From NCBI GenBank assembly GCA_011525625.1, contig WYAX01000015.1, positions 310,001-374,000 of the forward strand: DNA of 64,000 nucleotides. The letters run 5' to 3'. The translations under genes and the position numbers were made by a program. The DNA comes from Nitrospira defluvii. Its GTDB lineage: Bacteria; Nitrospirota; Nitrospiria; Nitrospirales; Nitrospiraceae. The notes below the pieces were generated by a model. It searched no databases. It saw nothing but the letters and a program-made list of their open reading frames with translations, and was not told where the DNA came from. This document shows, piece after piece, positions 1 to 64,000 of this stretch (position 1 is the first letter of the stretch; the number at the start of each line of letters is the position of its first letter).

Positions 1-1
1 C

Positions 2-316
2 GGCGCGCTCTCACTCGGCATGTTGATCAGCATCGTGACCAAAGCCCAGTTGCTGGCCAGCCAGCTCGCCATGGTGGTCACGTTCCTGCCAGCCTTCCTG
101 CTCTCCGGGTTCATGTACGACATCAGCAACATGCCGAACGTGATCCAGGTCCTCACTCATGTGGTGCCGGCCCGATATTTCGTCTCGCTGTTGAAGGGCA
201 TTTATCTCAAAGGGGTCGGACTGGAGCTGCTGATGATGGAGGCGGTGCTCCTGGCCGTCTTCGGCCTGCTCGTGCTCCTGGCCGCCAATCTGGTCTTCAA
301 AAAAAAGATGGCGTGA
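2..316 (+). CDS. ABC-2 type transporter permease, 3' part (5' end outside window)
   Basis: The visible 104 residues are the C-terminal part of an ABC-2 family permease. They hold hydrophobic segments, the typical periplasmic loop with the 'SGFMYDISNMP' element and the 'YFVSLLKGIYLKG' motif before the last membrane helix. The same pattern recurs in the next gene ('SGFVFPIANMP', 'YFLVIIRGIFLKG'), so the two are paired permeases of one exporter of the YbhS/YbhR type, separated by 7 bases. The reading frame is open to the left edge, so the start and any ATPase gene lie outside the window. The substrate cannot be read from the sequence. Confidence 0.85.
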   Translation, partial: GALSLGMLISIVTKAQLLASQLAMVVTFLPAFLLSGFMYDISNMPNVIQVLTHVVPARYFVSLLKGIYLKGVGLELLMMEAVLLAVFGLLVLLAANLVFKKKMA

Positions 317-323
317 GAACACG

Positions 324-1454
324 ATGTTCGAACGGATCAAACAGATGCTGATCAAGGAATTCATCCAGATCCTCCGCGATCCGCGGATGAGGACCGTGAT
401 TTTCGTGATGCCGCTGGTGCAGACACTGGTCTTCGGCTATGCCGTCACCACGGACGTCACGCATATCCCGACTGCAATCTTCGATCTGGACAACAGCCGG
501 GCCAGCCGCGAACTCGTGGCGCGGTTCACCGGGTCCGGCTACTTCGACATGGTGACCTACGTCGATCGGGAAGAAGAGGCCCAACATCTCGTCGATCGCG
601 GATTGGTCAAAGCGGTGCTACGGATAAACAAGGGGTTCGGGGACGAGTTGCGCGCCGCACGGACCGCGCCGCTCCAGATCATCGTGGACGGGACGGATTC
701 CAATACGGCCGGCATCGTGCTCAACTATGCCGGACAGATCGCCGGCCGGTTTAGCGAGACGGTGCTGCAGACCCGCTTTGTCCGGGCGACCGGTCAGCCG
801 GCCGCCCCGGCTCGCGTGGCGCTAGAGACGCGCGCCTGGTTCAACGAAAATCTTGAGTCTCGGAATTTTTACGTCCCCGGCGTCATCGTGCTGATCGTCA
901 CGTTGGTCACCCTCATGCTGTCCAGCATGGCCGTGGTCCGCGAGAAGGAAATCGGCACGATCGAGCAGATCATGGTCACTCCCATCAGACAATCGGAGTT
1001 CATTCTGGGCAAGATGTTGCCGTTTGCGCTGATCGGGTTTGCCGATGTCGTGCTGGTGACTGTGATCGCCGCCTATTGGTTCGACGTTCCGATCAGGGGC
1101 AGTCTGCTGCTGCTCTTCGGTGCGACGAGCCTTTACCTGATGAGCACGCTGGGCATCGGCTTGCTGATCTCGACCATCAGTCGGACACAGCAGCAAGCGA
1201 TGATGAGCGCCTTTTTCTACTACTTCCCCGCCATGCTGCTGTCCGGGTTTGTGTTTCCGATCGCGAACATGCCTGAGACCGTGCAATGGCTGACGTACCT
1301 CAACCCGCTGCGCTACTTTCTCGTCATCATCCGCGGGATCTTTCTGAAAGGGGTGGGGCCCGGGATCCTCTGGCCGCAGATGTTGGCGCTCTTGATTTTG
1401 GGAACGGTGACGTTGTTGGTGGCGGCTCGGCGGTTCCACAAGACCGCTAGCTAG
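324..1454 (+). CDS. ABC-2 type transporter permease
   Basis: A 376-residue inner-membrane permease of the YbhR/YhhJ-like ABC-2 family. It has one N-terminal membrane helix (about residues 22-42), a large periplasmic domain, and a cluster of five C-terminal helices from about residue 190. The C-terminal 'SGFVFPIANMP' and 'IRGIFLKGVG' motifs match the partner permease just upstream, which suggests a heterodimeric exporter. It starts 7 bases after the upstream stop and so is probably co-transcribed. Family assignment is firm. Drug, lipid or polysaccharide export are all possible. Confidence 0.85.
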   Translation: MFERIKQMLIKEFIQILRDPRMRTVIFVMPLVQTLVFGYAVTTDVTHIPTAIFDLDNSRASRELVARFTGSGYFDMVTYVDREEEAQHLVDRGLVKAVLRINKGFGDELRAARTAPLQIIVDGTDSNTAGIVLNYAGQIAGRFSETVLQTRFVRATGQPAAPARVALETRAWFNENLESRNFYVPGVIVLIVTLVTLMLSSMAVVREKEIGTIEQIMVTPIRQSEFILGKMLPFALIGFADVVLVTVIAAYWFDVPIRGSLLLLFGATSLYLMSTLGIGLLISTISRTQQQAMMSAFFYYFPAMLLSGFVFPIANMPETVQWLTYLNPLRYFLVIIRGIFLKGVGPGILWPQMLALLILGTVTLLVAARRFHKTAS

Positions 1455-1460
1455 ACGGAA

Positions 1461-2411
1461 ATGGCTATGTTCTGGAAGACGATAGTCGGGGTGGTCGGCC
1501 TCACTCTCCTGACGATAGGCGGAGTCCGAGCGGAGGACGCTCAGACCACGAAGAACGGCGCTGGACTCGACTGCCGGTATGAGCAGAGTGACGGTGAAAC
1601 GAGCGGTTCCGCATTCCCAAGCGATGACGTGTTCCGCCCCTTGATGGCGGATCCGAAGCAGCCGCAGTTCTTCGCCACCTATCAGTCCGTTCAGCGCAGA
1701 GAGCCCACAAGTACCGTCAAAGGGATCGGGAAGTCTGTGAACGTCGGCTCGGTGGGGTTCGGAGAAAATTTCGGCTTCTACACCAAGCGGCAAGGGTGTA
1801 ATGGTTGGCAGGTGGGCCTGTTGGCCGGGGTGTTTTCACAGTTCAATCTGGATGCGCCGTCTTCGGACTTGATCAATACCGATTACATCGTGGGCATTCC
1901 CGTCACTTGGCGGCGTGGTGACTGGTCGACACGGGTGCGCCTCTACCATCAGAGCAGCCATGTCGGAGACGAATTTCTTTTGGAGAATCCCGCATTCAAT
2001 CGAGTGAACCTCAGTTTCGAAGAGGTTGAGGCGATCCTCTCCTACGACCACCGGTGGGTACGGGTCTATGCAGGCGGAGGCTACTTGCTGCATCGCGAGC
2101 CGGCGGTGTTGGACAGGAATCATGTGCAGTGGGGAATGGAGTTGCGCGGGCCGACGATCGACGCTCCGTTCCTTGAGCGGGGGATACCGGGGCTCCGACT
2201 CACGCCCGTCTTGGGGGCCGACTTCAAAACCTTTGAAGAGTTGCACTGGATCATCAACAGCCATGTCGTGGGCGGGTTCGAGTGGTCCAGGCCTGGCGCA
2301 ACGCGTCGGTTTCGGTTCCTCGTGAACTACTATCGCGGCTTCTATCCCTATGGGCAATTCTTCAACGAGAAGGTCGAGAGCGTCGGCTTTGGGTTCTATT
2401 TGGCTTTTTAG
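1461..2411 (+). CDS. DUF1207-type exported protein
   Basis: 316 residues with a signal peptide (hydrophobic stretch about residues 6-24, cleavage near 'VRAED'). The segment 'FRPLMADPKQPQFFATYQ' and the later alternating, aromatic-rich segments ending in 'GFGFYLAF' resemble the DUF1207 family, whose members look like outer-membrane beta-barrels. A terminal Phe fits an outer-membrane protein. It begins 6 bases after the permease stop, so it may belong to the same transcript and could be an outer-membrane partner of the exporter, but this is inference. No enzymatic motif is visible. Confidence 0.7.
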   Translation: MAMFWKTIVGVVGLTLLTIGGVRAEDAQTTKNGAGLDCRYEQSDGETSGSAFPSDDVFRPLMADPKQPQFFATYQSVQRREPTSTVKGIGKSVNVGSVGFGENFGFYTKRQGCNGWQVGLLAGVFSQFNLDAPSSDLINTDYIVGIPVTWRRGDWSTRVRLYHQSSHVGDEFLLENPAFNRVNLSFEEVEAILSYDHRWVRVYAGGGYLLHREPAVLDRNHVQWGMELRGPTIDAPFLERGIPGLRLTPVLGADFKTFEELHWIINSHVVGGFEWSRPGATRRFRFLVNYYRGFYPYGQFFNEKVESVGFGFYLAF

Positions 2412-2615
2412 GCCAGGGCCGACCGTTCTGAGCCAGAATTGTCCATGGCCGTCTCGCAGGCTTCCGCCATGCCGATCTATGTTGGAACGCTGAAAAGAAC
2501 AGCGATCGGTGAATCCTTCCGTGCGTATGGCGCTCTCAGTAAAAGAAGGATGATCCCATGATGGTCGAATATCCTGTGAGGAGAAGAGGATAGTTCACGT
2601 CTGAGGAGGGTGATA

Positions 2616-3092
2616 ATGGGTAGTAGGTCACGCACGTTGTGTCTGGCAACGATGGGGCTCTGGGTCATGACTCTGGCTGTTGCCGGATGGTTCTTCGTGA
2701 CGGGTTGGACGACGAAGGGGGCGGATGGCCGCACCGAAATCCTATTGGCACCGGTGGAACGCGACCAGATCCTCGCGGAGATGCGACAGCTCCTGAAGGC
2801 GGTAGATGGTGTCGTCCGTAGCCTGGGGGAGGAGCAGCCGAACCTTCAGCAAGCCGAAGCGGCGGCCAGAGCAGCGGGGATGCAGATGGCCGTGGACACG
2901 AGTCCAGCCATCATGGCGAAGCTGCCGCTGTCGTTCAAACAGATGGGCCTGTCCATCCACAAGGACATGGACGCGCTGGCAGATGCGATCGTGAAAAAGG
3001 AGACGCCGCAACAGATTCTACAACGGCTATCGAGCATGACCGCCCGCTGTACGACGTGCCATGATTTGTATCAATTTGGAGCGGGTAAGTAG
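2616..3092 (+). CDS. Membrane-anchored monoheme c-type cytochrome (c'-like)
   Basis: 158 residues. An N-terminal uncleaved helix (about residues 8-30) is followed by a helical periplasmic domain and a single heme-binding CTTCH near the C terminus, the arrangement of cytochrome c'-like helical bundles. The start at 2616 (ATG) is preceded by GAGGAGGG at 2603-2610; an earlier in-frame GTG at 2610 overlaps that ribosome site and is unlikely. A close paralogue lies at 21142-21612 and shares the 'DGRTEILLAP', 'SIHKDMD' and 'SSMTARCT' segments. Role is inferred as electron transfer or ligand sensing in the periplasm. Confidence 0.8.
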   Translation: MGSRSRTLCLATMGLWVMTLAVAGWFFVTGWTTKGADGRTEILLAPVERDQILAEMRQLLKAVDGVVRSLGEEQPNLQQAEAAARAAGMQMAVDTSPAIMAKLPLSFKQMGLSIHKDMDALADAIVKKETPQQILQRLSSMTARCTTCHDLYQFGAGK

Positions 3093-3293
3093 CGGTCAGC
3101 CGGTAGGGAAGATCGTTCGATTGGAGAAATTATAGAGCGGACATCCGAACACGGTTGAATCCATTGCATGCGCGAGGCCTCTCATAGAGTATGCGATCGT
3201 CTTGGACGGATGGCGAGCGCCGCGAAGCGGACTGATCGCCGGTTTCTGCCGCGGGTAATATCGCTCACGGCCATGTGTACAAGGAGGTGCCAG

Positions 3294-3578
3294 ATGAGGT
3301 CCAGAATGATTCTTTCCATCGCAGTGGCTTCAGCCATGTCGTTTCCGGCAGGGATGGCGACCCTCGCATCGGCGCAAGATCGCGACCGCGACCAGCTCAA
3401 AACACAGCAGCAAGTTCAAGATAAGGACAGGTTGCAGACGAAAGACCAACTCAAAGAAAAAGACCAACTCAAGGAGCAGGAACGAACTCGTGAGCGGACT
3501 CGGGAGCAGACTCGTACAGAGCGCCCGGAGAGACCGCAACATGAGAAGGCTGAGCGGCCCGAACGCGGCGGTCGTTGA
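3294..3578 (+). CDS. Small exported highly charged protein
   Basis: 94 residues with a clear signal peptide (hydrophobic about residues 5-27, ending 'LASAQ'), followed by a mature region made almost wholly of D, K, Q, R, E and T. It includes short repeats such as 'KDQLKEKDQLKEQ' and 'RTRERTREQTRTE', so it is probably disordered or a charged helix. The ATG at 3294 follows AAGGAGG at 3281-3287. An upstream in-frame extension to 3168 has no good ribosome site and no protein-like composition. I do not recognise a family. A GC-rich hairpin follows at 3606-3637. Confidence 0.65.
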   Translation: MRSRMILSIAVASAMSFPAGMATLASAQDRDRDQLKTQQQVQDKDRLQTKDQLKEKDQLKEQERTRERTREQTRTERPERPQHEKAERPERGGR

Positions 3579-3605
3579 GTGCGGAGAGGTCTCTGAGGTG
3601 ACTTG

Positions 3606-3637
3606 GCGCGACGCCTGCTCCTAGAGGGGCGTCGCGC
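3606..3637 (+). terminator. Perfect 10-bp GC-rich hairpin after 3294-3578 gene
   Basis: GCGCGACGCC at 3606-3615 pairs perfectly with GGCGTCGCGC at 3628-3637 across a 12-base loop, 28 bases after a stop codon. There is no U-tract, so it may be a Rho-assisted terminator or mRNA-stabilising hairpin and not a canonical intrinsic terminator. Confidence 0.4.
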
Positions 3638-3684
3638 GTGAGGGCGGGTGTGGGAATGAGTTCAGCGAGCGCAGGAATCTCCCG

Positions 3685-4602
3685 ATGCGATGGGAGATTG
3701 TCAAAGTGGTGAGACGGTCGATCGCTGTGGGTCTGGCACGGGTTTTTCTCGTGATGGCGTTGTATTTCATCGGGCAAACAGCGATTGGGTGGACGGCGGC
3801 TGAAGCGGACGGGCCGCCTCAACCGGCCCCTCAATGGCGTGTCATCGCCACAGTGAATTATTCGAGCGGTTCCTACGGGACGGATTCCAGGACGAATATT
3901 CTCTATGCGCCCATGACTGTCAGGAGGGTCTTTCGGGATGGCGATGTAAGCTTAACGATTCCCTTTCTCAGCATCTCCGGCACCGGTGCCGTTCGACTGG
4001 TAGGTGGCGTTCCCACGCGAACAAGCAGTGCCATTGCCGGGCCGGTGGGAACCCTCGCCGCGGTGTCCAGAGGCGGCAAAGGGCCCGGTGCGAGTCCCTT
4101 GGCCGCCGCCACAACCGACAGCGGGCTCGGCGACATGATTCTCCGTGGCCGCTATTATCTGATCGAGGAAAGTTCCGTCATGCCGCTCGTAGCGGTCACT
4201 GGCCGGGTGAAATTGCCGACCGCGGATGCAGACCGAGGGCTCGGCACGGGGGAGTTCGATGAAGGGGTTGGAGTGGAACTGACCAAGACCCTCGCGGAGC
4301 GCTGGCTGGCCTATCTTGACGGAGGCTACACCCTGATCGGCGATGCGCCAGGCACCAACTTCAATAATCAGTGGTGGTATGACGTCGGTGTCGGGTATGA
4401 CGTGACGGAAAGCCTCCACATGAGTGTCTTTTATGAAGAGTACCGCGCATTGGTCAATACGGTGAATAACGCTCGTGACTTATTGGCTGTGGCGAATTAT
4501 GTTGTGGACGACACCGTGCATCTCACCGGGTCGTTGCTGGTGGGACTGTCGAACGGCGCGCCGAATTACGGATTGGGCGGAGGGGTCAGATTCCGGTTTT
4601 AA
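3685..4602 (+). CDS. Outer-membrane beta-barrel protein (transporter-like)
   Basis: 305 residues. An N-terminal signal region (hydrophobic about residues 14-38) is followed by alternating polar/aromatic strands ('WRVIATVNYSSGSY', 'GDMILRGRYYL', 'WLAYLDGGYTLIG', 'WWYDVGVGYDVT') and a C terminus ending in 'GGVRFRF', a classic terminal-Phe outer-membrane signature. The pattern resembles the MetA-pathway (phenol degradation) outer-membrane family. Segments rich in Gly/Ala around residues 105-145 may be an extracellular or plug loop. Substrate unknown. Confidence 0.65.
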   Translation: MRWEIVKVVRRSIAVGLARVFLVMALYFIGQTAIGWTAAEADGPPQPAPQWRVIATVNYSSGSYGTDSRTNILYAPMTVRRVFRDGDVSLTIPFLSISGTGAVRLVGGVPTRTSSAIAGPVGTLAAVSRGGKGPGASPLAAATTDSGLGDMILRGRYYLIEESSVMPLVAVTGRVKLPTADADRGLGTGEFDEGVGVELTKTLAERWLAYLDGGYTLIGDAPGTNFNNQWWYDVGVGYDVTESLHMSVFYEEYRALVNTVNNARDLLAVANYVVDDTVHLTGSLLVGLSNGAPNYGLGGGVRFRF

Positions 4603-4681
4603 TGGAAGGCCGCGTAGGCCGCGCGGTACTCAAGTGCCGCCTCACGAACGTCGCGCAATGTAGAGCCAAAGGAGGCGAACC

Positions 4682-5020
4682 ATGGAAGTGGTCAATGCAC
4701 GAGAGGCCGATCTCACTGAGAATCCCCATCAGGTCAAGGCGAGTCGGTTGTACGACACGGAGCATGCCCAGGTTGTTCATATCACGTTGGAACCGGGGGA
4801 ATCGCTCAAGAAGCATGTTACGCCTGTCGATGTGTTTTTTTATGTCCTGGAAGGGAGAGGGATCATCGAGATTGGTGACGACACAAAAGAAGTCGGGCCG
4901 GACATGCTCATCCCAAGCCCCGCTCGAATTCCGCACAGGTGGTCCAACCGGAGCGACAAACCGTTTCGCGTGTTGGTCGTCAAGGTTCCGCGCCCGACCG
5001 AAGCCACGAAGTTGCTGTGA
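4682..5020 (+). CDS. Cupin-domain protein
   Basis: 112 residues forming a single small cupin barrel. Motif 1 is seen as 'KKHVTPVDVFFYVLEGRG' and motif 2 as 'PARIPHRWSNRSDKP'. The first metal-ligand set is incomplete (one His, no second H in the usual HxH), while the second His is present. An excellent ribosome site AAAGGAGG precedes the ATG at 4682. A different, more complete small cupin is at 34417-34743. Cupins of this size are often sensors or small isomerases; function is open. Confidence 0.8.
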   Translation: MEVVNAREADLTENPHQVKASRLYDTEHAQVVHITLEPGESLKKHVTPVDVFFYVLEGRGIIEIGDDTKEVGPDMLIPSPARIPHRWSNRSDKPFRVLVVKVPRPTEATKLL

Positions 5021-5242
5021 GAGACCGGTCAGGCGAGGCCTTCTCAATAGGCTATCGAGAAATTATACTGCTCGCCCATAGCGAGCCATGCGTGGCTTTG
5101 TAAAGAAGCGTGGAACATCAGTCCGCTCCATGTTCGTGAGGACAGCCCTCCTCGATAGGCGTCCGCTCTAGACCTTGTGATTCGTGAGGTAGGACCGGTC
5201 AAGCGCCTGGGCACATTCAATTGCGAGGGAGGTTGCGGGGAT

Positions 5243-6937
5243 ATGTCGGCGGGAAGAGTGATGAGTCAGGAAGGTTCGGGGAGAGGGCAGCCGTGGAGTT
5301 TTGCCAGTCGGCAGTACCTCGAGTTGTTGGTGCTGGCGCTGGTCAGCGTCTGGGCATTTTTTACGAATCTGCAGTTTTCGCTGCTGGAAGGCAGCGAAGG
5401 GCTCTATGCGGGTATCGCGGGTGAAATGGGGCGGCGGCAGGAGTTCTTCGACCTGACGTATCAAGGCGAACCCTATTTCAACAAACCCCCGTTGTTTTTT
5501 TGGATGCTCCACCTGTCGACGTGGCTGTGGGGCGATCATGAAATCGCGTTGCGGCTGCCGGGCTCTCTTGCGGCGGTCGGGACGGTGGCGCTCGTCTATG
5601 TCTTGGGGACGAGGTTGGTGTCCTCAACCGCGGGCTTCTGGGCGGCGTTGGTCGTCGTCACCAGTCATGTCTTTCTCTGGTACGGACGGCGCGTGCTGTT
5701 TGATTCGACCTTGACGTTCCTCGTCACGCTGGCCTTGTTCGCCTGGGTGCAGGTGCAGTTCTTGGGCCGCAGTTCACGCTGGTATGTGCTGGCGTTTCTC
5801 AGCATGGCGCTCGGGGCGATGCTGAAGGAGATGCACGGGTTTTTCCTTCCGCTGCTTGTGATGGCTACCTATGCCGTGATCCAACGCGATACGCGGATGC
5901 TGAAAGACCGGTGGTTCTGGGCCGGATTGGGGCTGGCCTTTGCGATGATGGCCGGATACGCATCCATGCTGGGATCGGGGTATCAGCATCATTTTAAGGT
6001 CCTGAGCGCGATCGGGTCCGTGTGGAACAGCGGCTTGGCCGGCTCCATCGGCATGGCGCGGGACGGCCATCCGCTCTATTGGTATCTCGGGATGATGTGG
6101 GCCGACTTCTTCCCCTGGTGTGCCCTGCTGCCGTCGGCCCTGCTGTTACTCTGGGCGCAACGCCCGCTCCGGGCCCATCCGACCGAATTGCTGTTGCTCG
6201 TCTGGGTGCTCAGCCTCTTCACGGCCTTCAGTCTGGCCACGCTCAAGCGCGAGCCCTATCTGATGACGATCGTGCCGGGGATCGGGCTGATGATCGGCTA
6301 TTTCTACCATCGGATGTTCGAGACCACCGACGCATCCCGTGCAATGACCCCGTTGTTGAAGGTGCTGCTCGTCGTCTTGGCGCTCGTGTTCGGGGCCGGC
6401 ATGTTTTTCGGCGCGGCTCCGTTGCGGAAGCGCTGGCTGGTCTCCTCGCCGGTGGTTTCACCCGTATTCATCATGACGATCGTGGCGCTGTCCGGCACGC
6501 TGCTCTATGCGGTGGCGAAGGCGCGCCTGCAGCTCGCGCTTCAGCTGGTGGGGGTGCTTGCGGCGGCCTATGTCGTGCTGGTGGTGAACTACGTGTTTCC
6601 GGCGATCGACCAGGCCGCCTCGCCGCGCAAGGCGACAGAAGAGATCAAGGCCATGGCGCGAGAAGCCGGTCCGGCTCTGTTCATGTATATCCCCGGCTGG
6701 CCGAAGAATGAGGATGCCCTCTATTACCTGAAGCGGGACAACGTGGTGCCGGAGTTGCCGACTCCTGATGCGGTCCGTGAGGCCGTGCGCCGACAGGGGC
6801 CAGTCAGAATCATCACGGAGGAGCAACACATGCAGTCGTTGCAGCAGTCTGCCGGACTGCGCGTCGAGCGACTGCATGAATTTCCGCAGCCGAGCCGAAA
6901 ACATCTGTTTCTCCTGTCCGTGAGCGCACAGGAATAA
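5243..6937 (+). CDS. Glycosyltransferase family 39 (ArnT/PMT-like) membrane protein
   Basis: A polytopic membrane protein of about 564 residues. The N-terminal domain has the GT39-type acidic loop (the 'EGSEGLYAGIAGEM' region, where the catalytic acidic residue is expected) followed by 'YFNKPPLFFWM', which matches the conserved 'KPPL' element of ArnT-like transferases. Ten or more hydrophobic helices follow, then a soluble C-terminal domain from about residue 460. This family transfers sugars from polyprenyl-phosphate donors to lipids or proteins at the periplasmic face. The start is uncertain: ATG 5243 or 5261; an earlier GTG at 5177 gives an unconvincing N terminus. Confidence 0.85.
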   Translation: MSAGRVMSQEGSGRGQPWSFASRQYLELLVLALVSVWAFFTNLQFSLLEGSEGLYAGIAGEMGRRQEFFDLTYQGEPYFNKPPLFFWMLHLSTWLWGDHEIALRLPGSLAAVGTVALVYVLGTRLVSSTAGFWAALVVVTSHVFLWYGRRVLFDSTLTFLVTLALFAWVQVQFLGRSSRWYVLAFLSMALGAMLKEMHGFFLPLLVMATYAVIQRDTRMLKDRWFWAGLGLAFAMMAGYASMLGSGYQHHFKVLSAIGSVWNSGLAGSIGMARDGHPLYWYLGMMWADFFPWCALLPSALLLLWAQRPLRAHPTELLLLVWVLSLFTAFSLATLKREPYLMTIVPGIGLMIGYFYHRMFETTDASRAMTPLLKVLLVVLALVFGAGMFFGAAPLRKRWLVSSPVVSPVFIMTIVALSGTLLYAVAKARLQLALQLVGVLAAAYVVLVVNYVFPAIDQAASPRKATEEIKAMAREAGPALFMYIPGWPKNEDALYYLKRDNVVPELPTPDAVREAVRRQGPVRIITEEQHMQSLQQSAGLRVERLHEFPQPSRKHLFLLSVSAQE

Positions 6938-7219
6938 CCGAGGTGATCAGGAGCCTGCTCCTGTTGCATTCTGCCACAGGCATACAGGCCTCCTCTGTAG
7001 CAGACCTCCCCGCTTATCACGTTGTCTCATGAACAGGCGATTTCCGACCAGCCGCGACTCTGCACGGTTTCCGCCATCCCTGTTGTCGTGGTGAGGGGGC
7101 TCCATCCTTGCACTCATCAGGCGCACAACCTCTCTGGTGAGGTTCACGGTCTGCTTGCCAAGGGAGTGAGTCATCGGTGCGACACTGCTCGAAACGGGAG
7201 GAAGCACCAAGGAGCCTGC

Positions 7220-7645
7220 ATGCATCCTATTCATCCGATGGTCGTCCACTTTCCTATTGCCTTGCTGTTGACGAGCACCCTGTTTGATGCGTTGGCGTTC
7301 CGATGGCGGAGCCAACAGTTTCGGGATACCAGCTTGTCTCTGCTGGTGCTCGGCGTCCTGGCGGCAGCGGTGGCGGTGCTCACGGGGCATGTGGCTGAAG
7401 ACGCGGTTGAACGAAGCGGAATCCCGAAGCAGGCCATTGAAATGCATGAGGAGCTCGGGGACTCGGTATTCTGGGTGTTTCTCGGCCTACTGAGCTTGCG
7501 ACTGGTGTCCTATTGGGGGTTCATGCGGGAGCGTCCTGCACTGGTGCTGGTGCTTGGCTGTGCCGGGTCGCTGCTGCTGCTGGTCGCCGCTTATTTTGGC
7601 GGGGATCTGGTCTATCGCTACGGAGCTGGAGTCATGCCACGATGA
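7220..7645 (+). CDS. DUF2231-type membrane protein
   Basis: 141 residues with four hydrophobic helices. The start 'MHPIHPMVVHFPIALL' has the conserved His-Pro pattern of the DUF2231 family, which may bind heme. A later His (about 73) sits in 'EMHEELGDS'. ATG 7220 follows AAGGAG at 7209-7214; in-frame upstream sequence to 7022 is not protein-like. The stop overlaps the ATG of the next gene (ATGA at 7642-7645), so the two are translationally coupled. Confidence 0.8.
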   Translation: MHPIHPMVVHFPIALLLTSTLFDALAFRWRSQQFRDTSLSLLVLGVLAAAVAVLTGHVAEDAVERSGIPKQAIEMHEELGDSVFWVFLGLLSLRLVSYWGFMRERPALVLVLGCAGSLLLLVAAYFGGDLVYRYGAGVMPR

Positions 7646-8811
7646 ATACCAGAGATGTCATCCATCGAATCGTCATGGCCTTGCTCATATCCACGGCGTC
7701 GCCTGTGGCCTTTGCCGATGACGCGGTCCCGCGATCGCCGTGGGGTGATCGAGCCGTGTTGAGGGCGGGACAGGTGGTGCAGGGCGACTATTTCGCGTCC
7801 GGACCCCGCGTGGAAATCTCCGGGATCGTCAATGGCGATCTCTATGCGGCCGGCGGCGACGTGATGATCGATGGCGTCGTCAACGGGGATGTGATCGTCG
7901 CCGGGGCCAAGGTCATCCTGTCGGGCACAGTGGCTCAGGATGCACGAGTGATAGGTGTCCAAGTCACCGTCAGCGGCACGATCGGGAGAAATGCCACCTT
8001 AGCCGGAGCGGATCTTCATCTGACCGAGACGGCAAAGATTCGCGAGAACCTCATCGCCGGCGGCGTGCATGTTCAGTTGGAGGGACCGATCGGTCGCGAT
8101 GCGCGGGTGGGGGCTTGGCGGGCGACGCTGTCCAATGAGATCGGTCGCGACCTGATCGTGGCGGCGGAGTCCGTCCGCCTGACCTCGAACGCGTCGGTGG
8201 GTGGCCGGTTGCGATATTGGGGGGAGGCGGCTCCCTCGATCGACGAAGAAGCCACGGTTCGCGGACCGATCACCCGCCGCCCGTTGCCGGAGGGCTGGAG
8301 CATGGAACGGGCTCGTCAGGGAATCGTCGGAGCGCGGGTGCTGGCGGCTGTCGTCGGTTTTCTGTCCACGCTGATTCTGGGGCTGATCCTCTTGCGAGTC
8401 TATCCCCTCTTCTCACACCGCGTGACGACGACGATACGGGATCGGCCGGGCGCGTCGCTGGGAGTAGGCACTGCGGTGTTGTTCGTCACACCCATTGCTG
8501 CCTTGAGTCTGGTGGTCACGCTGCTGGCCCTCCCGGTGGGAGTGATTCTGTTGGCGATGTACGGGGTGACAGTCTACCTGGCACGGATTTACACCATGAT
8601 CTATATCGGGCAGCGCCTGCTTCGTCATGAGGACGAGACGACATCTTCGACCATGCCGTTCATGGTGGGGCTCGTGCTCTATTCCCTCCTGTCGCTGGTG
8701 CCGGTGGTCGGCGGCTTGGTGACGCTTGGCACCGTGCTCTTCGGACTGGGAGCGTTGCTGATCGCCAAGAAGGACCTGATTGTCGGGTTACGGGAGCAGC
8801 AACAGGTGTGA
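7642..8811 (+). CDS. Bactofilin-like polymer-forming protein with C-terminal membrane domain
   Basis: 389 residues. A signal peptide (about residues 1-24) is followed by a beta-helix-like region of repeated 'G.VNGDVIVAGA' type turns (about residues 45-200), resembling the polymer-forming/bactofilin fold. The last 170 residues hold four or five membrane helices. Combining an exported beta-helical domain with a membrane anchor suggests a surface or envelope scaffold. It overlaps the DUF2231 gene by 4 bases. The precise role is unknown. Confidence 0.75.
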   Translation: MNTRDVIHRIVMALLISTASPVAFADDAVPRSPWGDRAVLRAGQVVQGDYFASGPRVEISGIVNGDLYAAGGDVMIDGVVNGDVIVAGAKVILSGTVAQDARVIGVQVTVSGTIGRNATLAGADLHLTETAKIRENLIAGGVHVQLEGPIGRDARVGAWRATLSNEIGRDLIVAAESVRLTSNASVGGRLRYWGEAAPSIDEEATVRGPITRRPLPEGWSMERARQGIVGARVLAAVVGFLSTLILGLILLRVYPLFSHRVTTTIRDRPGASLGVGTAVLFVTPIAALSLVVTLLALPVGVILLAMYGVTVYLARIYTMIYIGQRLLRHEDETTSSTMPFMVGLVLYSLLSLVPVVGGLVTLGTVLFGLGALLIAKKDLIVGLREQQQV

Positions 8812-8830
8812 CGCGCGCAGCGCAGCAAGC

Positions 8831-9970
8831 ATGGCTCGTCGATCGACAACCGAACGTGAGGAACAGCCGGCGACCGTCACCCTGGTGGAGGGGCGCACGT
8901 TGCGTTGTCAGGGCGCCTGGACGATGTCCGAGGTCGGCAAGGTCGAACGTGTCCTCGCGGTGATGGATTGGCCTGCGGGCGGAGCGTTCCGATTCGAGGG
9001 GAGCGGCATTGCGGCGTTCGATACCGGTGGGGCGGTGGTCTTGTCCCGCGCGGTGATGGACGCGCGCCTTCGCGGGTGTGAGGTGACCGTTGAGGGGCTG
9101 CGGTCCGAATATCTGCAACTGATGAGTCTGGTGTCGGCCAACTGGAGCGTCATGATGGCCCATGTCGCGGTGCGGCCGGACAGGACTCAACTGCTCACGG
9201 CGCTCCTGCGCAGATCCATGACACAAGCCCTGCAGGGGGTCGAATTTGTCGGCCGGACGTCGACGGCGCTGCTGCATCTGATCCGATCGCCGGCTCGTTT
9301 GCGTTGGCGTAGTACCTTGAACAGCCTTCGGCTCGACGGGGTGAATGCCCTACCGATCACCGGCCTGCTGACGTTTCTGATCGGCGTGGTGATTGCGTAT
9401 CAGGGAGCCGAACAACTCAGAAAATTCGGCACCAACATTTTCATCGTGGACCTGGTGGGCATTTCCCTGTTGCGGGAGATTGCGCCGCTGATCGCGGCCA
9501 TCCTGATTGCCGGACGGTCGGGGTCGGCCTATGCCGCGCAGATCGGCACGATGAAGGTGACGGAAGAACTGGATGCGCTGCAGACCTTCGGGCTCTCGCC
9601 GATCGACTTGCTGGTGTTGCCGCGTGTGCTGGCCTTGGTCGTCGCCCTGCCCCTGTTGACGGTGTATGCCGATGTGTTGGGGGTGTTCGGCGGCATGTTG
9701 ATCGCCTCGAACCAGCTGAACGTGAGTTTCACCGCCTTTCTCTCGCGGTTCGAGGAGGCCGTGGCGTTGCGCCATTTTCTCATCGGGATCGGCAAGGCGC
9801 CGATTTTTGCCGTCATCATCGCGCTGGTCGGATGTTATCAGGGGTTTCAAATTCGCGGCGGAGTGGATGACGTGGGGCGGCACACGACGATCAGCGTGGT
9901 GCAGAGCATTTTTCTGGTGATCATCTTCGACGCCCTGTGCAGCATTCTGTTGAACTGGTGGAGCCTGTAG
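8831..9970 (+). CDS. mlaE: MlaE-type lipid ABC transporter permease with N-terminal STAS domain
   Basis: 379 residues. The first 100 or so form a STAS/MlaB-like domain ('AFDTGGAVVLSRAVMDA'). The rest is an MlaE permease with the family hallmark region 'SLLREIAPLIAAILIAGRSGSAYAAQIGTMKV' broken over residues about 210-245, and 'EELDALQTFGLSP' after it. Mla-type permeases move phospholipids between inner and outer membrane. In E. coli MlaB is separate; here it appears fused. It heads a set with an ATPase (10209), an MCE protein (11026) and an auxiliary lipoprotein (11999). ATG 8831 was chosen because upstream codons overlap the previous gene. Confidence 0.92.
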   Translation: MARRSTTEREEQPATVTLVEGRTLRCQGAWTMSEVGKVERVLAVMDWPAGGAFRFEGSGIAAFDTGGAVVLSRAVMDARLRGCEVTVEGLRSEYLQLMSLVSANWSVMMAHVAVRPDRTQLLTALLRRSMTQALQGVEFVGRTSTALLHLIRSPARLRWRSTLNSLRLDGVNALPITGLLTFLIGVVIAYQGAEQLRKFGTNIFIVDLVGISLLREIAPLIAAILIAGRSGSAYAAQIGTMKVTEELDALQTFGLSPIDLLVLPRVLALVVALPLLTVYADVLGVFGGMLIASNQLNVSFTAFLSRFEEAVALRHFLIGIGKAPIFAVIIALVGCYQGFQIRGGVDDVGRHTTISVVQSIFLVIIFDALCSILLNWWSL

Positions 9971-9977
9971 CCCGGAC

Positions 9978-10136
9978 TACTCATGAACACCTACTGCGGC
10001 GTCCGATACTCTCGTCCGGCGGGGCTTTTCTCGTTCGGCCTCCTCAACGGACTGCGAGTACGCCTGCGTCGGCCTCACTTGCGAGAAGCCCCGGCGGACT
10101 TCGGTCTCGACCGCCTCGCGACGGTATTCATGAGTA
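9978..10136. repeat. Long imperfect inverted repeat between mlaE and mlaF
   Basis: TACTCATGAA at 9978-9987 is matched by its reverse complement TTCATGAGTA at 10127-10136. The interior is also imperfectly self-complementary: GTCCGGCGGGGCTTTTCTCG on the left matches the complement of the right-hand segment ending in CCCCGGCGGAC. The 159-base element fills the mlaE-mlaF gap. It resembles two other degenerate intergenic elements at 19978-20054 and about 39416-39600. No coding sequence is seen in it. Confidence 0.6.
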
Positions 10137-10208
10137 ATCCTGACTACCGGAATGCTCGAAATGATGTTCCCTGGCTCCAATCTAACCTTGAAGAGGAGAA
10201 CGAGGGCC

Positions 10209-11006
10209 ATGGCTCTGGTCGCGCCAACTGAGGCACCGATCATCGAAGTGAGCCATGTCTCTACCCGATTCGGGCCGGCGATCGTGCATCAGGATGTGAG
10301 TCTCACGGTCATACGAGGCGAGGTGTTCGCCATCGCGGGTGGAAACGGATGCGGCAAATCGACGCTCTTGCGGGAGATCATCGGTCTGCTGACGCCGACG
10401 ACCGGGAGCATCAGGCTTCTGGGTGCGAACAGTCGCGAGTTGGAGCAGCCGGACGGATCCCCCCTCCATCGGCGGTTCGGGGTGATGTTTCAGCACGGGG
10501 CCCTGTTCAGCTCCATGACGCTGTCCGAGAATGTCGCCGTTCCCTTGAAGGAGCATACGACACTGAGTGCAAGGCTGATCCGCGAAATTGTGGCGCTCAA
10601 AATCGCGCTGGTCGGCCTTCCCCCCGACAGTGCGGTGAAATTTCCGAGCGAACTCAGCGGCGGGATGCGGCGCCGTGCCGCGCTGGCTCGTGCCATCGTC
10701 ATGGATCCGGAACTGTTGTTTCTCGATGAACCGACCGCCGGACTCGATCCGATGATCGCCGCCGGGTTCGACGATCTGGTGCTCGAGCTCAAGCGGTTGC
10801 TGGGTCTCACGGTGGTGATGGTGACGCACGATCTCGATTCGTTGTGGCGTATCGCCGATCGCGTGGCGGTCCTGGGCGAAGGGCGGGTGTTGGGAATGGG
10901 CACGATGGAAGCGCTTGCGGCATCGGAGGATCCTCTCCTGCGGGGCTATTTCCACGGCCCGCGCGGACGGGCCGCGCAACAGAACCATGTCGGGGCCTCG
11001 CCCTAG
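10209..11006 (+). CDS. mlaF: MlaF-type lipid ABC transporter ATP-binding protein
   Basis: 265 residues, a complete ABC ATPase: Walker A GGNGCGKST at residues 44-52, Q-loop 'MFQHGALF' near 95, signature LSGGM at 149-153, Walker B ELLFLDEP at 168-175, and H-loop 'VTHDLDS' near 200. 'QHGALFSSMTLSENVAVPL' is typical of MlaF. It powers the MlaE permease at 8831. ATG 10209 is preceded by GAGGAGAACGAGGG. The gap from mlaE holds a long inverted repeat, so expression of the later genes may be attenuated there. Confidence 0.93.
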   Translation: MALVAPTEAPIIEVSHVSTRFGPAIVHQDVSLTVIRGEVFAIAGGNGCGKSTLLREIIGLLTPTTGSIRLLGANSRELEQPDGSPLHRRFGVMFQHGALFSSMTLSENVAVPLKEHTTLSARLIREIVALKIALVGLPPDSAVKFPSELSGGMRRRAALARAIVMDPELLFLDEPTAGLDPMIAAGFDDLVLELKRLLGLTVVMVTHDLDSLWRIADRVAVLGEGRVLGMGTMEALAASEDPLLRGYFHGPRGRAAQQNHVGASP

Positions 11007-11025
11007 CGGGAGTGAGAGGTGTCGG

Positions 11026-11988
11026 ATGGAACCGAGGGTCAACTATATCGTGGTCGGGGCATTCGTGTTGCTGCTGGGTCTGACGGTACTTGGGGGGATT
11101 TTCTGGCTGGGCAAGACGGATTATCGCGGGATCTACGATCGGTATTATGTCTATACGAGGGAATCGGTCTCCGGGCTTAGCGTGGATTCGACCGTGAAGT
11201 ATCGCGGTGTGGATGTCGGACGGGTGAAAGCCGTGGTCTTGAATCCGGAGAATCCGGAAGAGGTACGGGTCACGTTGGACATTGTCGCCGGGACACCGGT
11301 CAAGACCGATACGCAGGCGGTGCTGGTGACGCAAGGCCTCACGGGGTTGGTGACGCTGAATTTAACAGGAGGGACGCGGGAGGCGCCTCCGCTGTCGCCG
11401 GAGGCCGGGCAGGCCTATCCGGTCATCAAGAGCGTGCCGTCGCTCTTCGGACGATTGGACGGCACGCTGACGAAACTGTTGTCCGATCAGGGGCTGGCGA
11501 ATCTGGTCGTCCATCTCAACGGGCTGGCCCAGAATGCCTCCTTGATCGTAGACGAGGAGAATCGTACGCTGGTCAAACAGGTGCTCAAGGATCTGTCTGA
11601 GGCGACCAAGGTCTTGGCGACTCGCAGCAGTCACGTCGATCGCGGCATCCAGAGCGCCACGCTGGCGGCCGAGCAGGCGGCGAACGTCACGGAACGGCTT
11701 GGAACGCAGTTGCCGGCCGTGCTGGATCGCATCGGCAAGAGCGCGGCCGGACTCCAACAGCTGACGGACGAATTGTCCCGAACCAGTCGCTCGGTCGGCG
11801 ACATGGTGGGGAGCAGTAAACCGGGTGTCGAACAGTTCACCAGGCAGACCCTGGCCGATGCCGGTCTGCTGGTCACGGAGTTGCGACAATTGACCGCCAC
11901 CCTGAATCGCGTGGCTCAACAGATCGAACGACAACCGAATCTGCTGGTGCTCGGCCGTTCGTCTCAGTCCAAGGGGCCGGGGGAGTGA
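11026..11988 (+). CDS. mlaD: MlaD/MCE-domain lipid-binding protein
   Basis: 320 residues: an N-terminal membrane anchor (about residues 6-28), an MCE domain (about 40-118, with 'VSGLSVDSTVKYRGVDVGRV', the core element), and a long helical, coiled-coil-like C-terminal tail. MCE proteins form hexameric rings that shuttle phospholipids across the periplasm. It follows mlaF by 19 bases and precedes an ABC auxiliary lipoprotein, the gene order expected of an Mla operon. Sequence after residue 120 is typical of longer, PqiB- or Mce-like tails. Confidence 0.93.
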   Translation: MEPRVNYIVVGAFVLLLGLTVLGGIFWLGKTDYRGIYDRYYVYTRESVSGLSVDSTVKYRGVDVGRVKAVVLNPENPEEVRVTLDIVAGTPVKTDTQAVLVTQGLTGLVTLNLTGGTREAPPLSPEAGQAYPVIKSVPSLFGRLDGTLTKLLSDQGLANLVVHLNGLAQNASLIVDEENRTLVKQVLKDLSEATKVLATRSSHVDRGIQSATLAAEQAANVTERLGTQLPAVLDRIGKSAAGLQQLTDELSRTSRSVGDMVGSSKPGVEQFTRQTLADAGLLVTELRQLTATLNRVAQQIERQPNLLVLGRSSQSKGPGE

Positions 11989-11998
11989 AGGGCGTATC

Positions 11999-12646
11999 GT
12001 GGTCGATTCTCATGTGCTGAGCAGACTGGTCCTGGTGATGGTTGCCTGCGCGTTGACGGCCTGCGTGTTTCCCCGGTCGGCGGACAGCCCGGTCCATACC
12101 TTCGTGTTGACGACGGAGGAGGCGGATGGGAGATCGGTGCCCCCGCTTCCGCGAGGCGCCGCACAAGGTGTGTTGCTTGTCGGCGTGCCGCAGGCCGCGG
12201 CCGGATTTGAGCAACCACGGATGGCCTATCTGCAGCGGCCGTCGGAAGTGAATTACTACGCCGCCCATTTCTGGGTCGACGCTCCCTCCAGGATGTTGGC
12301 GCCGTTACTCATTCGGGCGCTCGAACTGTCGGGCTACTGGCGTGTGGTGGTGCCCATGCCGTCGGCCCTCCGTGCAGACCATCAACTGGATGTGTCGGGC
12401 CTGGTGGTGCAACAGGAGTTCTTGCAGAAGCCAAGCCAGAGTCGAGTGCGATTGCGCGTGCAATTGACCGACCTGAAAACACAGCGTGTGATGGGCGCCA
12501 GAAGTTTCGACAGGCTGGAACCGGCACCGAGCGAGGACGCCTACGGCGGGGTTCTGGCGGCGAACCGTGCGATGAGTGCGGTGCTGACCGCGGTCAATGA
12601 CTGGATTGCAGGCTGTCTGCGGGAAACGGGCAAAGAGGTCTGTTGA
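11999..12646 (+). CDS. ABC-type transport auxiliary lipoprotein (PqiC/MlaD partner)
   Basis: 215 residues beginning with GTG. The signal peptide ends in a lipobox LTAC (Cys about residue 21). The mature part resembles the ABC-transport auxiliary component family (PqiC, LetA/B-associated), including 'YAAHFWVDAPSRMLAPLLIRALE'. These lipoproteins sit in the outer membrane next to MCE systems. It lies 10 bases after mlaD, completing the set. Confidence 0.85.
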   Translation: MVDSHVLSRLVLVMVACALTACVFPRSADSPVHTFVLTTEEADGRSVPPLPRGAAQGVLLVGVPQAAAGFEQPRMAYLQRPSEVNYYAAHFWVDAPSRMLAPLLIRALELSGYWRVVVPMPSALRADHQLDVSGLVVQQEFLQKPSQSRVRLRVQLTDLKTQRVMGARSFDRLEPAPSEDAYGGVLAANRAMSAVLTAVNDWIAGCLRETGKEVC

Positions 12647-12679
12647 CCGGCCCTCCGGTGATGGTGGCGATGCCGCCGG

Positions 12680-13183
12680 ATGGTCGGTCAGGAGACGACA
12701 ACGGGCATGCGCACCGCGCTGAAAATCGGGTTCAGTTTCGGGCTCACATCCGGGGTGATCACGACCCTGGGCCTGATGGTCGGCTTGCACGCAGGCACCC
12801 ATTCCATGCCCGCTGTCCTGGGAGGTATTCTCACGATTGCGGTGGCCGACGCCATGTCCGATGCGTTGGGGATCCATGTAGCCGAAGAATCGAAGAATCA
12901 CGGAAACACCCATGACATCTGGGCGTCCACGGCCGCGACCTTTTCGGCGAAGTTCGTCATCGCCGGGACGTTTGCCGTGCCGGTGCTGTTCCTGCCGTTG
13001 GACCTGGCCCTTGTCGTCAGTCTGATCTGGGGCCTGTCGCTGCTGGCCGTGCTGAGTTATGCCCTGGCGCGGGCGCAACGCGTGCCCCCCTGGAAAGTGA
13101 TCGGCGAGCATGTGTTGATCGGGCTCAGTGTCGTGGCGATCTCCCATTATCTCGGCGAGTGGGTGCGGGCGACATTCGGTTGA
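12680..13183 (+). CDS. VIT1/CCC1-like membrane protein
   Basis: 167 residues with about five hydrophobic helices. Segments 'GFSFGLTSGVITTLGLMVGL' and 'GGILTIAVADAMSDALGIHVAEESKN' resemble the VIT1/CCC1 iron-manganese transporter family, with the acidic D and E residues in the second helix. It is shorter than a typical member and lacks the long metal-binding loop. ATG 12680 is used; ATG 12707 is an alternative. Metal transport is an inference from the family. Confidence 0.65.
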   Translation: MVGQETTTGMRTALKIGFSFGLTSGVITTLGLMVGLHAGTHSMPAVLGGILTIAVADAMSDALGIHVAEESKNHGNTHDIWASTAATFSAKFVIAGTFAVPVLFLPLDLALVVSLIWGLSLLAVLSYALARAQRVPPWKVIGEHVLIGLSVVAISHYLGEWVRATFG

Positions 13184-13212
13184 CGGATACCGATGAAGGA
13201 AGGGCAGGACCG

Positions 13213-14487
13213 ATGAATATACAGACGCAGTTACCCAAGGTGGGAGTCGGCCGCCGGTGCGGGGCGATCCTGGCGAATCTGGGCGGCTATCGCAGCCTCC
13301 TCAGCGAGGAGACGTATGAGGAGCTGACATCGCTCGCCAAGAGTTTGCAGGGAGCCAGAATTTGTCATGTGAATTCGACGGCCGCGGGCGGGGGAGTGGC
13401 GGAATTGTTGGCGCGGTATATCCCGATGCTGCAGGCGCTCGGGGTTCAGGCCGATTGGCGATTGATCCACGGAGAACCGGAATTTTTTGCCATTACCAAA
13501 TCGTTCCACAATGCGCTGCAGGGCGGCCACTATGGGTTGGGAAAGGCCGAGCAGGAGCTGTATCTCACGGTCAATGAGCGAAGCGCGAAGGCGCTCGGCA
13601 ACGACTACGATCTCTACATCGTGCACGATCCACAGCCCGCCGCCATTCGCCATTTCGCAGGACCACGCGGCGCCAAGTGGATCTGGCGCTGCCACATCGA
13701 CAGCTCGGCGCCGGACAAGGATGTCAGCCAGTTTTTGCGACCTCTGCTGGAAGAGTATGAAGCGGTTGTGTTCACGATGGATCAATTCGTGTTGCCGCAA
13801 TTGGCCTCCAAGCGCATCGCGTTTATCGCGCCCGCCATCGATCCACTCGCGACTAAGAACATGGAGTTGTCGGCCGACTTGTGCCGCCGGGTCATTGCGG
13901 ACTCCGGCGTGGATCCGACGAGGCCGTTGTTATTGCAAGTGTCCCGCTTCGATCCATGGAAGGATCCGCTAGGCGTGGTGCGCGCCTACCGTTTGGTGAA
14001 AGAGGAACTCCCGGGCGTGCAGTTGGTGTTGATCGGCGCCATGGCCGGAGACGATCCGGAAGGATGGGAAATTCTGGATCGGGTCGAAGAGGAGGCTGCG
14101 AACGATCCGGACCTCTTTGTCTTTACGAATCTGTCCGGCGTGGGCAGCATGGAAGTGAACGCCTTTCAGCGCGGCTCCGATGTCGTCATCCAAAAATCGT
14201 TGCGGGAAGGATTCGGGCTGGTGGTGTCGGAGGCACTGTGGAAGGAAAAGCCGGTGGTCGCCGGCAACACGGGCGGCATTCCGATGCAGTTTCCCGAACC
14301 GTTCCACAAGCATCTGGTCGACAATGTGGAAGCCTGCGCGGAGCGAGCGCTTCATCTGCTGCAGCATCCCGGCGAGCGGGGAGACTTCGGGCGTGCCGGG
14401 CGTGAGCACGTTCGCCAACATTTTCTGATGCCCCGGTTAGTCCGGGACGAACTGCGGCTCATTCGTCAGGTCTTGGGGACCACATGA
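13213..14487 (+). CDS. treT: Trehalose synthase TreT-like GT4 glycosyltransferase
   Basis: 424 residues of the GT4 (GT-B fold) family. 'NSTAAGGGVAELL' (about residue 55) is the characteristic N-terminal glycine-rich motif of trehalose glycosyltransferring synthase, 'RCHIDSS' (about 160) and 'FIAPAIDPLATKN' follow, and the donor-binding 'QKSLREGFGLVVSEALWKEKPVVA' spans about residues 325-348. This enzyme condenses glucose with ADP- or UDP-glucose to give trehalose. The next gene, an alpha-glucan phosphorylase, overlaps its stop (ATGA at 14484-14487), so trehalose and glucan metabolism appear coupled. Ribosome site GAAGGAAGGG precedes ATG 13213. Confidence 0.88.
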   Translation: MNIQTQLPKVGVGRRCGAILANLGGYRSLLSEETYEELTSLAKSLQGARICHVNSTAAGGGVAELLARYIPMLQALGVQADWRLIHGEPEFFAITKSFHNALQGGHYGLGKAEQELYLTVNERSAKALGNDYDLYIVHDPQPAAIRHFAGPRGAKWIWRCHIDSSAPDKDVSQFLRPLLEEYEAVVFTMDQFVLPQLASKRIAFIAPAIDPLATKNMELSADLCRRVIADSGVDPTRPLLLQVSRFDPWKDPLGVVRAYRLVKEELPGVQLVLIGAMAGDDPEGWEILDRVEEEAANDPDLFVFTNLSGVGSMEVNAFQRGSDVVIQKSLREGFGLVVSEALWKEKPVVAGNTGGIPMQFPEPFHKHLVDNVEACAERALHLLQHPGERGDFGRAGREHVRQHFLMPRLVRDELRLIRQVLGTT

Positions 14488-16205
14488 TACGCCCAGGCCG
14501 CAATGCGCTGGTTGCCTATTTTTCGATGGAGATCGGCCTGAATCCGTTGATGCCGACGTACGCGGGCGGCTTGGGTGTGTTGGCCGGCGACACGATTCGC
14601 TCCGCTGCCGACCTGGGCGTGCCGATGGTCGGCGTCACATTGCTGCACAGACGCGGCTACTTCTATCAGCGTCTCGATCGCGAGGGCCGGCAGTCCGAGG
14701 AACCGGTGGCCTGGGCGATCAGCGATTTTGCCGAGCCGCTGGAGTCACGTGTCTCCGTCGAGATCGAAGGACGACGGGTGCAGGTTCGCGCCTGGCGACA
14801 TGTGGTGACCGGCATGTCGGGGCATGCCGTGCCTGTGTATTTGCTCGACACGGATCTCCCGGAGAACAGCGCGTGGGATCGAACCATCACGGATTCGCTC
14901 TACGGGGGAGATGCCCACTATCGCTTGTGTCAGGAAATGGTTCTCGGGTTCGGCGGGTTTGCGTTGTTGCACGCCTTGGGGCACGACCGGATCTATCGCT
15001 ACCACCTCAACGAAGGCCATGCGGCGCTGCTGGTGCTGGCCTTAATCGAAGCCGGGATCGGCGCGGAGCCGCGAAACGGCGAGGTGCCGCCGGAGGTGAT
15101 CGAACAGGTGCGGGAGCACTGCGTGTTCACCACTCATACGCCGGTGCCCGCAGGCCACGATCAATTTCCTGCCGATCTGGCGCACCGGGTGTTGGGAGCG
15201 CGGCGGTGCGAACTCGCGCAGGCCTGTCAGCATCAAGGCGCGTTGAACATGACATTGTTGGCCCTGCGCGGGTCGCGGTTTGTCAACGGCGTGGCGATGC
15301 GGCATGGCGAAGTCTCCCATTCGCTGTATCCCGGCTATCCGATCCATTCCATTACGAACGGGGTGCATGCCGTGGCCTGGGCGGCTCCGGCCTTTCAGAG
15401 TCTGTACGATCGTCACTTACCTGATTGGCGGTACGATCAGCTGTCGCTGCGTTACGCTATCGGCATTCCCGGGGCGGACATTTGGGCCGCGCATCGGGAA
15501 GCCAAACTGGCGTTGCTGGACGAGGTGAATCGCGAGACCAACGCGGGCTTCGATCGGGATGTGCTCACGATCGGCTTCGCCCGCCGCGCCACCGCGTACA
15601 AGCGGGGCATGTTGGTATTTCACGATGTCGAGCGATTGCAGCGTTTAGGGAGACAGGTGGGGCCGATTCAGTTCGTCTTCGCAGGCAAGGCGCATCCGCA
15701 GGACCAGGAGGGCAAGGAGATGATCCGGCGGATTCACGCCATGCGCGGGCAACTCTCCGTGGCCTACGTGGCGAATTACGATATGACCGTGGCCAGGCTG
15801 CTCTGCGCGGGGGTGGACGTGTGGCTGAACACACCGTTGCCGCCGATGGAGGCGTCCGGCACCAGCGGCATGAAGGCGGCGATGAACGGCGTGCCCAGCC
15901 TGAGCATCCTGGACGGCTGGTGGGTCGAGGGGCATATCGAAGGCGTGACCGGTTGGTCGATCGGCGAGAAGGTCGAGGCCTGCGCATCCCCGTCGGAGGA
16001 GATGCAGGCCTGTCATGCCGCCGCGCTCTACGACAAACTCGAACGGCAGGTGGTGCCCCTTTTCTACAAAGATCGGGACCGATTCATCGAGATCATGAAA
16101 CACACGATTGCGATCAACGGGGCGTTCTTCAATACGCAGCGTATGGTCGGCCAATACCTGCGCAATGCCTATCGGTTGGTCGATCACGCGATGAATGGAG
16201 CCTAG
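14484..16205 (+). CDS. glgP: Alpha-glucan phosphorylase (GT35, short form)
   Basis: 573 residues. The N terminus 'YFSMEIGLN' and the C-terminal 'EASGTSGMKAAMNG' (about residues 455-468, with the Lys that binds pyridoxal phosphate in this family) mark a short bacterial alpha-glucan family phosphorylase. 'YKRGMLVFHD' and 'FAGKAHPQDQEGKEMI' are further family segments. It releases glucose-1-phosphate from glycogen or maltodextrin. It is shorter than the 800-residue GlgP of E. coli, as is usual for this subfamily. Its start overlaps the treT stop by 4 bases. Confidence 0.9.
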   Translation: MIRPGRNALVAYFSMEIGLNPLMPTYAGGLGVLAGDTIRSAADLGVPMVGVTLLHRRGYFYQRLDREGRQSEEPVAWAISDFAEPLESRVSVEIEGRRVQVRAWRHVVTGMSGHAVPVYLLDTDLPENSAWDRTITDSLYGGDAHYRLCQEMVLGFGGFALLHALGHDRIYRYHLNEGHAALLVLALIEAGIGAEPRNGEVPPEVIEQVREHCVFTTHTPVPAGHDQFPADLAHRVLGARRCELAQACQHQGALNMTLLALRGSRFVNGVAMRHGEVSHSLYPGYPIHSITNGVHAVAWAAPAFQSLYDRHLPDWRYDQLSLRYAIGIPGADIWAAHREAKLALLDEVNRETNAGFDRDVLTIGFARRATAYKRGMLVFHDVERLQRLGRQVGPIQFVFAGKAHPQDQEGKEMIRRIHAMRGQLSVAYVANYDMTVARLLCAGVDVWLNTPLPPMEASGTSGMKAAMNGVPSLSILDGWWVEGHIEGVTGWSIGEKVEACASPSEEMQACHAAALYDKLERQVVPLFYKDRDRFIEIMKHTIAINGAFFNTQRMVGQYLRNAYRLVDHAMNGA

Positions 16206-16209
16206 CGGG

Positions 16210-16749
16210 ATGATCTACGATCGCGAGACCATGCAGTCCGACTACAATCACCTGTTGACCTTGTGGACATCCGGTGTCCGTGATTACCATACGATGCTGT
16301 CGGACTATCTCACCGCCAATTCGATTTTCGTCGCGGTCATCGGGTTGCTCGTCTCGCGGGAGTCGCTGGCCTTGCCGTTTACCATCGTCATCGTCCTGCT
16401 GAGCACGATCGGGATTCTCATGAGCGGACAGATGGCGATCGTGCTGGGCCGGTTTTCCGCACAGAATGCGCTGTGGGAATGGCAGTTGCGCGGCATCGAG
16501 ACCAGACCGGAATGGCTCAATCGGAAACCGGTGAGCACGTTGTATCGATTGCGCGAGCACCGCGAAACGATTGTCGATCAGAGCAATGAGCCACGCTCGT
16601 TCGAGCCTCCATGGGCGTTTCGCCGGCATCGCCAATGGTGGGCGCATCGGGCCGTCAGCTTCCCCTGGTTCTTCGGCACCGTCTATGGCCTGTTCTTGCT
16701 GTGGGGACTGACGCAAGTCGCGCGGGCGAGCATGCTCTCGTTTGCATAA
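16210..16749 (+). CDS. Small membrane protein of unknown function
   Basis: 179 residues. Two adjacent hydrophobic helices lie at about residues 36-80 and a third at about 155-175; the middle is soluble and rich in W, R and E. The ATG at 16210 follows CCTAGCGGG; an in-frame ATG at 16195 would overlap the phosphorylase by 11 bases. It is probably the last gene of the treT-glgP transcript. I recognise no family. Confidence 0.65.
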   Translation: MIYDRETMQSDYNHLLTLWTSGVRDYHTMLSDYLTANSIFVAVIGLLVSRESLALPFTIVIVLLSTIGILMSGQMAIVLGRFSAQNALWEWQLRGIETRPEWLNRKPVSTLYRLREHRETIVDQSNEPRSFEPPWAFRRHRQWWAHRAVSFPWFFGTVYGLFLLWGLTQVARASMLSFA

Positions 16750-17157
16750 GCCGACCCTTTCCGACCTATGGGCGCAGGGTTCCCCGCATTCGGTTCCAGC
16801 CGTCGACCGGCGGCGCACCCTTCTCGCGCTCGCCGGCATGCAGACGCATCTGAAGCGCCGATGAAGTTTCCATGAAGCACGATTCATGAAGAATTCTTCA
16901 TGTTCCGTTCACCATCGATTCATGCTCCGGGGTCACAGTGGTACGGTCACGGGCGGCGACGAATAGCCGGTCTCGCACAGATCGTACAAGGTGGACGATA
17001 TGAACACCCGTCACACCGTCGTGAGGTCACGCGGCTGCGGGCATCGGTCGTCGGCGCAAGGGGATTCAGAGTCGTGACAAGCGCATCGCTATTGAATCGA
17101 TCCGAGTGAAAGAGTGGCTCGGTCTCTGTCGAGATGCCGAGTGCAAAGAGGTACGGC
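16750..17157. other. Intergenic region with TTCATG-rich palindrome
   Basis: About 400 bases without a convincing gene. It contains a perfect 18-base palindrome at 16885-16902 and several nearby copies of TTCATG/CATGAA, described separately. No tRNA or transposase signature is seen. Confidence 0.5.
16885..16902. promoter_or_regulatory. Perfect 18-bp palindrome, candidate operator
   Basis: CATGAAGAATTCTTCATG reads the same on both strands. CATGAAG also occurs at about 16871-16877 and GATTCATG recurs at 16881 and 16917, so a 60-base stretch carries several half-sites. It lies upstream of the small membrane gene 17158 and the nucleotidyltransferase 17351. A dimeric regulator site is the likeliest reading; no -35/-10 pair could be assigned with confidence. 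Confidence 0.4.
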
Positions 17158-17304
17158 ATGCTCGTGTTGTTGGCGCTGGGAGGGATCACGTTCGTGGTGT
17201 GGGTGACGATGGTGGGGTTGTCCTTCCTCGACCAAGAACCGGTCGCATCGTTGCGAATGCCCGTGAAGCCCAACGAGCCGGCCGTTCGAGACGGCGAGGG
17301 GTGA
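17158..17304 (+). CDS. Small single-pass membrane protein (48 aa)
   Basis: A 48-residue frame with one strong hydrophobic helix (about residues 2-24, 'MLVLLALGGITFVVWV') and a short polar tail. ATG 17158 follows AAGAGG at 17146-17151 with 6-base spacing; ATG 17134 in the same frame has a weaker ribosome site. It precedes the nucleotidyltransferase gene by 46 bases. Size and lack of family make this tentative. Confidence 0.45.
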   Translation: MLVLLALGGITFVVWVTMVGLSFLDQEPVASLRMPVKPNEPAVRDGEG

Positions 17305-17350
17305 ACAAGGTTACGACACAAGGGAGTGTTCGCGTCGCAGAGAGGAAATC

Positions 17351-18265
17351 ATGGTGCGGGAGCCCGGAGCAACCGGCGGACGACGGTGGTCGATTGTGCT
17401 GGCGGGCGAAGACGGCGTCGGGATGCGCCCGGCGTTCAGGCCCTGGCGTGGAAGGAACGTTTCCGGGCCCTATCGTCGTGTCATCGAGTCCCGTTCGATG
17501 TTCCAGCATACGCTCGATCGCACGATGCAGGTCACAAGCCCGGCGCGTACGGTCGTCGTGGTGACTCGTGACCATCGTGAGGCCTGGGCGCAGATCGGTC
17601 CGCGGGATCCCGGGATGGTGTTGGTGCAGCCCCGCAATCTCGGCACGGCCTCAGGGGTGTTTCTCTCGTTGACCTACATCCGGGCGCGGGATCCGGAAGG
17701 CACGGCACTGATTTCACTCTCCGGCCATCTCGCGTCTCCGGAGGAGCGGTATCTCAGGGAGGCGCTGTATGCCGTGCGAGCGGCGGAGCAGTTGCCCACG
17801 AAGCTGGTGCTGCTCGCGTCGAGGCCGGAGGGGCCGCACACGGAGTACGGATGGATTGTGCCCGATCACCAGTTGCTCAGTTTCGGCTCTCGCTCGATCC
17901 GCGCCGTGAAGGCGTTTATCGAGAGGCCGGAGCCGCCGTTGGCACAGCTGGCCTATACGTCGGGTGCGTTATGGAATAGGTTCGTCATGGCGGGAAAAGT
18001 CGATGCGTTCTGGAACGTGGGCCGGAAAGTGCTACCGAACATGATGGTCCTCTTTGAACGCCTGACCGAGGCGATCGATACGCCGAAGGAGGCTGAAGTG
18101 CTGCGGACGATGTATGCGCGCATGCCGTACCTCAGTTTTTCGCGTGACCTGCTCGAGCATGCACCGGGCGAGACGGCGATGATGGAGGTGAGCGGGCTGC
18201 GGTGGAACGGCAGGGAGAGACATCGCGCGGATGGGCCGGACGCTGCGTCGGCTGTGCAACGGTGA
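17351..18265 (+). CDS. Sugar-1-phosphate nucleotidyltransferase-like protein
   Basis: 304 residues resembling mannose-1-phosphate guanylyltransferase. The N-terminal 'SIVLAGEDGVGMRPAF' stands where the nucleotide-binding GGxGTR-type loop is expected, and 'VLVQPRNLGTASGVFLSL' and 'LISLSGHLASPEERYL' align in order with the 'QPENRGTAP' and acidic-His regions of the family. The classic loop residues are altered, so activity may differ. Ribosome site AGAGGAAATC precedes the ATG. A hairpin follows the stop (18265-18299). Confidence 0.65.
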   Translation: MVREPGATGGRRWSIVLAGEDGVGMRPAFRPWRGRNVSGPYRRVIESRSMFQHTLDRTMQVTSPARTVVVVTRDHREAWAQIGPRDPGMVLVQPRNLGTASGVFLSLTYIRARDPEGTALISLSGHLASPEERYLREALYAVRAAEQLPTKLVLLASRPEGPHTEYGWIVPDHQLLSFGSRSIRAVKAFIERPEPPLAQLAYTSGALWNRFVMAGKVDAFWNVGRKVLPNMMVLFERLTEAIDTPKEAEVLRTMYARMPYLSFSRDLLEHAPGETAMMEVSGLRWNGRERHRADGPDAASAVQR

Positions 18266-18299
18266 TACACCCTCTGTGAGCGAGCGCCACGGGGTGTAT
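18265..18299 (+). terminator. Hairpin at the stop of the nucleotidyltransferase gene
   Basis: ATACACCC at 18265-18272 pairs with GGGTGTAT at 18292-18299 (8 bp, 19-base loop) starting at the last base of the stop codon. It has no U-tract and is a tentative terminator or stabilising structure. Confidence 0.35.
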
Positions 18300-18585
18300 T
18301 GCCTCATCGTGACGTGGGCTCTGCTGCAAATGGCAACAGTCCGGTGTGGGACACGCGGCGCGCTGTTTTCTACCTGCGTAGAAAATAAGCGAAAGACCGA
18401 GCGCATGAGCGGGAGGGCCGTTGGCATTCGTCTTGCTGGAGAGAGCCGCATTACGTCTCTGATCGTCGGCTTGCAGATCACCACCATCCACGCGCATCGC
18501 TCCTTGATCCACCTGTCGCCGCTGCTTACCGGAGACCGGTCGTCTCCATGGGAACAGTCGCTCAACCCGCTTCAGAGGAGCTATC
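18266..18585. other. Intergenic region before uspA-like gene
   Basis: About 320 bases. Apart from the hairpin at its left end I see only short non-protein-like frames. A promoter for the 18586 stress operon presumably lies here but no consensus is clear. Confidence 0.4.
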
Positions 18586-19572
18586 ATGACGAGGCCACTG
18601 ATCACTCGGATTCTCCTGGCGACCGATTTTTCGGAGGGGGCGGTCTGCGCGCAGAACTATGCCGTCTATCTCGCCTCTCACTGGGGAGCCACCTTGGACG
18701 TGCTGCATGCGATCGAGGCGCCCCACCGGTCGAGCGACGAGGTGGAGTCCCTTGCTGCGGTGATGCAGGTGCGGGCTGAGGCGGCCCGGCGGTTGACGGA
18801 GGTGCGAGACGATCTTGTCCGGCGTGGCATGCCCGCGAAGGTACGGTTGGTACTGGGAAATCCCGCCGAGCACATTGGTTTGGCTGCGAAGGACAAGGGG
18901 GCGGAGCTCATTGTGCTGGGGGTTCAGGGGCGAACAAATCTGCTGTGTGGGCTCATCGGCAGCACGACGGAACGGGTGGTGAAGGAAGGCCCCTGCCCGG
19001 TGCTCGCGGTGCCAGGGATGCCTGAAGCGGCGGGCGAATCGTCTGCGGCACAGAGGCCGGTGGAGATCCGGCAGATTCTGGCCCCGCTGGATTTTTCGAG
19101 TCCCTCGCTGGATGCCCTCGAATATGCCGTTCAGCTCGCGAACGGCCTCGGCGCCGGCGTCACGTTGATGCATGTATTGGAGCCGGTCCCCTACGACTTG
19201 GACTGCGGGCTGGGCGTCATCGAACAGGAGGCGCAAAAGCGGGACCATTGGAATAAACAACTGGCGGAACTCCGGACGTTCGCGACGTCGTTCGGGTTGG
19301 CGGCTGACGTCGAGATTGCAGGGGGTATTGCGTCCGATGCGATTCTCGCCTCTGCGTTGCGGCATCGTTCCGATCTGATCGTGATGGGTACCCATGGTCG
19401 AAGCGGCCGCTCGGCGGCACGATTCGGCAGTGTGGCGGATGCCGTCTTGCGGCGGGCGACGTGCCCGGTCCTTACCGTGAAGACGCCGAAATTTGCGCCG
19501 GACCATCGCCGTGTCGTGCCGCGAACCATGAGCGAGACGGACTTGAAGGGAGCACAGCATGAACCAGCGTGA
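18586..19572 (+). CDS. Tandem universal stress protein (UspA family)
   Basis: 328 residues made of two UspA domains (about 1-145 and 160-315). Each ends with an ATP-binding type motif: 'GVQGRTNLLCGLIGSTTE' in the first and 'GTHGRSGRSAARFGSVAD' in the second, matching G2xG9G(S/T). Both start with the conserved 'ILxPxDFS' strand. Cytoplasmic, usually induced by starvation or oxidants. It overlaps the next gene by 14 bases. Confidence 0.92.
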   Translation: MTRPLITRILLATDFSEGAVCAQNYAVYLASHWGATLDVLHAIEAPHRSSDEVESLAAVMQVRAEAARRLTEVRDDLVRRGMPAKVRLVLGNPAEHIGLAAKDKGAELIVLGVQGRTNLLCGLIGSTTERVVKEGPCPVLAVPGMPEAAGESSAAQRPVEIRQILAPLDFSSPSLDALEYAVQLANGLGAGVTLMHVLEPVPYDLDCGLGVIEQEAQKRDHWNKQLAELRTFATSFGLAADVEIAGGIASDAILASALRHRSDLIVMGTHGRSGRSAARFGSVADAVLRRATCPVLTVKTPKFAPDHRRVVPRTMSETDLKGAQHEPA

Positions 19573-19975
19573 CATCTATATCACCGAATTCGATTTAGCG
19601 CGCCTGAGAGATGTCCTGAAGGCTCGGATCAGCGCCGGGGGACGGGACCGGGACCATCTTGAGAGTTTGGAGCATGAGCTTGACCGAGCCCATGTCGTCG
19701 ACCCATCCGCCGTTCCCCATGATGTGGTCACGATGAATTCCCAAGTGCGGATCGAAGACGTCGATACCGGCCTGGAAAATGTCTATACGTTGGTCTTTCC
19801 GTCTGACGCCGGTATCCAGGAGAAGAGGTTGTCGATCCTTGCGCCGATCGGGACCGCGCTGTTGGGGGCACGCGCAGGGGAGACGGTGGAATGGGCGGTA
19901 CCGGCCGGGGCGCGGACCGTGCGCATCAAAGAAGTCGTGTATCAACCGGAAGCCGCAGGAGATTATCATCTCTAG
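19559..19975 (+). CDS. rnk: Rnk-like / GreA-GreB C-terminal domain protein
   Basis: 138 residues. The N-terminal helical part ('YITEFDLARLRDVL') and C-terminal FKBP-like fold with 'LSILAPIGTALLGARAGETVEW' match the regulator of nucleoside diphosphate kinase (Rnk), which binds RNA polymerase near the secondary channel. It overlaps the UspA gene by 14 bases, so it is part of a stress-response operon. Confidence 0.85.
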   Translation: MNQRDIYITEFDLARLRDVLKARISAGGRDRDHLESLEHELDRAHVVDPSAVPHDVVTMNSQVRIEDVDTGLENVYTLVFPSDAGIQEKRLSILAPIGTALLGARAGETVEWAVPAGARTVRIKEVVYQPEAAGDYHL

Positions 19976-19977
19976 CA

Positions 19978-20054
19978 GGATGCAAAAACAGTCCGCCGGC
20001 GGCGTTCTCGAGATCCGGGAAGCGTGAATCGTAAGGCGTGTTTCGTCAGCATCC
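19978..20054. repeat. Degenerate intergenic inverted repeat
   Basis: GGATGC at 19978-19983 and GCATCC at 20049-20054 bound a region with GTCCGCCGGCGGCGTTCTCG inside. The left arm resembles an abundant Nitrospira intergenic element as I remember it; that comparison is recollection. Related sequence is seen at about 39416-39600 and, more weakly, at 9978-10136. Confidence 0.5.
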
Positions 20055-20090
20055 GCAACAGGGCAGGCAATTGTTTATCGGGAGGGCATG

Positions 20091-20525
20091 ATGGACGTTC
20101 GCAGTAAGGTGTATACGTATCGCACGACCGTGACGTGGTCGGAGCAGAAAAAAGGGGTGATCGCCTGCGACGGCAAGCCGGAGATTCAGGTGGCGACCCC
20201 TCCTGAATTCAAAGGGCATGAAGGCATCTGGTCCCCCGAAGATCTCTATGTCGCGGCGGCGAACATCTGTCTGATGACGACATTTCTCGCCGTGGCTGAA
20301 CGGGCCGGCCTGGCATTCGCTTCCTACCAATCCGAGGCGGAAGGTCGGCTGGAACTCGTGGACGGGAAGTTTCAAATGACGGTGATCACGCTGCGCCCGC
20401 GCATCGGCCTTCAGGCCGGAGGCGATGCGGGCAAGGCAAAGGAGTTGATCGAAAAGGCCGAGGCCAACTGCCTGATTTCCAATTCCATGAAAACGCGCGT
20501 GATCCTCGAACCGACCATCGTGTGA
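20091..20525 (+). CDS. OsmC-family peroxidase-like protein
   Basis: 144 residues with the OsmC/Ohr fold. 'SPEDLYVAAANICLMTTFLAVAE' carries the first catalytic Cys (about residue 61) and 'AEANCLISNSMKT' the second (about 126). These reduce organic hydroperoxides using the Cys pair. ATG 20091 is spaced 5 bases from GGGAGGG; an adjacent ATG at 20088 is too close. Another OsmC paralogue, lower in similarity, is at 43626. Confidence 0.85.
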   Translation: MDVRSKVYTYRTTVTWSEQKKGVIACDGKPEIQVATPPEFKGHEGIWSPEDLYVAAANICLMTTFLAVAERAGLAFASYQSEAEGRLELVDGKFQMTVITLRPRIGLQAGGDAGKAKELIEKAEANCLISNSMKTRVILEPTIV

Positions 20526-20564
20526 TCTCCTCGCCTGTAGCATCTTGCGCCAGCCTGGCCTCTG

Positions 20565-20594
20565 CGCTGGGGTGATTCTCTCCACGCCCCGGCG
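20565..20594 (+). terminator. 10-bp hairpin after the OsmC gene
   Basis: CGCTGGGGTG at 20565-20574 pairs with CGCCCCGGCG at 20585-20594 (two G-U pairs, 10-base loop), 39 bases after the stop. No U-tract follows, so it is a candidate Rho-aided terminator. Confidence 0.35.
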
Positions 20595-20746
20595 TAGCCC
20601 ACAGTCGTCTGAGTGAAAACCGACGGCTCTCGCGAGGGTTGTCCTCTCCCTTTCTGTCTTTGTGGTTGGCATGGGGATCGCATTGCTTCCATCTGCAGTC
20701 GTGCTCTGATCCGTTACCAGGGCCATCGACGGGAAAGGACCTCACC

Positions 20747-21121
20747 ATGAGCCTACGAATCGGAGCGGTGGTTCTGTTGTCGCTGCTCTCCGTCTCGGCG
20801 ATCAGTGCTGGCCTCGGTGCGGCAGCTGAGTATGCCGGACATGCCGGGAAGGGGAAGGCGCTCTATGTCAATCTTTGCATCCGGTGCCACGGGGCAGAAG
20901 GCAAGGGGAACGGTGCGATGACGTTTACGCCGCCGGTTGCCGACCTCACCGCTCCGGCCGCCCAAAACAAATTGGACGCGACATTGTTGAAGACGATTCA
21001 CGATGGTCGGAAAAATACTGCGATGGGGGCCTGGAAGTTCGTTCTCACCGAAGAGGAAATGCGCGACGTGGCGGCCTACCTACGCGTCCTGGGGACCGGC
21101 GCGAACCGCACATTCCCCTAA
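20747..21121 (+). CDS. Periplasmic monoheme c-type cytochrome
   Basis: 124 residues with a signal peptide (about 1-24) and a class I cytochrome c domain: heme motif CIRCH (about residue 44), 'GEGKGNGAM'-like glycine loop and a C-terminal 'AYLRVLG' helix. The Met ligand is probably in the 'NTAMGAW' segment. It is close in form to 25702-26073. It starts 20 bases upstream of the anchored heme protein at 21142 and likely shares its transcript. Start at ATG 20747 is set by the signal peptide. Confidence 0.88.
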   Translation: MSLRIGAVVLLSLLSVSAISAGLGAAAEYAGHAGKGKALYVNLCIRCHGAEGKGNGAMTFTPPVADLTAPAAQNKLDATLLKTIHDGRKNTAMGAWKFVLTEEEMRDVAAYLRVLGTGANRTFP

Positions 21122-21141
21122 CATATGGGATGGAGTACTCA

Positions 21142-21612
21142 ATGAATTGGCGTGTCCTGGGGGTGGGAACTGCGGTGTTATGGATCGTCACGGTGGGCGT
21201 GGTGGCGGCGTTGTTCGTTCAGGGGCATACCAAGACGGGGACCGACGGACGGACGGAAATTCTGCTGGCGCCGGCGGAGCGGGACCTCGTGTTGGCGGAG
21301 ATGCGCGATTTGTTGAAAGCGGTGCATGGAGTCGTCACGGTGCTGGGAAGCCCTCACCCAAACCTCAAGGAGGCGGAAGGCGCGGCTCGCGCGGCCGGCA
21401 TGGCAATGGCGGCGGATGTCAACCCTGCGATCATGCTGAAGCTGCCCTTGGCGTTCAAGCAGCTAGGTATGTCCATCCATAAGGATATGGACCAACTGGC
21501 CGACGGTATCGCGAACGGCGAAACGTCCCAACAGATGCTCAGTCGCCTGTCGAGCATGACGGCACGCTGCACCGCCTGCCACGACATGTATCGGTTTGGA
21601 ACAACGAAGTAG
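21142..21612 (+). CDS. Membrane-anchored monoheme c-type cytochrome (paralogue of 2616)
   Basis: 156 residues: N-terminal helix (about 5-28), helical periplasmic domain, one CTACH heme motif near the C terminus. It is co-linear with the protein at 2616-3092, sharing 'DGRTEILLAPAERD', 'SIHKDMDQLADGI' and 'SSMTARCTACH'. ATG 21142 follows GGAG at 21132-21135 with 6-base spacing. A cytochrome c'-like fold is the best guess. Function likely in periplasmic electron transfer or gas binding. Confidence 0.82.
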   Translation: MNWRVLGVGTAVLWIVTVGVVAALFVQGHTKTGTDGRTEILLAPAERDLVLAEMRDLLKAVHGVVTVLGSPHPNLKEAEGAARAAGMAMAADVNPAIMLKLPLAFKQLGMSIHKDMDQLADGIANGETSQQMLSRLSSMTARCTACHDMYRFGTTK

Positions 21613-21814
21613 CCTTCAGCGGTCAGTCTTCAGCTGCCAGCACCAGGTATGTACATGGAGAATCGAGAAAGCTAGTTGAGTGAAAATTGAATCCATTTCC
21701 GCTGCGATGACTCATATGGATCGAGAGAACAAGGAGCCGGCAGTGCTGGATTCCGGATACCGATGACAGACAGCCGGCGGCTGATCGCGCGATGGCCACG
21801 AAGGAGGTGCTGCG

Positions 21815-22036
21815 ATGGCATGCAACGTTGGCGGAATCGAACGACCGATTCGGATTGTTTTGGGGATTCTCCTGATCGGGATGGGTGTGTTCGGCGGATT
21901 GACCGGGGCGGCAATGGGTGCGGTGCTTGCGGTGGGGGCGATCGCGCTCGTGACCGGGGTCATCGGCTTTTGTCCCGCCTGGACCCTGTTGGGGATCAAC
22001 ACTTGTTCGATGCAGAGTTCGGGAAAGAAATCATGA
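21815..22036 (+). CDS. DUF2892-type small membrane protein
   Basis: 73 residues with the DUF2892 pattern: 'MACNVGGIERPIRIVLGILL' then two hydrophobic helices, a Gly-rich turn, and conserved Cys near the end ('GFCPAWTLLGINTC'). Good ribosome site AAGGAGG precedes the ATG. Related domains are joined to rhodanese in YgaP; the Cys pair hints at sulfur or thiol chemistry, but the function is unknown. Confidence 0.85.
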   Translation: MACNVGGIERPIRIVLGILLIGMGVFGGLTGAAMGAVLAVGAIALVTGVIGFCPAWTLLGINTCSMQSSGKKS

Positions 22037-22147
22037 TTCTGAACGACCGCCATAGCGGGGGACGCGAAGGATCGGATGGGATGGACAGCATATGACTGTC
22101 GAGCCGGTGACAATTCCGTCACTGGAGTATCGGAGGAGGAACAGACG

Positions 22148-22591
22148 ATGACGACGATGGCAAGACCGGGTGTCCCGGTGGGCGGCTTTAAGACGGTCGG
22201 ACAGATCGTAGGTACCAACGCATTGAGGATTCATCGAAGCCAAAGTGCGCTGGCCGTGGCGGTGGAGCTGCTGACGACTCACACGCCGGGTGCGCCTGTA
22301 ATCGACGATGCCGGCCAGTATATCGGGTTTATCAGTGAATTTGATTTATTGAAAGCGCTCCGGTCGAACAAGGACTTGAATCAGTTGACCGCGGAAGCGA
22401 TCATGGTCAAGGATCGGATCACGGTGAAAGCCGAGACATCGATAGACGATGCCGTTCAGCTCATGGAGGAGAAGCGGTTACTCAATCTTCCCGTTGAGAA
22501 AGACGGCATCATTCAATATACCCTGACGCGGCACGATTTGCTGCGGGCCTGGATCGGGTTAGGACTGGATATCGAGAACATGACGTCCTAA
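22148..22591 (+). CDS. CBS-domain protein
   Basis: 147 residues forming two CBS motifs: 'GAPVIDDAGQYIGFISEFDLLKAL' (about 50-72) and a second at about 95-130. Such pairs bind adenosine nucleotides and act as energy sensors. ATG 22148 follows GGAGGAGGAACAG. It lies 97 bases before the Rieske gene. Confidence 0.88.
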   Translation: MTTMARPGVPVGGFKTVGQIVGTNALRIHRSQSALAVAVELLTTHTPGAPVIDDAGQYIGFISEFDLLKALRSNKDLNQLTAEAIMVKDRITVKAETSIDDAVQLMEEKRLLNLPVEKDGIIQYTLTRHDLLRAWIGLGLDIENMTS

Positions 22592-22688
22592 GGCATCGAC
22601 GTCATAAGGCGATTCCTTGGAGGGGGGAGCAGGCAATGGAAACCGTTGCCTGTTCCCTCCTCGCCGGGGTCAACCCGTAGAGTGGATA

Positions 22689-23246
22689 ATGCACGTGAGT
22701 CATTCGGATGAAATACACGAGGGTGAAGGGGCCGGACTTTCAACTCCGGTCGGGTCGAGGCGAACCTTTTTCCATTGGGTGACGTTGGCTGCCGCGGGCT
22801 TCGTGGGGATGGGTCTGGCGATTCCGTTGCTGGGCTCGTTGATTTCGCCGGCCCTGAGCAGGCGGAAGCGTGACTGGGTGGATGTCGGCGGGGTGGCGGA
22901 GTTGCCGCTCGGCCGGCCCACGCAGTTGGACCATGTCACCACCATCCGGGACGGATGGATGGAAACCAAGGCGCAAAAGGCAGTGTGGGCCGTGCGGCGT
23001 TCCGAGAGCGAGGTGCAGGTGTTCTCCCCGATCTGCACGCACCTAGGTTGCGGGTATCGATGGGATGACGGTGCGCAAAAGTTTCTCTGCCCCTGTCACG
23101 GCAGCTCCTTCGATGTCAACGGACGGGTGACCGGCGGCCCGGCACCGCGGCCGCTGGACGTCCTGCCCTCCAAGGTGGAGGGGGGGCGGCTTCTCGTCAT
23201 GTACAAGGACTTCAAGTCCGGGCTCACAGAAAGTGTGGAATTGTGA
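22689..23246 (+). CDS. Rieske [2Fe-2S] protein of a cytochrome bc-type complex
   Basis: 185 residues with an N-terminal membrane helix (about 32-55) and a Rieske domain. The cluster ligands are CTHLGC (about residue 117) and CPCHGS (about 135), with 'GGPAPRPLD' following. This is the iron-sulfur subunit that takes electrons from quinol. The next gene is cytochrome b, and three cytochrome c genes follow, which fits a quinol:cytochrome c oxidoreductase. Confidence 0.93.
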   Translation: MHVSHSDEIHEGEGAGLSTPVGSRRTFFHWVTLAAAGFVGMGLAIPLLGSLISPALSRRKRDWVDVGGVAELPLGRPTQLDHVTTIRDGWMETKAQKAVWAVRRSESEVQVFSPICTHLGCGYRWDDGAQKFLCPCHGSSFDVNGRVTGGPAPRPLDVLPSKVEGGRLLVMYKDFKSGLTESVEL

Positions 23247-23324
23247 GTGCGTAGCGGTGAGGGTGTAGTGATACGTGTCGGGTTGTGAGTTGCGATGGTT
23301 TCAACGCCGAGATCTGGGAGTTGA

Positions 23325-24650
23325 ATGTCTTCTCGCCTCTACGATTGGTTCGACCGCCGGTTGAACCTCAAGCCGGTTCAGCGCACATTACTTGATGAGC
23401 CCATCCCTGGCGGAGCCAGTTGGATCTACGTATTCGGCTCGGTCACACTCTTTCTGTTTCTCATGCAGGCTGCCACCGGCATGTTTCTGGCGGTGTACTA
23501 CGCTCCGACGCCGGATCATGCCTACGACAGTGTTCGCTTCATCGAAACCGAGGTCATGTTCGGCTGGGTCGTGCGAGGGCTGCACCATTGGGGTGCTTCG
23601 GCCATGGTGATTGCGATCGGCCTGCACATGTTGCAGACGTTTCTCTACGGTGCGTATAAGCCGCCCCGCGAAGCGATGTGGATGATGGGCGTGGTGTTGT
23701 TTCTGATCGTGATGACCTTTGCCTTCACCGGCTATCTCCTGCCCTGGGATCAAACGGCCTACTGGGCGACGCAAGTCGGTATCAACATGGTCGGCACGGT
23801 GCCGCTGGTGGGGGATCTCCTGTCGCGGATCTTGCGTGGAGGCGAGACGCTCGGCGCCCTGACGCTGTCGCGCTTTTTTGCGATCCATGTGCTCTTCCTG
23901 CCCGCGGTCATTGCCGCAGGCATTGCGCTACATCTTTTCATTCTGCGACGGGTCGGCCCTGCCGGTCCCTGGACCGACGACCGCGCGTCGCTGAGCAGTG
24001 AAACGTTTGCGCCACGACAGGTCTACATGGACGCAGTCGTGATTGCCGGGGTCTTTGCGCTCGTCGCCGGCCTGGCCTATGGTATCCCGTTGCCGCTGAC
24101 GGACAAGGCCGACCCCTCCGATACGAGTTTCGTGCCCGTCCCTGAATGGTATTTTCTCTTCTATTATGAGTTGCTCAAGTACGTGCATGGGCCGCTCGAA
24201 CCGCTCGCCACCTGGATTCTTCCGCTCTGCGTGATTCTGATTATGTTGTTCTGGCCGTTCATCGATCGCAACCCCGTGCGTAACCCGATCCGGCGACCCG
24301 TGGCGTTGGGGAGTGGGTTCCTGTTCCTCCTGGTCGTGTTCGGGCTATTGGGAATCTCGATCAAAAATCTGTATGCCGTCCCGAGGGCCGATCCGGCCGT
24401 GGCGCGCGGCAAGGCGGTGTACGCTCAGTTCGGCTGCGCCGGTTGTCACCGCATTCACGGTGAGGGAGGAGCCGTGGCGCCGGATCTGTCGACCGTCGGA
24501 GATACCAGGCCCGATCGTGCCTGGCATCTCAAACATTTCCGCGATCCGCAATCCGTGGCGCCTGGGTCATTCATGCCGAAATTCCCGCTTACGGAGCAAC
24601 AACTGAACGACCTCACTAGTTATATGCTGAGTCTGAAGCGTGCGACCTGA
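23325..24650 (+). CDS. Cytochrome b fused to a C-terminal c-type cytochrome
   Basis: 441 residues. The N-terminal b-type part has the heme-ligand His pairs in 'GLHHWGASAMVIAIGLH' and 'FFAIHVLFLPAVIAAGIALH', and the quinol-site PEWY motif at about residue 273. The C-terminal 80 residues carry a heme c motif CAGCH near residue 371. Conventional b6 plus subunit IV genes are separate, so this is a fusion of cytochrome b with a small cytochrome c. A periplasmic electron acceptor domain is thus tethered directly to the complex. It starts 78 bases after the Rieske gene. Confidence 0.92.
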   Translation: MSSRLYDWFDRRLNLKPVQRTLLDEPIPGGASWIYVFGSVTLFLFLMQAATGMFLAVYYAPTPDHAYDSVRFIETEVMFGWVVRGLHHWGASAMVIAIGLHMLQTFLYGAYKPPREAMWMMGVVLFLIVMTFAFTGYLLPWDQTAYWATQVGINMVGTVPLVGDLLSRILRGGETLGALTLSRFFAIHVLFLPAVIAAGIALHLFILRRVGPAGPWTDDRASLSSETFAPRQVYMDAVVIAGVFALVAGLAYGIPLPLTDKADPSDTSFVPVPEWYFLFYYELLKYVHGPLEPLATWILPLCVILIMLFWPFIDRNPVRNPIRRPVALGSGFLFLLVVFGLLGISIKNLYAVPRADPAVARGKAVYAQFGCAGCHRIHGEGGAVAPDLSTVGDTRPDRAWHLKHFRDPQSVAPGSFMPKFPLTEQQLNDLTSYMLSLKRAT

Positions 24651-24987
24651 CGTCGCGTCGAAGAGACATTTTGCACCAGCCGCTTTTGGGTCTCGTTGCA
24701 TTTGTCGCCAGCCTCGATCCTTCCCCAGCCGTCCGGACTGACTTCGCGCACGTCTACTCACGCTCTTGCAATCAGGTTCTTCCAGGCCGTTGTCCAGGCA
24801 CGGCTCTCGCAGGGTTGCTGGGATGAAGGAGGCGAGCCGGCGGGAAGTCGCGAATCTTTCCGGCTGACGATGACTCTCATCCATATATCCCTGATCGCCG
24901 TGCCCTGCCGGCCGGAGATGAGGCGGGTCGGGCACAGACGTCAGACGGAGCGATCGTGAAGAAATGGTCACAAAGAGAGGAGATGCG
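24651..24987. other. Intergenic region between cytochrome b-c fusion and diheme cytochrome
   Basis: About 340 bases with no protein-like frame and no strong hairpin or repeat that I can see. A promoter for the 24988 genes may be in it. Confidence 0.4.
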
Positions 24988-25677
24988 ATGAGGGAGTATC
25001 GGCTCACGAAAGGGAGGTCACCGAAGAGGGCAGCCATCTTCCTCGCATCGATGACGGCGATCCTGGTTCTTGGGGGTGTGGGAAGAGGAACCGCGGCGGA
25101 TCCTGGCGAACAACTCGTCAAGACCACCTGCATGCAGTGTCATCGGATCGAAGGGGTGCCCGCCCCCAGAAAGACCAAGAAGGCGCCGGACCTCATCTGG
25201 GCCGGAAATAAGTATCAGCAGGACTGGTTGATTGCATGGCTCCAAAATCCCGACTTCAAGCACTATCCCGTCGGCTACGATTTTCGCCCGGATCGAAAGA
25301 AGCGACACCTTGCCTTGTCTCTGGATCAGGCGAAAGCGGCGGCGGCGTTTCTGGCTACGCGGAAGGATCCTCGCATCAAGGACGGTGCGATGAAAACAGG
25401 CACGACGGAGCAGGTGGCGAGGGGACGCAAGCTCTATCAGGAGCATGGATGCCAGAATTGTCATTACACGCCGGCCGGCACGCCGAAGGGGTATGTCGGA
25501 GGAACGTCCAGTACCTCGTTTATCAAGTTGAGTGAACGGCTGAAGGCGGATTGGGTCTACCGCTTCAACCTGAACCCCAACGATTTCGAGCCGGATAGCG
25601 GGGCCTATATCCCCAAGCCGCCGCTGCCGGACGAGGACATTTACGCCATCACCGCGTACATGATGACATTCAAATAG
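24988..25677 (+). CDS. Exported diheme c-type cytochrome
   Basis: 229 residues with a signal peptide (about residues 10-38) and two heme motifs, CMQCH and CQNCH. A distinctive 'APDLIWAGNKYQQDWLIAWLQNP' and 'RLKADWVYRFN' also occur in the N-terminal half of the tetraheme protein at 45918 ('APDLIGAGSKFKHEWLVSWL', 'RLKADWIHRFN'). It therefore seems to be a conserved two-heme module. ATG 24988 follows AGAGAGGAG. Probably an electron carrier of the bc-type complex. Confidence 0.87.
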   Translation: MREYRLTKGRSPKRAAIFLASMTAILVLGGVGRGTAADPGEQLVKTTCMQCHRIEGVPAPRKTKKAPDLIWAGNKYQQDWLIAWLQNPDFKHYPVGYDFRPDRKKRHLALSLDQAKAAAAFLATRKDPRIKDGAMKTGTTEQVARGRKLYQEHGCQNCHYTPAGTPKGYVGGTSSTSFIKLSERLKADWVYRFNLNPNDFEPDSGAYIPKPPLPDEDIYAITAYMMTFK

Positions 25678-25701
25678 CTTGATGATGAGGAGGAGGGAAC
25701 A

Positions 25702-26073
25702 ATGAACGATGCAGGTCGCCGGGTAACAGTCGTGGGTGGGGGACTCCTGTTGATGGCTGCGAACATTGTCATGGGTGGAGCCGCAGGAGGGGCTGAGGGA
25801 AAGTCGAATCCCGAGGCCGGTAAGAAAATTTATATGGAGAGCTGCCAGAACTGTCACGGACCGACAGGGAAAGGCGACAGCGATATGGCGGCCTACCTGT
25901 CGCCGCCGCCCGCCAATCTTACCGCCAAGGCGACGCAGGCAAAGACCGATGCGCAACTGCGCAAGGTGATCCTGGAGGGGCGGCCCGGTACGGCCATGAC
26001 CGGGTACGAAGGCGCGTTCGAGGAGGCACAGCTGGCCGATCTGATCGCGTACATCCGCTCGCTCAAATCATGA
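25702..26073 (+). CDS. Periplasmic monoheme c-type cytochrome
   Basis: 123 residues: signal peptide (about 1-32), heme motif CQNCH (about 50), 'GKGDSDMAAYL' loop, and 'GRPGTAMTGYEG' with the likely axial Met. Class I fold, close to 20747-21121. It follows the diheme gene by 24 bases with AGGAGG, suggesting one transcript with the Rieske/b genes. Confidence 0.9.
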   Translation: MNDAGRRVTVVGGGLLLMAANIVMGGAAGGAEGKSNPEAGKKIYMESCQNCHGPTGKGDSDMAAYLSPPPANLTAKATQAKTDAQLRKVILEGRPGTAMTGYEGAFEEAQLADLIAYIRSLKS

Positions 26074-26252
26074 GCTTCGAGAAAGACGCGACAGCGGACA
26101 TCGGCATCCCCTGATGGCGGGAACGTGGCGATCTGCGAGCGTTGAGGCCCGGAGTTAGGCAGCGTTGCCGCTGGTTCGAAGAGGAGGAGAGTCACCCCAC
26201 TGTACCCGGTAGTCGTTTCTTGGCCGGGGGACCATCTTGAAGGGAGGCTGTT

Positions 26253-26837
26253 ATGTCGATCGCACAGAGGCTTGCGGGAGGACTGGTTGTGGCGATAGCC
26301 CTGCTCGGAGGCTGGGGAGCCAGCTTCGCCGGCGCACCATCGGCCGGCAGTGTCCCGGTTGAAGCGGTGATGGACTATCTCCATTCCGTGCTGGAGGCTA
26401 ATCGAACCTTTTATACCGTCCATGTCGTGGAGCGGATGCAGCGGAGGGGTGTGATCGAGTCCTCTGAGAAATGGCGCGAGGTCAGCGCCCTCCCGCTTCC
26501 GGCGCAATTCTTTCAAGAGGCATCGAGCCTGGCCGCGTTGACAGGCAGCGCCGTGCGGTATCGCTTGCTCAGTCTGAATCCGATCAACAAACAGAACGCG
26601 CCTCGTAGCGAGTTCGAGCGCAAGGCGCTCGAAGCGGTCCTGGCACATCCAGAGCAGCCGTATAAGGGGCAGGTGACCGAGGGAGGGGTGCGATACTTTC
26701 AGGCCCTGTATGCGGATCTTGCCGTATCGTCCGTTTGCGTGAGCTGCCATAACGCCGATCCACGCAGCCCGAAACGGGACTACAAGATGCGGGACGTGCT
26801 CGGCGCAGTCCTGATTTCGATTCCGATGCCCGAGTGA
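26253..26837 (+). CDS. DUF3365-type exported heme protein
   Basis: 194 residues with a signal peptide (about 1-27). The core fits the DUF3365/Tll0287-like domain, a PAS-like heme sensor fold, with one CVSCH near residue 164 and 'RYFQALYADLAVSSVCVSCHN'. A second protein of the family is at 33729-34367. In such proteins the heme often has a Cys-containing coordination and may sense redox or ligands. Confidence 0.75.
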   Translation: MSIAQRLAGGLVVAIALLGGWGASFAGAPSAGSVPVEAVMDYLHSVLEANRTFYTVHVVERMQRRGVIESSEKWREVSALPLPAQFFQEASSLAALTGSAVRYRLLSLNPINKQNAPRSEFERKALEAVLAHPEQPYKGQVTEGGVRYFQALYADLAVSSVCVSCHNADPRSPKRDYKMRDVLGAVLISIPMPE

Positions 26838-27157
26838 TCACAGACTTGCGTCGGGTCGCGCGATCCCGAAGGATCAGCCGCGGCTTTCCGTGACGGATTG
26901 TGTCGAACGATGCCTTCCTGAGTACCGGTGTTGGGAGCAGGGGTTCGGAAGAGATTTGAGGGAAAGAAGGGATGGCATTCATGCGGATGGCTCGGAGCGG
27001 CCGAGGTTTGGTAAGTGAGAAGCCTGTACGTAGTGAGAAAGGAGGTGAAGGCCGTCGACGAATCGAGAGTGGTCATGCGAGGTACGAAATGAAGGTGCCG
27101 TCGGTTACCAACCCCCGTCTCTGGGCCGGCAGAACGGACTCTTAAGGAGGAGAAGCC
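26838..27157. other. Intergenic region with possible 18-codon leader frame
   Basis: 320 bases. A frame at 27089-27145 (ATG to TAA, 18 codons) ends within the AAGGAGGAG ribosome site of the 27158 gene and could couple its translation. An unused AAAGGAGGTG occurs near 27040. No other gene is seen. Confidence 0.35.
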
Positions 27158-27772
27158 ATGCATAGGTGATTGACTGAGTCTCTGTCAGCCGGAATCAAGG
27201 TTATGGGAATTGCGGTCATTGTGGCTGCATCATCTGCTGTCTCGACAATAATTCCGGATCAGGCGCTGAGTGCCGAGCCGGAAAGAGGTTCCGGTTCCAC
27301 TCACGAATTGCTTATGAAGGCTCATGAGCAGTTAGGAATTGCCATTCATTACGCCGAACTCGCGGTTGCGCCGCACCAGCCGGGGATGGGCTGGCATCGG
27401 GCGCAAACACAACGAGCGATCAACGTTGTCGTCGGTTCGAGTAATCCGGACTTCAATAAGGACGTCGAGAATCCCGGGGATGGCCATGGCGTGATGAAGT
27501 ATCTCCAAGAAGCCCACGATGCGATGAAAGGATGCACTCCCGTCAATACTTGCGATGCGATCGAAAGCAGCCTGGAGTATCTGAGGGCAGCAATTCAGCA
27601 TGGGCAACAGTCATTGAAAGAAGGAAACCGAGCAGGCCTCTCGCAGCGGCAGACACGCATCGCCGGCGCCTTGCTCCGAGCTGCCCTTGGGACGCGGGAG
27701 ACGGAATCCCCGACCGTGGGAGCCATGACCTATGCGATTCGCGGGACGGAACACATGTCGGACCACAAGTAG
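27158..27772 (+). CDS. Exported helical protein; in-frame UGA at codon 4
   Basis: The ATG at 27158 has an ideal ribosome site (AAGGAGGAG) but reads ATG CAT AGG TGA, then continues in the same frame as TTG ACT GAG. Either TTG 27170 is the real start (200 residues) or a nonsense change or sequencing error sits at codon 4. With CGA in that place the signal peptide would start MHRRLTESL, a typical charged n-region. Residues after about 35 are helical, His-rich at 'HEQLGIAIHYAELAVAPHQPG', with one Cys pair (GCTPVNTC). No family recognised. Confidence 0.7.
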
Positions 27773-27792
27773 CGGAGAGCAAGAATCTGTGC

Positions 27793-27821
27793 GCAGCGGC
27801 TGCACCGGGTGTAGCCGCTGC
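27793..27821 (+). terminator. Hairpin after 27772 stop
   Basis: GCAGCGGCT at 27793-27801 pairs with AGCCGCTGC at 27813-27821; the stem extends inwards to a 5-base loop with one G-U pair. It lies 20 bases after the stop and 130 bases before the chromate transporter. No U-tract is visible. Confidence 0.45.
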
Positions 27822-27949
27822 CTACGAACTGTGTCCGTAGCAGTTGAAGTCACAGGCGAGATGATCTGAGCTCGCTGACGGTGTGGGTTGATGACGGATG
27901 GGCTGATGGTGTGCACGGTAACCCTGGACGGGGGGAACTCCTGAGGTAC

Positions 27950-29179
27950 ATGGCAACGAACGACGTGGAGAACCTTGCGCGTTGGCCGGATGTGCCGACT
28001 GAAGGTATGAGGCATAGCAGTCTCACCGAGCTTTTTGTCACGTTTTCCCTGATCGGCCTCACCTCCTTCGGCATGGCCATCTTGCAAAATCTCAAGACAG
28101 TCGCCGTGCGGCAAGGCTTGGTGAGTGAGCGGGAACTTCAGGATGGGCTAGCGCTCGTGCAACTGTATCCGGGGCCGACGGTCGCCAACCTGGTGGCATT
28201 TATCGGCTACAAGAATCGCGGGACTCTGGGATCGGTTGCCGCCATGCTGGGGTTTCTGCTCCCGGCCTTTACGCTGATGGTGGTGGCGTCGATGGTCTAT
28301 CTGAAATACGGCTCGCTCCCCGGCGTGCACGCGATGCAGGTGGGGCTGAATGCACTGGTTGTAGGAGTGCTGGCGCACCTGACATGGCATTTCGCAGAGC
28401 AGCACATCACCGCAATCCCGGGAGTGCTGTTGGCCGCGTCCGTATTTGTGGCGGCCGTCATGCGTGCGAACCCCTTATGGTCCATCCTGGTCGGTGTGTT
28501 GGTGGGAGCGTGCTTCTGGAGACGGCAGGGGGAGGCGCCACAGCGGGACGCCGGCCCGGCGTTCAGGCTGTCGCGGTTGATGGCCCCCGGCCTTATGGCT
28601 GCTGCATTGGTCGTACTGTCGATCACGGCTTCGCGTATACCCTCGACGCTGAGTACGCTGTTGCTCGACTTCATGACGATCGGTGCCGTGGCGTTCGGAA
28701 ACGGTAGCACGATGTTGCCGGTCATGCAGGAGGTCGTCGTGAACCATCGACACTGGCTGACCGTAGGGGAGTTCGGTGTCGCAATCGGCCTGGGGCATGC
28801 CACGCCGGGACCGGTTCTCATCAGCGCGACCTTTGTCGGCTATGTGGTAGCGGGGTTTTGGGGCGCGTTGGTGTCGACGTTCGCGATCTTCGCTCCGAGC
28901 TTTGTGATGACGCTCGTCGCGGCAGAAGTGTTTGGGCTGATCCGGCATCTCGGCGCCGTGCGAGGCGCAGTACAGGGGGTGATGACGGTGTTCGTGGGTC
29001 TTCTGGCCAACGTCGTCCTGAGCCTCGGTCGGCACATGTCGGGCACACCGGTGGCATTTGTATTTGCCGGCCTGGCGCTGGTGCTTGTGCGCTACCTGAA
29101 GCAAGATTTGCTGGCGGTATTTTCCATCGGCCTCATGCTGTGGGCCCTGTTGGTGTATATGGGGGTCATCACAGTCTAG
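27950..29179 (+). CDS. chrA: Chromate transporter (CHR family)
   Basis: 409 residues in two homologous halves. The N half has 'ALVQLYPGPTVANLVAFIGYKNRG', and the C half has 'IGLGHATPGPVLISATFVGYVVAG', both variants of the CHR-family PGP signature. About ten membrane helices. This family exports chromate or takes part in sulfate transport. Start ATG 27950 follows CTGAGG. No ChrB regulator lies next to it. Confidence 0.9.
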   Translation: MATNDVENLARWPDVPTEGMRHSSLTELFVTFSLIGLTSFGMAILQNLKTVAVRQGLVSERELQDGLALVQLYPGPTVANLVAFIGYKNRGTLGSVAAMLGFLLPAFTLMVVASMVYLKYGSLPGVHAMQVGLNALVVGVLAHLTWHFAEQHITAIPGVLLAASVFVAAVMRANPLWSILVGVLVGACFWRRQGEAPQRDAGPAFRLSRLMAPGLMAAALVVLSITASRIPSTLSTLLLDFMTIGAVAFGNGSTMLPVMQEVVVNHRHWLTVGEFGVAIGLGHATPGPVLISATFVGYVVAGFWGALVSTFAIFAPSFVMTLVAAEVFGLIRHLGAVRGAVQGVMTVFVGLLANVVLSLGRHMSGTPVAFVFAGLALVLVRYLKQDLLAVFSIGLMLWALLVYMGVITV

Positions 29180-29224
29180 GGGGCCGGAGGTCCTAAGGGC
29201 TGGAGCGGTTGGAGAGAGGCTAAA

Positions 29225-29710
29225 ATGAATCGAGTCACCATGGTGTCAATCGGCGCGGGATTGCTTGCGCTGTTATGTCTGACTGCGGCGGGTGAGGGGC
29301 CTCATGAACACGCCCATCCCATGATCAAGGAAGGGACCTCTGCCGAGATTCGGCAAGATGACCGCGTGGTTCTCGGTCTCGACCGAGGGCCTGAGGCAGG
29401 GATGAAGCTCACCATGCGTGAGCATTTGGAGGCGCTCCAGGTTATTGTGGCCTTCCTGGGCCAGGAGAAATTTGATCGGGCCGCCACGGTGGCGCACGAG
29501 GAACTCGGCTTTCCCAAGCATCACCAGGCCATGCAACGGGAGGGCGGGGCGACGTTTCCTTCGAAATATCATGAACTCGCGATGGCGCATCATCAGGAGG
29601 CGGAGGAGCTCGCTAAGGCGATTCCATCGAAGGATCTGAAGAGGATCTTGCCGCACTTGGAGCGGACCATCGGGGCCTGTGTGTCCTGCCACCGTGCCTA
29701 TAAATTGTGA
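29225..29710 (+). CDS. Exported c'-like monoheme cytochrome
   Basis: 161 residues: signal peptide (about 1-22), then helical domain with a His-rich 'HHQAMQREGG' and 'KYHELAMAHHQEAEELA', one CVSCH at the C terminus. It resembles the lipoprotein at 60910-61401, which shares 'YHDLAMAHHAAAEQLADVMPTNDLKRILP'-type segments. Probably a helical-bundle heme protein. It is followed after 3 bases by a ferritin-like gene. Confidence 0.82.
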   Translation: MNRVTMVSIGAGLLALLCLTAAGEGPHEHAHPMIKEGTSAEIRQDDRVVLGLDRGPEAGMKLTMREHLEALQVIVAFLGQEKFDRAATVAHEELGFPKHHQAMQREGGATFPSKYHELAMAHHQEAEELAKAIPSKDLKRILPHLERTIGACVSCHRAYKL

Positions 29711-29713
29711 CGA

Positions 29714-30220
29714 ATGACCATGATCGACGACACAACCAAAAACATGATTCTCGAAGCCTTGCACGACGAGTATAAGGCGCGGGCCTTCTATCGGCTGGTG
29801 ATCAAGACATTCGGTCCGGTGCGGCCGTTCATCAATATCGTGGAGGCCGAGCATACGCATGCACGAGCGGTCGAAGCGCTGTGCGCCCGCTATGGGATTC
29901 CCCTCCCGAACGACGATTGGGACACAAAGCGTGAGCCGCCGCGATCGATTCTGGAGGCCTGCCGAGCCGGCGTCGAGGGAGAGCGCGAAAATATCGCGAT
30001 GTACGATCGGTTTCTGCGCGAGACGCATGAGCCCGATGTGAGGAGCCTCTTTCAACGCCTCCAAGCCAGGTCACGGGAGGCCCATTTGCCCGCGTTTGAA
30101 CGCTGTGTCGCACGGGGTGGCGAGGCAGGGCAGGGAGAGGGGTCCGGTAGAGGGCCGCAGCAGACGCCGCCGGCCCGGTCCGGTCCGAAACGACTCCGTC
30201 GTCAGGGGAGGACTACATGA
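29714..30220 (+). CDS. Ferritin-like (DUF2202-type) protein
   Basis: 168 residues; the first 120 form a four-helix ferritin-like domain with the 'ALHDEYKARAFY' E-x-x-Y, 'EAEHTHARAV' ExxH and 'EGERENIAMYDR' E patterns that supply a diiron site. The C-terminal tail is Gly/Arg-rich and likely disordered. It is 3 bases after a cytochrome gene and overlaps the aminotransferase by 4 bases. An oxygen- or peroxide-reducing or iron storage role is inferred. Confidence 0.8.
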   Translation: MTMIDDTTKNMILEALHDEYKARAFYRLVIKTFGPVRPFINIVEAEHTHARAVEALCARYGIPLPNDDWDTKREPPRSILEACRAGVEGERENIAMYDRFLRETHEPDVRSLFQRLQARSREAHLPAFERCVARGGEAGQGEGSGRGPQQTPPARSGPKRLRRQGRTT

Positions 30221-31230
30221 CCTCATTGCTCGAAAAAGGCGGCGGGGCATTTGCCGGCATCAAGATGCTGCTTTGCGAGAATCCGCTCCCGCCGTTGGAC
30301 GAAGCGATTGTCGCCGCACAGGAGGAACTGGTCCGGAGCAACTACTATACGGAAGCCTACTCGGCGCCGCTTCGCCGCGTATTGAGCGAGCAGATCGGTG
30401 TCCCCGAACGGCTGATTCATGTCAATGCCGGCTCCGAATTGATCCTGCGCCAACTGTTCGGGAGGCTCGGTCAACGCGTCCATTTGCTGACGCCGACCTA
30501 TGTGCTCTTCCCCGAGATCGCCGAATCCTACACGGAGACACGTCTCCTCCCTCAGGAGAATTTCTCGTTCGACCTGGCCAAGCTGATCGTTCCGCCCGAG
30601 ACGACGCTCATGGTGATCGTCAATCCCAACAATCCCAATGGCGGGACCTTCGATATGAGGCCGCTCCCTGATCTATTGGCTCGTTATCCGCGGACGCATT
30701 TCCTGGTGGATGAAGCCTTCGTCGGCATGGCCGGTCAGTCAGTGGCCTCGTGGGTGCGGCGTTATCGGAACCTGCTGGTCACGCGTACGCTCTCGAAGGC
30801 CCACAGCTTGGCGGGGTTTCGGGTCGGTTATGCGATTCTTCCCGAACCGTTGGCCGACGATCTTAATCACAACAACGATGCCTATCCCTTGGCCAGACCG
30901 AGCGAAGCGGCGGCGGTCGCCACGTTACGGCATGAAGAGAAGATTCGAGCGCGAGCGGTCGAGTTGCGCGGATGGGCCGAGGACCTGGCGGGCCAATTGA
31001 CAACGATCGGTGTGAAGACGTATCCCTCTGAAACCTATTTTTTTCTCGCGGATGTGGCGCCGCACGACGCATCCGTGGTGGCCGCGAAGTTACGTGAGCA
31101 GAGCATTCTGATCAAGGCGCTGAACGATGTCATGCTCGGTCCCGGATTCATGCGTGTGACGACGGCCTTGCCGGCGGACAACCGGCGGTTCCTCGATGCG
31201 ATGCGGGCGGTGTTGGCGGAGGCCTATTAA
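30217..31230 (+). CDS. PLP-dependent class I/II aminotransferase
   Basis: 337 residues resembling histidinol-phosphate aminotransferase. 'VNPNNPNGGTF' (about 130-140), 'HFLVDEAFVG' (Asp for the pyridine N), and the lysine motif 'TRTLSKAHSLAGFRVGY' with the PLP lysine at about residue 195 are intact. It overlaps the ferritin-like gene by ATGA. The position among redox genes is unusual for histidine biosynthesis, so a substrate other than histidinol phosphate is possible. Confidence 0.85.
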   Translation: MTSLLEKGGGAFAGIKMLLCENPLPPLDEAIVAAQEELVRSNYYTEAYSAPLRRVLSEQIGVPERLIHVNAGSELILRQLFGRLGQRVHLLTPTYVLFPEIAESYTETRLLPQENFSFDLAKLIVPPETTLMVIVNPNNPNGGTFDMRPLPDLLARYPRTHFLVDEAFVGMAGQSVASWVRRYRNLLVTRTLSKAHSLAGFRVGYAILPEPLADDLNHNNDAYPLARPSEAAAVATLRHEEKIRARAVELRGWAEDLAGQLTTIGVKTYPSETYFFLADVAPHDASVVAAKLREQSILIKALNDVMLGPGFMRVTTALPADNRRFLDAMRAVLAEAY

Positions 31231-31240
31231 AGGAGGAGCG

Positions 31241-32314
31241 ATGATGGACGGACGGAGATATGTGTGTGTGATGCTCGGCGGGCTGGCGGCGACCCTGTTG
31301 GCCGGTGTGGGGTTTCTGGCGACACAGTCGCAGGCGGAATCGCCGGTCTCGGCCGGGACGGTCGTGGTGGACGGCGTGACCGTCCCTGACATCGCACCCC
31401 TGCCGACGGTCGTGCCGATTCCAGCCACGAACCTCAACTACAAGGCCAAAGTCGATTTGGGGAAACAACTCTATTTCGATGGGCGGCTCTCCAAGAACAA
31501 CGCCATCTCCTGCGCCTTTTGCCACAATCCGTTTACCGGTTTCGCCGATCCGCGCCAGACGTCGATCGGAGTGGGCGGAGGCATCGGGGGCCGCCAGGCG
31601 CCGACCGTCTACAACACGGGACTCATCCCGCTCCAATTCTGGGATGGACGCGCCGGATCGCTGGAGGAGCAGGCGCTGGGGCCGATCGCCAACCCCGTGG
31701 AGATGGCCGAGGTGCTCGAGCACGTCGTGAAGAAACTGGCCAAGATCAAGGGGTATCAACAGCAATTCCGGGCGGTGTTCGGCACAGACGTCAATCTCCA
31801 AAGCCTTGCCGAGGCCATTGCCGCCTATGAGCGAACGGTCGTGTCGACCAATTCCGCCTTCGACAAGTATGTGCTGGGCGATACCAAGGCGATGGACGAC
31901 GCGGCAGTCCGGGGGATGGCCTTGTTCAAGGGGAAGGCCCGGTGCGTGCTCTGTCACAACGGGCCGAATTTCACCGACAATCAGTTTCACAATCTTGGCG
32001 TGCCCCAAGCCGGGCCGATGAAAGAGGACCTCGGACGGTTTTACGTCACCAGGCAGGAACAGGATAAAGGAGCGTTCAAGACCCCGACGCTTCGGAGCAT
32101 CACCGAGACCGCTCCCTACATGCATGACGGTGTCTTTAAGACGCTGGAAGAGGTGATCGATTTCCTGGATCAGGGAGGCGGGTCGAATCCGCATCTGAGT
32201 CCGATGGTGAAGCCGCTCGGGTTGACGAAGGAGGACAAGGCGGATTTGGTCGCGTTTCTGAAGGCGCTGGCGGGGGAGCCGATCAAGTTCGAGATGCCGA
32301 AATTGCCGCAATGA
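31241..32314 (+). CDS. Di-heme cytochrome c peroxidase (CcpA/MauG family)
   Basis: 357 residues with a signal peptide (about 1-30) and two heme motifs, CAFCH (about 90) and CVLCH (about 240). 'LGKQLYFDGRLSKNNAISCAFCH', split across residues 73-95, and 'TPTLRSITETAPYMHDG' near 290 are characteristic. It reduces hydrogen peroxide in the periplasm with electrons from small cytochromes. Start is ATG 31241 or 31244 after AAAGGAGGAG. It begins 10 bases after the aminotransferase. Confidence 0.92.
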   Translation: MMDGRRYVCVMLGGLAATLLAGVGFLATQSQAESPVSAGTVVVDGVTVPDIAPLPTVVPIPATNLNYKAKVDLGKQLYFDGRLSKNNAISCAFCHNPFTGFADPRQTSIGVGGGIGGRQAPTVYNTGLIPLQFWDGRAGSLEEQALGPIANPVEMAEVLEHVVKKLAKIKGYQQQFRAVFGTDVNLQSLAEAIAAYERTVVSTNSAFDKYVLGDTKAMDDAAVRGMALFKGKARCVLCHNGPNFTDNQFHNLGVPQAGPMKEDLGRFYVTRQEQDKGAFKTPTLRSITETAPYMHDGVFKTLEEVIDFLDQGGGSNPHLSPMVKPLGLTKEDKADLVAFLKALAGEPIKFEMPKLPQ

Positions 32315-32339
32315 CCTGGCGCTGAAGGAGTCGCGACTC

Positions 32340-33107
32340 ATGGCACGGTGCAGAGGCTGGTGGGTGTGGATGGTGGTCGTTCTGTGGCTCGATGCCGGGT
32401 CTGTGACCGCGCAGGAGGTCCTGCATGTATACGGTCCTGGGGGGCCGGCTCCGGCCATGCGAGAGGCGGCGGCGGAGTTCGGTCGAACCACCGGCATTCA
32501 GGTTGAGGTGACGGCGGGTCCGACCGCCAAGTGGCTGGCGAAGGCCAAGTCCGACGCTGATATCGTCTATTCTGGTGCGGAGTTCATGATGACGGACCTG
32601 ATTGCCGCGATGGAAGGAGCGGTCGATGAGGCGACGGTGATGCCGCTCTACCTGCGTCCGGCCGCGATTCTCGTCCGTCCGGGGAATCCCAAGCGCATCC
32701 AGGATTTTCCCGACCTGCTCAAGCCGGGCATGAAGGTGCTGGTCGTGCAGGGAGCCGGACAGACGGGCTTATGGGAGGACATGGCGGGCAAACAGGGGGA
32801 CATCCGGACCGTGCGCGCGTTGCGGAGGAACATCCGGGCGGTCATGCCGAACAGCGCCGATGCCAAGGCGCGGTGGGAGGGGGACCCCAGCCTCGATGCG
32901 TGGCTCACCTGGAATACGTGGCAACTGGCCAATCCGACGGTGGCCGATCTCGTCGCCGTTTCCGACCGGTATGTTGTCTATCGAGATTGCGGGATTGCCG
33001 GGACCAGGTCAGGCACGGCCAAGCCCCTCACGGCCCGGTTCATAGAGTTTGTGCTCTCGCCGCCCGGCTCGAAGATTTTTGCCAAGTGGGGCTGGATCGT
33101 TCCTTGA
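32340..33107 (+). CDS. AcfC-like periplasmic substrate-binding protein
   Basis: 255 residues with signal peptide (about 1-25, 'SVTAQE') and a type 2 periplasmic-binding fold: 'LHVYGPGGPAPAMREAAAEF', 'IVYSGAEFMMTDLI', 'RPAAILVRPGNPKRI'. It resembles accessory colonisation factor AcfC and related molybdate/sulfate-like binding proteins. No permease or ATPase is beside it, so it may serve as a scavenging or sensory protein. Start is ATG 32340. Confidence 0.75.
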   Translation: MARCRGWWVWMVVVLWLDAGSVTAQEVLHVYGPGGPAPAMREAAAEFGRTTGIQVEVTAGPTAKWLAKAKSDADIVYSGAEFMMTDLIAAMEGAVDEATVMPLYLRPAAILVRPGNPKRIQDFPDLLKPGMKVLVVQGAGQTGLWEDMAGKQGDIRTVRALRRNIRAVMPNSADAKARWEGDPSLDAWLTWNTWQLANPTVADLVAVSDRYVVYRDCGIAGTRSGTAKPLTARFIEFVLSPPGSKIFAKWGWIVP

Positions 33108-33129
33108 GATTGAAATGGAGGTGATGGTC

Positions 33130-33729
33130 ATGAAGATGAACCGCTGGATCGCTGTGACAGCAGGGGCTGTCTGTCTGGTCGCGACAACCGTTCTTCCCGG
33201 CCTGGCAGACGAGGGGCATGGAGGAATGAAACACGGTCAGTCGCAGGGGGAGCATGGACAGGGGGAGCAGGGTGAGCACGGCGGCCATTATCTCAAGCAT
33301 CTGCTGAAGCATGCCAAGGAGATCGGGTTGACCTCGGAACAGGTCGGCACACTCAAGCGGATGCAGTTGGACTGCAAGCGTCGGCATATCAAGATGGATG
33401 CAGACGTCAAGATCGCGACACTCGAATTGCAGGCGTTGCTGGAGGATGAACAGGCCGAGCTCTCCGCGATTCAGGCGAAGGTCGATCAGCTGAAAAAGGC
33501 GGAAGGCGAGTTGCTGGTGGAGGGAGTGAAAACGAAACGTGAGGCGATGGCACTGCTGACGCCGGAGCAGAAAGAAAAGGCTCGTGCCCACCATACAGAG
33601 ATGAAGGATGAGGGCGAGGGGCAGCACCGGGGTGGTATGGGCGGCAAGGGGCGAGGCGGGATGGGCGGCGGCGGGCATGGAGGTGGTGGCGGCGGGCAAC
33701 AGGGCGGAGAGCAGGAACATCGACACTGA
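33130..33729 (+). CDS. Spy/CpxP-like periplasmic protein with Gly/His-rich tail
   Basis: 199 residues: signal peptide (about 3-26), His-rich linker, a helical segment including 'LLTPEQKEKARAHH' that matches the LTxxQ motif of Spy/CpxP proteins, and a C-terminal tail rich in Gly and His (likely metal-binding). ATG 33130 follows GGAGGTG; several in-frame ATGs nearby. Such proteins act as chaperones or metal-responsive sensors. Stop overlaps the next ATG by one base. Confidence 0.75.
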   Translation: MKMNRWIAVTAGAVCLVATTVLPGLADEGHGGMKHGQSQGEHGQGEQGEHGGHYLKHLLKHAKEIGLTSEQVGTLKRMQLDCKRRHIKMDADVKIATLELQALLEDEQAELSAIQAKVDQLKKAEGELLVEGVKTKREAMALLTPEQKEKARAHHTEMKDEGEGQHRGGMGGKGRGGMGGGGHGGGGGGQQGGEQEHRH

Positions 33730-34367
33730 TGCGCCAAGCGGCGGGAGGTGCGGCCATGGCAATGTGCGACCGTGTGGTGGCAGTGCTGCTGTTCAGTCTT
33801 GGGGTGGTGGTCTTGGAGCCCACTGCGGTCCTCGCGCAGGCCGAGACGGCCGACCGCGAAAAGGCTGCCTCTGAAGCTGCTGCGACCTTCTTGAATGAAT
33901 TGGGCGCGGCCATGAAGCGGGAAATGGCCAAGGGCGGGCCGACGGAAGCGATCAAAGTATGTGCCGACCTGGCTCCGGAGATCGCCGGACGCTTGTCCCG
34001 TGAACATGGCTGGCGCGTGACGCGTGTCGGCACGCGGGTGCGCAATCCCCTGCTGGGCATGCCGGATGCCTGGGAGCAAACGGTGCTGGCCGAGTTTGCC
34101 GAGCGGGCGGCCAAAGGGGAAGCGTTTCAGGCGATGGCTCATAGCGAAGTCGTGGCGGAGCCGGGCGGGCAGTACTACCGGTTCATGAAGCCGATCGTCG
34201 TTCAGCCGCACTGTGTGCTCTGTCATGGGCCGGTTGCGCAGATTCCGCCTGCGGTTCAAGACGGGTTGCGGCAGCGCTACCCGTTCGACGCCGCGGTCGG
34301 CTATGCGGCGGGAGACCTACGCGGCGCGGTCAGCATCAAGCAGCCGATGGGAAATGCGAACGAATGA
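33729..34367 (+). CDS. DUF3365-type exported heme protein (paralogue)
   Basis: 212 residues with a signal peptide (about 12-36), and a DUF3365-like domain containing one CVLCH (about 161) and 'GWRVTRVGTRVRNPLLGMPDAWE'. Its C-terminal 'GDLRGAVSIKQPM' parallels 'MRDVLGAVLISIPMP' in the protein at 26253. It overlaps the Spy-like gene by one base (TGATG). Probably a periplasmic redox or ligand-sensing heme protein. Confidence 0.78.
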   Translation: MRQAAGGAAMAMCDRVVAVLLFSLGVVVLEPTAVLAQAETADREKAASEAAATFLNELGAAMKREMAKGGPTEAIKVCADLAPEIAGRLSREHGWRVTRVGTRVRNPLLGMPDAWEQTVLAEFAERAAKGEAFQAMAHSEVVAEPGGQYYRFMKPIVVQPHCVLCHGPVAQIPPAVQDGLRQRYPFDAAVGYAAGDLRGAVSIKQPMGNANE

Positions 34368-34416
34368 GCGACAGGCCTCGTATGCTGTACCGAGAGCGAG
34401 CCGACAGGAGGCAACC

Positions 34417-34743
34417 ATGAAAGATCTTGTCCGGTATCCCGGTGACCTGTTGTGGGAAGCATTGCGGGAATTCCCCGGCAAGGGCGAGGTGACGGTATTG
34501 CGGGACGAGGGCAAGGGGAAGGCCAAGACCATCATCGTCCGGTTGCCGGCCGGAGGGCAGGTCCTGCCGCATAGCCATGTTGCCCCCGTGCAGCACTATG
34601 TGCTCGAAGGGGAATGCGAGACGGAAGGGAAGACGCTGGGACGAGGCGCCTATCGGTTCCTGCCGGAGCATGCCGATGTGTCGGCCATCTTGACGAAGGA
34701 GGGCGCCACCATTCTCATGATCTACGATGCGGCGTCTGGGTAA
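34417..34743 (+). CDS. Cupin-domain protein
   Basis: 108 residues: cupin motif 1 'LPHSHVAPVQHYVLEGECET' with HxH and an E, motif 2 around 'GAYRFLPEHADVSAI'. A complete first metal-site set makes a metalloprotein likely. ATG 34417 follows CAGGAGG. It precedes a ZIP transporter by 3 bases, so it may have a metal-linked role. Confidence 0.82.
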   Translation: MKDLVRYPGDLLWEALREFPGKGEVTVLRDEGKGKAKTIIVRLPAGGQVLPHSHVAPVQHYVLEGECETEGKTLGRGAYRFLPEHADVSAILTKEGATILMIYDAASG

Positions 34744-34746
34744 CCG

Positions 34747-35472
34747 ATGGTATCAGGTCTGTGGGTCCCCCTCTCCGCCAGCCTACTCGCTGCGCTGGTC
34801 ACGACGATCGGGATCTATGTCATTCGCCACTTCGAGAAATGGGGACGCAGGAACAGTACCTACTTTTCGTGTTTTGCGGCGGGTGTCCTGATCTCCGTGT
34901 CCTTCTTGCACATCATTCCAAAATCATTTGGGATGAACGAGCAGGCGCCTCTGTACCTGCTCGCCGGCTATGTCTTCATGCATCTGTTCAACCGGTTTCT
35001 CACGGCCTATGTCTGCGACAAGAATCCCGAGTTCGCCATTGGGCTGGTGCCGCTGTTGGGGATCGGCTTCCATTCGTTCCTGGACGGCGTCGTCTATTCG
35101 ATTACGTTTAGCGCCAGCATGCTCACCGGAGCCCTTGCTGCCATCGGTATGGTGCTCCATGAGTTTCCTGAGGGGATCATTACCTATCTCTTGCTCCTTC
35201 GGGGCGGCGGCAGTTCGAAGCAATCGTTGTGGCTCGCGTTCCTGGCTGCCGCCGTCAGCACACCATTGGGGACCCTGCTGTCGTACCCGATGATCAGCCG
35301 CATTGACCCATCCTTGCTGGGAACTCTGTTGTCGATTTCGGCCGGGGCTCTCATTTATGTGGGGGCGACACATCTGCTTCCTCAAGCGGAGCGGGAGTCG
35401 GCCAAGTACAGTCTCATCGCGCTGGCCGCCGGGATACTGGTGGCGGCCGGCATCATCGTGAGTAACGGCTAG
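34747..35472 (+). CDS. ZIP-family metal transporter
   Basis: 241 residues with about eight helices. The ZIP metal-site motifs appear as 'GIGFHSFLDGVVYSI' in helix 4 and 'VLHEFPEGIITYLLL' in helix 5. A different ZIP gene (35797) runs on the opposite strand nearby. Such proteins import zinc, iron or manganese. It is 3 bases after the cupin gene. Confidence 0.9.
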   Translation: MVSGLWVPLSASLLAALVTTIGIYVIRHFEKWGRRNSTYFSCFAAGVLISVSFLHIIPKSFGMNEQAPLYLLAGYVFMHLFNRFLTAYVCDKNPEFAIGLVPLLGIGFHSFLDGVVYSITFSASMLTGALAAIGMVLHEFPEGIITYLLLLRGGGSSKQSLWLAFLAAAVSTPLGTLLSYPMISRIDPSLLGTLLSISAGALIYVGATHLLPQAERESAKYSLIALAAGILVAAGIIVSNG

Positions 35473-35490
35473 CGGGACCGCCGGGAATCT

Positions 35491-35508
35491 GCGGCCGGCA
35501 GCGGCCGC
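35491..35508. terminator. Bidirectional terminator-like hairpin between convergent genes
   Basis: GCGGCC at 35491-35496 pairs with GGCCGC at 35503-35508 across a 6-base loop. It lies between a plus-strand ZIP gene ending at 35472 and a minus-strand gene ending at 35510, a fit for a shared terminator. Stem is short but pure G-C. Confidence 0.4.
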
Positions 35509-35509
35509 G

Positions 35510-35824
35510 CTAATTCTCTTCATGGATGGGGATACGGGTCAGAAACTCGCTCACCTCGGGGCTTGCATATGTTCCGTAGGCATCGACGAAGACCCCTCGA
35601 GTTCCGTCGCGCGCTTCCAGTGCGTAACAGACGGACATGTCGTCCGGGTCCGAGCTTCCTTCGAAACGGTGGTGCTCAACGATCGTCAACTCGTCGGCTC
35701 GAAACGTACGCCTGCTGGTCACGTCGTGAACGAGCCCCGCGGCAAACTCGAAGTTTGCCGTGAACCCACGCTCCTGGAGCCCTTTCACCGCCTCGGTCAT
35801 CGTGCGGTAGGTATGGAAAGCCAT
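35510..35824 (-). CDS. Small protein of the 'phosphoribosylpyrophosphate synthetase-like' type
   Basis: 104 residues. The sequence 'TYRTMTEAVKGLQERGFTANFE', 'EHHRFEGSSDPDDMSVCYAL' and 'RGVFVDAYGTY' matches a small family sometimes mis-named as PRPP synthetase; real function is unknown. The reverse-strand ribosome site AAAGGAG lies just before the ATG at 35824. It overlaps the upstream ZIP gene (35797) by 28 bases. Confidence 0.75.
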   Translation of the reverse strand: MAFHTYRTMTEAVKGLQERGFTANFEFAAGLVHDVTSRRTFRADELTIVEHHRFEGSSDPDDMSVCYALEARDGTRGVFVDAYGTYASPEVSEFLTRIPIHEEN

Positions 35825-36588
35825 GAGATCTCACTCCTTTCATGCGGAAATAGAGCCTGTAGGGCCAAGTAGACCAGGACACTGCCGGCAACGCCTAGTG
35901 CGAAGGATCCCATCCTGCCATATTTTCCGGCCAGTGGGATGAGCTCGAAGGCGGAGACCGTGACCATCGCGCCGGCCGCGAAGGCCATAAAGGACGGATT
36001 GAGCGCGGGGTTCAAATGCACTGCCACCAAGCCGAGCATGGCGCCGACCGGCTCCGCAAGTCCCGAAAGCACCGCCGCTTTGAATAGGAGCGCCCGGTTT
36101 TGGACGGCGACGGCGGGGACCGCCATGGCGAACTCTTCGGGAATATTGTGAATGGCGATCGACAGTGCAACCAGTAGCCCGAGAGACGGCGAAGACAAGA
36201 AGGCGTTGGCCATCGCAAAACCTTCCGGGACGTCGTGCAGGATCAGACCGAACACAATGAGGTAGGCGGCTCGTAGTTCACTGGCCGGCGCTGTCGAGTC
36301 TTTTCCCAGATGGATGTGCGGCATGAGGATATGGAGGGTCAGAATCAGCGCGGCTCCCAGGCCGACCGACAGGCTCGTCGTCCCCGGCCCCACAATCCTC
36401 AAGGCTTCCGGCACCAGTTCGCAGAGCGAAATCAGGACCATGATACCGGTGGAGAATCCGATACCCATCGCGATCATGCGGGGATTCTCGCCAAGAGTTA
36501 TGGCGAGTAAGGCGCCGATGAGCGTCGTGCCACCTGATAGGACGGCAAGAGCGATCACTGAGATGTAGGAGGCAGGGAGTGAGTCCAA
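35797..36588 (-). CDS. ZIP-family metal transporter (ZupT-like)
   Basis: 263 residues with about eight helices, the metal site given by 'IVFGLILHDVPEGFAMANAFL' (HDVPEG) and 'IAIHNIPEEFAMAVP' (HNIPEE), as in ZupT. It starts with TTG at 36588 after GAGGAAGG. It shares a transcript with the small gene 35510. Imports zinc, iron or manganese in the family. Confidence 0.9.
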   Translation of the reverse strand: MDSLPASYISVIALAVLSGGTTLIGALLAITLGENPRMIAMGIGFSTGIMVLISLCELVPEALRIVGPGTTSLSVGLGAALILTLHILMPHIHLGKDSTAPASELRAAYLIVFGLILHDVPEGFAMANAFLSSPSLGLLVALSIAIHNIPEEFAMAVPAVAVQNRALLFKAAVLSGLAEPVGAMLGLVAVHLNPALNPSFMAFAAGAMVTVSAFELIPLAGKYGRMGSFALGVAGSVLVYLALQALFPHERSEISWLSIPTAR

Positions 36589-36750
36589 CGTATGCCTTCC
36601 TCAATGCGGTGAAGCATAACAGAAAGAGCTGATGATCGCTGCCACAAGACTCGAGGCCACAGCAGAAGAACGTGGAACCGGTGGCTCCGTCGACCTGCGG
36701 GCTGACAAGGCTTGTGCCGTGGAGTCGTATCGCGGCTCGTGTGAGGCCAC

Positions 36751-38730
36751 ATGACACGGATTGACGGGAAGGCCCTGCGCGTCGAAGCCTTATTCAAGCG
36801 CTCGGATCAGATGCTTCTCCGCATCAGTCCTCGCGGGGACATCTTTTTGCTGCGGCTTGTTGCGGCACTCATTCCAGTCATGCTTCTGGCCATCGAGGCC
36901 CTGTTTGGCATCCCCTTCTTCTACCAGCTGGCGGTGCCCTTCTATCTGTGGTGCTTGACCCTGTATGCCTACGGCTTGCTGAAATCGCTGATCCTCCAGC
37001 GACAGGTGTCAGCCGAACTGCTGATTGTGCTGGTGATGGCCGTGACGCTGATCGACGGCAAGCCGCTCAGCGGCGCCCTGGTGGCCTGGTTCATCGGGCT
37101 CGGTCTCTACCTCTCCTTCACGATCATCCGCAGGAACCGAGAGAAGATCGAGCGCCTCGTCACACAGACCAACACCACCGCCTTGCTGCACCGCGGCGAT
37201 GCAATCCGGGAAGTTCCGGTCGAAGCGGTCAAGCAGGAGGACCTGTTCATTGTCCCCTCGGGCACGGTGATTCCCGTCGATGGCCATGTGGTCGCAGGAA
37301 GATCTTCGGTCGATGAATCATTTGTCACCGGCGAACCGTTTCCTGTGTACAAAGTCACCGGCGACGAGGTGATCTCTGGGACGCTCAATCTTTCGACTCC
37401 CCTGGAGGTGCGCGCCAGCAAAAACGGCGATGCATCGTTTCTTGCGGTGATCGCAGCGGAAATCAAAGCGAGTCTGCAAACCAAGCCGGCGTTGCAGAAG
37501 AAGGCTGAGACATTTGTCCAATTTCTGCTCCTGGGCGTCAGCGGCTATTCGTTTGTGCTGCTGTTCGTGACAGGGAGTCTGGATGTCATGGCCACCGCCC
37601 TTGCGGTGTTGTGCCCCTGTGCCTGGGCCCTGGCGACACCGACCGTCTTCGCCTCGGGCATCGGGCGCTCGGCACGGCTCAATATTCTGGCACGAGGCGG
37701 GGAGCCGTTGGAGACCCTTCAGTCGGTCAAGACCGTGATTCTCGACAAGACGGGCACCGTCACGATGGCCGAGCCCAAGGTCAGCCGTCTGATTCCGCTT
37801 GCGATCGAGGCGAACGAATTGATTCACATCGCCGCCTCCGTCGAAATCAGATTCAGTCATCCGTTGGCGCGGGCCATCCTGAGTTGTGCCAGGGAGCAAG
37901 GCATCACCCGATTCAAATCCGTGAGCGAGGCAGAAGACCTCCCGGGGCGCGGGGTCAAAGCACGAGTGGAGGGTCACGAGGTGCTGATCGGCAGTCCAGA
38001 AACGCTGCAAGCGCTCGGGCTCCAGCTTCCGGCGATCGAATACAGCGGCCGCGCCATCTGGTTGGCGCTGGACGGGGAAGTCAAAGGGGTCATCGTCGTT
38101 CAGGACGTCGTGCGCGCGGCGATGGAGAACCTGGCTGCGGCCCTCCGCGAGCAGGGTATCGAGCGCGTGATCGTCGCGACCGGCGATCACGAAGAATCCG
38201 AAGCCAAGCGGGTGGCCGACCTCATCGGCGCGGACGAGTATCGCTTCAACTGCAAACCGGAGGACAAGGCTAACCTGGTCAGGCACATGCAATTGCGCGG
38301 CAAGGTCGCCATGGTCGGCGACGGGGTGAACGACGCGCCTGCCTTGGCCGCCGCCGATGTGGGCATCGCCATCGGCGGGCATAGAAACATCGCTCTGGCG
38401 ATCGCCTCGTCCGACATCGTCATCCTGGGTGATGATGCGGGCGATCTTCTCACTCTTCTCAAGATCAGCCGCAAGATGGCGATCGTCATCAGACAAAACT
38501 ACGCCTGGGCCATTTCGTTTAATGCGGTGGGATTGATGCTGGCCACGCTCGGTTTTCTCACCCCCGTGCTCGCAGCCTTCTTGCACCACATCAGCTCCGT
38601 CTTTGTCGTGGCCAATGCAGCGCGGGTCTATGTCGGGCCCAGCATGCCTGCCCGTCTGTTTCAGTGGTTCAGGTCTCGATTGAATTCGAGGCCTCGCTCC
38701 GCGTCGGCGTCGCAGGGCTCGACGATCTGA
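36751..38730 (+). CDS. P1B-type heavy-metal transporting ATPase (CPC type)
   Basis: 659 residues. The conserved membrane motif CPC ('VLCPCAWALATP', near residue 287), phosphorylation DKTGT (D about 332), HPLA (about 370, the P1B 'HP' motif), TGEP (about 195) and GDGVND (about 523) are all present. It lacks the N-terminal CxxC heavy-metal domain typical of CopA. Consistent with export of Cu+, Zn2+ or a related ion. Two ZIP genes lie just before it. Confidence 0.92.
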   Translation: MTRIDGKALRVEALFKRSDQMLLRISPRGDIFLLRLVAALIPVMLLAIEALFGIPFFYQLAVPFYLWCLTLYAYGLLKSLILQRQVSAELLIVLVMAVTLIDGKPLSGALVAWFIGLGLYLSFTIIRRNREKIERLVTQTNTTALLHRGDAIREVPVEAVKQEDLFIVPSGTVIPVDGHVVAGRSSVDESFVTGEPFPVYKVTGDEVISGTLNLSTPLEVRASKNGDASFLAVIAAEIKASLQTKPALQKKAETFVQFLLLGVSGYSFVLLFVTGSLDVMATALAVLCPCAWALATPTVFASGIGRSARLNILARGGEPLETLQSVKTVILDKTGTVTMAEPKVSRLIPLAIEANELIHIAASVEIRFSHPLARAILSCAREQGITRFKSVSEAEDLPGRGVKARVEGHEVLIGSPETLQALGLQLPAIEYSGRAIWLALDGEVKGVIVVQDVVRAAMENLAAALREQGIERVIVATGDHEESEAKRVADLIGADEYRFNCKPEDKANLVRHMQLRGKVAMVGDGVNDAPALAAADVGIAIGGHRNIALAIASSDIVILGDDAGDLLTLLKISRKMAIVIRQNYAWAISFNAVGLMLATLGFLTPVLAAFLHHISSVFVVANAARVYVGPSMPARLFQWFRSRLNSRPRSASASQGSTI

Positions 38731-39053
38731 ATCAGCACAGGCCATGACAGCTCATTCATGTGTCGGCAAATATAGTTGTGGCGTTTCGCGACACATTCAT
38801 GTGTAGAGCATGCCCAAATCCCTACAGAAGGGAGAGTGTTCGCTCCCTTCGACAGGAACGATCTCATGGTTCACAACGTAACCACAGGCGTTCTCGTATT
38901 GTCATCGGCCATTGGCTAAAAGATTTCCGTGGTACGGCGTTTGCTCGTGATCTTACCGGGCTGCGATCGCGCCGATGGTATCGCCTTGGAAGGAGAGATC
39001 CCTTCTCGGGCTCAATAGATCAATTCGTAAGGACGAGGGTGAGAGGAGATCTT
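38731..39053. other. Regulatory-looking region with direct repeats and hairpin
   Basis: An 11-base direct repeat, CATTCATGTGT, occurs at 38753-38763 and 38794-38804, 41 bases apart (about four helical turns). A perfect hairpin, GAAGGGAG 38827-38834 with CTCCCTTC 38843-38850, follows. The stretch precedes the 39054 cytochrome and contains no obvious gene. Confidence 0.4.
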
Positions 39054-39413
39054 ATGAGGGGGCTCCTGTTTGTACTCGCTTGGTTGATGATGATGTTCGG
39101 CTCCTGGGCGCTTGCGGAAACGAGGCCCCTGAATCCTCAATCAGGGGGAACGATCTATCAACAGCATTGTCTTCGTTGTCATGGGCGGGCAGGAGATGGG
39201 CTGGGTTCTGACGCTCGCAGTTTGATCGTCCCGCCGGAGAATCTTCAGTCTCCCAGGTCGCGCTCAAAAACCGATAGAGAACTGATGCTCGGCATCTCCC
39301 AGGGTGTGCTCTTCAGTCCCATGCATGGCTGGAGAGATCGTTTATCCGAGCAGGAGATGCGCGACGTGCTGAGTTATATCCGAACGTTTGCGCCGTTTCT
39401 GCCTGTGACCTAG
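39054..39413 (+). CDS. Periplasmic monoheme c-type cytochrome
   Basis: 119 residues: signal peptide (about 1-22), heme CLRCH (about 41), 'GRAGDGLGSDARSLIVPPENLQ', and the C-terminal 'GVLFSPMHGWRDRLSEQEMRDVLSYIRTF' with an axial-type Met. A close paralogue is at 41999-42364 with the same 'GVLFSPMH.W' motif. ATG 39054 follows GAGAGGAG. Confidence 0.88.
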   Translation: MRGLLFVLAWLMMMFGSWALAETRPLNPQSGGTIYQQHCLRCHGRAGDGLGSDARSLIVPPENLQSPRSRSKTDRELMLGISQGVLFSPMHGWRDRLSEQEMRDVLSYIRTFAPFLPVT

Positions 39414-39415
39414 CA

Positions 39416-39600
39416 GACTGCTGACACAGGTCGCCAGCGGTGTCTTCGCAAGACACTGCCGCCTCACTGTCTCGACGGCCTTCACCAACGTGGCGCTCGT
39501 TCCTCTTCGCGCCGTGGACCCTGCTGCGGCCTCGCGGGACGAGCGTTCTCGGCAGCCTTCAGGGTATCCGGATCCGGTCGTCACCCTGCGTACCGATCCT
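39416..39600. repeat. Degenerate intergenic repeat with strong hairpin
   Basis: Right after the 39054 gene, a segment reading GCTGACACAGGTCGCCAGCGG resembles the interior of the inverted repeat at 19978-20054. Inside is a near-perfect 10-bp hairpin (39437-39459, given separately). No protein-like frame is seen. Confidence 0.45.
39437..39459 (+). terminator. 10-bp hairpin with 3-base loop after 39413 stop
   Basis: GCGGTGTCTT (39437-39446) pairs with AAGACACTGC (39450-39459) with one G-U pair and loop CGC, 24 bases after the cytochrome stop. No U-tract; probably terminator or processing structure within the repeat. Confidence 0.45.
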
Positions 39601-39701
39601 TTCCCCGTGGCGGCGTAGGGTTCGTCGACGCACTGATGGCAGACCTTGAGGAAAATGCGCCGGCTGAGTTCAGGCCTTGTCGGGCGGGAGGACTGTGTTC
39701 C

Positions 39702-40376
39702 ATGACCTCGAAGGTCGTCAATCCATTTGCCGAACCGGCGGTGGCGGCGCGCTACGAGAACTGGTACTCGGGAGCGGGATTCGATGCTGATACGCTGGAG
39801 AAACGGCTCCTCGGGAAGCTCCTGGGGCGGTTTCCCACGGTGCGGAGGGTGTTGGAGGTCGGCTGCGGGACAGGCCATTTTACTCGCTGGTTGGCCGAGC
39901 GTGGGCTCGACTCGATAGGGGTCGACTCCTCCCGGCCCATGTTGCTGGAAGCCCATCGCTTCGGAAGCCCGCCTTGCCTGCACGGGGATGCCCAGTTCCT
40001 TCCTTTCAGGGACCACGCTGTGGATCTCGTCCTCTTGATCACGACCCTTGAATTTGTGGAAAACCCATTGGGGGCGCTTGTCGAATCTGTCCGCGTTGCA
40101 CGGCAGGGATTGATCTTGGGTGTGCTTAATCGATGGAGTCTCCTCGCGGTTCATTGTCGATCGTCCGGAGATCCACTCTGGCAGGCTGCGCATTTCTTCT
40201 CCATAGGAGAATTAAAGCGATTGGTCATGCAAGCGGCCAAGGGACGTGTTCAGTCCATACGATGGAGAACCGCCCTCTGGCCGATTCCCCACCTGACGGA
40301 TTTGCCGTTGCCCTGGGGTGGCTACATCGGGCTGGCGGTGCAACTGGACAGTGACAAACAGGAGGAGAAGGAATGA
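39702..40376 (+). CDS. SAM-dependent methyltransferase
   Basis: 224 residues with a class I methyltransferase fold. The SAM-binding motif I is 'VLEVGCGTGHFTRWLAERG' (about 48-66); an acidic 'VDSSRPMLLEA' and 'FRDHAVDLVLLITTLEFV' follow. The substrate is unknown. ATG 39702 was chosen over an upstream ATG because of the better N terminus. It overlaps the next gene by ATGA. Confidence 0.8.
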   Translation: MTSKVVNPFAEPAVAARYENWYSGAGFDADTLEKRLLGKLLGRFPTVRRVLEVGCGTGHFTRWLAERGLDSIGVDSSRPMLLEAHRFGSPPCLHGDAQFLPFRDHAVDLVLLITTLEFVENPLGALVESVRVARQGLILGVLNRWSLLAVHCRSSGDPLWQAAHFFSIGELKRLVMQAAKGRVQSIRWRTALWPIPHLTDLPLPWGGYIGLAVQLDSDKQEEKE

Positions 40377-40645
40377 GCAAGACGTCAGCGCAGGTGAGCC
40401 TGTATCCGCTTCGAAGCGCACACGTGTCGCCGGTCGTTGAACAAGCCTTGCGCGTCTTTCGGGCGCATGGATTGTCCGTCCGGCCAGGGGATATGAGCAC
40501 GCTGGTGAGCGGAGATCACGAGGATGTGTTCAAGAGCCTGAAAGAACTCTTCGATCAAGCGGCACGACAAGGAGATGTCGTGATGGTGGTCACCCTCTCG
40601 AATGCCTGTCCGATGTCCGAGGCGCCCGCCTCTCAGGACTTGTGA
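40373..40645 (+). CDS. MTH1187/YkoF-like thiamine-binding-type protein
   Basis: 90 residues with the ferredoxin-like MTH1187 fold: 'AQVSLYPLRSAHVSPVVEQAL' and 'GDMSTLVSGDHEDVFKSLKELFD'. This family binds thiamine precursors or HMP. It overlaps the methyltransferase by 4 bases. Confidence 0.75.
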   Translation: MSKTSAQVSLYPLRSAHVSPVVEQALRVFRAHGLSVRPGDMSTLVSGDHEDVFKSLKELFDQAARQGDVVMVVTLSNACPMSEAPASQDL

Positions 40646-40853
40646 GAGGTCCTTGTGTGCGTTTCGCGCATGCACCGAGTTGATCAAGCAGGCCAGGGGG
40701 CAATGGCGCCTCGACGGACGACACCCCGCATTCGGACAGGTTGTCGGCAAGCAGTGAGCGCGAAGCCGACCGGCGCGACGTGTCCGGTCATGTGTTAGCA
40801 TGAATCATATTCCCGGTTCACCATGGAGACATCAGCCAAAAGGAGTAGGACGT

Positions 40854-41798
40854 ATGTTCGAACACATTGGTGCGACGCGGTATGCGCTCTGGGTGTTGCT
40901 GCTGGCCATGTCGGCGAGCGGAGGTCCGGCCGCTGCATACGAAGAAATCACCGTCGCCGACGGAGGAACCGTCAGCGGAAGAGTCACCATGGTCGGCAAG
41001 GTTCCGCACCCCAAGGGGTACAACCTCACGACGCTTCCCGATGCGGTGTACTGCGGCCGGATTTCGGACGGGCAGGGATGGCGCTTGATGCAACCGTTTC
41101 GAATCGGTCTTTCCGGAGAGTTTCAGGAAGTGGTCGTCTATATCGAATCCATCGAACGCGGAAAACCGTTCCCTGCATTTACGGCCCCGCGCATCGAGGC
41201 GATCGATTGCCGGTTCCTTCCGTTCCTCAGTCTCGTCCGTGATCGGCATGATGTGTCGGTGGTGAACATGGACCCCGCCATGCACGACATCCAGGCCTAT
41301 GAGACGTCGCATCTAGGACCGCGCGTCCTGTTCAATTTGCCCTTGCCGATCAGTTCCAGATATCCGGCCCAAGCTCAGCTGAGCGCGCAGGTTTCGAAGC
41401 ATTACGAGGGCACTCCGGTGACGGGAACCGTTCATATGACGAAGGGGCGTAACATGTTCGTGATGCAGTGCGGCTTCCATGCGTACATGGAGAGTTGGGG
41501 ATTGGTGATGGATCATCCCTACTATACGTTGACCGATAGTGACGGGCGGTTCCAACTCTCAGACATCCCGCCCGGCACCTATGTAGTCAAAATCTGGCAT
41601 CCCTATGTTCGGGAAGAGATTGTGCAGACGGTCACGGTCGAACCGAAAGGCCGGGCAACACTGAATGTGAATGTGCCCGCTCCCGCGGGCAGACTGTATG
41701 CCAATCAAATGGTGGAGAACCCGTATGTTCGTTACCAGATCACGGGTGCCGAGCAGACGGCAATCGTGCCGACGTTGGAAAAGCAGACGTATCAGTGA
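40854..41798 (+). CDS. Exported cupredoxin-like protein with C-terminal carboxypeptidase-regulatory-like domain
   Basis: 314 residues with a signal peptide (about 9-29). Mid-domain motif 'QCGFHAYMESWGLVMDHPYY' contains C and H residues in the manner of a copper site, and the C-terminal segment 'DGRFQLSDIPPGTYVVKIWHP' is a typical carboxypeptidase-regulatory (CnaB-like) repeat. It is flanked by two paralogous small cytochromes (39054, 41999). Electron transfer or metal binding is likely, not proven. Confidence 0.65.
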   Translation: MFEHIGATRYALWVLLLAMSASGGPAAAYEEITVADGGTVSGRVTMVGKVPHPKGYNLTTLPDAVYCGRISDGQGWRLMQPFRIGLSGEFQEVVVYIESIERGKPFPAFTAPRIEAIDCRFLPFLSLVRDRHDVSVVNMDPAMHDIQAYETSHLGPRVLFNLPLPISSRYPAQAQLSAQVSKHYEGTPVTGTVHMTKGRNMFVMQCGFHAYMESWGLVMDHPYYTLTDSDGRFQLSDIPPGTYVVKIWHPYVREEIVQTVTVEPKGRATLNVNVPAPAGRLYANQMVENPYVRYQITGAEQTAIVPTLEKQTYQ

Positions 41799-41998
41799 GA
41801 GTGGTGAAAGGCGTTCAGGATTGATCGTAAGGTCTGAAATTTGCGAGGAGGGGTTCTAGCCGATTCGTCCGGTCATGAGTTCAAGGGAGTTCCGATTGCC
41901 TCGCGACGATCATGGGTGTTCAATGAACGCCGCGTGAAATCGGAGCGACACATCATCCGGGGCGACATACCAATGGTTCGGTGTATGGGGAGGCTGCG

Positions 41999-42364
41999 AT
42001 GCGTCGATATCTCATTCCAGCAGGGGCGGTCCTGTGCGTAGTGGTGATGAGCGGCTGGATCGGAGCCCAGGAGTTTCGCGGGAATCCCGACAAAGGCGAG
42101 GCGGTGTACAAGGCGCAGTGCCTCAGGTGCCACGGAAGGCTCGGAGACGGGAACGGACCGGATGCCCAGGGCTTGATCGTGCAGCCCAAGGACTTTCACA
42201 CGTTGCCGTCCCGCGGCCGAACCGATTTCGAGTTGTTGATCGCGATTTCGAACGGGGTCCTGTTCAGCCCGATGCATTCCTGGAGGGGGCGGCTGAAGGA
42301 TCAGGAGATGTTGGATGTCATTCAGTACATTCGTGCCTTGGCTCCCGAGCGGGCGACGTCGTGA
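41999..42364 (+). CDS. Periplasmic monoheme c-type cytochrome (paralogue of 39054)
   Basis: 121 residues with signal peptide (about 1-22), heme CLRCH (about 45), 'GRLGDGNGPDAQGLIVQPKDFH', 'GVLFSPMHSWRGRLKDQEMLDVIQYIRAL'. Near-colinear with the protein at 39054. ATG 41999 follows GGGGAGG. Together they look like a duplicated electron carrier. Confidence 0.88.
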   Translation: MRRYLIPAGAVLCVVVMSGWIGAQEFRGNPDKGEAVYKAQCLRCHGRLGDGNGPDAQGLIVQPKDFHTLPSRGRTDFELLIAISNGVLFSPMHSWRGRLKDQEMLDVIQYIRALAPERATS

Positions 42365-42675
42365 TGCGATGCATGCATTCCGTCCCGCGATTGCCCGCAC
42401 CTGACCGCACCGTTGGGCGACGGGCGCTGAGTGCCTGAGGAACATTCCTTCGACATTTTGAATCCTTTCGTTCCAATCTGACCCTAACAGGACAGCGTGA
42501 GAAAAGGCCATGTTGCAGACGGCGCTGTGGCGGGATGCCGCAGGGGTTCGGTGAGCCCTGGGGCTTTTGTCGCCAGGGACTCAGACCGAAGGGGAATGCC
42601 CGATCCACTGGCAACCGCCTTTTTTGCTGTCACGTGTTGAGCGGTGTGGTATGTAGTTTGCGAGCTTCGCTACGT
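42365..42675. other. Intergenic region before TsdA-like gene
   Basis: About 310 bases; a short hairpin (CCCTGG 42556-42561 with CCAGGG 42573-42578) is the only structure noticed. No protein-like frame with a good start was found. Confidence 0.35.
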
Positions 42676-43521
42676 ATGAGACCAATACTATCGATCGCCG
42701 TCGCGATTGTCGTGTCCATCGCAGGCTGTGTCGACTCGAAGGAGACACGAAGCGGTTCGCCCTCTGCCCTGAACCAATTCGAGCCTGAGAGGCTCGATGC
42801 GCTGTTCAGTCACCCTTCCCCCGATTCCATCCCCGGCGGGCAACGCGGAGAGCAGATCCGGTTAGGCTATCAGCTGGTCGTCCATACCCAGGAATTTGCC
42901 GCGCCCTACGTAGGAAACCGACTCACTTGTGCGAATTGCCATTTAGACGCAGGCCTCGATCCCAATTCAGCCTCCTACGTCGGCCTCTCCCGGGCCTATC
43001 CGGAATATCGTGCGCGGACCGGGCGCGTCGTGACGCTGGCCGACCGCATCAATGACTGTTTCGAACGCAACTTGAACGGCAAGCCGATTCCGCAAGACAG
43101 TCACAAACTGCAAGCGATCGTCGCCTATATCGAATGGTTGTCGAAGGATGTGCCGGCCGGCAGCCGGATAGCCTGGCGGGGGATTCCCACCATTCAATCG
43201 CCCAAGCCGCCGGACGCGGCGAACGGAGTCAAGGTCTTCACCGCCCGTTGTGCCTTTTGTCACGGCGCCGACGGACAGGGCACGATGGCGGGGCCACCCC
43301 TGTGGGGTGCTCAGTCCTACACGCTCGGCGCGGAGCTGGCCCGTGTTCCGGTGGCGGCTGCGTTCATCAAGTCGAACATGCCGAGAACCAGGGGATGGGC
43401 TCTCTCGGATCAGGATGCGTATGACGTCGCGGCCTACATCAACGCGCAACCACACCCGGACTTTCCCGACAAAGGCCAGGATTGGCCGAAGGGAGGGAAG
43501 CCGGCGGATGTGCCCTACTAA
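42676..43521 (+). CDS. tsdA: TsdA-like diheme lipoprotein (thiosulfate dehydrogenase family)
   Basis: 281 residues. The signal peptide ends in a lipobox-like 'SIAGC' (Cys 18). Two heme motifs, CANCH (about 79) and CAFCH (about 194), are separated as in TsdA, and 'RINDCFERNLNGKPIPQDS' (about 120-138) resembles the TsdA segment around the unusual Cys ligand. TsdA joins thiosulfate to tetrathionate, or the reverse. Just downstream lie OsmC, a sulfite-oxidase-type enzyme and its diheme subunit, which fits a sulfur-oxidation role. No good ribosome site precedes ATG 42676. Confidence 0.78.
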   Translation: MRPILSIAVAIVVSIAGCVDSKETRSGSPSALNQFEPERLDALFSHPSPDSIPGGQRGEQIRLGYQLVVHTQEFAAPYVGNRLTCANCHLDAGLDPNSASYVGLSRAYPEYRARTGRVVTLADRINDCFERNLNGKPIPQDSHKLQAIVAYIEWLSKDVPAGSRIAWRGIPTIQSPKPPDAANGVKVFTARCAFCHGADGQGTMAGPPLWGAQSYTLGAELARVPVAAAFIKSNMPRTRGWALSDQDAYDVAAYINAQPHPDFPDKGQDWPKGGKPADVPY

Positions 43522-43625
43522 GTAGATGGCCTGGTGCTCGTGAAACAGATCCCGGCCCGACGTCTGAGATAATGGACCATCGGGAGTCACGCACGAGCGG
43601 CCGCAGACCGGAAGAGGAGAGGGAG

Positions 43626-44024
43626 ATGAAGCTGAGTGTGGCCTATCAGGGCGGCGCCCGCTACGACATTCTCAGCGACCGGCATCGCGTCGTCACGGAT
43701 CAGCCGGTCGACGATGGCGGCGCCGACGCGGGCATGAGTCCTGTGGAATTATTCGTGGGTTCTGTGGCCAGCTGCGTAGGTTATTTCGTGGGCGGCTTTT
43801 GCGCGCGACACGACATTTCCCGTGACGGCCTGAAAGTGGAGGCGGAGTGGACGATGGCGGAGCAGCCTCACCGTGTCGGGCAGATTCATCTGTCGATCAG
43901 GTTGCCACACCGGATCACGCCGGAATTGAAAGAACGATTGTTGAAAGTCGCCCATGCTTGTACCGTCCATCAATCCATCGTGGTGCCGGTTCAGGTGGCG
44001 ATCGAATTGAATCCTCATACGTAG
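43626..44024 (+). CDS. OsmC-family protein
   Basis: 132 residues: 'SPVELFVGSVASCVGYFVGGF' carries a Cys at about residue 51, and 'VAHACTVHQSI' the second, at about 113, the usual OsmC pair. It sits between the TsdA-like and sulfite-oxidase genes. ATG 43626 follows GAGGAGAGGGAG. A second OsmC protein, at 20091, differs considerably. Confidence 0.85.
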   Translation: MKLSVAYQGGARYDILSDRHRVVTDQPVDDGGADAGMSPVELFVGSVASCVGYFVGGFCARHDISRDGLKVEAEWTMAEQPHRVGQIHLSIRLPHRITPELKERLLKVAHACTVHQSIVVPVQVAIELNPHT

Positions 44025-44055
44025 AGGGCAATGGGGGCAGGATGAAAGGACGATC

Positions 44056-45237
44056 ATGGCGGTGACGAGGCGGGCGTTGTTCGAGCGGGTGCTGCAAGGC
44101 ATCGGAGCGGGTGTGGTGGCGGGCGGCCTCGATCGAGCGCTCGCGGAGAGTCAGGTTGAGACGACCGGGCAGGCGAGCGGCCCGCTCACCGTGCGTGTCT
44201 CCAGGCCGTTCGATGCGGAAACGCCGGTGCGGGAATTCACTTCCTGGTTGACCTCCAACGAACGGTTTTTCGTGCGCAGCCACTTCGGGCCGCCCAGTGC
44301 GGAGGCTATTCAGCCGGAGACGTGGCGTCTGACGGTAAAGGGACTCGTAAAGGATGAATTGACCCTGAGTCTGCCGGAGCTCAAGAAATTTGAGCCGGTC
44401 ACGATCACCGCCGTGTTGCAATGCAGCGGCAACGGTCGGGCGCACCATCGTCCCAAGGTTCCGGGGGTCCAATGGGAACGGGGCGCGGCTGGAAACGCGC
44501 AATGGACCGGCGTTCGGCTGCGCGACGTCTTGCAGCGTGCCGGCGTGAAGCCGCAAGGCCTGCATGTGCAAATGCAGGGCGCGGATCGTCCGGCTCTGCC
44601 CACCGTCCCCCTGTTCACGCGAAGTATTCCCATCGCCAAAGCGCTCCATCCGGATACGCTTCTTGCCTATGAAATGAATGGTCGTCCTGTACCGCTCCTG
44701 CATGGCGCACCGTTGCGGGTGATTACGCCGGGCTGGATGGCGGAATCCTGCATGAAATGGTTAACGGAGATCACCCTGCGTGCAGACGAAACGCCCGGAT
44801 ATTACATGCAGCAGGCCTATCGGATACCGGAGACGTCGATCCAGCCGGGGTCGGGGTTGCCGGGGAGCGTGATGGTGCCGGTCGAGCAGATGCCGGTGAA
44901 ATCGCTGATCGCTGCGCCCGCCGAAGGGGACACGCTGAGAATTGGTCCAGTGACCATTCAAGGGGTCGCCTGGGCGGGTGAATCGCCGATCACCAAGGTG
45001 GAAGTCTCGTGCGACGACGGGAAGACCTGGGCGCCCGCTCGGTTGGTGGGTGAAGAACAGCCCTACGCCTGGCGGCAATGGCAATATTTGTGGAATGCGC
45101 GTCAGGTGGGCCCGACGGCGATTCTCTGTCGGGCGACGGATGCGCAGGGGACTCAGCAACCGGAGAAGAGTCCGTGGAATCCCGGGGGTTTTTTGTGGAA
45201 CGGGTGGGATCGCCTGTCTGTGACGGTGGCCGCATGA
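44056..45237 (+). CDS. Sulfite oxidase-type molybdopterin oxidoreductase
   Basis: 393 residues with a twin-arginine-like N terminus ('TRRALFERVL'). The molybdenum-ligand Cys lies in 'LQCSGNGR' (about residue 121), followed by 'WTGVRLRDVL', and a C-terminal dimerisation-like domain ('IAAPAEGDTLRIG' onwards). This is the SorA/sulfite oxidase fold. Its stop overlaps the ATG of a diheme cytochrome (45234), the classical SorAB arrangement, so sulfite oxidation to sulfate in the periplasm is likely. Confidence 0.88.
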   Translation: MAVTRRALFERVLQGIGAGVVAGGLDRALAESQVETTGQASGPLTVRVSRPFDAETPVREFTSWLTSNERFFVRSHFGPPSAEAIQPETWRLTVKGLVKDELTLSLPELKKFEPVTITAVLQCSGNGRAHHRPKVPGVQWERGAAGNAQWTGVRLRDVLQRAGVKPQGLHVQMQGADRPALPTVPLFTRSIPIAKALHPDTLLAYEMNGRPVPLLHGAPLRVITPGWMAESCMKWLTEITLRADETPGYYMQQAYRIPETSIQPGSGLPGSVMVPVEQMPVKSLIAAPAEGDTLRIGPVTIQGVAWAGESPITKVEVSCDDGKTWAPARLVGEEQPYAWRQWQYLWNARQVGPTAILCRATDAQGTQQPEKSPWNPGGFLWNGWDRLSVTVAA

Positions 45238-45881
45238 GGGGCTTGATGGGGGAGGCGAGAAGAGAGCGAGGACGATGGTCTCCGTTGGTAGCGGGGCTGG
45301 TACTGCTCCTCGGCATCGCGGCCGTGACGGCGGCTCAAGAAGATGACAAGCATACGATCGAACCGGCGCAGGCTCGACGGGCGGTGACGTTGATTCATGC
45401 TCGTTGCGCCGTGTGCCACACGACCGATCTCATCGTGCAACAGCGGTTGCCGCCGGATCGATGGCAGGTCACGGTCGAAAAGATGATGCATTGGGGCGCA
45501 GATTTGTCCAAGGACGAAGCCGCCACCCTTCTTCAGTTCGTGACGGCCCGCTATCATCCTGGTGCGCCGGACCATTTGCCGTCCATCGAAGAAGAGTTGG
45601 CGACGACGGCTCCGGCGGGAGGGCCCAGCCCCGCGAGCGACGGTCCGCTGGTCGGGGTGTCGGCACGAGGCGCGGAAATCTTTGCACGGAACTGTCAGGC
45701 GTGCCATGGCGAGGGCGCGATGGGAGGCGCGGGGCCCAAATTGGCCCGCAATAAAATCTTGAAGAACGAGGGAGCGTTTTGGGAGACGGTGCTCCATGGC
45801 CGAGGTCCGATGCCGGCCTGGGGCTCTGTCTTGAGTCATCAAGAAATCGCAGATATCCATGCCTGGTTGGCATCACGCTGA
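45234..45881 (+). CDS. Diheme cytochrome, putative sulfite dehydrogenase subunit
   Basis: 215 residues with a signal peptide (about 12-35) and two heme motifs, CAVCH (about 60) and CQACH (about 157). The first domain resembles a 'CxxCHTTDL' quinohemoprotein-like fragment and the second a class I cytochrome with 'GRGPMPAWG'. The ATG overlaps the molybdoenzyme stop by 4 bases, so the two are coupled. It probably receives electrons from sulfite. Confidence 0.85.
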   Translation: MRGLMGEARRERGRWSPLVAGLVLLLGIAAVTAAQEDDKHTIEPAQARRAVTLIHARCAVCHTTDLIVQQRLPPDRWQVTVEKMMHWGADLSKDEAATLLQFVTARYHPGAPDHLPSIEEELATTAPAGGPSPASDGPLVGVSARGAEIFARNCQACHGEGAMGGAGPKLARNKILKNEGAFWETVLHGRGPMPAWGSVLSHQEIADIHAWLASR

Positions 45882-45917
45882 CCGGCCGCGCAGTGGGGCG
45901 AACGAAAGGGGTGTTTC

Positions 45918-47333
45918 ATGGGTGGAAGACGGACGGTGATGATCGGATGCGCGTTGGTCATGTTGGTGGGGTTGTTTTCATTTCCCCGCTTGCTCTTAGG
46001 CAGCGATCAGACTCGCGTCAAGGAGATGATCCAGAACAACTGTGCCGGATGTCACCGCCTGGAAGGGGCGCCGATGTCCCGACTGGAAAAGAAGGCGCCC
46101 GATTTGATCGGGGCCGGCAGCAAATTCAAGCATGAATGGTTGGTAAGCTGGCTGGCGGGCAAGGAGCCACCGCTGTATGCGAAGAGTTATCGTTGGGACC
46201 AGAGTCAAACGGCGCAACCCCATCCGGCCGTGTCCCAGGCCGAGGCGGAAGAGATCGCGAAATACCTCGAAACCAATTTTGTCGATCCGAAGGTGAAGTC
46301 GGGTGCCATCGATATGGCGACATTCAGTAAGCAAGAGGCGGCATTCGGCGAGAAGATCTTTAAGGAACATGCCTGCATCGGCTGTCATCAAGTACGGGAA
46401 GGCGACAAAACCGTCGGGGGTCCGCAAAGTACGTCGTTGGCAGATGCCGGCAGGCGGCTGAAGGCGGATTGGATTCACCGCTTTAATTCGAATCCGCCGG
46501 ACTATGTACCCCACAGCGGGGAGTTCGTGGGCGATGTGAGTGAATTGGGTTTACGGTATGTCACCGGCTATATCGCGACTAGAGGGTGGGAAGATTTTCC
46601 CTACTATGAACCGTGGAAGAGCGAACCGTTTGGGCATACGAGCTTGGATCGAGGCCGAGTCATTTATAAGGAGTATTGTGCGCAGTGTCACGGCGCAGCC
46701 GGCAAGGGCGACGGTCCCGCCGCCTCCGGCTTGGACCCGAAGCCGGCGATCCATGCCAACATTCCATTCGAGAAAGTCCCGACGGACTATCTCTATAACG
46801 TGATCTACTACGGTGGTCGAGCCGTAGGAAAATCGCCCACCATGCCGTACTGGGGCCTCACCATCGGACAACAAGGCGTCGCCGACGTGATGGCCTATCT
46901 GAAGGCTACCTTCAAGGGCGAAGCGGAGGTCGCGCAGGCAGCCGCAGGGTCCGGTGAAGGGCCGAGCGGCGTCTGTCCGCAGCCGAGAAAGACGGCGAAA
47001 GCCCCGGCAGATTTCCTGTCCAAGACCAATCCGTTGCCGCATTCGGATGCGACTATCAAGGCGGGGAAATCGCTGTTTCTGCAGACCGCTCAGCCCGTGG
47101 CTTGCGCAATGTGCCATGGGGACAAGGGGAACGGGCAGGGCTTCATGGGCGCGGCCTTGATTCCACCGCCCAGAAACTTTACCTGCGGCTCGATGATGAA
47201 GGACATTCCCGACGGGCAACTGTTCTGGATTATCAAGAACGGGTCGCCGGGCACCGGCATGATGTCGTTCGCCGGGTTGCCGGACGATCAGGTGTGGCAA
47301 TTGATCGCCTATATCCGAAGTTTGGCGAAATGA
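45918..47333 (+). CDS. Tetraheme c-type cytochrome with four CXXCH domains
   Basis: 471 residues with signal peptide (about 6-28) and four heme motifs: CAGCH, CIGCH, CAQCH and CAMCH. The N-terminal half matches the diheme protein at 24988 ('APDLIGAGSKFKHEWLV', 'RLKADWIHRFN'), and the last two domains each resemble the small class I cytochromes ('GDKGNGQGFMG', 'GSPGTGMMSFAG'). It looks like a fusion of a diheme module and two monoheme domains, probably a membrane-proximal or periplasmic electron wire. It follows the sulfite genes by 36 bases. Confidence 0.87.
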   Translation: MGGRRTVMIGCALVMLVGLFSFPRLLLGSDQTRVKEMIQNNCAGCHRLEGAPMSRLEKKAPDLIGAGSKFKHEWLVSWLAGKEPPLYAKSYRWDQSQTAQPHPAVSQAEAEEIAKYLETNFVDPKVKSGAIDMATFSKQEAAFGEKIFKEHACIGCHQVREGDKTVGGPQSTSLADAGRRLKADWIHRFNSNPPDYVPHSGEFVGDVSELGLRYVTGYIATRGWEDFPYYEPWKSEPFGHTSLDRGRVIYKEYCAQCHGAAGKGDGPAASGLDPKPAIHANIPFEKVPTDYLYNVIYYGGRAVGKSPTMPYWGLTIGQQGVADVMAYLKATFKGEAEVAQAAAGSGEGPSGVCPQPRKTAKAPADFLSKTNPLPHSDATIKAGKSLFLQTAQPVACAMCHGDKGNGQGFMGAALIPPPRNFTCGSMMKDIPDGQLFWIIKNGSPGTGMMSFAGLPDDQVWQLIAYIRSLAK

Positions 47334-47445
47334 ATTGAGTGAATACGTGCAGATGGCCGACGCGTATGGCACGAGCAAGAGATCTACGACGTAGGTGTCT
47401 TTGCCACGGCCATACGCTATCCGCCATCAACTCCTACTGTCACGG

Positions 47446-47463
47446 ACGAGAGACGCTTCACGA
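47446..47463. repeat. 18-base copy of a repeat also found at 59942
   Basis: ACGAGAGACGCTTCACGA at 47446-47463 is identical to 59942-59959. Both copies lie just upstream of a gene start (47489 and 59975). It seems to be part of a dispersed short repeat family. Confidence 0.6.
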
Positions 47464-47488
47464 ACGACGATTCACGGGGGACTGACCA

Positions 47489-47848
47489 ATGGCGACGTTC
47501 ATGATTTCAGGTAGTCGAGGGACCGACGATCCGACGATGGCGACGTTACCGTTTATGGCGGCCAAGACGGCCAAAGAGCAGGGGCACGATGTGGTGCTCT
47601 GGCTGTGGAACGAGGCCGTCACGCTGGGGCGCAAGGGCACGGCCGATCATGTGACCGGTGTGAACCTGACCCCGTTGAAGGATCTGCTGGCCGCGGTGCA
47701 AGCGGCGCAGATTCCGATCTGGGTTTGCGGGGCCTGTGCCGTTGCCAGGCAGGTAGGTCAGGGCGATCTTGTGGCCGGGGCCGTCATCAAGGGCATGGCT
47801 GATTACATCAAGGCCGTGGCGGAGTGCGACCGGAACGTGGCATTCTGA
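47489..47848 (+). CDS. DsrE/DsrF-like sulfur-transfer protein
   Basis: 119 residues with DsrE-like fold: 'TLPFMAAKTAKEQGHDVVLWLWNEAV', then 'IPIWVCGACAVARQVGQGD', where the conserved Cys at about residue 78 can carry sulfur. Start ATG 47489 is preceded by ACGGGGG. It lies after the tetraheme gene and before polyphosphate kinase. Association with the sulfite/thiosulfate genes upstream is inferred. Confidence 0.85.
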   Translation: MATFMISGSRGTDDPTMATLPFMAAKTAKEQGHDVVLWLWNEAVTLGRKGTADHVTGVNLTPLKDLLAAVQAAQIPIWVCGACAVARQVGQGDLVAGAVIKGMADYIKAVAECDRNVAF

Positions 47849-47854
47849 TCCGGC

Positions 47855-48931
47855 ATGAAAAGGCAGGGGGCGCGCATGGCAGGAAACGGGCAAGGAAACG
47901 GCAAAGCCAAGGGGCGAAAAGATCGTGAACCGACGGAGCCGGACACGATGCTCGGATCACAGGATCTGGAAGAGGACGACCTGGAGGTGATCCCCACTGC
48001 CGTCCCCCGGGTGGGCGACGGATACGAAGCGGCGCGTGACCCCGGAGGCGCCATGGCGGCGGGATTCATCGGTGAGGCGGGCCGGATCCTGAGTGAAGAG
48101 GATCTCCGGCGGATCAACACGCCGAGGGGCCTGATCCAACTGATCAAGAGCAAGAACATCAATCTGGAAGAGGTTCGCAAGACGCTTTTATACGAACAAG
48201 AACTACGGCAGCTGCAGGTCGAATTGGTCCGGCTCCAACGCTGGGTACAAGCCGACGGTCAACGCATTGCGATTCTTGTCGAGGGGCGTGATGCGGCCGG
48301 CAAAGGCGGCACGATCCGCCGGTTCACCGAACACCTCAACCCGCGGGCCATGCGGGTGGTCGCCTTACCCAAGCCCACTGACGACGAACGGGGACAATGG
48401 TATTTCCAGCGCTACATCCGCCAACTGCCCAACAAGGGTGAAATCGTCTTCTTCGATCGGAGTTGGTACAACCGAGCCGTGGTGGAGCCGGTCATGGGTT
48501 TTTGCAGTAAGAAGGAACACCAGCGGTTCCTGCAGCAGGTCACGGAATTCGAGCACATGCTGTACGAAGATGGCGTCACGATCATCAAGTTCTGGTTTTC
48601 GATCTCCAAGGAGGAGCAGGCCAAGCGATTCGATGCCCGCCGGCAGAATCCGCTCAAACAGTGGAAGCTGAGCCCGGTCGACGAAAAGGCGCAGGAGATG
48701 TGGGATTCGTACACGCGATTTAAAGAGGAAATGTTCAGCAAGACCCATACGACGTTCAGCCCCTGGATCATCGTGAAGGCGAACGATAAGCAGGCGGCTC
48801 GCCTGGAGGGCCTGCGGTATGTGTTGAATCTCCTGCCGTACAGGGGGAAGGATGAGGCGCAGATTCGCCTCACGCCGGATCCCAACGTGATCACCCGTTT
48901 TCATCGGAAGATGGCGGAACTGGATTTCTAG
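47855..48931 (+). CDS. ppk2: Polyphosphate kinase 2 (PPK2)
   Basis: 358 residues: an N-terminal extension of about 85, then the PPK2 kinase domain with Walker A 'VEGRDAAGKGGTI' (about 142-154) and the lid/Walker B type 'FFDRSWYNRAVVEPV' (about 200-214), 'SISKEEQAKRF' and 'KAND'. It moves phosphate between polyphosphate and nucleotides. It is 6 bases after the DsrE gene. Confidence 0.92.
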   Translation: MKRQGARMAGNGQGNGKAKGRKDREPTEPDTMLGSQDLEEDDLEVIPTAVPRVGDGYEAARDPGGAMAAGFIGEAGRILSEEDLRRINTPRGLIQLIKSKNINLEEVRKTLLYEQELRQLQVELVRLQRWVQADGQRIAILVEGRDAAGKGGTIRRFTEHLNPRAMRVVALPKPTDDERGQWYFQRYIRQLPNKGEIVFFDRSWYNRAVVEPVMGFCSKKEHQRFLQQVTEFEHMLYEDGVTIIKFWFSISKEEQAKRFDARRQNPLKQWKLSPVDEKAQEMWDSYTRFKEEMFSKTHTTFSPWIIVKANDKQAARLEGLRYVLNLLPYRGKDEAQIRLTPDPNVITRFHRKMAELDF

Positions 48932-49541
48932 TCCCTGGACGAATCTGACCTGGCACAGGGTCTTGGGCTATCTTGCCGCAGGAAATAGAAGCCACTTCGC
49001 TTCAGATTAAAAGAAGTCGGTCGGTCGGGTTCATTCACACAGAGCTCGGCAGTCGCGTCCTGCCACACCGGGCTCTTGCTGCTGTTGCAAGAATCACCAC
49101 ATGCGGCCACATTCTCTCAACCGGCATCCTATGACGCCTGGTTCGGGCTCCCTCCCTATCGTTGATACACCCTCTCCCAGTTCGTAGGGTTTCTGTTGCA
49201 AGCGTGAGTAGTGAGCGGCATCCGCAGGCCTATCGATACCTGCGGGAGGCAGCGTTTCAGGGGATACGCCACAAGGATCGGTGCGATGTGTACCGTCCGG
49301 TTGTCTCTCCGGATCAGGCTCAAAGATTGCTCCATACATTCCTGCAGTCGCGATGCGGGGTTGTCCCTGGGCGTCACAATGTACCATTCAGGGAAGGGCA
49401 GAACGGCATGTCCGGAATGCGAGTCTAGGGTGGGCGAAACACAGGTCTCCCTGCGGTCGATGATGTTCCGTATGAACGGCGCGGACAGGATCTGTTCGGC
49501 ATAGAGTCACCGTCGGAGCCAGAGGAATGAGAAGGTCTACA
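48932..49541. other. Long intergenic region before the ABC/NosL cluster
   Basis: 610 bases. One plus-strand frame around 49162-49428 has protein-like composition in part ('VVSPDQAQRLLHTFLQSRCG') but no ribosome site and only TTG or GTG starts; it might be a decayed gene. I see no tRNA, palindrome or terminator of note. The promoter of the 49542-55891 operon presumably lies here. Confidence 0.4.
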
Positions 49542-49838
49542 ATGTTTCTGTTCACCATGATGGTGGAAGTCGTCGTGCTCGGTCTCCTCTTAGTCCATGC
49601 CGCTTTCCATGAGGAGTCCGGCCGAGCGACCCTCCGGGAGAAGGCCGCATTGATCGCAAGACTCAAACTGACCGACTTCTGTCTGTTCCCCGAAGCGCGC
49701 TATACGCGGCATCTCTCGCAGGCAGATTTGCATTCCGGGTTCCAGGACCACCCCTTTTCTCTCGAACATTTTCCGTCGGGGTCGTTCACCGCGCCGCCGA
49801 GGGATTTAGGGAGGAGTGTGCATGAGAGCCTGGATTGA
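49542..49838 (+). CDS. Small membrane-anchored protein heading the ABC/NosL operon
   Basis: 98 residues: N-terminal helix (about 1-20, 'MFLFTMMVEVVVLGLLLVHA') and a soluble tail with 'LKLTDFCLFPEARYTRHLSQAD' and a Cys at about residue 47. ATG 49542 follows GAAGG by 6 bases; ATG 49527 has an ill-spaced site. The gene overlaps the permease start by 17 bases. Family not recognised, but its place makes it a likely accessory of the transporter. Confidence 0.7.
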   Translation: MFLFTMMVEVVVLGLLLVHAAFHEESGRATLREKAALIARLKLTDFCLFPEARYTRHLSQADLHSGFQDHPFSLEHFPSGSFTAPPRDLGRSVHESLD

Positions 49839-51081
49839 GAAGCAACGATACCTGATGGACTTTACACTCTCCTCGCTGCTCAGGCGGAAGGTGAAAAATC
49901 TCAGTTTGCTGCTGCTCTATACGCTCATCGTCTTTATCCTCGCCTCGGCGATGTTTTTTACCGACTCAATCAAAAAGGAGGCGTCGCTGATTTTGCACGG
50001 GTCTCCGGAGATCATCGTGCAGAAAGTGAGAGCGGGGCGACACGAGCTCTTCCCGATTCGTCAGATCGATCGGCTCAAGACCATCCGGGGGGTCGCTTCG
50101 GTGGAGGGGCGGCTGTGGGGCTACTACTTCGATCCCGATGTGGGCGCGAACTACACATTTCTTGTGCCAACGGCCGGCAGCGCATCCGTCACCCCGCATA
50201 ACGCATCGACCGACGTCGTTGGTGGGGAAGGTGACGAGTCTGCAGGAGCGGCTGTTCCGTCCACTGAACCTCTCTATCGCGTGAATCTCGATACGTTGAA
50301 GTCCGGCACCGCCGTCATCGGCCATGGCATGGCGCGTCTTCGGCATGCGGGTACGGGCGACGTGATGGCGTTTCGCGCCTTCGACGGCACGTCGATGAAT
50401 TTCAGAATTGCCGATACGTTCTCCTCCAAGTCCGAACTGGTCTCGGCCGATCTGATCGTCGTCACCGAGGTCGACTTTCGGCGACTGTTCGGCATCCCTG
50501 TCGATGTCGTGACGGATGTGGTCCTATCGGTCAATAACCCGCGGGAAATCTCCACCGTCGCGACGAAGGTCGCGAAGGTGCTGCCTGACGCTCGACCCAT
50601 CACACGGGACGAGGTCCTGAGAACGTATGATTCGATCTTTAACTGGCGGGGCGGGATGATGCTCGTGCTTCTCTCCGCCGCGGTGCTCGCGTTTGTCATC
50701 TTTGCCTGGGACAAGGCCTCAGGCCTGAGCGCGGGGGAAAAGTGGGAGATCGGTGTATTGAAAGCCATTGGCTGGGAGACCGCAGATATCATTCAGATGA
50801 AGTTCTGGGAAGGGGCGGTGGTGTCGCTGACGGCCTTTTTCACCGGCGCGATTGTCGCTTACCTGCATGTGTTCCTGTTGTCGTCGGTCGTCTTTGAGCC
50901 GGCGCTCAAAGGCTGGTCCACCCTGTATCCCCAGTTTCAATTGACGCCTTTCGTCAATGCCGCGGAATTGACGACGCTGTTTGTTCTGACGGTTGTGCCC
51001 TATACCACCGCGACCATCGTGCCGATCTGGAGAGCGGCCACGCTGGACCCGGATACCGCAATGAGGCGCGTAGGGGAATAA
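49822..51081 (+). CDS. FtsX/MacB-like ABC transporter permease
   Basis: 419 residues: N-terminal helix (about 27-49), periplasmic domain (about 50-270), and three C-terminal helices, the FtsX/LolE/MacB-type permease layout. 'GEKWEIGVLKAIGWETADIIQMKFWEG' is the family's conserved cytoplasmic loop. ATG 49822 follows GGGAGGAG. Adjacent LolD-like ATPase overlaps nothing but is 2 bases on. Substrate may be a periplasmic protein or metal chaperone, judged by neighbours. Confidence 0.88.
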   Translation: MRAWIEKQRYLMDFTLSSLLRRKVKNLSLLLLYTLIVFILASAMFFTDSIKKEASLILHGSPEIIVQKVRAGRHELFPIRQIDRLKTIRGVASVEGRLWGYYFDPDVGANYTFLVPTAGSASVTPHNASTDVVGGEGDESAGAAVPSTEPLYRVNLDTLKSGTAVIGHGMARLRHAGTGDVMAFRAFDGTSMNFRIADTFSSKSELVSADLIVVTEVDFRRLFGIPVDVVTDVVLSVNNPREISTVATKVAKVLPDARPITRDEVLRTYDSIFNWRGGMMLVLLSAAVLAFVIFAWDKASGLSAGEKWEIGVLKAIGWETADIIQMKFWEGAVVSLTAFFTGAIVAYLHVFLLSSVVFEPALKGWSTLYPQFQLTPFVNAAELTTLFVLTVVPYTTATIVPIWRAATLDPDTAMRRVGE

Positions 51082-51083
51082 TC

Positions 51084-51761
51084 GTGATCGAATTGATGAA
51101 CGTGAGAAAAGTCTTCAACAGCGGGAAACCCAGCGAATTCTCTGCGTTGAACGGGATCGATCTCAGAATCAGCGCGAACCAGGTCACTGTGCTGGTCGGC
51201 CCGAGTGGGTGCGGCAAGACCACGCTCCTCACCATCATCGGCTGTATGGCCAGACCTTCGGCGGGGCGTGTCAGACTCGGCGACCGTGAGATCACCAGTC
51301 TTCCAGAACGCTTTCTGACCGAGATCAGGCGCAGCACCTTCGGCTTCATTTTTCAGCAACCGAATCTGATCAAAGGGCTCAGCGCGCTGGAAAATGTCAT
51401 GTTGCCGGCCTATCCGTTAGGAGGGCGCCGCGCCCTGCTCAAAGACAAGGCCATCCGATCGCTTGACGCTCTGGGGCTGGCCGAAAAGGCCTTGTCGAAA
51501 GTCGAGTGGCTCTCCGGAGGGGAGGCCCAACGAGTGGCCATTGTGCGGGCGTTGATCAACGATCCCTCGGTGGTCATTGCCGATGAACCCACCGCTCATC
51601 TCGATAGGACCTTATCGCATCGATTCCTGGAGATCGTCGAGCGATTCAAGGCGGAAGGGAAGACCGTGTTGATTACCAGTCACGATCCGTTGGTTTATGA
51701 ATCCCGTGTCGTGGATCGCGTGGTCAAACTCAGGGACGGAAGACTCGAGGCAGAGGCATGA
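51084..51761 (+). CDS. LolD-type ABC transporter ATP-binding protein
   Basis: 225 residues: Walker A 'GPSGCGKTTLL' (about 37-47), signature LSGGEAQRVA (about 137-146), Walker B 'SVVIADEPTAHLD' (about 156-168), H-loop 'TSHDP'. It is the ATPase partner of the 49822 permease, which starts two bases before it. The stop overlaps the next gene by ATGA. Confidence 0.9.
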   Translation: MIELMNVRKVFNSGKPSEFSALNGIDLRISANQVTVLVGPSGCGKTTLLTIIGCMARPSAGRVRLGDREITSLPERFLTEIRRSTFGFIFQQPNLIKGLSALENVMLPAYPLGGRRALLKDKAIRSLDALGLAEKALSKVEWLSGGEAQRVAIVRALINDPSVVIADEPTAHLDRTLSHRFLEIVERFKAEGKTVLITSHDPLVYESRVVDRVVKLRDGRLEAEA

Positions 51762-52753
51762 TTCTCCATCCGGCCGTCATCGCCAATGTGGTGGCATCCC
51801 TGATTGTCAGCGGGGCGCTCGTGTATGCGGCCGTGTACGGAATACAGATTCTGAGAAGGTGGGATCTTCAAAGCGGCGATGAATACCAACTCGTGTTGGA
51901 GCGTAGAACATATCTGATCTCGACCATTCTGACCTTTGCCTGCGGGTTGGAATTGATGTCATTGTTCTTGTACGTGTTCACGGCGAACAATCTCTGTCCG
52001 TTGTTCGTCGGTGCGATGTGCGCTGCCGGCACGTTGAATGTCAATCCTTACGGCTACCCTACGCTGGTGCTCAAGATCATCGGCTTTATCTTGGCCGGGC
52101 TCTGGCTTATTCTCAACCACGCCGACAATCAGGCCTACGACTATCCACTTATTAAAAAGAAGTACCTCCTGCTGGCGCTGCTCGTGCCGTTCAGTGTGCT
52201 GGAAACCTCTCTGCAAGGCGCCTTCTTCCTGAATCTAAAAGCCAATGTGATTACCTCCTGCTGCGGCAGTCTCTTCAGCACCGAGCAGGTTAAGGGAGTC
52301 GGATCGGAACTTGCGGCGCTGCCGATCGTCCCGATGATGTGGACCTTCTATTGTGGGATGGGATGCCTGATGGCTTCGGGCATTCATTTCTATCGGAAAG
52401 GCAAAGGCGGCTACGTCTATTCCACCATGACCTTTGTGATGTTCGGGGTGTCCATTGCCTCCATCATCTCGTTTATCTCCATCTACATCTATGAACTGCC
52501 GACCCATCATTGTCCCTTCTGTATCGTAATGGAGGAATATGGCTATATCGGCTACGCGCTGTACATTCCATTGTTTGGGGCGGTCGTGACAGGCATGGGG
52601 ATTGGAGTACTGATGCCGTTCCAAGACATAACGAGTCTCCGCGGGGTGATTCCGGGACTGATAAGAAAACTGACCCTCACGTCACTGACCCTCTATGCGG
52701 CATTCATGGCGATTGTGCTCTACAAGATCGCGACGTCCACGCTCGTACTGTAG
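51758..52753 (+). CDS. Cys-rich polytopic membrane protein of unknown function
   Basis: 331 residues with about eight hydrophobic helices. Cysteines form several pairs: 'NNLCPLFVGAMC' (about residues 77-90), 'ITSCCGSLFS' (about 163-170), 'FYCGMGCL' (about 195-200) and 'THHCPFCIV' (about 249-256). The CPFC motif near a membrane helix recalls thiol-redox proteins such as VKOR or DsbB-like enzymes, or a metal gate. It overlaps the ATPase stop and precedes NosL, so it is coupled to the ABC transporter. No family is recognised with confidence. Confidence 0.75.
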   Translation: MILHPAVIANVVASLIVSGALVYAAVYGIQILRRWDLQSGDEYQLVLERRTYLISTILTFACGLELMSLFLYVFTANNLCPLFVGAMCAAGTLNVNPYGYPTLVLKIIGFILAGLWLILNHADNQAYDYPLIKKKYLLLALLVPFSVLETSLQGAFFLNLKANVITSCCGSLFSTEQVKGVGSELAALPIVPMMWTFYCGMGCLMASGIHFYRKGKGGYVYSTMTFVMFGVSIASIISFISIYIYELPTHHCPFCIVMEEYGYIGYALYIPLFGAVVTGMGIGVLMPFQDITSLRGVIPGLIRKLTLTSLTLYAAFMAIVLYKIATSTLVL

Positions 52754-52772
52754 CTGAGAGACCCACAGTGAA

Positions 52773-53291
52773 ATGAGACAGAGATTTGCAGTCAGCCGTC
52801 TCGCCGCCTATTCGACCGTTCTGATGATCGGGATTCTGCTGTGCGTGATCGGTATCGCCGATTCATTCGAGCGGGGGCGGAAACCTATGACGAAGAAGGA
52901 TAAATGTCCGGTGTGCGGGATGTTTGTCTACAAATATCCCAAATGGGTGGCGGTCATTGAATTTGCAGACGGCACGTCGTTCTATTACGACGGTGCCAAG
53001 GACATGTTTAAACATTACATGAACGTTCCCAAATATGCGCCCAGCAAAGCGGGTCAGGGCATTGTGTCCCTCTCCGTCACGGATTATTACGCCGTCGCAC
53101 TCATTGATGCCAAAACTGCCTATTACGTAATCGGGAGCGATGTGTATGGCCCCATGGGGCATGAATTGATTCCATTTGAAACCCTGGCATCGGCACAGGA
53201 GTTCTTAGAGGATCACAAGGGCGTACGCATCCTGCAGTTCCCTGAGGTGTCGCAAGAGACGATTCAGGCTTTGGATGCGGCTCAGCAATGA
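52773..53291 (+). CDS. nosL: NosL-like copper chaperone, membrane anchored
   Basis: 172 residues: N-terminal helix (about 11-30), then the NosL domain with 'DKCPVCGMFVYKYPKWVAVIE' (split here at the Cys pair about residues 44-47), 'GTSFYYDGAKDMFK', 'IDAKTAYYVIGSDVYGPMGHELIPF'. NosL binds Cu(I) and helps mature nitrous oxide reductase. No nosZ is in the window, so the client is uncertain. It lacks the usual lipobox. It sits between the membrane protein and a TlpA-like gene. Confidence 0.9.
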   Translation: MRQRFAVSRLAAYSTVLMIGILLCVIGIADSFERGRKPMTKKDKCPVCGMFVYKYPKWVAVIEFADGTSFYYDGAKDMFKHYMNVPKYAPSKAGQGIVSLSVTDYYAVALIDAKTAYYVIGSDVYGPMGHELIPFETLASAQEFLEDHKGVRILQFPEVSQETIQALDAAQQ

Positions 53292-53305
53292 CAAAGGAGT
53301 CTACG

Positions 53306-53803
53306 ATGAGGTGTGTCAAGAACCTGTTGCCCCTACTGCTGTTTCTCCTATTCGTGAGCGGTTGCGCGCGATACGAGTCGTTACATATCGGAGATACCCC
53401 GCCGCAAGTTGTCTTGTCGGACATGCACGGGAAACGCATGACGGTCCCGGGTGATCTGAAAGGCCAGGTCGTCCTCATTCGCTTTTGGTCGGCCACCTGT
53501 CCACGTTGCACCAAAGAAATGATCAATGCCCTCGAGAGTCTGTACCAGAAATACCGGGAAAAGGGTCTGATCGTGCTCTCGGTCAACGTGAATCCGCTCA
53601 ATGAGGTTTCTGACAAGTTTCGTCAAGCCGACAAGGTGTCGTTTTCCGTTCTACTCGATCCTGACTTGTCGGCCGCCAAGCGGTATGGGGCGAAGGTGCT
53701 GCCGACTACGTTCATTTTGGATCGGAATGGCGTCGTCAAAGAAAAGATGCTCGGCGAGACGGGGGTGGAGATGTTTGAACCGCTGGTGAGGGAGTTGTTG
53801 TAG
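53306..53803 (+). CDS. TlpA-like thioredoxin-fold lipoprotein
   Basis: 165 residues: lipobox 'LFVSGC' (Cys about 20), then a thioredoxin fold with active site 'SATCPRCTKE' (CPRC about residues 67-70), and a 'LPTTFILDRNGVVKE' cis-Pro region. It could reduce or donate to disulfides or handle copper in the periplasm, as TlpA, ScoI and PrrC-like proteins do. ATG 53306 follows AAAGGAG; ATG 53288 is an alternative. It is 14 bases after nosL. Confidence 0.9.
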   Translation: MRCVKNLLPLLLFLLFVSGCARYESLHIGDTPPQVVLSDMHGKRMTVPGDLKGQVVLIRFWSATCPRCTKEMINALESLYQKYREKGLIVLSVNVNPLNEVSDKFRQADKVSFSVLLDPDLSAAKRYGAKVLPTTFILDRNGVVKEKMLGETGVEMFEPLVRELL

Positions 53804-53904
53804 CCGATGGCGCAATGGCGCCCGCACAGCGTAGCCCAGCGTGAAGCCGGGAGTATCTGCGGCAGCGCATCGAATTCCTCCTCAGTTTCAGGAGGTGGAT
53901 CGCG

Positions 53905-54291
53905 GTGATCTTTCCTTCATGCGAGCTTGGACCGCAGGGGGCGGTGAGCGTGCCTCACCGGCGCCACAGAGAGGGAGCTCTTCGTGCCCATCTGTGCCCA
54001 GTTGCGGCCAGGACACTCCCCCTTGTCGTAGCGGTGATACTCATTGTTTCTGCAGGAGGCGCGTTCGCCTATGATCTCGGACATCAGTGTTCTCATACAA
54101 TCGGCCTGCACGGCACCGGCATCTGTGCCTGGATGTGTGGAACAGGAGCGGACATTGAAACCGCGCCGACTCCCGTTGTGTCCCATGATGCATGTCAGTG
54201 CGGTGCAAGGCTGCTGAGTGCCGCTGGCCGAATCCAATCCGAGGCAGTTGGGCTGATCCATTCGCGCGCCCCTCCCAATCCGCTCTTCTGA
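53905..54291 (+). CDS. Small exported Cys/His-rich protein
   Basis: 128 residues starting with GTG 53905, 6 bases after GGAGGTGG at 53891-53898. A hydrophobic segment (about 38-54, 'LPLVVAVILIVSAGGAFA') is followed by a Cys/His-rich region: 'GHQCSHTIGLHGTGICAWMCG' (about 58-78) and 'HDACQCG'. It may bind copper. Its position between TlpA-like and NosL-porin genes supports a metal-linked role. Family not recognised. Confidence 0.6.
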   Translation: MIFPSCELGPQGAVSVPHRRHREGALRAHLCPVAARTLPLVVAVILIVSAGGAFAYDLGHQCSHTIGLHGTGICAWMCGTGADIETAPTPVVSHDACQCGARLLSAAGRIQSEAVGLIHSRAPPNPLF

Positions 54292-54475
54292 CATAGCGTC
54301 TATCCGCATCGGAGATCGTCCGCCAGGCCCGCCGTGGGTCTTGTTCGTCGGCTCCAGGGCTGGTGCTGTGGAATGCGGTTCTCCTGCGCATCTTAACTCC
54401 ACGCTCATGTAGGAATGACGGAACGCGGCCGGACGTAGCCCACGCTCAATAAATGGAGCAATAGAAGGCACAGGT

Positions 54476-55891
54476 GTGAAGGTGAAACTGTTCATGAGTA
54501 TGAAGCCCATATGGATGCTTTTTCTGTTATCGGCATGTCTCGCCCCCGCGATCACTTTTGCAGACAATCCGGGGGTGCCTAATGAGGAAGCGATCGGCAC
54601 CGGCGAGCGGGAAGAGTGCAAGGTCTGCGGCATGTACATCGATCAATACCGTCGGAGTTCCGGCGAGCTGGTCCACAAAGATGGAACGAAGGAACATACC
54701 TGCGGCGTGGCCTGCCTGCTCCGCATTTTGGACGATGAGGGGATGGATGCGTTCAGCTCCATCTGGGTGCATGACTGGAAGACGGGAAAACAGTTGGATG
54801 CCCGGGAGGCGACCTATTCGCTTGGAAGCCGGGTGATTCCGGACATGATCCCCAACTTTATTGCCTTTGAAACCGAACAAGCGGCTGAGGCTTTCAAGGC
54901 AGAGAAAGGAGGTGAGGTGGTCACATTCAACCAGGCCATGCAACTCATCACCCCGCGCGGACAAACCGTCCCGTTCCGTCTCCAGACCGCGGTCACAACG
55001 GGCAAAGGATCGTTCGGGATGGGGATGGGGTTCAGCTATCTGCGCAGGGATCGCGTCTTGCTCGGGTCGGATGGGCAGGATCCTGGAGATTTCATCAGAG
55101 GCCGCCCGCAACAGCCACGTGCGCCCAGGAATGCCGTATCGTTCGGGCAATCCATCTTTGTGAACTATGGCATCAGCGACCGGCTGGCTGTGTTGGTGAA
55201 TCAGCCATACTTCGAACGGCAGACCAGTCAGTTCACCAGAAATCTTGCCACTGGTGCGATTACGACTACCGGTGCCGATGCCGCGGGGCTCGGGGATCTC
55301 GATCTGCGGTTTCGTTACAATTTATGGAGGAGCACCATTCAGGACAAATGGGTTACGCTGATCGCCACGACCACTCTCCCCACGGGGAAGTTTAACAAGG
55401 TCGCGATCGACAGTCCTGCGCTGCAGACAGGAACGGGCGCGCCGTCGTTCGGCGGGGGGCTGCTGTTCTCCTACAGTTGGCGCGACCTGTGGATTCATAC
55501 GTCCACTACCTATACAGCCAGGCTCGAGAATCGTGACCGTTATAAATTTGGAAATGAAGCGGCGGCTGGTCTCGCATTCCATTACACTCCCAACTACAAT
55601 CACATGTTCGGAGTAGAACTGGATGTCGCGCATGTCGAAAAGAATGAAAATCTCGGTGCAAAGGTCGGCAATAGCGGGGGCGTGAGAGCCAACGTGAATT
55701 TCGTTGCGGATTGGAGATTCATGAACGCTCTGGGCGGCAATTTTACGCTACGAGCGGCAGTCGGAATGTCGATGTATGAAGACCTCAACCGACAAACCAT
55801 CGGTCAGCGAGATCAGGTTCAGCTTGGCGGAGGCTATTTTGCGAATCTGGCGCTCAACTATGCCACCCGCTTTCCCTTCATTGAGGAGTGA
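54476..55891 (+). CDS. NosL domain fused to an outer-membrane beta-barrel
   Basis: 471 residues. After a signal peptide, residues about 42-170 form a NosL domain: 'EECKVCGMYIDQYRRSS', 'HTCGVACLLRIL', 'VHDWKTGKQLDAREATY'. From about 175 to the end the sequence is an outer-membrane barrel: 'GMGMGFSYLRRD', 'SIFVNYGISDRLAVLVNQPYF', 'GLGDLDLRFRYNLWRS', 'HMFGVELDVAHVEKN' and 'QLGGGYFANLALNYATRF'. A metal chaperone joined to a porin-like barrel is not an arrangement I know. Start GTG 54476 or ATG 54494/54500. It ends the operon begun at 49542. Confidence 0.88.
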   Translation: MKVKLFMSMKPIWMLFLLSACLAPAITFADNPGVPNEEAIGTGEREECKVCGMYIDQYRRSSGELVHKDGTKEHTCGVACLLRILDDEGMDAFSSIWVHDWKTGKQLDAREATYSLGSRVIPDMIPNFIAFETEQAAEAFKAEKGGEVVTFNQAMQLITPRGQTVPFRLQTAVTTGKGSFGMGMGFSYLRRDRVLLGSDGQDPGDFIRGRPQQPRAPRNAVSFGQSIFVNYGISDRLAVLVNQPYFERQTSQFTRNLATGAITTTGADAAGLGDLDLRFRYNLWRSTIQDKWVTLIATTTLPTGKFNKVAIDSPALQTGTGAPSFGGGLLFSYSWRDLWIHTSTTYTARLENRDRYKFGNEAAAGLAFHYTPNYNHMFGVELDVAHVEKNENLGAKVGNSGGVRANVNFVADWRFMNALGGNFTLRAAVGMSMYEDLNRQTIGQRDQVQLGGGYFANLALNYATRFPFIEE

Positions 55892-56142
55892 TGCCGATGC
55901 AGTAAGCAGATCTATCTGGAACCGTCTGTACCGCTACGGGGAATCGTTCCGCCGGGGAGCCTGCTCCAAGAGACTTGCAGGCGTGCCGACCGTTGCGTCG
56001 AGCATGTTCTGCCGGATGTAGGCTGAGGGGCGGTTCATATGGCACAATAGGGGAGGCAGCGTCAGATGCTTCCCGGTGTCGGCATGCCGGTTCATGCGCG
56101 TGATGGTTCGCCTGCGGATCGGACCAGGGGAAGGAGAAGGTT

Positions 56143-56697
56143 ATGAGACGGGACGTCCTCCTGCTGACGGTTGCATTGATCTCCCTGGGCATCTCCGCCG
56201 ACGCTGCGGAACGTCACATCAGACATCCCCGTGTGCCTGCCGATAAGCTGGCCGAAGCGCGTGCGCTCACCAACCCGTTGTCGGATTCTCCTGAGACGGT
56301 CGAAAAAGGGAAGGCTCTCTATAACGGCAAAGGTACCTGCGTGAACTGTCATGGGAAAGACGGGGACGGTAACGGACCGGTCGCGGCGCAACTCGATCCG
56401 TCTCCGCGGAATTTTCATCATAGGCAATTCTGGGAAGAACGCACGGAAGGGGAAATTTTCTGGGTGATTAAGAACGGCTCGCTGGGCACAAGCATGGTCG
56501 GATTCGGCGATGCACTCTCTGACGAGGAAATTTGGGCGATTGTACGGTATGTCGATGGATTTTCCGGTGAAGATCGAACAGGCATGATGGGCCATCGTCA
56601 AGGCAGGGGCCCGATGAGGGGACGACATGGTGGGATGGGGCATCGGGGTATGCGAGGCGAGAGCGGGAATTGCGAAGGGGAGCATTGCCGGCGTTAG
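56143..56697 (+). CDS. Periplasmic monoheme cytochrome with Gly/His-rich tail
   Basis: 184 residues: signal peptide (about 1-22), heme CVNCH (about 66), 'GKDGDGNGPVAAQL', 'GSLGTSMVGFGDALSDEEIWAIVRYV', then a C-terminal tail rich in G, H, M and R (about 145-184) that may bind metal. A class I cytochrome domain similar to the tetraheme protein's last domain ('IKNGSPGTGMMSFAG'). The ribosome site GGGGAAGGAGAAGG precedes the ATG. Confidence 0.87.
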   Translation: MRRDVLLLTVALISLGISADAAERHIRHPRVPADKLAEARALTNPLSDSPETVEKGKALYNGKGTCVNCHGKDGDGNGPVAAQLDPSPRNFHHRQFWEERTEGEIFWVIKNGSLGTSMVGFGDALSDEEIWAIVRYVDGFSGEDRTGMMGHRQGRGPMRGRHGGMGHRGMRGESGNCEGEHCRR

Positions 56698-56730
56698 TCG
56701 GGCTGAATCTTGGAGCAAAGAGGGAATGTG

Positions 56731-57165
56731 ATGACGGAGAAGCTCCATCTGGCCTGCCCGCATTGCCGAAGCATCAATCGCGTTCCGACAACTCGTCTGG
56801 CGGATCAACCCAACTGTGGCCACTGCCACGCGCCATTGTTTGCCGGCCATCCGGTCTCCCTGACGGCGGCAGACTTCGATCTGCATGCGCAAAAGGCGGA
56901 CATCCCCCTGGTCGTCGATTTCTGGGCGCCCTGGTGTGGCCCATGCCGAATGATGGCCCCAGCGTATGAGCAGGCTGCGCAGATGCTTGAGCCCCAGGTT
57001 CGCCTTGCCAAAGTGAATACGGAAGAGGAACAGTCTCTGGCCGCCAGATTTGGCATCTCCAGCATTCCCACACTCGTAGTGTTGCGGGGAGGACGCGAGT
57101 TGGCGCGTCAGCCGGGGGCGCTAGGACTTCCGGATATTGTACGGTGGGTTCGCAGTAAGATCTGA
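56731..57165 (+). CDS. trxC: Thioredoxin 2 (TrxC)
   Basis: 144 residues. N-terminal zinc finger with 'CPHC' and 'CGHC' (about residues 9-31), thioredoxin active site WCGPC (about 65-69, in 'FWAPWCGPCRMM'), and 'SIPTLVVLRGG' cis-Pro. TrxC has the extra zinc domain absent from TrxA. It follows the cytochrome by 33 bases. Cytoplasmic disulfide reduction, often under oxidative stress. Confidence 0.92.
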   Translation: MTEKLHLACPHCRSINRVPTTRLADQPNCGHCHAPLFAGHPVSLTAADFDLHAQKADIPLVVDFWAPWCGPCRMMAPAYEQAAQMLEPQVRLAKVNTEEEQSLAARFGISSIPTLVVLRGGRELARQPGALGLPDIVRWVRSKI

Positions 57166-57438
57166 CGGAGCGCCTCCCGGCCCGCTGTACATTCGGATAT
57201 TCCGGCGTGGTGGCGCATTTTGCGACAGCGACGGCTTTCGCTCGGTTCTGTAATTCCCCATATGGAAGCGTCGCTCGGCTACGGCCTCTCGGTGACCTCC
57301 TAAATCCCTTGTCAGAATTGTGACTTGGCTGCTGCCGTTCGGCAGTCGCCTGGCACGTCCTCTGCTTTCTCCAAGAGCGGGTGGTAACCGCGCATACCGA
57401 TGCCCGATTCATATCTTAGCCGGGAAGGAGACAGCACC

Positions 57439-57747
57439 ATGGCCGATCAGAGTCACAATTGTTCAGGTGCCGGGATGTCGATCGCGTTTCTCAGCGGCGC
57501 CGTGCTGGGTGCAATGGCCGCCGTGCTCTATGCGCCCAAATCCGGCGTCGAGACGCGTGCGGCATTACGTGGGTATGCGCGCCGCACGGAGGAAGAGATG
57601 TTGGAGAAGGCACGGGAGATTCGCCAAGACATTTCCCAGACTGTGGATGAGGCCAAACGTTATCTCCGGGAGACGGAAGCCACGATTGCCGCGGCAGTGG
57701 CAGCCGGCAAAGAAGCTTTCAAGAAGGAGCGGGCGGATCGAGCCTGA
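57439..57747 (+). CDS. YtxH-domain protein
   Basis: 102 residues: a hydrophobic N-terminal helix ('SIAFLSGAVLGAMAAVLYAPKSG') followed by a charged, helical tail, the YtxH pattern. Such proteins are often stress-linked membrane anchors. ATG 57439 follows GAAGGAG. The next gene begins 1 base after its stop. Confidence 0.85.
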   Translation: MADQSHNCSGAGMSIAFLSGAVLGAMAAVLYAPKSGVETRAALRGYARRTEEEMLEKAREIRQDISQTVDEAKRYLRETEATIAAAVAAGKEAFKKERADRA

Positions 57748-57748
57748 G

Positions 57749-58666
57749 ATGGTGGCTGTACGATTTCACGGGCGCGGCGGACAGGGGGCGAAGACGGCCA
57801 GCCGGATTCTCGGCACCGCGGCGTTTATCAGCGGGTATGTGGCCCAAGATGCCCCGATCTATGGCGCGGAGCGAAGGGGAGCGCCGGTCGCGGCATTCAC
57901 GCGCTTCGGTCGTGAGCCGATTCGGGAACGGGGGGCGATCGCGCATCCTGACGTCATCGTGGTGGCCGATGCCTCGTTGCTGGACGATGCGGTGGCGCAT
58001 GTGTTGGACGGAGTGACCGGGCAGACGGTCCTGTTCGTGAACTCGTCGCTGAGCGCGGACCTGTTGCGCACCCACCTGTCCTTGCCTGAGCAGGTGACGG
58101 TGAGAGATGTGACGGGGATTGCGCTGCAACAGCTGGGAGCGCGTGAGGCCATCAGTGCGCTGCTCGGCGCAGTTGCCGCGCGGTTGGTAGGGTTGGCGTG
58201 GGAGCCTGTGCGCTCGGCGATCGATGGTGAGCTTCGCGACCTCGGCCTGGCCGAGCCGGTGATCGAGCGGAATCTGACGGTGGCGCGGCAGTGTTACGAC
58301 TCGGTTGAGCCGGCCACATTGCCTCAAGGCACCGCCCAAGCCGTCGGCGCGGCGTCCTTGCACCAACCGACCTATGAACCGCCCACGAAGGGCACAGCCA
58401 GGATCGCCGCGGCCGGAAATTCGGTGTTACGTGAAACCGGTGGATGGCGAACCTTTCGCCCGGTGCTGATCCCGGACAAGTGCAACGGATGCTGGCTCTG
58501 TTTCGTCTATTGTCCGGACGGCGTGATTACCATGAATCAGGAAGATCGCCCCGTCGTCGACTATGACCATTGCAAAGGCTGTCAGATTTGTGTGCACGAA
58601 TGTCCGACTCACGCATTGATTGCGGAGCGGGAGCAGGAAGGCGGGGTCGCATGGACAGCCAAATGA
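57749..58666 (+). CDS. 2-oxoacid:ferredoxin oxidoreductase, gamma-delta fusion
   Basis: 305 residues. The first 190 form the gamma domain ('VRFHGRGGQGAKTASRILG', about 4-22), and the last 75 hold a ferredoxin with two [4Fe-4S] sites: 'CNGCWLCFVYCPDG' and 'CKGCQICVHECPTHA'. It donates electrons to or from ferredoxin. Gamma and delta are separate polypeptides in the classic four-subunit enzyme. It overlaps the alpha gene by 16 bases. Confidence 0.9.
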   Translation: MVAVRFHGRGGQGAKTASRILGTAAFISGYVAQDAPIYGAERRGAPVAAFTRFGREPIRERGAIAHPDVIVVADASLLDDAVAHVLDGVTGQTVLFVNSSLSADLLRTHLSLPEQVTVRDVTGIALQQLGAREAISALLGAVAARLVGLAWEPVRSAIDGELRDLGLAEPVIERNLTVARQCYDSVEPATLPQGTAQAVGAASLHQPTYEPPTKGTARIAAAGNSVLRETGGWRTFRPVLIPDKCNGCWLCFVYCPDGVITMNQEDRPVVDYDHCKGCQICVHECPTHALIAEREQEGGVAWTAK

Positions 58667-59889
58667 TGACGGGGAATCTGGCGGCTGCCTGGGGCGCCAG
58701 GCTGGCCGACGTAGACTATATCCCGGCGTTTCCCATCACGCCGCAGACGGAAATCGTGGAGGCCTTGGCCAAGTGGTGTGAGCGGGGGGAGTTGGCCGCG
58801 CGATTCGTGAGCATGGACTCCGAACATTCCATGATGACGGCGGCCGGTGCGGCGGAAGTGACCGGCGCGCGAGTCTTTACGGCCACCTCCAGTCAAGGGT
58901 TGCTGCATGCGTTCGAGGTGCTCTATTCCATTTCGGGGTGGCGTGCGCCGCTCGTGCTCGTCAATGTCTCGCGAGCCCTGGCCGCGCCGATTACGTTGGA
59001 GTCCGATCACAACGACGTGTTGGCCGCGCGCGATGCCGGGTTTCTGCAGATCCATGCCGAGACCTGCCAGGAGGTGTTGGATTCGATTCTGATGGCCTAT
59101 CGGATCGCGGAAGATGAGCGCGTGATGTTGCCGGTGATCGTGAACCTGGACGGGTTTACCCTATCGTTCACTCGTGAGCCGGTCACGGTGCCGGACCCGG
59201 ATACCGTACGACGCTACCTGCCGCCCTTTCGCCCGTCTCACCTCGGGTTCACGGCCTCGTCGCCGCATGCGTTGGGTGTAGCCGTGATCGGCGGTACTCC
59301 GTATGCGTACTTCCGTCATCAGGTGCACCTGGCTGCCCAGAATGCGCTCGACGTCCATCGAGAGGCGGCGGAATCGTTCCAGGCCTTGTTCGGTCGTCGA
59401 TATGACCTGGTGGAAGGGTACCGGTTGGATGATGCGGAAGACGTGCTTGTGATGACCAATGCGGGGGCGAGCACAGGGAAGGCGGCGGTCGATCTTGCCA
59501 GAGCGCAGGGGAAGCGGGTAGGTCTCCTTCGCCTACGGGTGATCCGCCCCTGGCCGGCTGAGGCCATTCGACAGGCCCTACGTGGGCGACGGGCCGTGGC
59601 TGTGCTGGATCAGAACCTGGCGCCGGGGCAGGGCGGGATTCTCTATCAAGAGGTCGCTGCCTGTGTGTACCATGAGACCGCCAGGCCACGAGCCCTCTGT
59701 TCATTCATCGGAGGGTTGGGAGGGCAGAATCTTTCGGCCGGCGAGTTTCACGCCGTGTTTGAACAGACGGCGCAGGCTGGAGTCACCGGAAGGGGCTGCG
59801 GACCGGTGTTGCTCTACAGTGCTGAGGAACATCGGGAGATGACGCAATTGCAGATGGTGGCGGCAGGAAGCGTGAAACGTGAATGGTGA
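58651..59889 (+). CDS. 2-oxoacid:ferredoxin oxidoreductase alpha subunit
   Basis: 412 residues: 'GNLAAAWGARLADVDYIPAFPITPQTEI' (split here) with the alpha-subunit N-terminal pattern, 'VSMDSEHSMMTAAGAAEVTGARVFTATSSQGLLHAFE' over about 50-86, and 'TLESDHNDVLAARDAGF'. These residues line the TPP/CoA site. The C-terminal 'SVKREW' is encoded by a GTGAAACG repeat that continues into the intergenic region. Substrate (pyruvate or 2-oxoglutarate) cannot be fixed from sequence alone. Confidence 0.9.
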   Translation: MDSQMMTGNLAAAWGARLADVDYIPAFPITPQTEIVEALAKWCERGELAARFVSMDSEHSMMTAAGAAEVTGARVFTATSSQGLLHAFEVLYSISGWRAPLVLVNVSRALAAPITLESDHNDVLAARDAGFLQIHAETCQEVLDSILMAYRIAEDERVMLPVIVNLDGFTLSFTREPVTVPDPDTVRRYLPPFRPSHLGFTASSPHALGVAVIGGTPYAYFRHQVHLAAQNALDVHREAAESFQALFGRRYDLVEGYRLDDAEDVLVMTNAGASTGKAAVDLARAQGKRVGLLRLRVIRPWPAEAIRQALRGRRAVAVLDQNLAPGQGGILYQEVAACVYHETARPRALCSFIGGLGGQNLSAGEFHAVFEQTAQAGVTGRGCGPVLLYSAEEHREMTQLQMVAAGSVKREW

Positions 59890-59970
59890 AACGTGAAGGG
59901 TGAAACGGGAAATGGAAGTCGTGAAACGTAGAACGTGAACTACGAGAGACGCTTCACGAGAGACGAGAGA
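59872..59970. repeat. GTGAAACG direct repeats between alpha and beta subunit genes
   Basis: GTGAAACG occurs at 59872-59879, 59886-59893, 59900-59907 and 59921-59928. It is followed by ACGAGAGACGCTTCACGA (59942-59959), shared with 47446-47463. The first two copies lie in the last codons of the alpha gene and its stop. The 85-base spacer interrupts an expected alpha-beta coupling. Confidence 0.6.
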
Positions 59971-59974
59971 CACG

Positions 59975-60901
59975 ATGTGGCAGCGCGAGACGTTCAAGAA
60001 GATCAAACAGATTCCCCGCGACGAGCACGTCCTTCCGGGCACGGCCCTGTGCGCCGGATGTGGTGGCCTCGAGGCGTTGCGACTCGCGGCGAAGGTGCTG
60101 GGCGATCATGTCGTCTACGTGAATGCCGCCGGTTGCTTTACGATGTTGGCGGCCTACCCCTACACATCGTTCAAGGGATCCTGGTTGTATACGACCATGG
60201 GTTCGGCGCCGGCCGGGGCGCAGGGGATTCGCGATGCCTTGGATGTGCTGATCGGCAAGGGGAGAGTGCCGAAGGATGAAGATGTGAAGGTCATCGTGTT
60301 GGGAGGTGATGGCTCCACGTACGATATGGCCCTCTCGTCGACGTCCGGCGCCATGAATCGCAAGCTCGATTTTTATTACATCTGTTACGACAACGAAGCG
60401 TACGGCAACACCGGCATGCAGCTCTCCCCCGCCACCCCCTTTGCCGCGCGAACGGCGACATCACCCTGCGGTCTGCAGCATCCCGCCGCGACGATCCAGG
60501 AGAAGAAAGACATCTTTGAGATCTGGCGGGCGCATCGGCCGCCCTACATCGCGACGGTCGCCCCGCGGTATCCGCTGGATTTGGAGGAGAAGTTCGCGCG
60601 TGCCGCCGCCTTCACCGGACCGAAGATGTTCCTGGCCCTTGCCGCCTGTCCGACGGGCTGGTTGTACGATCCGGGGGCCACGCCGGAGGTGGCCAAGTTG
60701 GCTGTGGAGACCGGCCTCTGGCCGCTGAAAGAGGCCATCAACGGGGTGGTCACCCACACGTATATTCCCAAGCGCAAGCCGGTCGAGGCCTATCTGCAAC
60801 TACAGGGGCGGTTTCGGCATCTGTTCGAGCCGACAGTACAAACAGAGGCCATTCGGCACATCCAAGAGCAGGTGGATGCCTACTGGCGGCAGGCGACATA
60901 G
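59975..60901 (+). CDS. 2-oxoacid:ferredoxin oxidoreductase beta subunit
   Basis: 308 residues with the TPP-binding elements: 'GTALCAGCGGLEALRL' (about 22-37), 'VLGGDGSTYDMALSS' (about 109-123, GDG of the TPP motif), and 'YICYDNEAYGNTGMQLSPATP'. The C terminus is helical. This is the catalytic partner of the alpha and gamma-delta subunits. No good ribosome site; the ACGAGAGACACG upstream is provided by the repeat. Only 8 bases separate it from the next lipoprotein gene. Confidence 0.9.
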   Translation: MWQRETFKKIKQIPRDEHVLPGTALCAGCGGLEALRLAAKVLGDHVVYVNAAGCFTMLAAYPYTSFKGSWLYTTMGSAPAGAQGIRDALDVLIGKGRVPKDEDVKVIVLGGDGSTYDMALSSTSGAMNRKLDFYYICYDNEAYGNTGMQLSPATPFAARTATSPCGLQHPAATIQEKKDIFEIWRAHRPPYIATVAPRYPLDLEEKFARAAAFTGPKMFLALAACPTGWLYDPGATPEVAKLAVETGLWPLKEAINGVVTHTYIPKRKPVEAYLQLQGRFRHLFEPTVQTEAIRHIQEQVDAYWRQAT

Positions 60902-60909
60902 GAACGGGC

Positions 60910-61401
60910 ATGAGTCGAGTGCGAATAAGTGTAAGGGTGGGGGTATCGTGCCTGCTCGTGCTCTTCGTCCTGGCGAGCGGTTGCGCAGAACAGAGGCCTG
61001 CATCCGGCATTGGTCGCGTCACGCCGGCGCATTTGCCGGATGTGCGAACGCCCATTCTGTTGGGGGCGGAAGCGCGGCAGGAACATCGCGCCGTCATGCT
61101 CCAGCATCTGGAGACGATCCAGGCGATCGTGGCGGCCTTGGCGGAAGAGGACTACCGGCTGGCCCAAGGATTGACCGAAACGCATCTGGGATTCTTTATG
61201 CATCGGCATGCGATGGCTCGACAGCAGCCGGAGAATTTTCCTCCGGCCTATCACGATCTCGCGATGGCGCATCATGCGGCTGCCGAGCAGTTGGCCGATG
61301 TGATGCCGACGAACGATCTGAAGCGGATCCTGCCCGAGTTCAATAACGTGCTGAAGGCCTGTGTCGCCTGTCACTTGGAATATAGACTCCGTCATTCATA
61401 A
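60910..61401 (+). CDS. c'-like monoheme cytochrome lipoprotein
   Basis: 163 residues with lipobox 'LASGC' (Cys about 25) and one CVACH near the C terminus. Helical body with 'YHDLAMAHHAAAEQLADV' and 'NDLKRILPEFNNVL', homologous to the protein at 29225. Likely outer-membrane-attached, periplasm-facing, and a ligand-binding or electron-transfer heme protein. Confidence 0.85.
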   Translation: MSRVRISVRVGVSCLLVLFVLASGCAEQRPASGIGRVTPAHLPDVRTPILLGAEARQEHRAVMLQHLETIQAIVAALAEEDYRLAQGLTETHLGFFMHRHAMARQQPENFPPAYHDLAMAHHAAAEQLADVMPTNDLKRILPEFNNVLKACVACHLEYRLRHS

Positions 61402-61414
61402 CAAGGAGAACGGC

Positions 61415-61897
61415 ATGTCGGATGCAAAGATCAGTGTCACGTTCGAGCAAGACCATGACCGGCTGGACGCGCTCTTCACTACCTTCCAGCAACAGAAGCG
61501 CACGGATTTCGCCAAGGCCAAGGAGGCCTTCGTCGAGTTTAAGTTTGGCCTGCAGCGGCATATCGTCTGGGAGGAAGACGTGCTGTTTCCCAAGTGGGAG
61601 GAAAACTCCGGCATGGCGGAAGGCGGGCCCACGCAAGTCATGCGGACCGAGCACCGGATGATCGGCGATTGCCTGGAAGCCATTCATGAAAAGGTGCAGG
61701 CACAGAATCCCGACAGCGACCGAGAGGAACAACGATTGTTGGAGATTCTGAAATCGCACAACATGAAGGAGGAGCGGATTCTGTACCCCTCGATCGATCA
61801 GGTGATCAGTGACGGGGAGCGGGCGGAGTTGTATCAGGCCATGAAGGAGATCCCGGAGGAGCGGTATCGAACCTGTTGCGGGAGTGAACGGTCATGA
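61415..61897 (+). CDS. Hemerythrin-like cation-binding protein
   Basis: 160 residues of the hemerythrin/HHE fold: 'TFEQDHDRLDALF' (His about 14), 'FKFGLQRHIVWEEDVLFPKWE' (H and E), 'RTEHRMIGDCLE', and 'SHNMKEERILYPSID' (H and E). These place a non-heme diiron centre that binds oxygen. ATG 61415 follows AAGGAG. Overlaps the next gene by ATGA; together with the POR genes it suggests an oxygen-handling role. Confidence 0.88.
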   Translation: MSDAKISVTFEQDHDRLDALFTTFQQQKRTDFAKAKEAFVEFKFGLQRHIVWEEDVLFPKWEENSGMAEGGPTQVMRTEHRMIGDCLEAIHEKVQAQNPDSDREEQRLLEILKSHNMKEERILYPSIDQVISDGERAELYQAMKEIPEERYRTCCGSERS

Positions 61898-62280
61898 GGG
61901 GGCGGGGCTTTCTTGCGCTGGGTGGTCTCGCGGGATTGCTCTGCCTGGCTGTCGCGACCGGCGGGAATGCGTTCTCCCCCGATCGAGCAGGAGCGAACTC
62001 GCAGCCGCAGGAATCGTCGGTGGTGTGGATGGTAGCCGATTCGAGCGCGATGACGGCGAATCCTCACAGCGACCTCATTTTTCGTGCGACCGGCGCGACG
62101 ACCTGCATGGATTGTCATCGTGCCGGAAAAGACGGCTTGATGCTGTCGCAGGTGCAAGACAATCGGTTGGTGCAAGACCTCAAGGCCAAGGCGAAGGGTG
62201 TTCACGGTCCCGGTCGATTCGCGGACTGTTTGCGTTGTCACGCCGGCGGCGACAAGGGAGTCGAGAAGTACCGAAAGTAA
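61894..62280 (+). CDS. Diheme c-type cytochrome
   Basis: 128 residues with a signal peptide (about 4-26) and two heme motifs, CMDCH and CLRCH. 'NPHSDLIFRATGATTC' and 'HGPGRFADCLRCHAGG' match 'NPHGEFIFRATGTNSC' and 'HRPGRMGHCLVCHGGG' in the C-terminal part of the pentaheme protein at 62901, so it is a stand-alone copy of that module. Confidence 0.87.
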   Translation: MRGRGFLALGGLAGLLCLAVATGGNAFSPDRAGANSQPQESSVVWMVADSSAMTANPHSDLIFRATGATTCMDCHRAGKDGLMLSQVQDNRLVQDLKAKAKGVHGPGRFADCLRCHAGGDKGVEKYRK

Positions 62281-62309
62281 ACGGGGATCATGAAACACGG
62301 ATCGTCTCG

Positions 62310-62897
62310 ATGAGGGCCCTACGCTCGCGCCTCCTCGCCGTCGTCGCGACGACGGTCGGCGCGGTTGTCAGCGCGCTGGCCTTCGAGGCGCTGCTCAGTC
62401 TCGACAAGGTCACGCCCTTCGGTCATACGCAGTACGGGCATGGCGTCGGCTGGGCGGGCTTGGCCGTCACGCTGCTGGTGTTCGTCTATCCGCTTCGGAA
62501 ACGGACCAGTCCCTCGCGTCGATGGCCGCGCGGGTGGTTTCGAGTTCACATGGTGGCGGGCGTCCTGGGGCCGCTGCTGATTTTTCTTCACTCCGGTGCC
62601 CATTACCATGCGATCGTTCCGATCCTGGCCATGAGTTCCATGGTGATCGTGGTCTTGAGCGGAATCGTGGGGCAGCTGGTGCATGCCGTGAGTCTGAGGG
62701 CGCTCAACGAGGAACGTCACCACCTTCAGCATCAAGGCCTCTCTGAGAGTGAGGTCGACGCCCAGTTGCACGGGATGGCGTCTCAGGAAGAGGCCTTTCG
62801 TCTTTGGCAGGCTATCCATGCACCGATGACGCTGATGTTCTTGGTCTTCACCGTCCTGCATGTGGTAGGGGCGTTGTTCTTTGCCGGAATGTCGTGA
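62310..62897 (+). CDS. Membrane cytochrome b-like protein (ferric-reductase-like)
   Basis: 195 residues with four or five helices and paired His in 'RVHMVAGVLGPLLIFLHSGAHYH', 'LVHAVSLRAL' and 'IHAPMTLMFLVFTVLHVVG' (segments under 20 residues each), consistent with two b hemes. The helix spacing resembles ferric-reductase-like or cytochrome b561 families. It lies between two multiheme cytochrome genes, suggesting a quinol- or heme-relay membrane subunit. Start ATG 62310. Confidence 0.75.
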   Translation: MRALRSRLLAVVATTVGAVVSALAFEALLSLDKVTPFGHTQYGHGVGWAGLAVTLLVFVYPLRKRTSPSRRWPRGWFRVHMVAGVLGPLLIFLHSGAHYHAIVPILAMSSMVIVVLSGIVGQLVHAVSLRALNEERHHLQHQGLSESEVDAQLHGMASQEEAFRLWQAIHAPMTLMFLVFTVLHVVGALFFAGMS

Positions 62898-62900
62898 CTC

Positions 62901-63455
62901 ATGCGCTACCTCCCGCTTCCGAGAACAGCGGTTCCGGCTGTGGCGTTGACAACCCTGGTGCTGGTGATATGGATAGGGTGGGGGACGGTGCGGAGCCCCG
63001 CCGCCTTCTGGGCTCCTGGCGACCTCAGCCGCTACCATGTGGATCGAGGCGGGTGCACCAATTGTCACGAGCCGTTTCGAGGGCCCAGTCCCGCCCGTTG
63101 CATCGCTTGCCATACTGAAGGGTACTTTGAGGCTCGAGCGACGCCTGCCGTGGCCGGGTGGCATCGCGCGCTGGTCGTCGAACGGCAGGCCTGCACCGGT
63201 TGCCATTCGGAGCATCGCGGAACGCTGGCTCAGATTACCGAGCAGACGCGTACCAATCCCCATGGAGAATTTATCTTTCGCGCGACGGGGACCAACTCCT
63301 GCACGGTCTGTCATGAATTTGGAAACAGGATAGCCACCCATCCGACGCTGCGAGACGAGGCGGTCGTACGGCAATTGTATGAGAAGGGGCGCGGTGCCCA
63401 TCGACCGGGTCGGATGGGACATTGTCTCGTCTGTCATGGCGGGGGTGGGCCATGA
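62901..63455 (+). CDS. Pentaheme c-type cytochrome
   Basis: 184 residues with an N-terminal anchor (about 10-28) and five heme motifs: CTNCH, CIACH, CTGCH, CTVCH, CLVCH. The last two form the same diheme module as in 61894-62280. It follows the membrane cytochrome b by 3 bases; with it and 61894 it probably forms one electron relay. Its stop overlaps the next gene (ATGA). Confidence 0.88.
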   Translation: MRYLPLPRTAVPAVALTTLVLVIWIGWGTVRSPAAFWAPGDLSRYHVDRGGCTNCHEPFRGPSPARCIACHTEGYFEARATPAVAGWHRALVVERQACTGCHSEHRGTLAQITEQTRTNPHGEFIFRATGTNSCTVCHEFGNRIATHPTLRDEAVVRQLYEKGRGAHRPGRMGHCLVCHGGGGP

Positions 63456-64000
63456 ACGGAGGTGAACCGAGGCCTATGCAGCTGAATCTTGACCAGGCCT
63501 TTCCTACTGAGCAGGCTCTTCGCGACATGATCGTGAAGCACAAGGTCTGTTTCGACCATGACCCATTTTACGTCAAGACGGGAGGGGGCGAGGTCGTTCA
63601 GATCGGATTTCAGCTCAACCTGTATGGGGCGTTCGACAATCCCGCCCAGTTGCCGCTGGGCGATGATGAGGAACACCGGGCGATTCTCGGCGATCTGCAG
63701 CGACTCTGCCGAGTGTTTTTCCAGACGCTCGATTTGCTCAAGCCCTGCGAGCATCCGCAACCGCCTGCCCACCGCATCGTGTTTTCACCGGAACGAAGGA
63801 ATCGGGCGGAAGTCTGTCTCCAGATTCCCATTTTCGATCTGGCGCATTTTCGCGACAGTTCAGCGCGCCAGGTGCAGGACCTGCTGGCCACGGCCGAATG
63901 TTTGTTGACGCATGTCGGCGCGAGACGGCGAATCTGGGACGACGGCGTGAGCAAACCGGCGTCGTCCTCCACCGCTGGTTGTGAAGGCCGTCAGGGGGCA
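63452..64000 (+). CDS. Unknown protein, 3' end outside window
   Basis: The frame is open to the right edge (183 codons). It begins with ATG 63452, overlapping the pentaheme stop by 4 bases; ATG 63476 is an alternative. Segments 'VCFDHDPFYVKTGGGEVVQIGFQLNLYG' over about 31-58 and a region with several Cys are visible. No family is recognised, but the position implies a part in the multiheme redox operon. Confidence 0.65.
   Translation, partial: MNGGEPRPMQLNLDQAFPTEQALRDMIVKHKVCFDHDPFYVKTGGGEVVQIGFQLNLYGAFDNPAQLPLGDDEEHRAILGDLQRLCRVFFQTLDLLKPCEHPQPPAHRIVFSPERRNRAEVCLQIPIFDLAHFRDSSARQVQDLLATAECLLTHVGARRRIWDDGVSKPASSSTAGCEGRQGA

Follow-up and report, generated by a model that had tools for sequence, protein, structure and literature searches.

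ABC transporters of the MacB, LolCDE and FtsEX types belong to type VII, and FtsX and LolD proteins are usually components of lipoprotein trafficking, cell division or efflux. TlpA, DsbD, SCO1 and NosL are partners of the assembly type. The available text of one study describes NosL as a dedicated chaperone of N2O reductase (PMC6530538). In the accessible part of another, a Parageobacillus locus with NosDFY and NosL, but without NosZ, is proposed to serve a copper nitrite reductase (PMC13068155).

We analysed a stretch of 64,000 nucleotides from Nitrospira defluvii (the window) and found a cassette that resembles NosDFYL in outline but differs from it. Both combine a NosL that carries a Cu(I) motif with an ABC transporter of their own, and both act in the periplasm. 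However, the cassette has an FtsX-type permease, two NosL and two families outside Pfam and NCBIfam, with a NosL-barrel fusion in one branch, and 49 of the 50 genomes carrying it are without a near-full-length NosZ match. The Parageobacillus locus likewise combines NosL and an ABC transporter without NosZ; as far as the available text of that report goes, it encodes NosDFY, whereas the cassette has FtsX, LolD, CysTM and sTM (PMC13068155; names as in Table 1). With the MacB/LolCDE/FtsEX-type transporters the cassette shares the FtsX permease domain and a LolD/FtsE-like ATPase, but it scores under the LolCE, LolD, FtsE and MacB model cut-offs and is linked to copper chaperones. FapF/COG4313 channels are predicted to share the barrel fold of the NosL2-barrel protein, which differs from them in its N-terminal NosL domain. 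We recognised no published description of the cassette among the open-access papers searched.

Gene content and genomic context

Every open reading frame named in the initial annotation (49542-55891) was found (Table 1). Its first gene is present but starts at 49527 instead of 49542, given that homologues begin with MR[KR]S and that R2 is conserved in 0.96 of 69 aligned rows. Because this gene represents a conserved family, the core consists of four genes (sTM, FtsX, LolD and CysTM). The annotation had described neither this fourth core protein nor the horizontal insertion treated below. The start of the permease is probably at 49822. A single operon had been proposed; the first six genes are spaced accordingly, either overlapping by 4 to 23 bases or lying no more than 19 apart, but the last two are preceded by gaps of 101 and 184 bases. 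A consensus scan for promoters and terminators gave no usable signal, with 0 promoter-like sites (3.6 expected) and 6 terminator-like ones (5.7 expected), the latter all outside these two gaps.

Table 1 Features of the cassette and its insertion (window positions)
Feature	Position	Strand	Evidence
sTM: small single-TM anchored protein	49527..49838	+	69-row alignment; unassigned to known family
FtsX-type permease, large stretch between TM 1 and TM 2	49816..51081	+	PF02687 30.5 bits
LolD/FtsE-type ABC ATPase	51084..51761	+	ABC_tran 103.7 bits
CysTM: eight-TM protein with invariant Cys/His	51758..52753	+	61-row alignment
NosL1: exported or N-anchored NosL, CPVCGM and second invariant Met	52773..53291	+	PF05573 106.7 bits
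TlpA/ResA-like thiol-disulfide lipoprotein	53288..53803	+	AhpC-TSA 7.6e-22; Redoxin
Cys/His-rich small exported peptide, core HTxGxHxTxICAWMC	53905..54291	+	sequence; matches no family
NosL2-barrel: NosL domain and outer-membrane-type beta-barrel	54476..55891	+	PF05573 64.1 bits; Phenol_MetA_deg 24.5 bits
Insertion between PPK2-like gene and cytochrome c gene	48932..56142	.	five same-genus relatives

The insertion spans ~7.2 kb, and the genes that flank it, one ending at 48931 (presumably PPK2-like) and one starting at 56143, are adjacent in five relatives of the same genus. Its G+C content is 56.3%, compared with 59.9% on the left and 61.1% on the right, and the CysTM of the window pairs with one of Methylomirabilis (100/100). 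The cassette was acquired horizontally and is common to distantly related bacteria. Its gene order is kept across phyla, with sTM, FtsX, LolD and CysTM contiguous in 62 of 66 loci elsewhere. Plasmid searches with CysTM and the NosL-barrel returned no match. In the methanotroph order, CysTM was detected in 16 of 151 genomes, two of which (G204 and G249) were without a pmoA match; a seventeenth CysTM match (E 6.7e-4, 56 positions) was excluded as partial. NosL is encoded by all 50 cassette genomes examined, whereas none was found in the window genome's 196 other relatives. It is missing from the locus itself in six (L026, L028, L038, L043, L061 and L073) of the 39 full loci, which cover at least 20 kb each and comprise 8 of the methanotroph type, to which the window belongs, and 31 of other type.

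Proteins of the membrane core

The sTM protein displays the motif LTD-[LF]-C-LF-x-EARYTRH...FQDHP..EHFPSG. Across its 69 aligned rows, D50, A57, R61, D67, F72, Q73, P76, F82 and P83 are invariant, and C52 (0.93) and H81 (0.97) nearly so. It had no match among Pfam, NCBIfam and PHROGs models. The permease, with homologues in 74 of 80 loci, passes the FtsX cut-off (25.5 bits) and has no other Pfam match, which sets it apart from the NosY-type permease of NosDFYL; its hydropathy exceeds the threshold in three TM stretches, near 25-52, 277-302 and 334-356. As in FtsX-type ABC transporters, a cognate ATPase gene is adjacent to the FtsX domain. This ATPase reaches 172 bits with FtsE and 167.8 bits with LolD, both under the equivalog cut-offs (307.75 for LolD), and the LolCE model gave 39.7 bits against a cut-off of 362.45, so that the complex was not assigned to LolCDE.

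CysTM carries CPFC and CC motifs. Residues C88, C168-C169, H250 and C252 are invariant, and H251 and C255 nearly invariant, C255 being replaced by D in 3 of 79 rows. CysTM matched no family in Pfam, NCBIfam or PHROGs, and its best match among PDB sequences had an E of 1.9. Searches with its structure model (pLDDT 90.3) also returned nothing specific: Foldseek gave no match at E<=0.001 (best E 0.064), and the VIA-align rows resemble generic helical bundles, a designed protein having the highest Z (13.7). In this model, the conserved Cys and His residues lie in three loops on the same side. Mean K+R counts are 1.7-3.2 in odd loops and 0-1.9 in even loops; from these counts and the predicted structure, we favour the periplasm as the side of the Cys/His loops.

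NosL proteins and accessory genes

Both NosL domains score above the PF05573 gathering threshold of 24, and this profile does not itself demand a lipoprotein anchor. Residues C45, C48, M50 and M128 of NosL1 are present in 56 of 56 aligned rows, and C48, C51, M53, C76, C80 and M124 of NosL2 in 25 of 25. Both domains therefore have CXXCXM and a second Met, the motif that Bennett et al., in the available text, treat in connection with Cu(I) in NosL proteins of clade II (PMC6530538). NosL1 also matched PDB NosL chains (E 5.1e-8). A canonical lipoprotein anchor was not found: by a simple pattern, a lipobox-like motif occurs in 2 of the 56 NosL1 rows.

The second domain of the NosL2-barrel protein passes the Phenol_MetA_deg cut-off of 22. 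The fusion of NosL to an outer-membrane barrel, recognised in the initial annotation, agrees with the predicted fold. A model with a pLDDT of 75, built from 14 sequences, was matched by Foldseek to FapF (5o67, E 3.7e-13), a COG4313 channel (4rl8, E 3.8e-12) and NosL (7og7, E 2.6e-6), with TM-scores on the FapF/COG4313 targets of 0.68-0.74 over the top 20 chains and 14-16% identity. Of 80 loci, 14 carry the fusion, and these all belong to the methanotroph type; the 31 full loci of other type are without it, and 25 loci have a separate or truncated NosL2 match. For these reasons, the outer-membrane step looks like an add-on.

The TlpA-like protein has a CPRC active site and a VSGC lipobox, as read from its sequence, and its 95 bits with the ResA subfamily model are under the cut-off of 170. 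The small exported peptide was without a family match in Pfam, NCBIfam and PHROGs. Its homologue adjoins the Methylomirabilis cassette L004 (49% over 65 aa, E 2.5e-13), the only significant match among the loci compared.

Candidate clients and copper-gene neighbours

We rejected a role as a NosZ maturation locus. The initial annotation had noted no nosZ in the window, and with TIGR04246 the window genome displayed no full-length match, only three partial, C-terminal CuA-like ones of at most 32.2 bits. Among the 50 cassette genomes, many of which are MAGs and may be incomplete, one had a near-full-length match (473.3 bits, under the 625-bit cut-off). This model, separate from the clade-I one, gave weak matches in 6 of 14 controls, none over the cut-off. 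A first test with PF18764 was uninformative, since no control genome matched.

Methane and ammonia monooxygenases (pMMO/AMO) were also rejected as obligate clients for the window, whose genome has no pmoA/amoA match. They are unlikely obligate clients in general, because in the methanotroph order pmoA is found in 122 of 151 genomes and CysTM in only 16. Multicopper oxidases (PF07731) were detected in 44 of 50 cassette genomes but also in 9 of 14 controls; in the window genome, the matches are a CopA-type oxidase and two 352-aa-frame matches only. No cuproprotein client was identified in the window genome.

Copper is well supported as the metal of the cassette, since its neighbours include CusA/CzcA-family RND genes, multicopper oxidases, SCO1, a copper-type P-ATPase and DsbD. 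The counts below refer to the 39 full loci, and their statistics ignore kinship and use profiles derived from those same neighbourhoods. Multicopper oxidases are present in 10 loci, in one of them only as a fragment (48 bits) at the very edge of the locus (tail 1e-8 at a rough chance of 2% per locus; ~1e-7 by hand for 9). SCO1-like genes occur in 7 of the 39 loci, DsbD in 7 of 8 methanotroph-type loci, and P-type ATPases in 6 of the 39. The one P-type ATPase scanned reached 576 bits with the copper model TIGR01511 (cut-off 397); the same protein also passes the general heavy-metal and cadmium models. RND genes of the CusA/CzcA family, which is not copper-specific, were found in 13 loci against ~4.5% expected per locus (rough tail 8e-9), each with a gene for a CusB-like adaptor; the one adaptor scanned with Pfam (L037) has a YHS domain.

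Proposed function

We propose, at close to even confidence, that the cassette is an envelope copper-handling ABC machine that supplies exported cuproproteins, though not NosZ, with Cu(I). In the periplasm, Cu(I) would be bound by two NosL-type chaperones and would pass between them and a complex in the inner membrane made up of FtsX, LolD, CysTM and sTM. The Cys and His residues of CysTM and sTM may be the docking or transfer sites of this complex. ATP hydrolysis would power a periplasmic-side movement, a mode of action like that of MacB/LolCDE-type transporters. The complex could then load Cu(I) onto its clients, and TlpA, together with DsbD in the loci that have it, would maintain the Cys ligands in their reduced form. 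The NosL2-barrel fusion of the window's branch may add a point of entry or exit at the outer membrane. Of what was first proposed for this locus, a copper-associated set outside NosZ maturation agrees with synteny, NosL, NosZ and neighbour counts; a metal route from inner to outer membrane is conjectural. On the other side of the balance, 13 of 39 full loci have no scored metal gene and 6 of 39 have no NosL in the locus, and NosL1 is a non-lipoprotein by motif in 54 of 56 rows, unlike canonical NosL.

We favour Cu(I) delivery, with efflux as a close rival. Copper detoxification is a less probable reading; the machine would gather periplasmic Cu(I) and hand it over for efflux, by the NosL-barrel in the branch of the window and by Cus-type pumps in other carriers. 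It is consistent with the RND and adaptor genes, with the P-type ATPase homologues that 5 of the 8 full methanotroph-type loci contain, and with the 12 RND matches and one CopA-type copper-resistance oxidase of the window genome. However, RND genes are found in 0 of the 8 full methanotroph-type loci. We prefer delivery because TlpA, SCO1 and DsbD, like NosL, are assembly-type partners. The known role of NosL, as given in the available text of PMC7558416, is a further reason. The insertion contains no multicopper oxidase, which counts against delivery, and the RND neighbours and the RND and CopA-type genes of the window genome fit detoxification equally well.

Copper acquisition appears improbable. 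Here, a NosL-gated outer-membrane channel would import copper and the inner-membrane complex relay it, useful to copper-demanding methane and ammonia oxidisers; the restriction of the barrel fusion to methanotroph-type loci agrees with this, as do the 10 of 50 cassette genomes with pmoA/amoA, all methanotroph-type. Yet the window genome has no such match and neither do 40 of the 50 cassette genomes, CysTM is far rarer than pmoA in the methanotroph order, and full loci of other type lack the barrel. About as improbable is a LolCDE/MacB-like machine that serves thiol redox or lipoprotein trafficking instead of copper, its NosL being structural or binding another metal. The usual roles of FtsX and LolD would suit this, as would a TlpA protein encoded close to CysTM with its CPFC and CC motifs. 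It sits poorly with LolCE and LolD scores far under cut-off, with Asp in place of C255 in some rows, odd for an obligate CXXC redox pair, and with the copper neighbours and NosL linkage.

Implications

More broadly, the cassette may represent an undescribed envelope-copper ABC machine in which an FtsX-type mechanotransmitter is combined with a pair of NosL chaperones and with two membrane proteins that have metal sites but no known family; it would have spread horizontally over several phyla. One branch would end in a NosL-gated FapF/COG4313-type channel, either to carry copper over both membranes or to let a copper-loaded protein or peptide out. We put this broader picture forward tentatively, somewhat short of even confidence. 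Genomes without a full-length NosZ match have NosL as the mark of another conserved machine, so that NosL annotation by itself should not be taken for a capacity to reduce N2O. If the proposal is true, an FtsX-type ABC system would join the few copper-delivery machines known so far, and two unnamed families would gain a role that can be tested. This would concern methanotrophs, nitrifiers and Deltaproteobacteria, groups in which the supply of copper affects the turnover of methane and nitrogen.

Gene content and synteny of the cassette

All genes of the copper-trafficking-like set named in the initial annotation were found, and NosL, FtsX, ABC and TlpA were confirmed by Pfam. That annotation had overlooked a conserved family, sTM, which was present in 69 of 80 related loci and displayed the alignment motif LTDxCLFxEARYTRH...FQDHP...EHFPSG. 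These loci are the best 80 of 109 stretches with relatives of the eight-TM Cys protein (CysTM), obtained by scanning a single genome for each species, and they are labelled Methylomirabilis, Methylococcaceae, Nitrosomonas, Nitrospirae, Deltaproteobacteria and Holophagaceae/Geothrix, other labels being single records. The grouping of these genes is borne out by synteny in related genomes: the core sTM-FtsX-LolD-CysTM was contiguous and in the same order in 62 of the 66 loci with room upstream. The exceptions were L032 and L071 (rearranged), L042 (FtsX frame split) and L061, where sTM and FtsX were not found.

Features of the cassette, its flanks and compared loci
Feature	Position	Remark
c-type cytochrome	window 45918-47333	near the insertion
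PPK2-like gene (presumed)	window 47855-48931	left flank of the insertion
sTM	window 49527-49838	single TM, anchor
FtsX-type permease	window 49816-51081	core
LolD-type ATPase	window 51084-51761	core
CysTM	window 51758-52753	core
NosL1	window 52773-53291	
TlpA-like lipoprotein	window 53288-53803	
Cys/His-rich exported small peptide	window 53905-54291; L004:1268-1597	ICAWMC core common to window and Methylomirabilis cassettes
NosL2-barrel	window 54476-55891	NosL domain fused to barrel
Cytochrome c gene	window 56143-56697	right flank of the insertion
Cassette of Nitrospira sp. Ru_enrich_NS	L027:7210-10993	different branch
Copper-resistance cluster (L084)	window genome, contig C21, 104000-117000	
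Three RND matches	window genome, contig C21, 77452-131367	within about 54 kb

Loci of the methanotroph type, including the window, carry NosL1, TlpA and NosL2-barrel downstream of the core. The complete downstream set also occurred in five of six additional methanotroph-order genomes; the sixth (G305) displayed the core, NosL1 and a separate NosL2, with no barrel detected. Among the other loci having NosL1, this gene, often with NosL2, lies mostly upstream of the core. The Nitrospira sp. Ru_enrich_NS cassette has NosL upstream, and its CysTM (55% identity) displays CPFD in place of CPFC. Between window and Methylomirabilis, the gene for the ICAWMC peptide, which matched no known family, switches sides, lying downstream in one cassette and upstream in the other.

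Genomes G224 (L104) and G219 (L105) also carry NosL-barrel fusions outside the core, and G235 (L106) gave a weak barrel match. At L104 (contig C109), NosL1, NosL2 and NosL-barrel genes stand in tandem with no core gene in the 10-kb stretch examined; the fusion thus extends beyond carriers of the methanotroph type. The G224 core locus (L038) is itself without NosL.

Insertion and horizontal acquisition

Five same-genus relatives display the PPK2-like gene directly followed by the cytochrome c gene, and in the window the cassette intervenes, a second feature that the initial annotation had overlooked. The presumed PPK2-like protein is 98.6% identical in one relative (G025), and the insert has a G+C content of 56.3% versus 59.9 and 61.1% on its two sides. 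Its contig measures 525 kb, and on each side the insert's flanks are common to those relatives, which excludes a contaminating contig as its source. CysTM was matched in none of 99 other relatives of the window genome, and NosL in none of 196. CysTM shares 82% identity with that of Methylomirabilis, and the two pair with 100/100 support in a maximum-likelihood tree built from 77 CysTM sequences, within a methanotroph-type clade of 19 rows (100/99). This placement and the absence from close relatives mean that the cassette was acquired horizontally. Both c-type cytochromes matched the cytochrome 579 model below cut-off and have homologues in all five relatives.

Probable copper signature and neighbouring genes

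NosL was found in all 50 cassette genomes tested (the window genome plus those of 50 of the 80 loci, two loci sharing one genome). The CXXCXM motif and a second Met were kept in 56/56 NosL1 and 25/25 NosL2 aligned rows, a signature that Bennett et al. associate with Cu(I) binding (PMC6530538). Some copper function is very probable, and a non-copper role is quite improbable.

Neighbours were counted over 39 loci of at least 20 kb, as homologues by profiles built here from annotated representatives. Thirteen loci contained a CusA/CzcA-type RND gene, of a family not specific to copper, and each of these also had a CusB-like adaptor; multicopper oxidase occurred in 10 (at one of them as a 48-bit fragment at the locus edge), SCO1-like in 7, DsbD_2-cupredoxin in 8, DsbD in 7, and P-type ATPase in 6, the one scanned passing copper but also heavy-metal and cadmium models. 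RND, adaptor, oxidase, SCO1 and P-type ATPase were all absent in 13 of the 39. Genome-wide backgrounds of 8.2 RND (E<=1e-50) and 3.8 PF07731 matches per genome give chance expectations of about 4.5% and 2.2% per locus, the former somewhat too low because at most about 12 candidates per genome were scored. The tails (8e-9 and 1e-8) are rough, as kinship is ignored and the profiles were made from those same neighbourhoods. A role in copper efflux is less likely than not but a serious rival to the relay proposed below; copper uptake is improbable.

Elsewhere in the window genome, L084 encodes a CopA-type multicopper oxidase (TIGR01480, 804.5 bits); judged by the ORFs alone, an outer-membrane-like protein comes next, then a P-type ATPase seemingly broken by a transposase gene. 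Twelve CusA/CzcA heavy-metal RND matches occur genome-wide; the contig C21 group suggests a metal-resistance island.

Candidate clients and known systems

NosZ is rejected as the cassette's partner: a match of near-full length occurred in one of 50 cassette genomes. Ten of the 50, all methanotroph type, displayed pmoA/amoA, which was not found in the window genome; single absences are weak, as many carriers are MAGs and may be incomplete. An even draw of 151 methanotroph-order genomes showed CysTM in 16 versus pmoA in 122; pMMO is rejected as an obligate client for the window and is unlikely as one in general.

In outline, as a NosL with an ABC transporter, the cassette is like NosDFYL, but it lacks the defining NosZ partner and the NosY-type permease, and 54 of the 56 NosL1 rows show no lipobox-like motif. 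A NosZ-less locus with NosL has already been noted in Parageobacillus; unlike the cassette, it encodes NosDFY (PMC13068155). NosL is an item of copper-gene or gene-content lists for Bizionia (PMC11213822) and a Methylocaldum genome (PMC10974252), and the relevant sections describe no cassette. We recognised no paper describing it in the open-access literature searched.

Predicted structures and proposed role

The confident CysTM model displayed eight helices (pLDDT 90.3), and fold searches matched no solved fold specifically. Invariant C88, C168, C169, H250 and C252 and nearly invariant H251 and C255 were identified, the conserved Cys/His lying in loops 2-3, 4-5 and 6-7, all on one side. Mean K+R over 79 rows was 1.7, 3.2, 2.0 and 2.1 in odd loops and 0, 0.3, 1.9, 0.6 and 0.6 in even loops (loop 4 not discriminating), which favours a periplasmic position for this side. 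A putative metal site is preferred over an obligatory dithiol because C255 is replaced by D in 3 of the 79 rows. The NosL-barrel model (pLDDT 75) matches NosL 7og7 in its N-terminal part and FapF/COG4313 channels in its barrel.

We tentatively propose, at a little under even chances, an envelope relay in which NosL chaperones would carry Cu(I) and, together with an FtsX/LolD/CysTM/sTM complex, would load it onto exported cuproproteins; its binding, ATP coupling and direction are those we infer.
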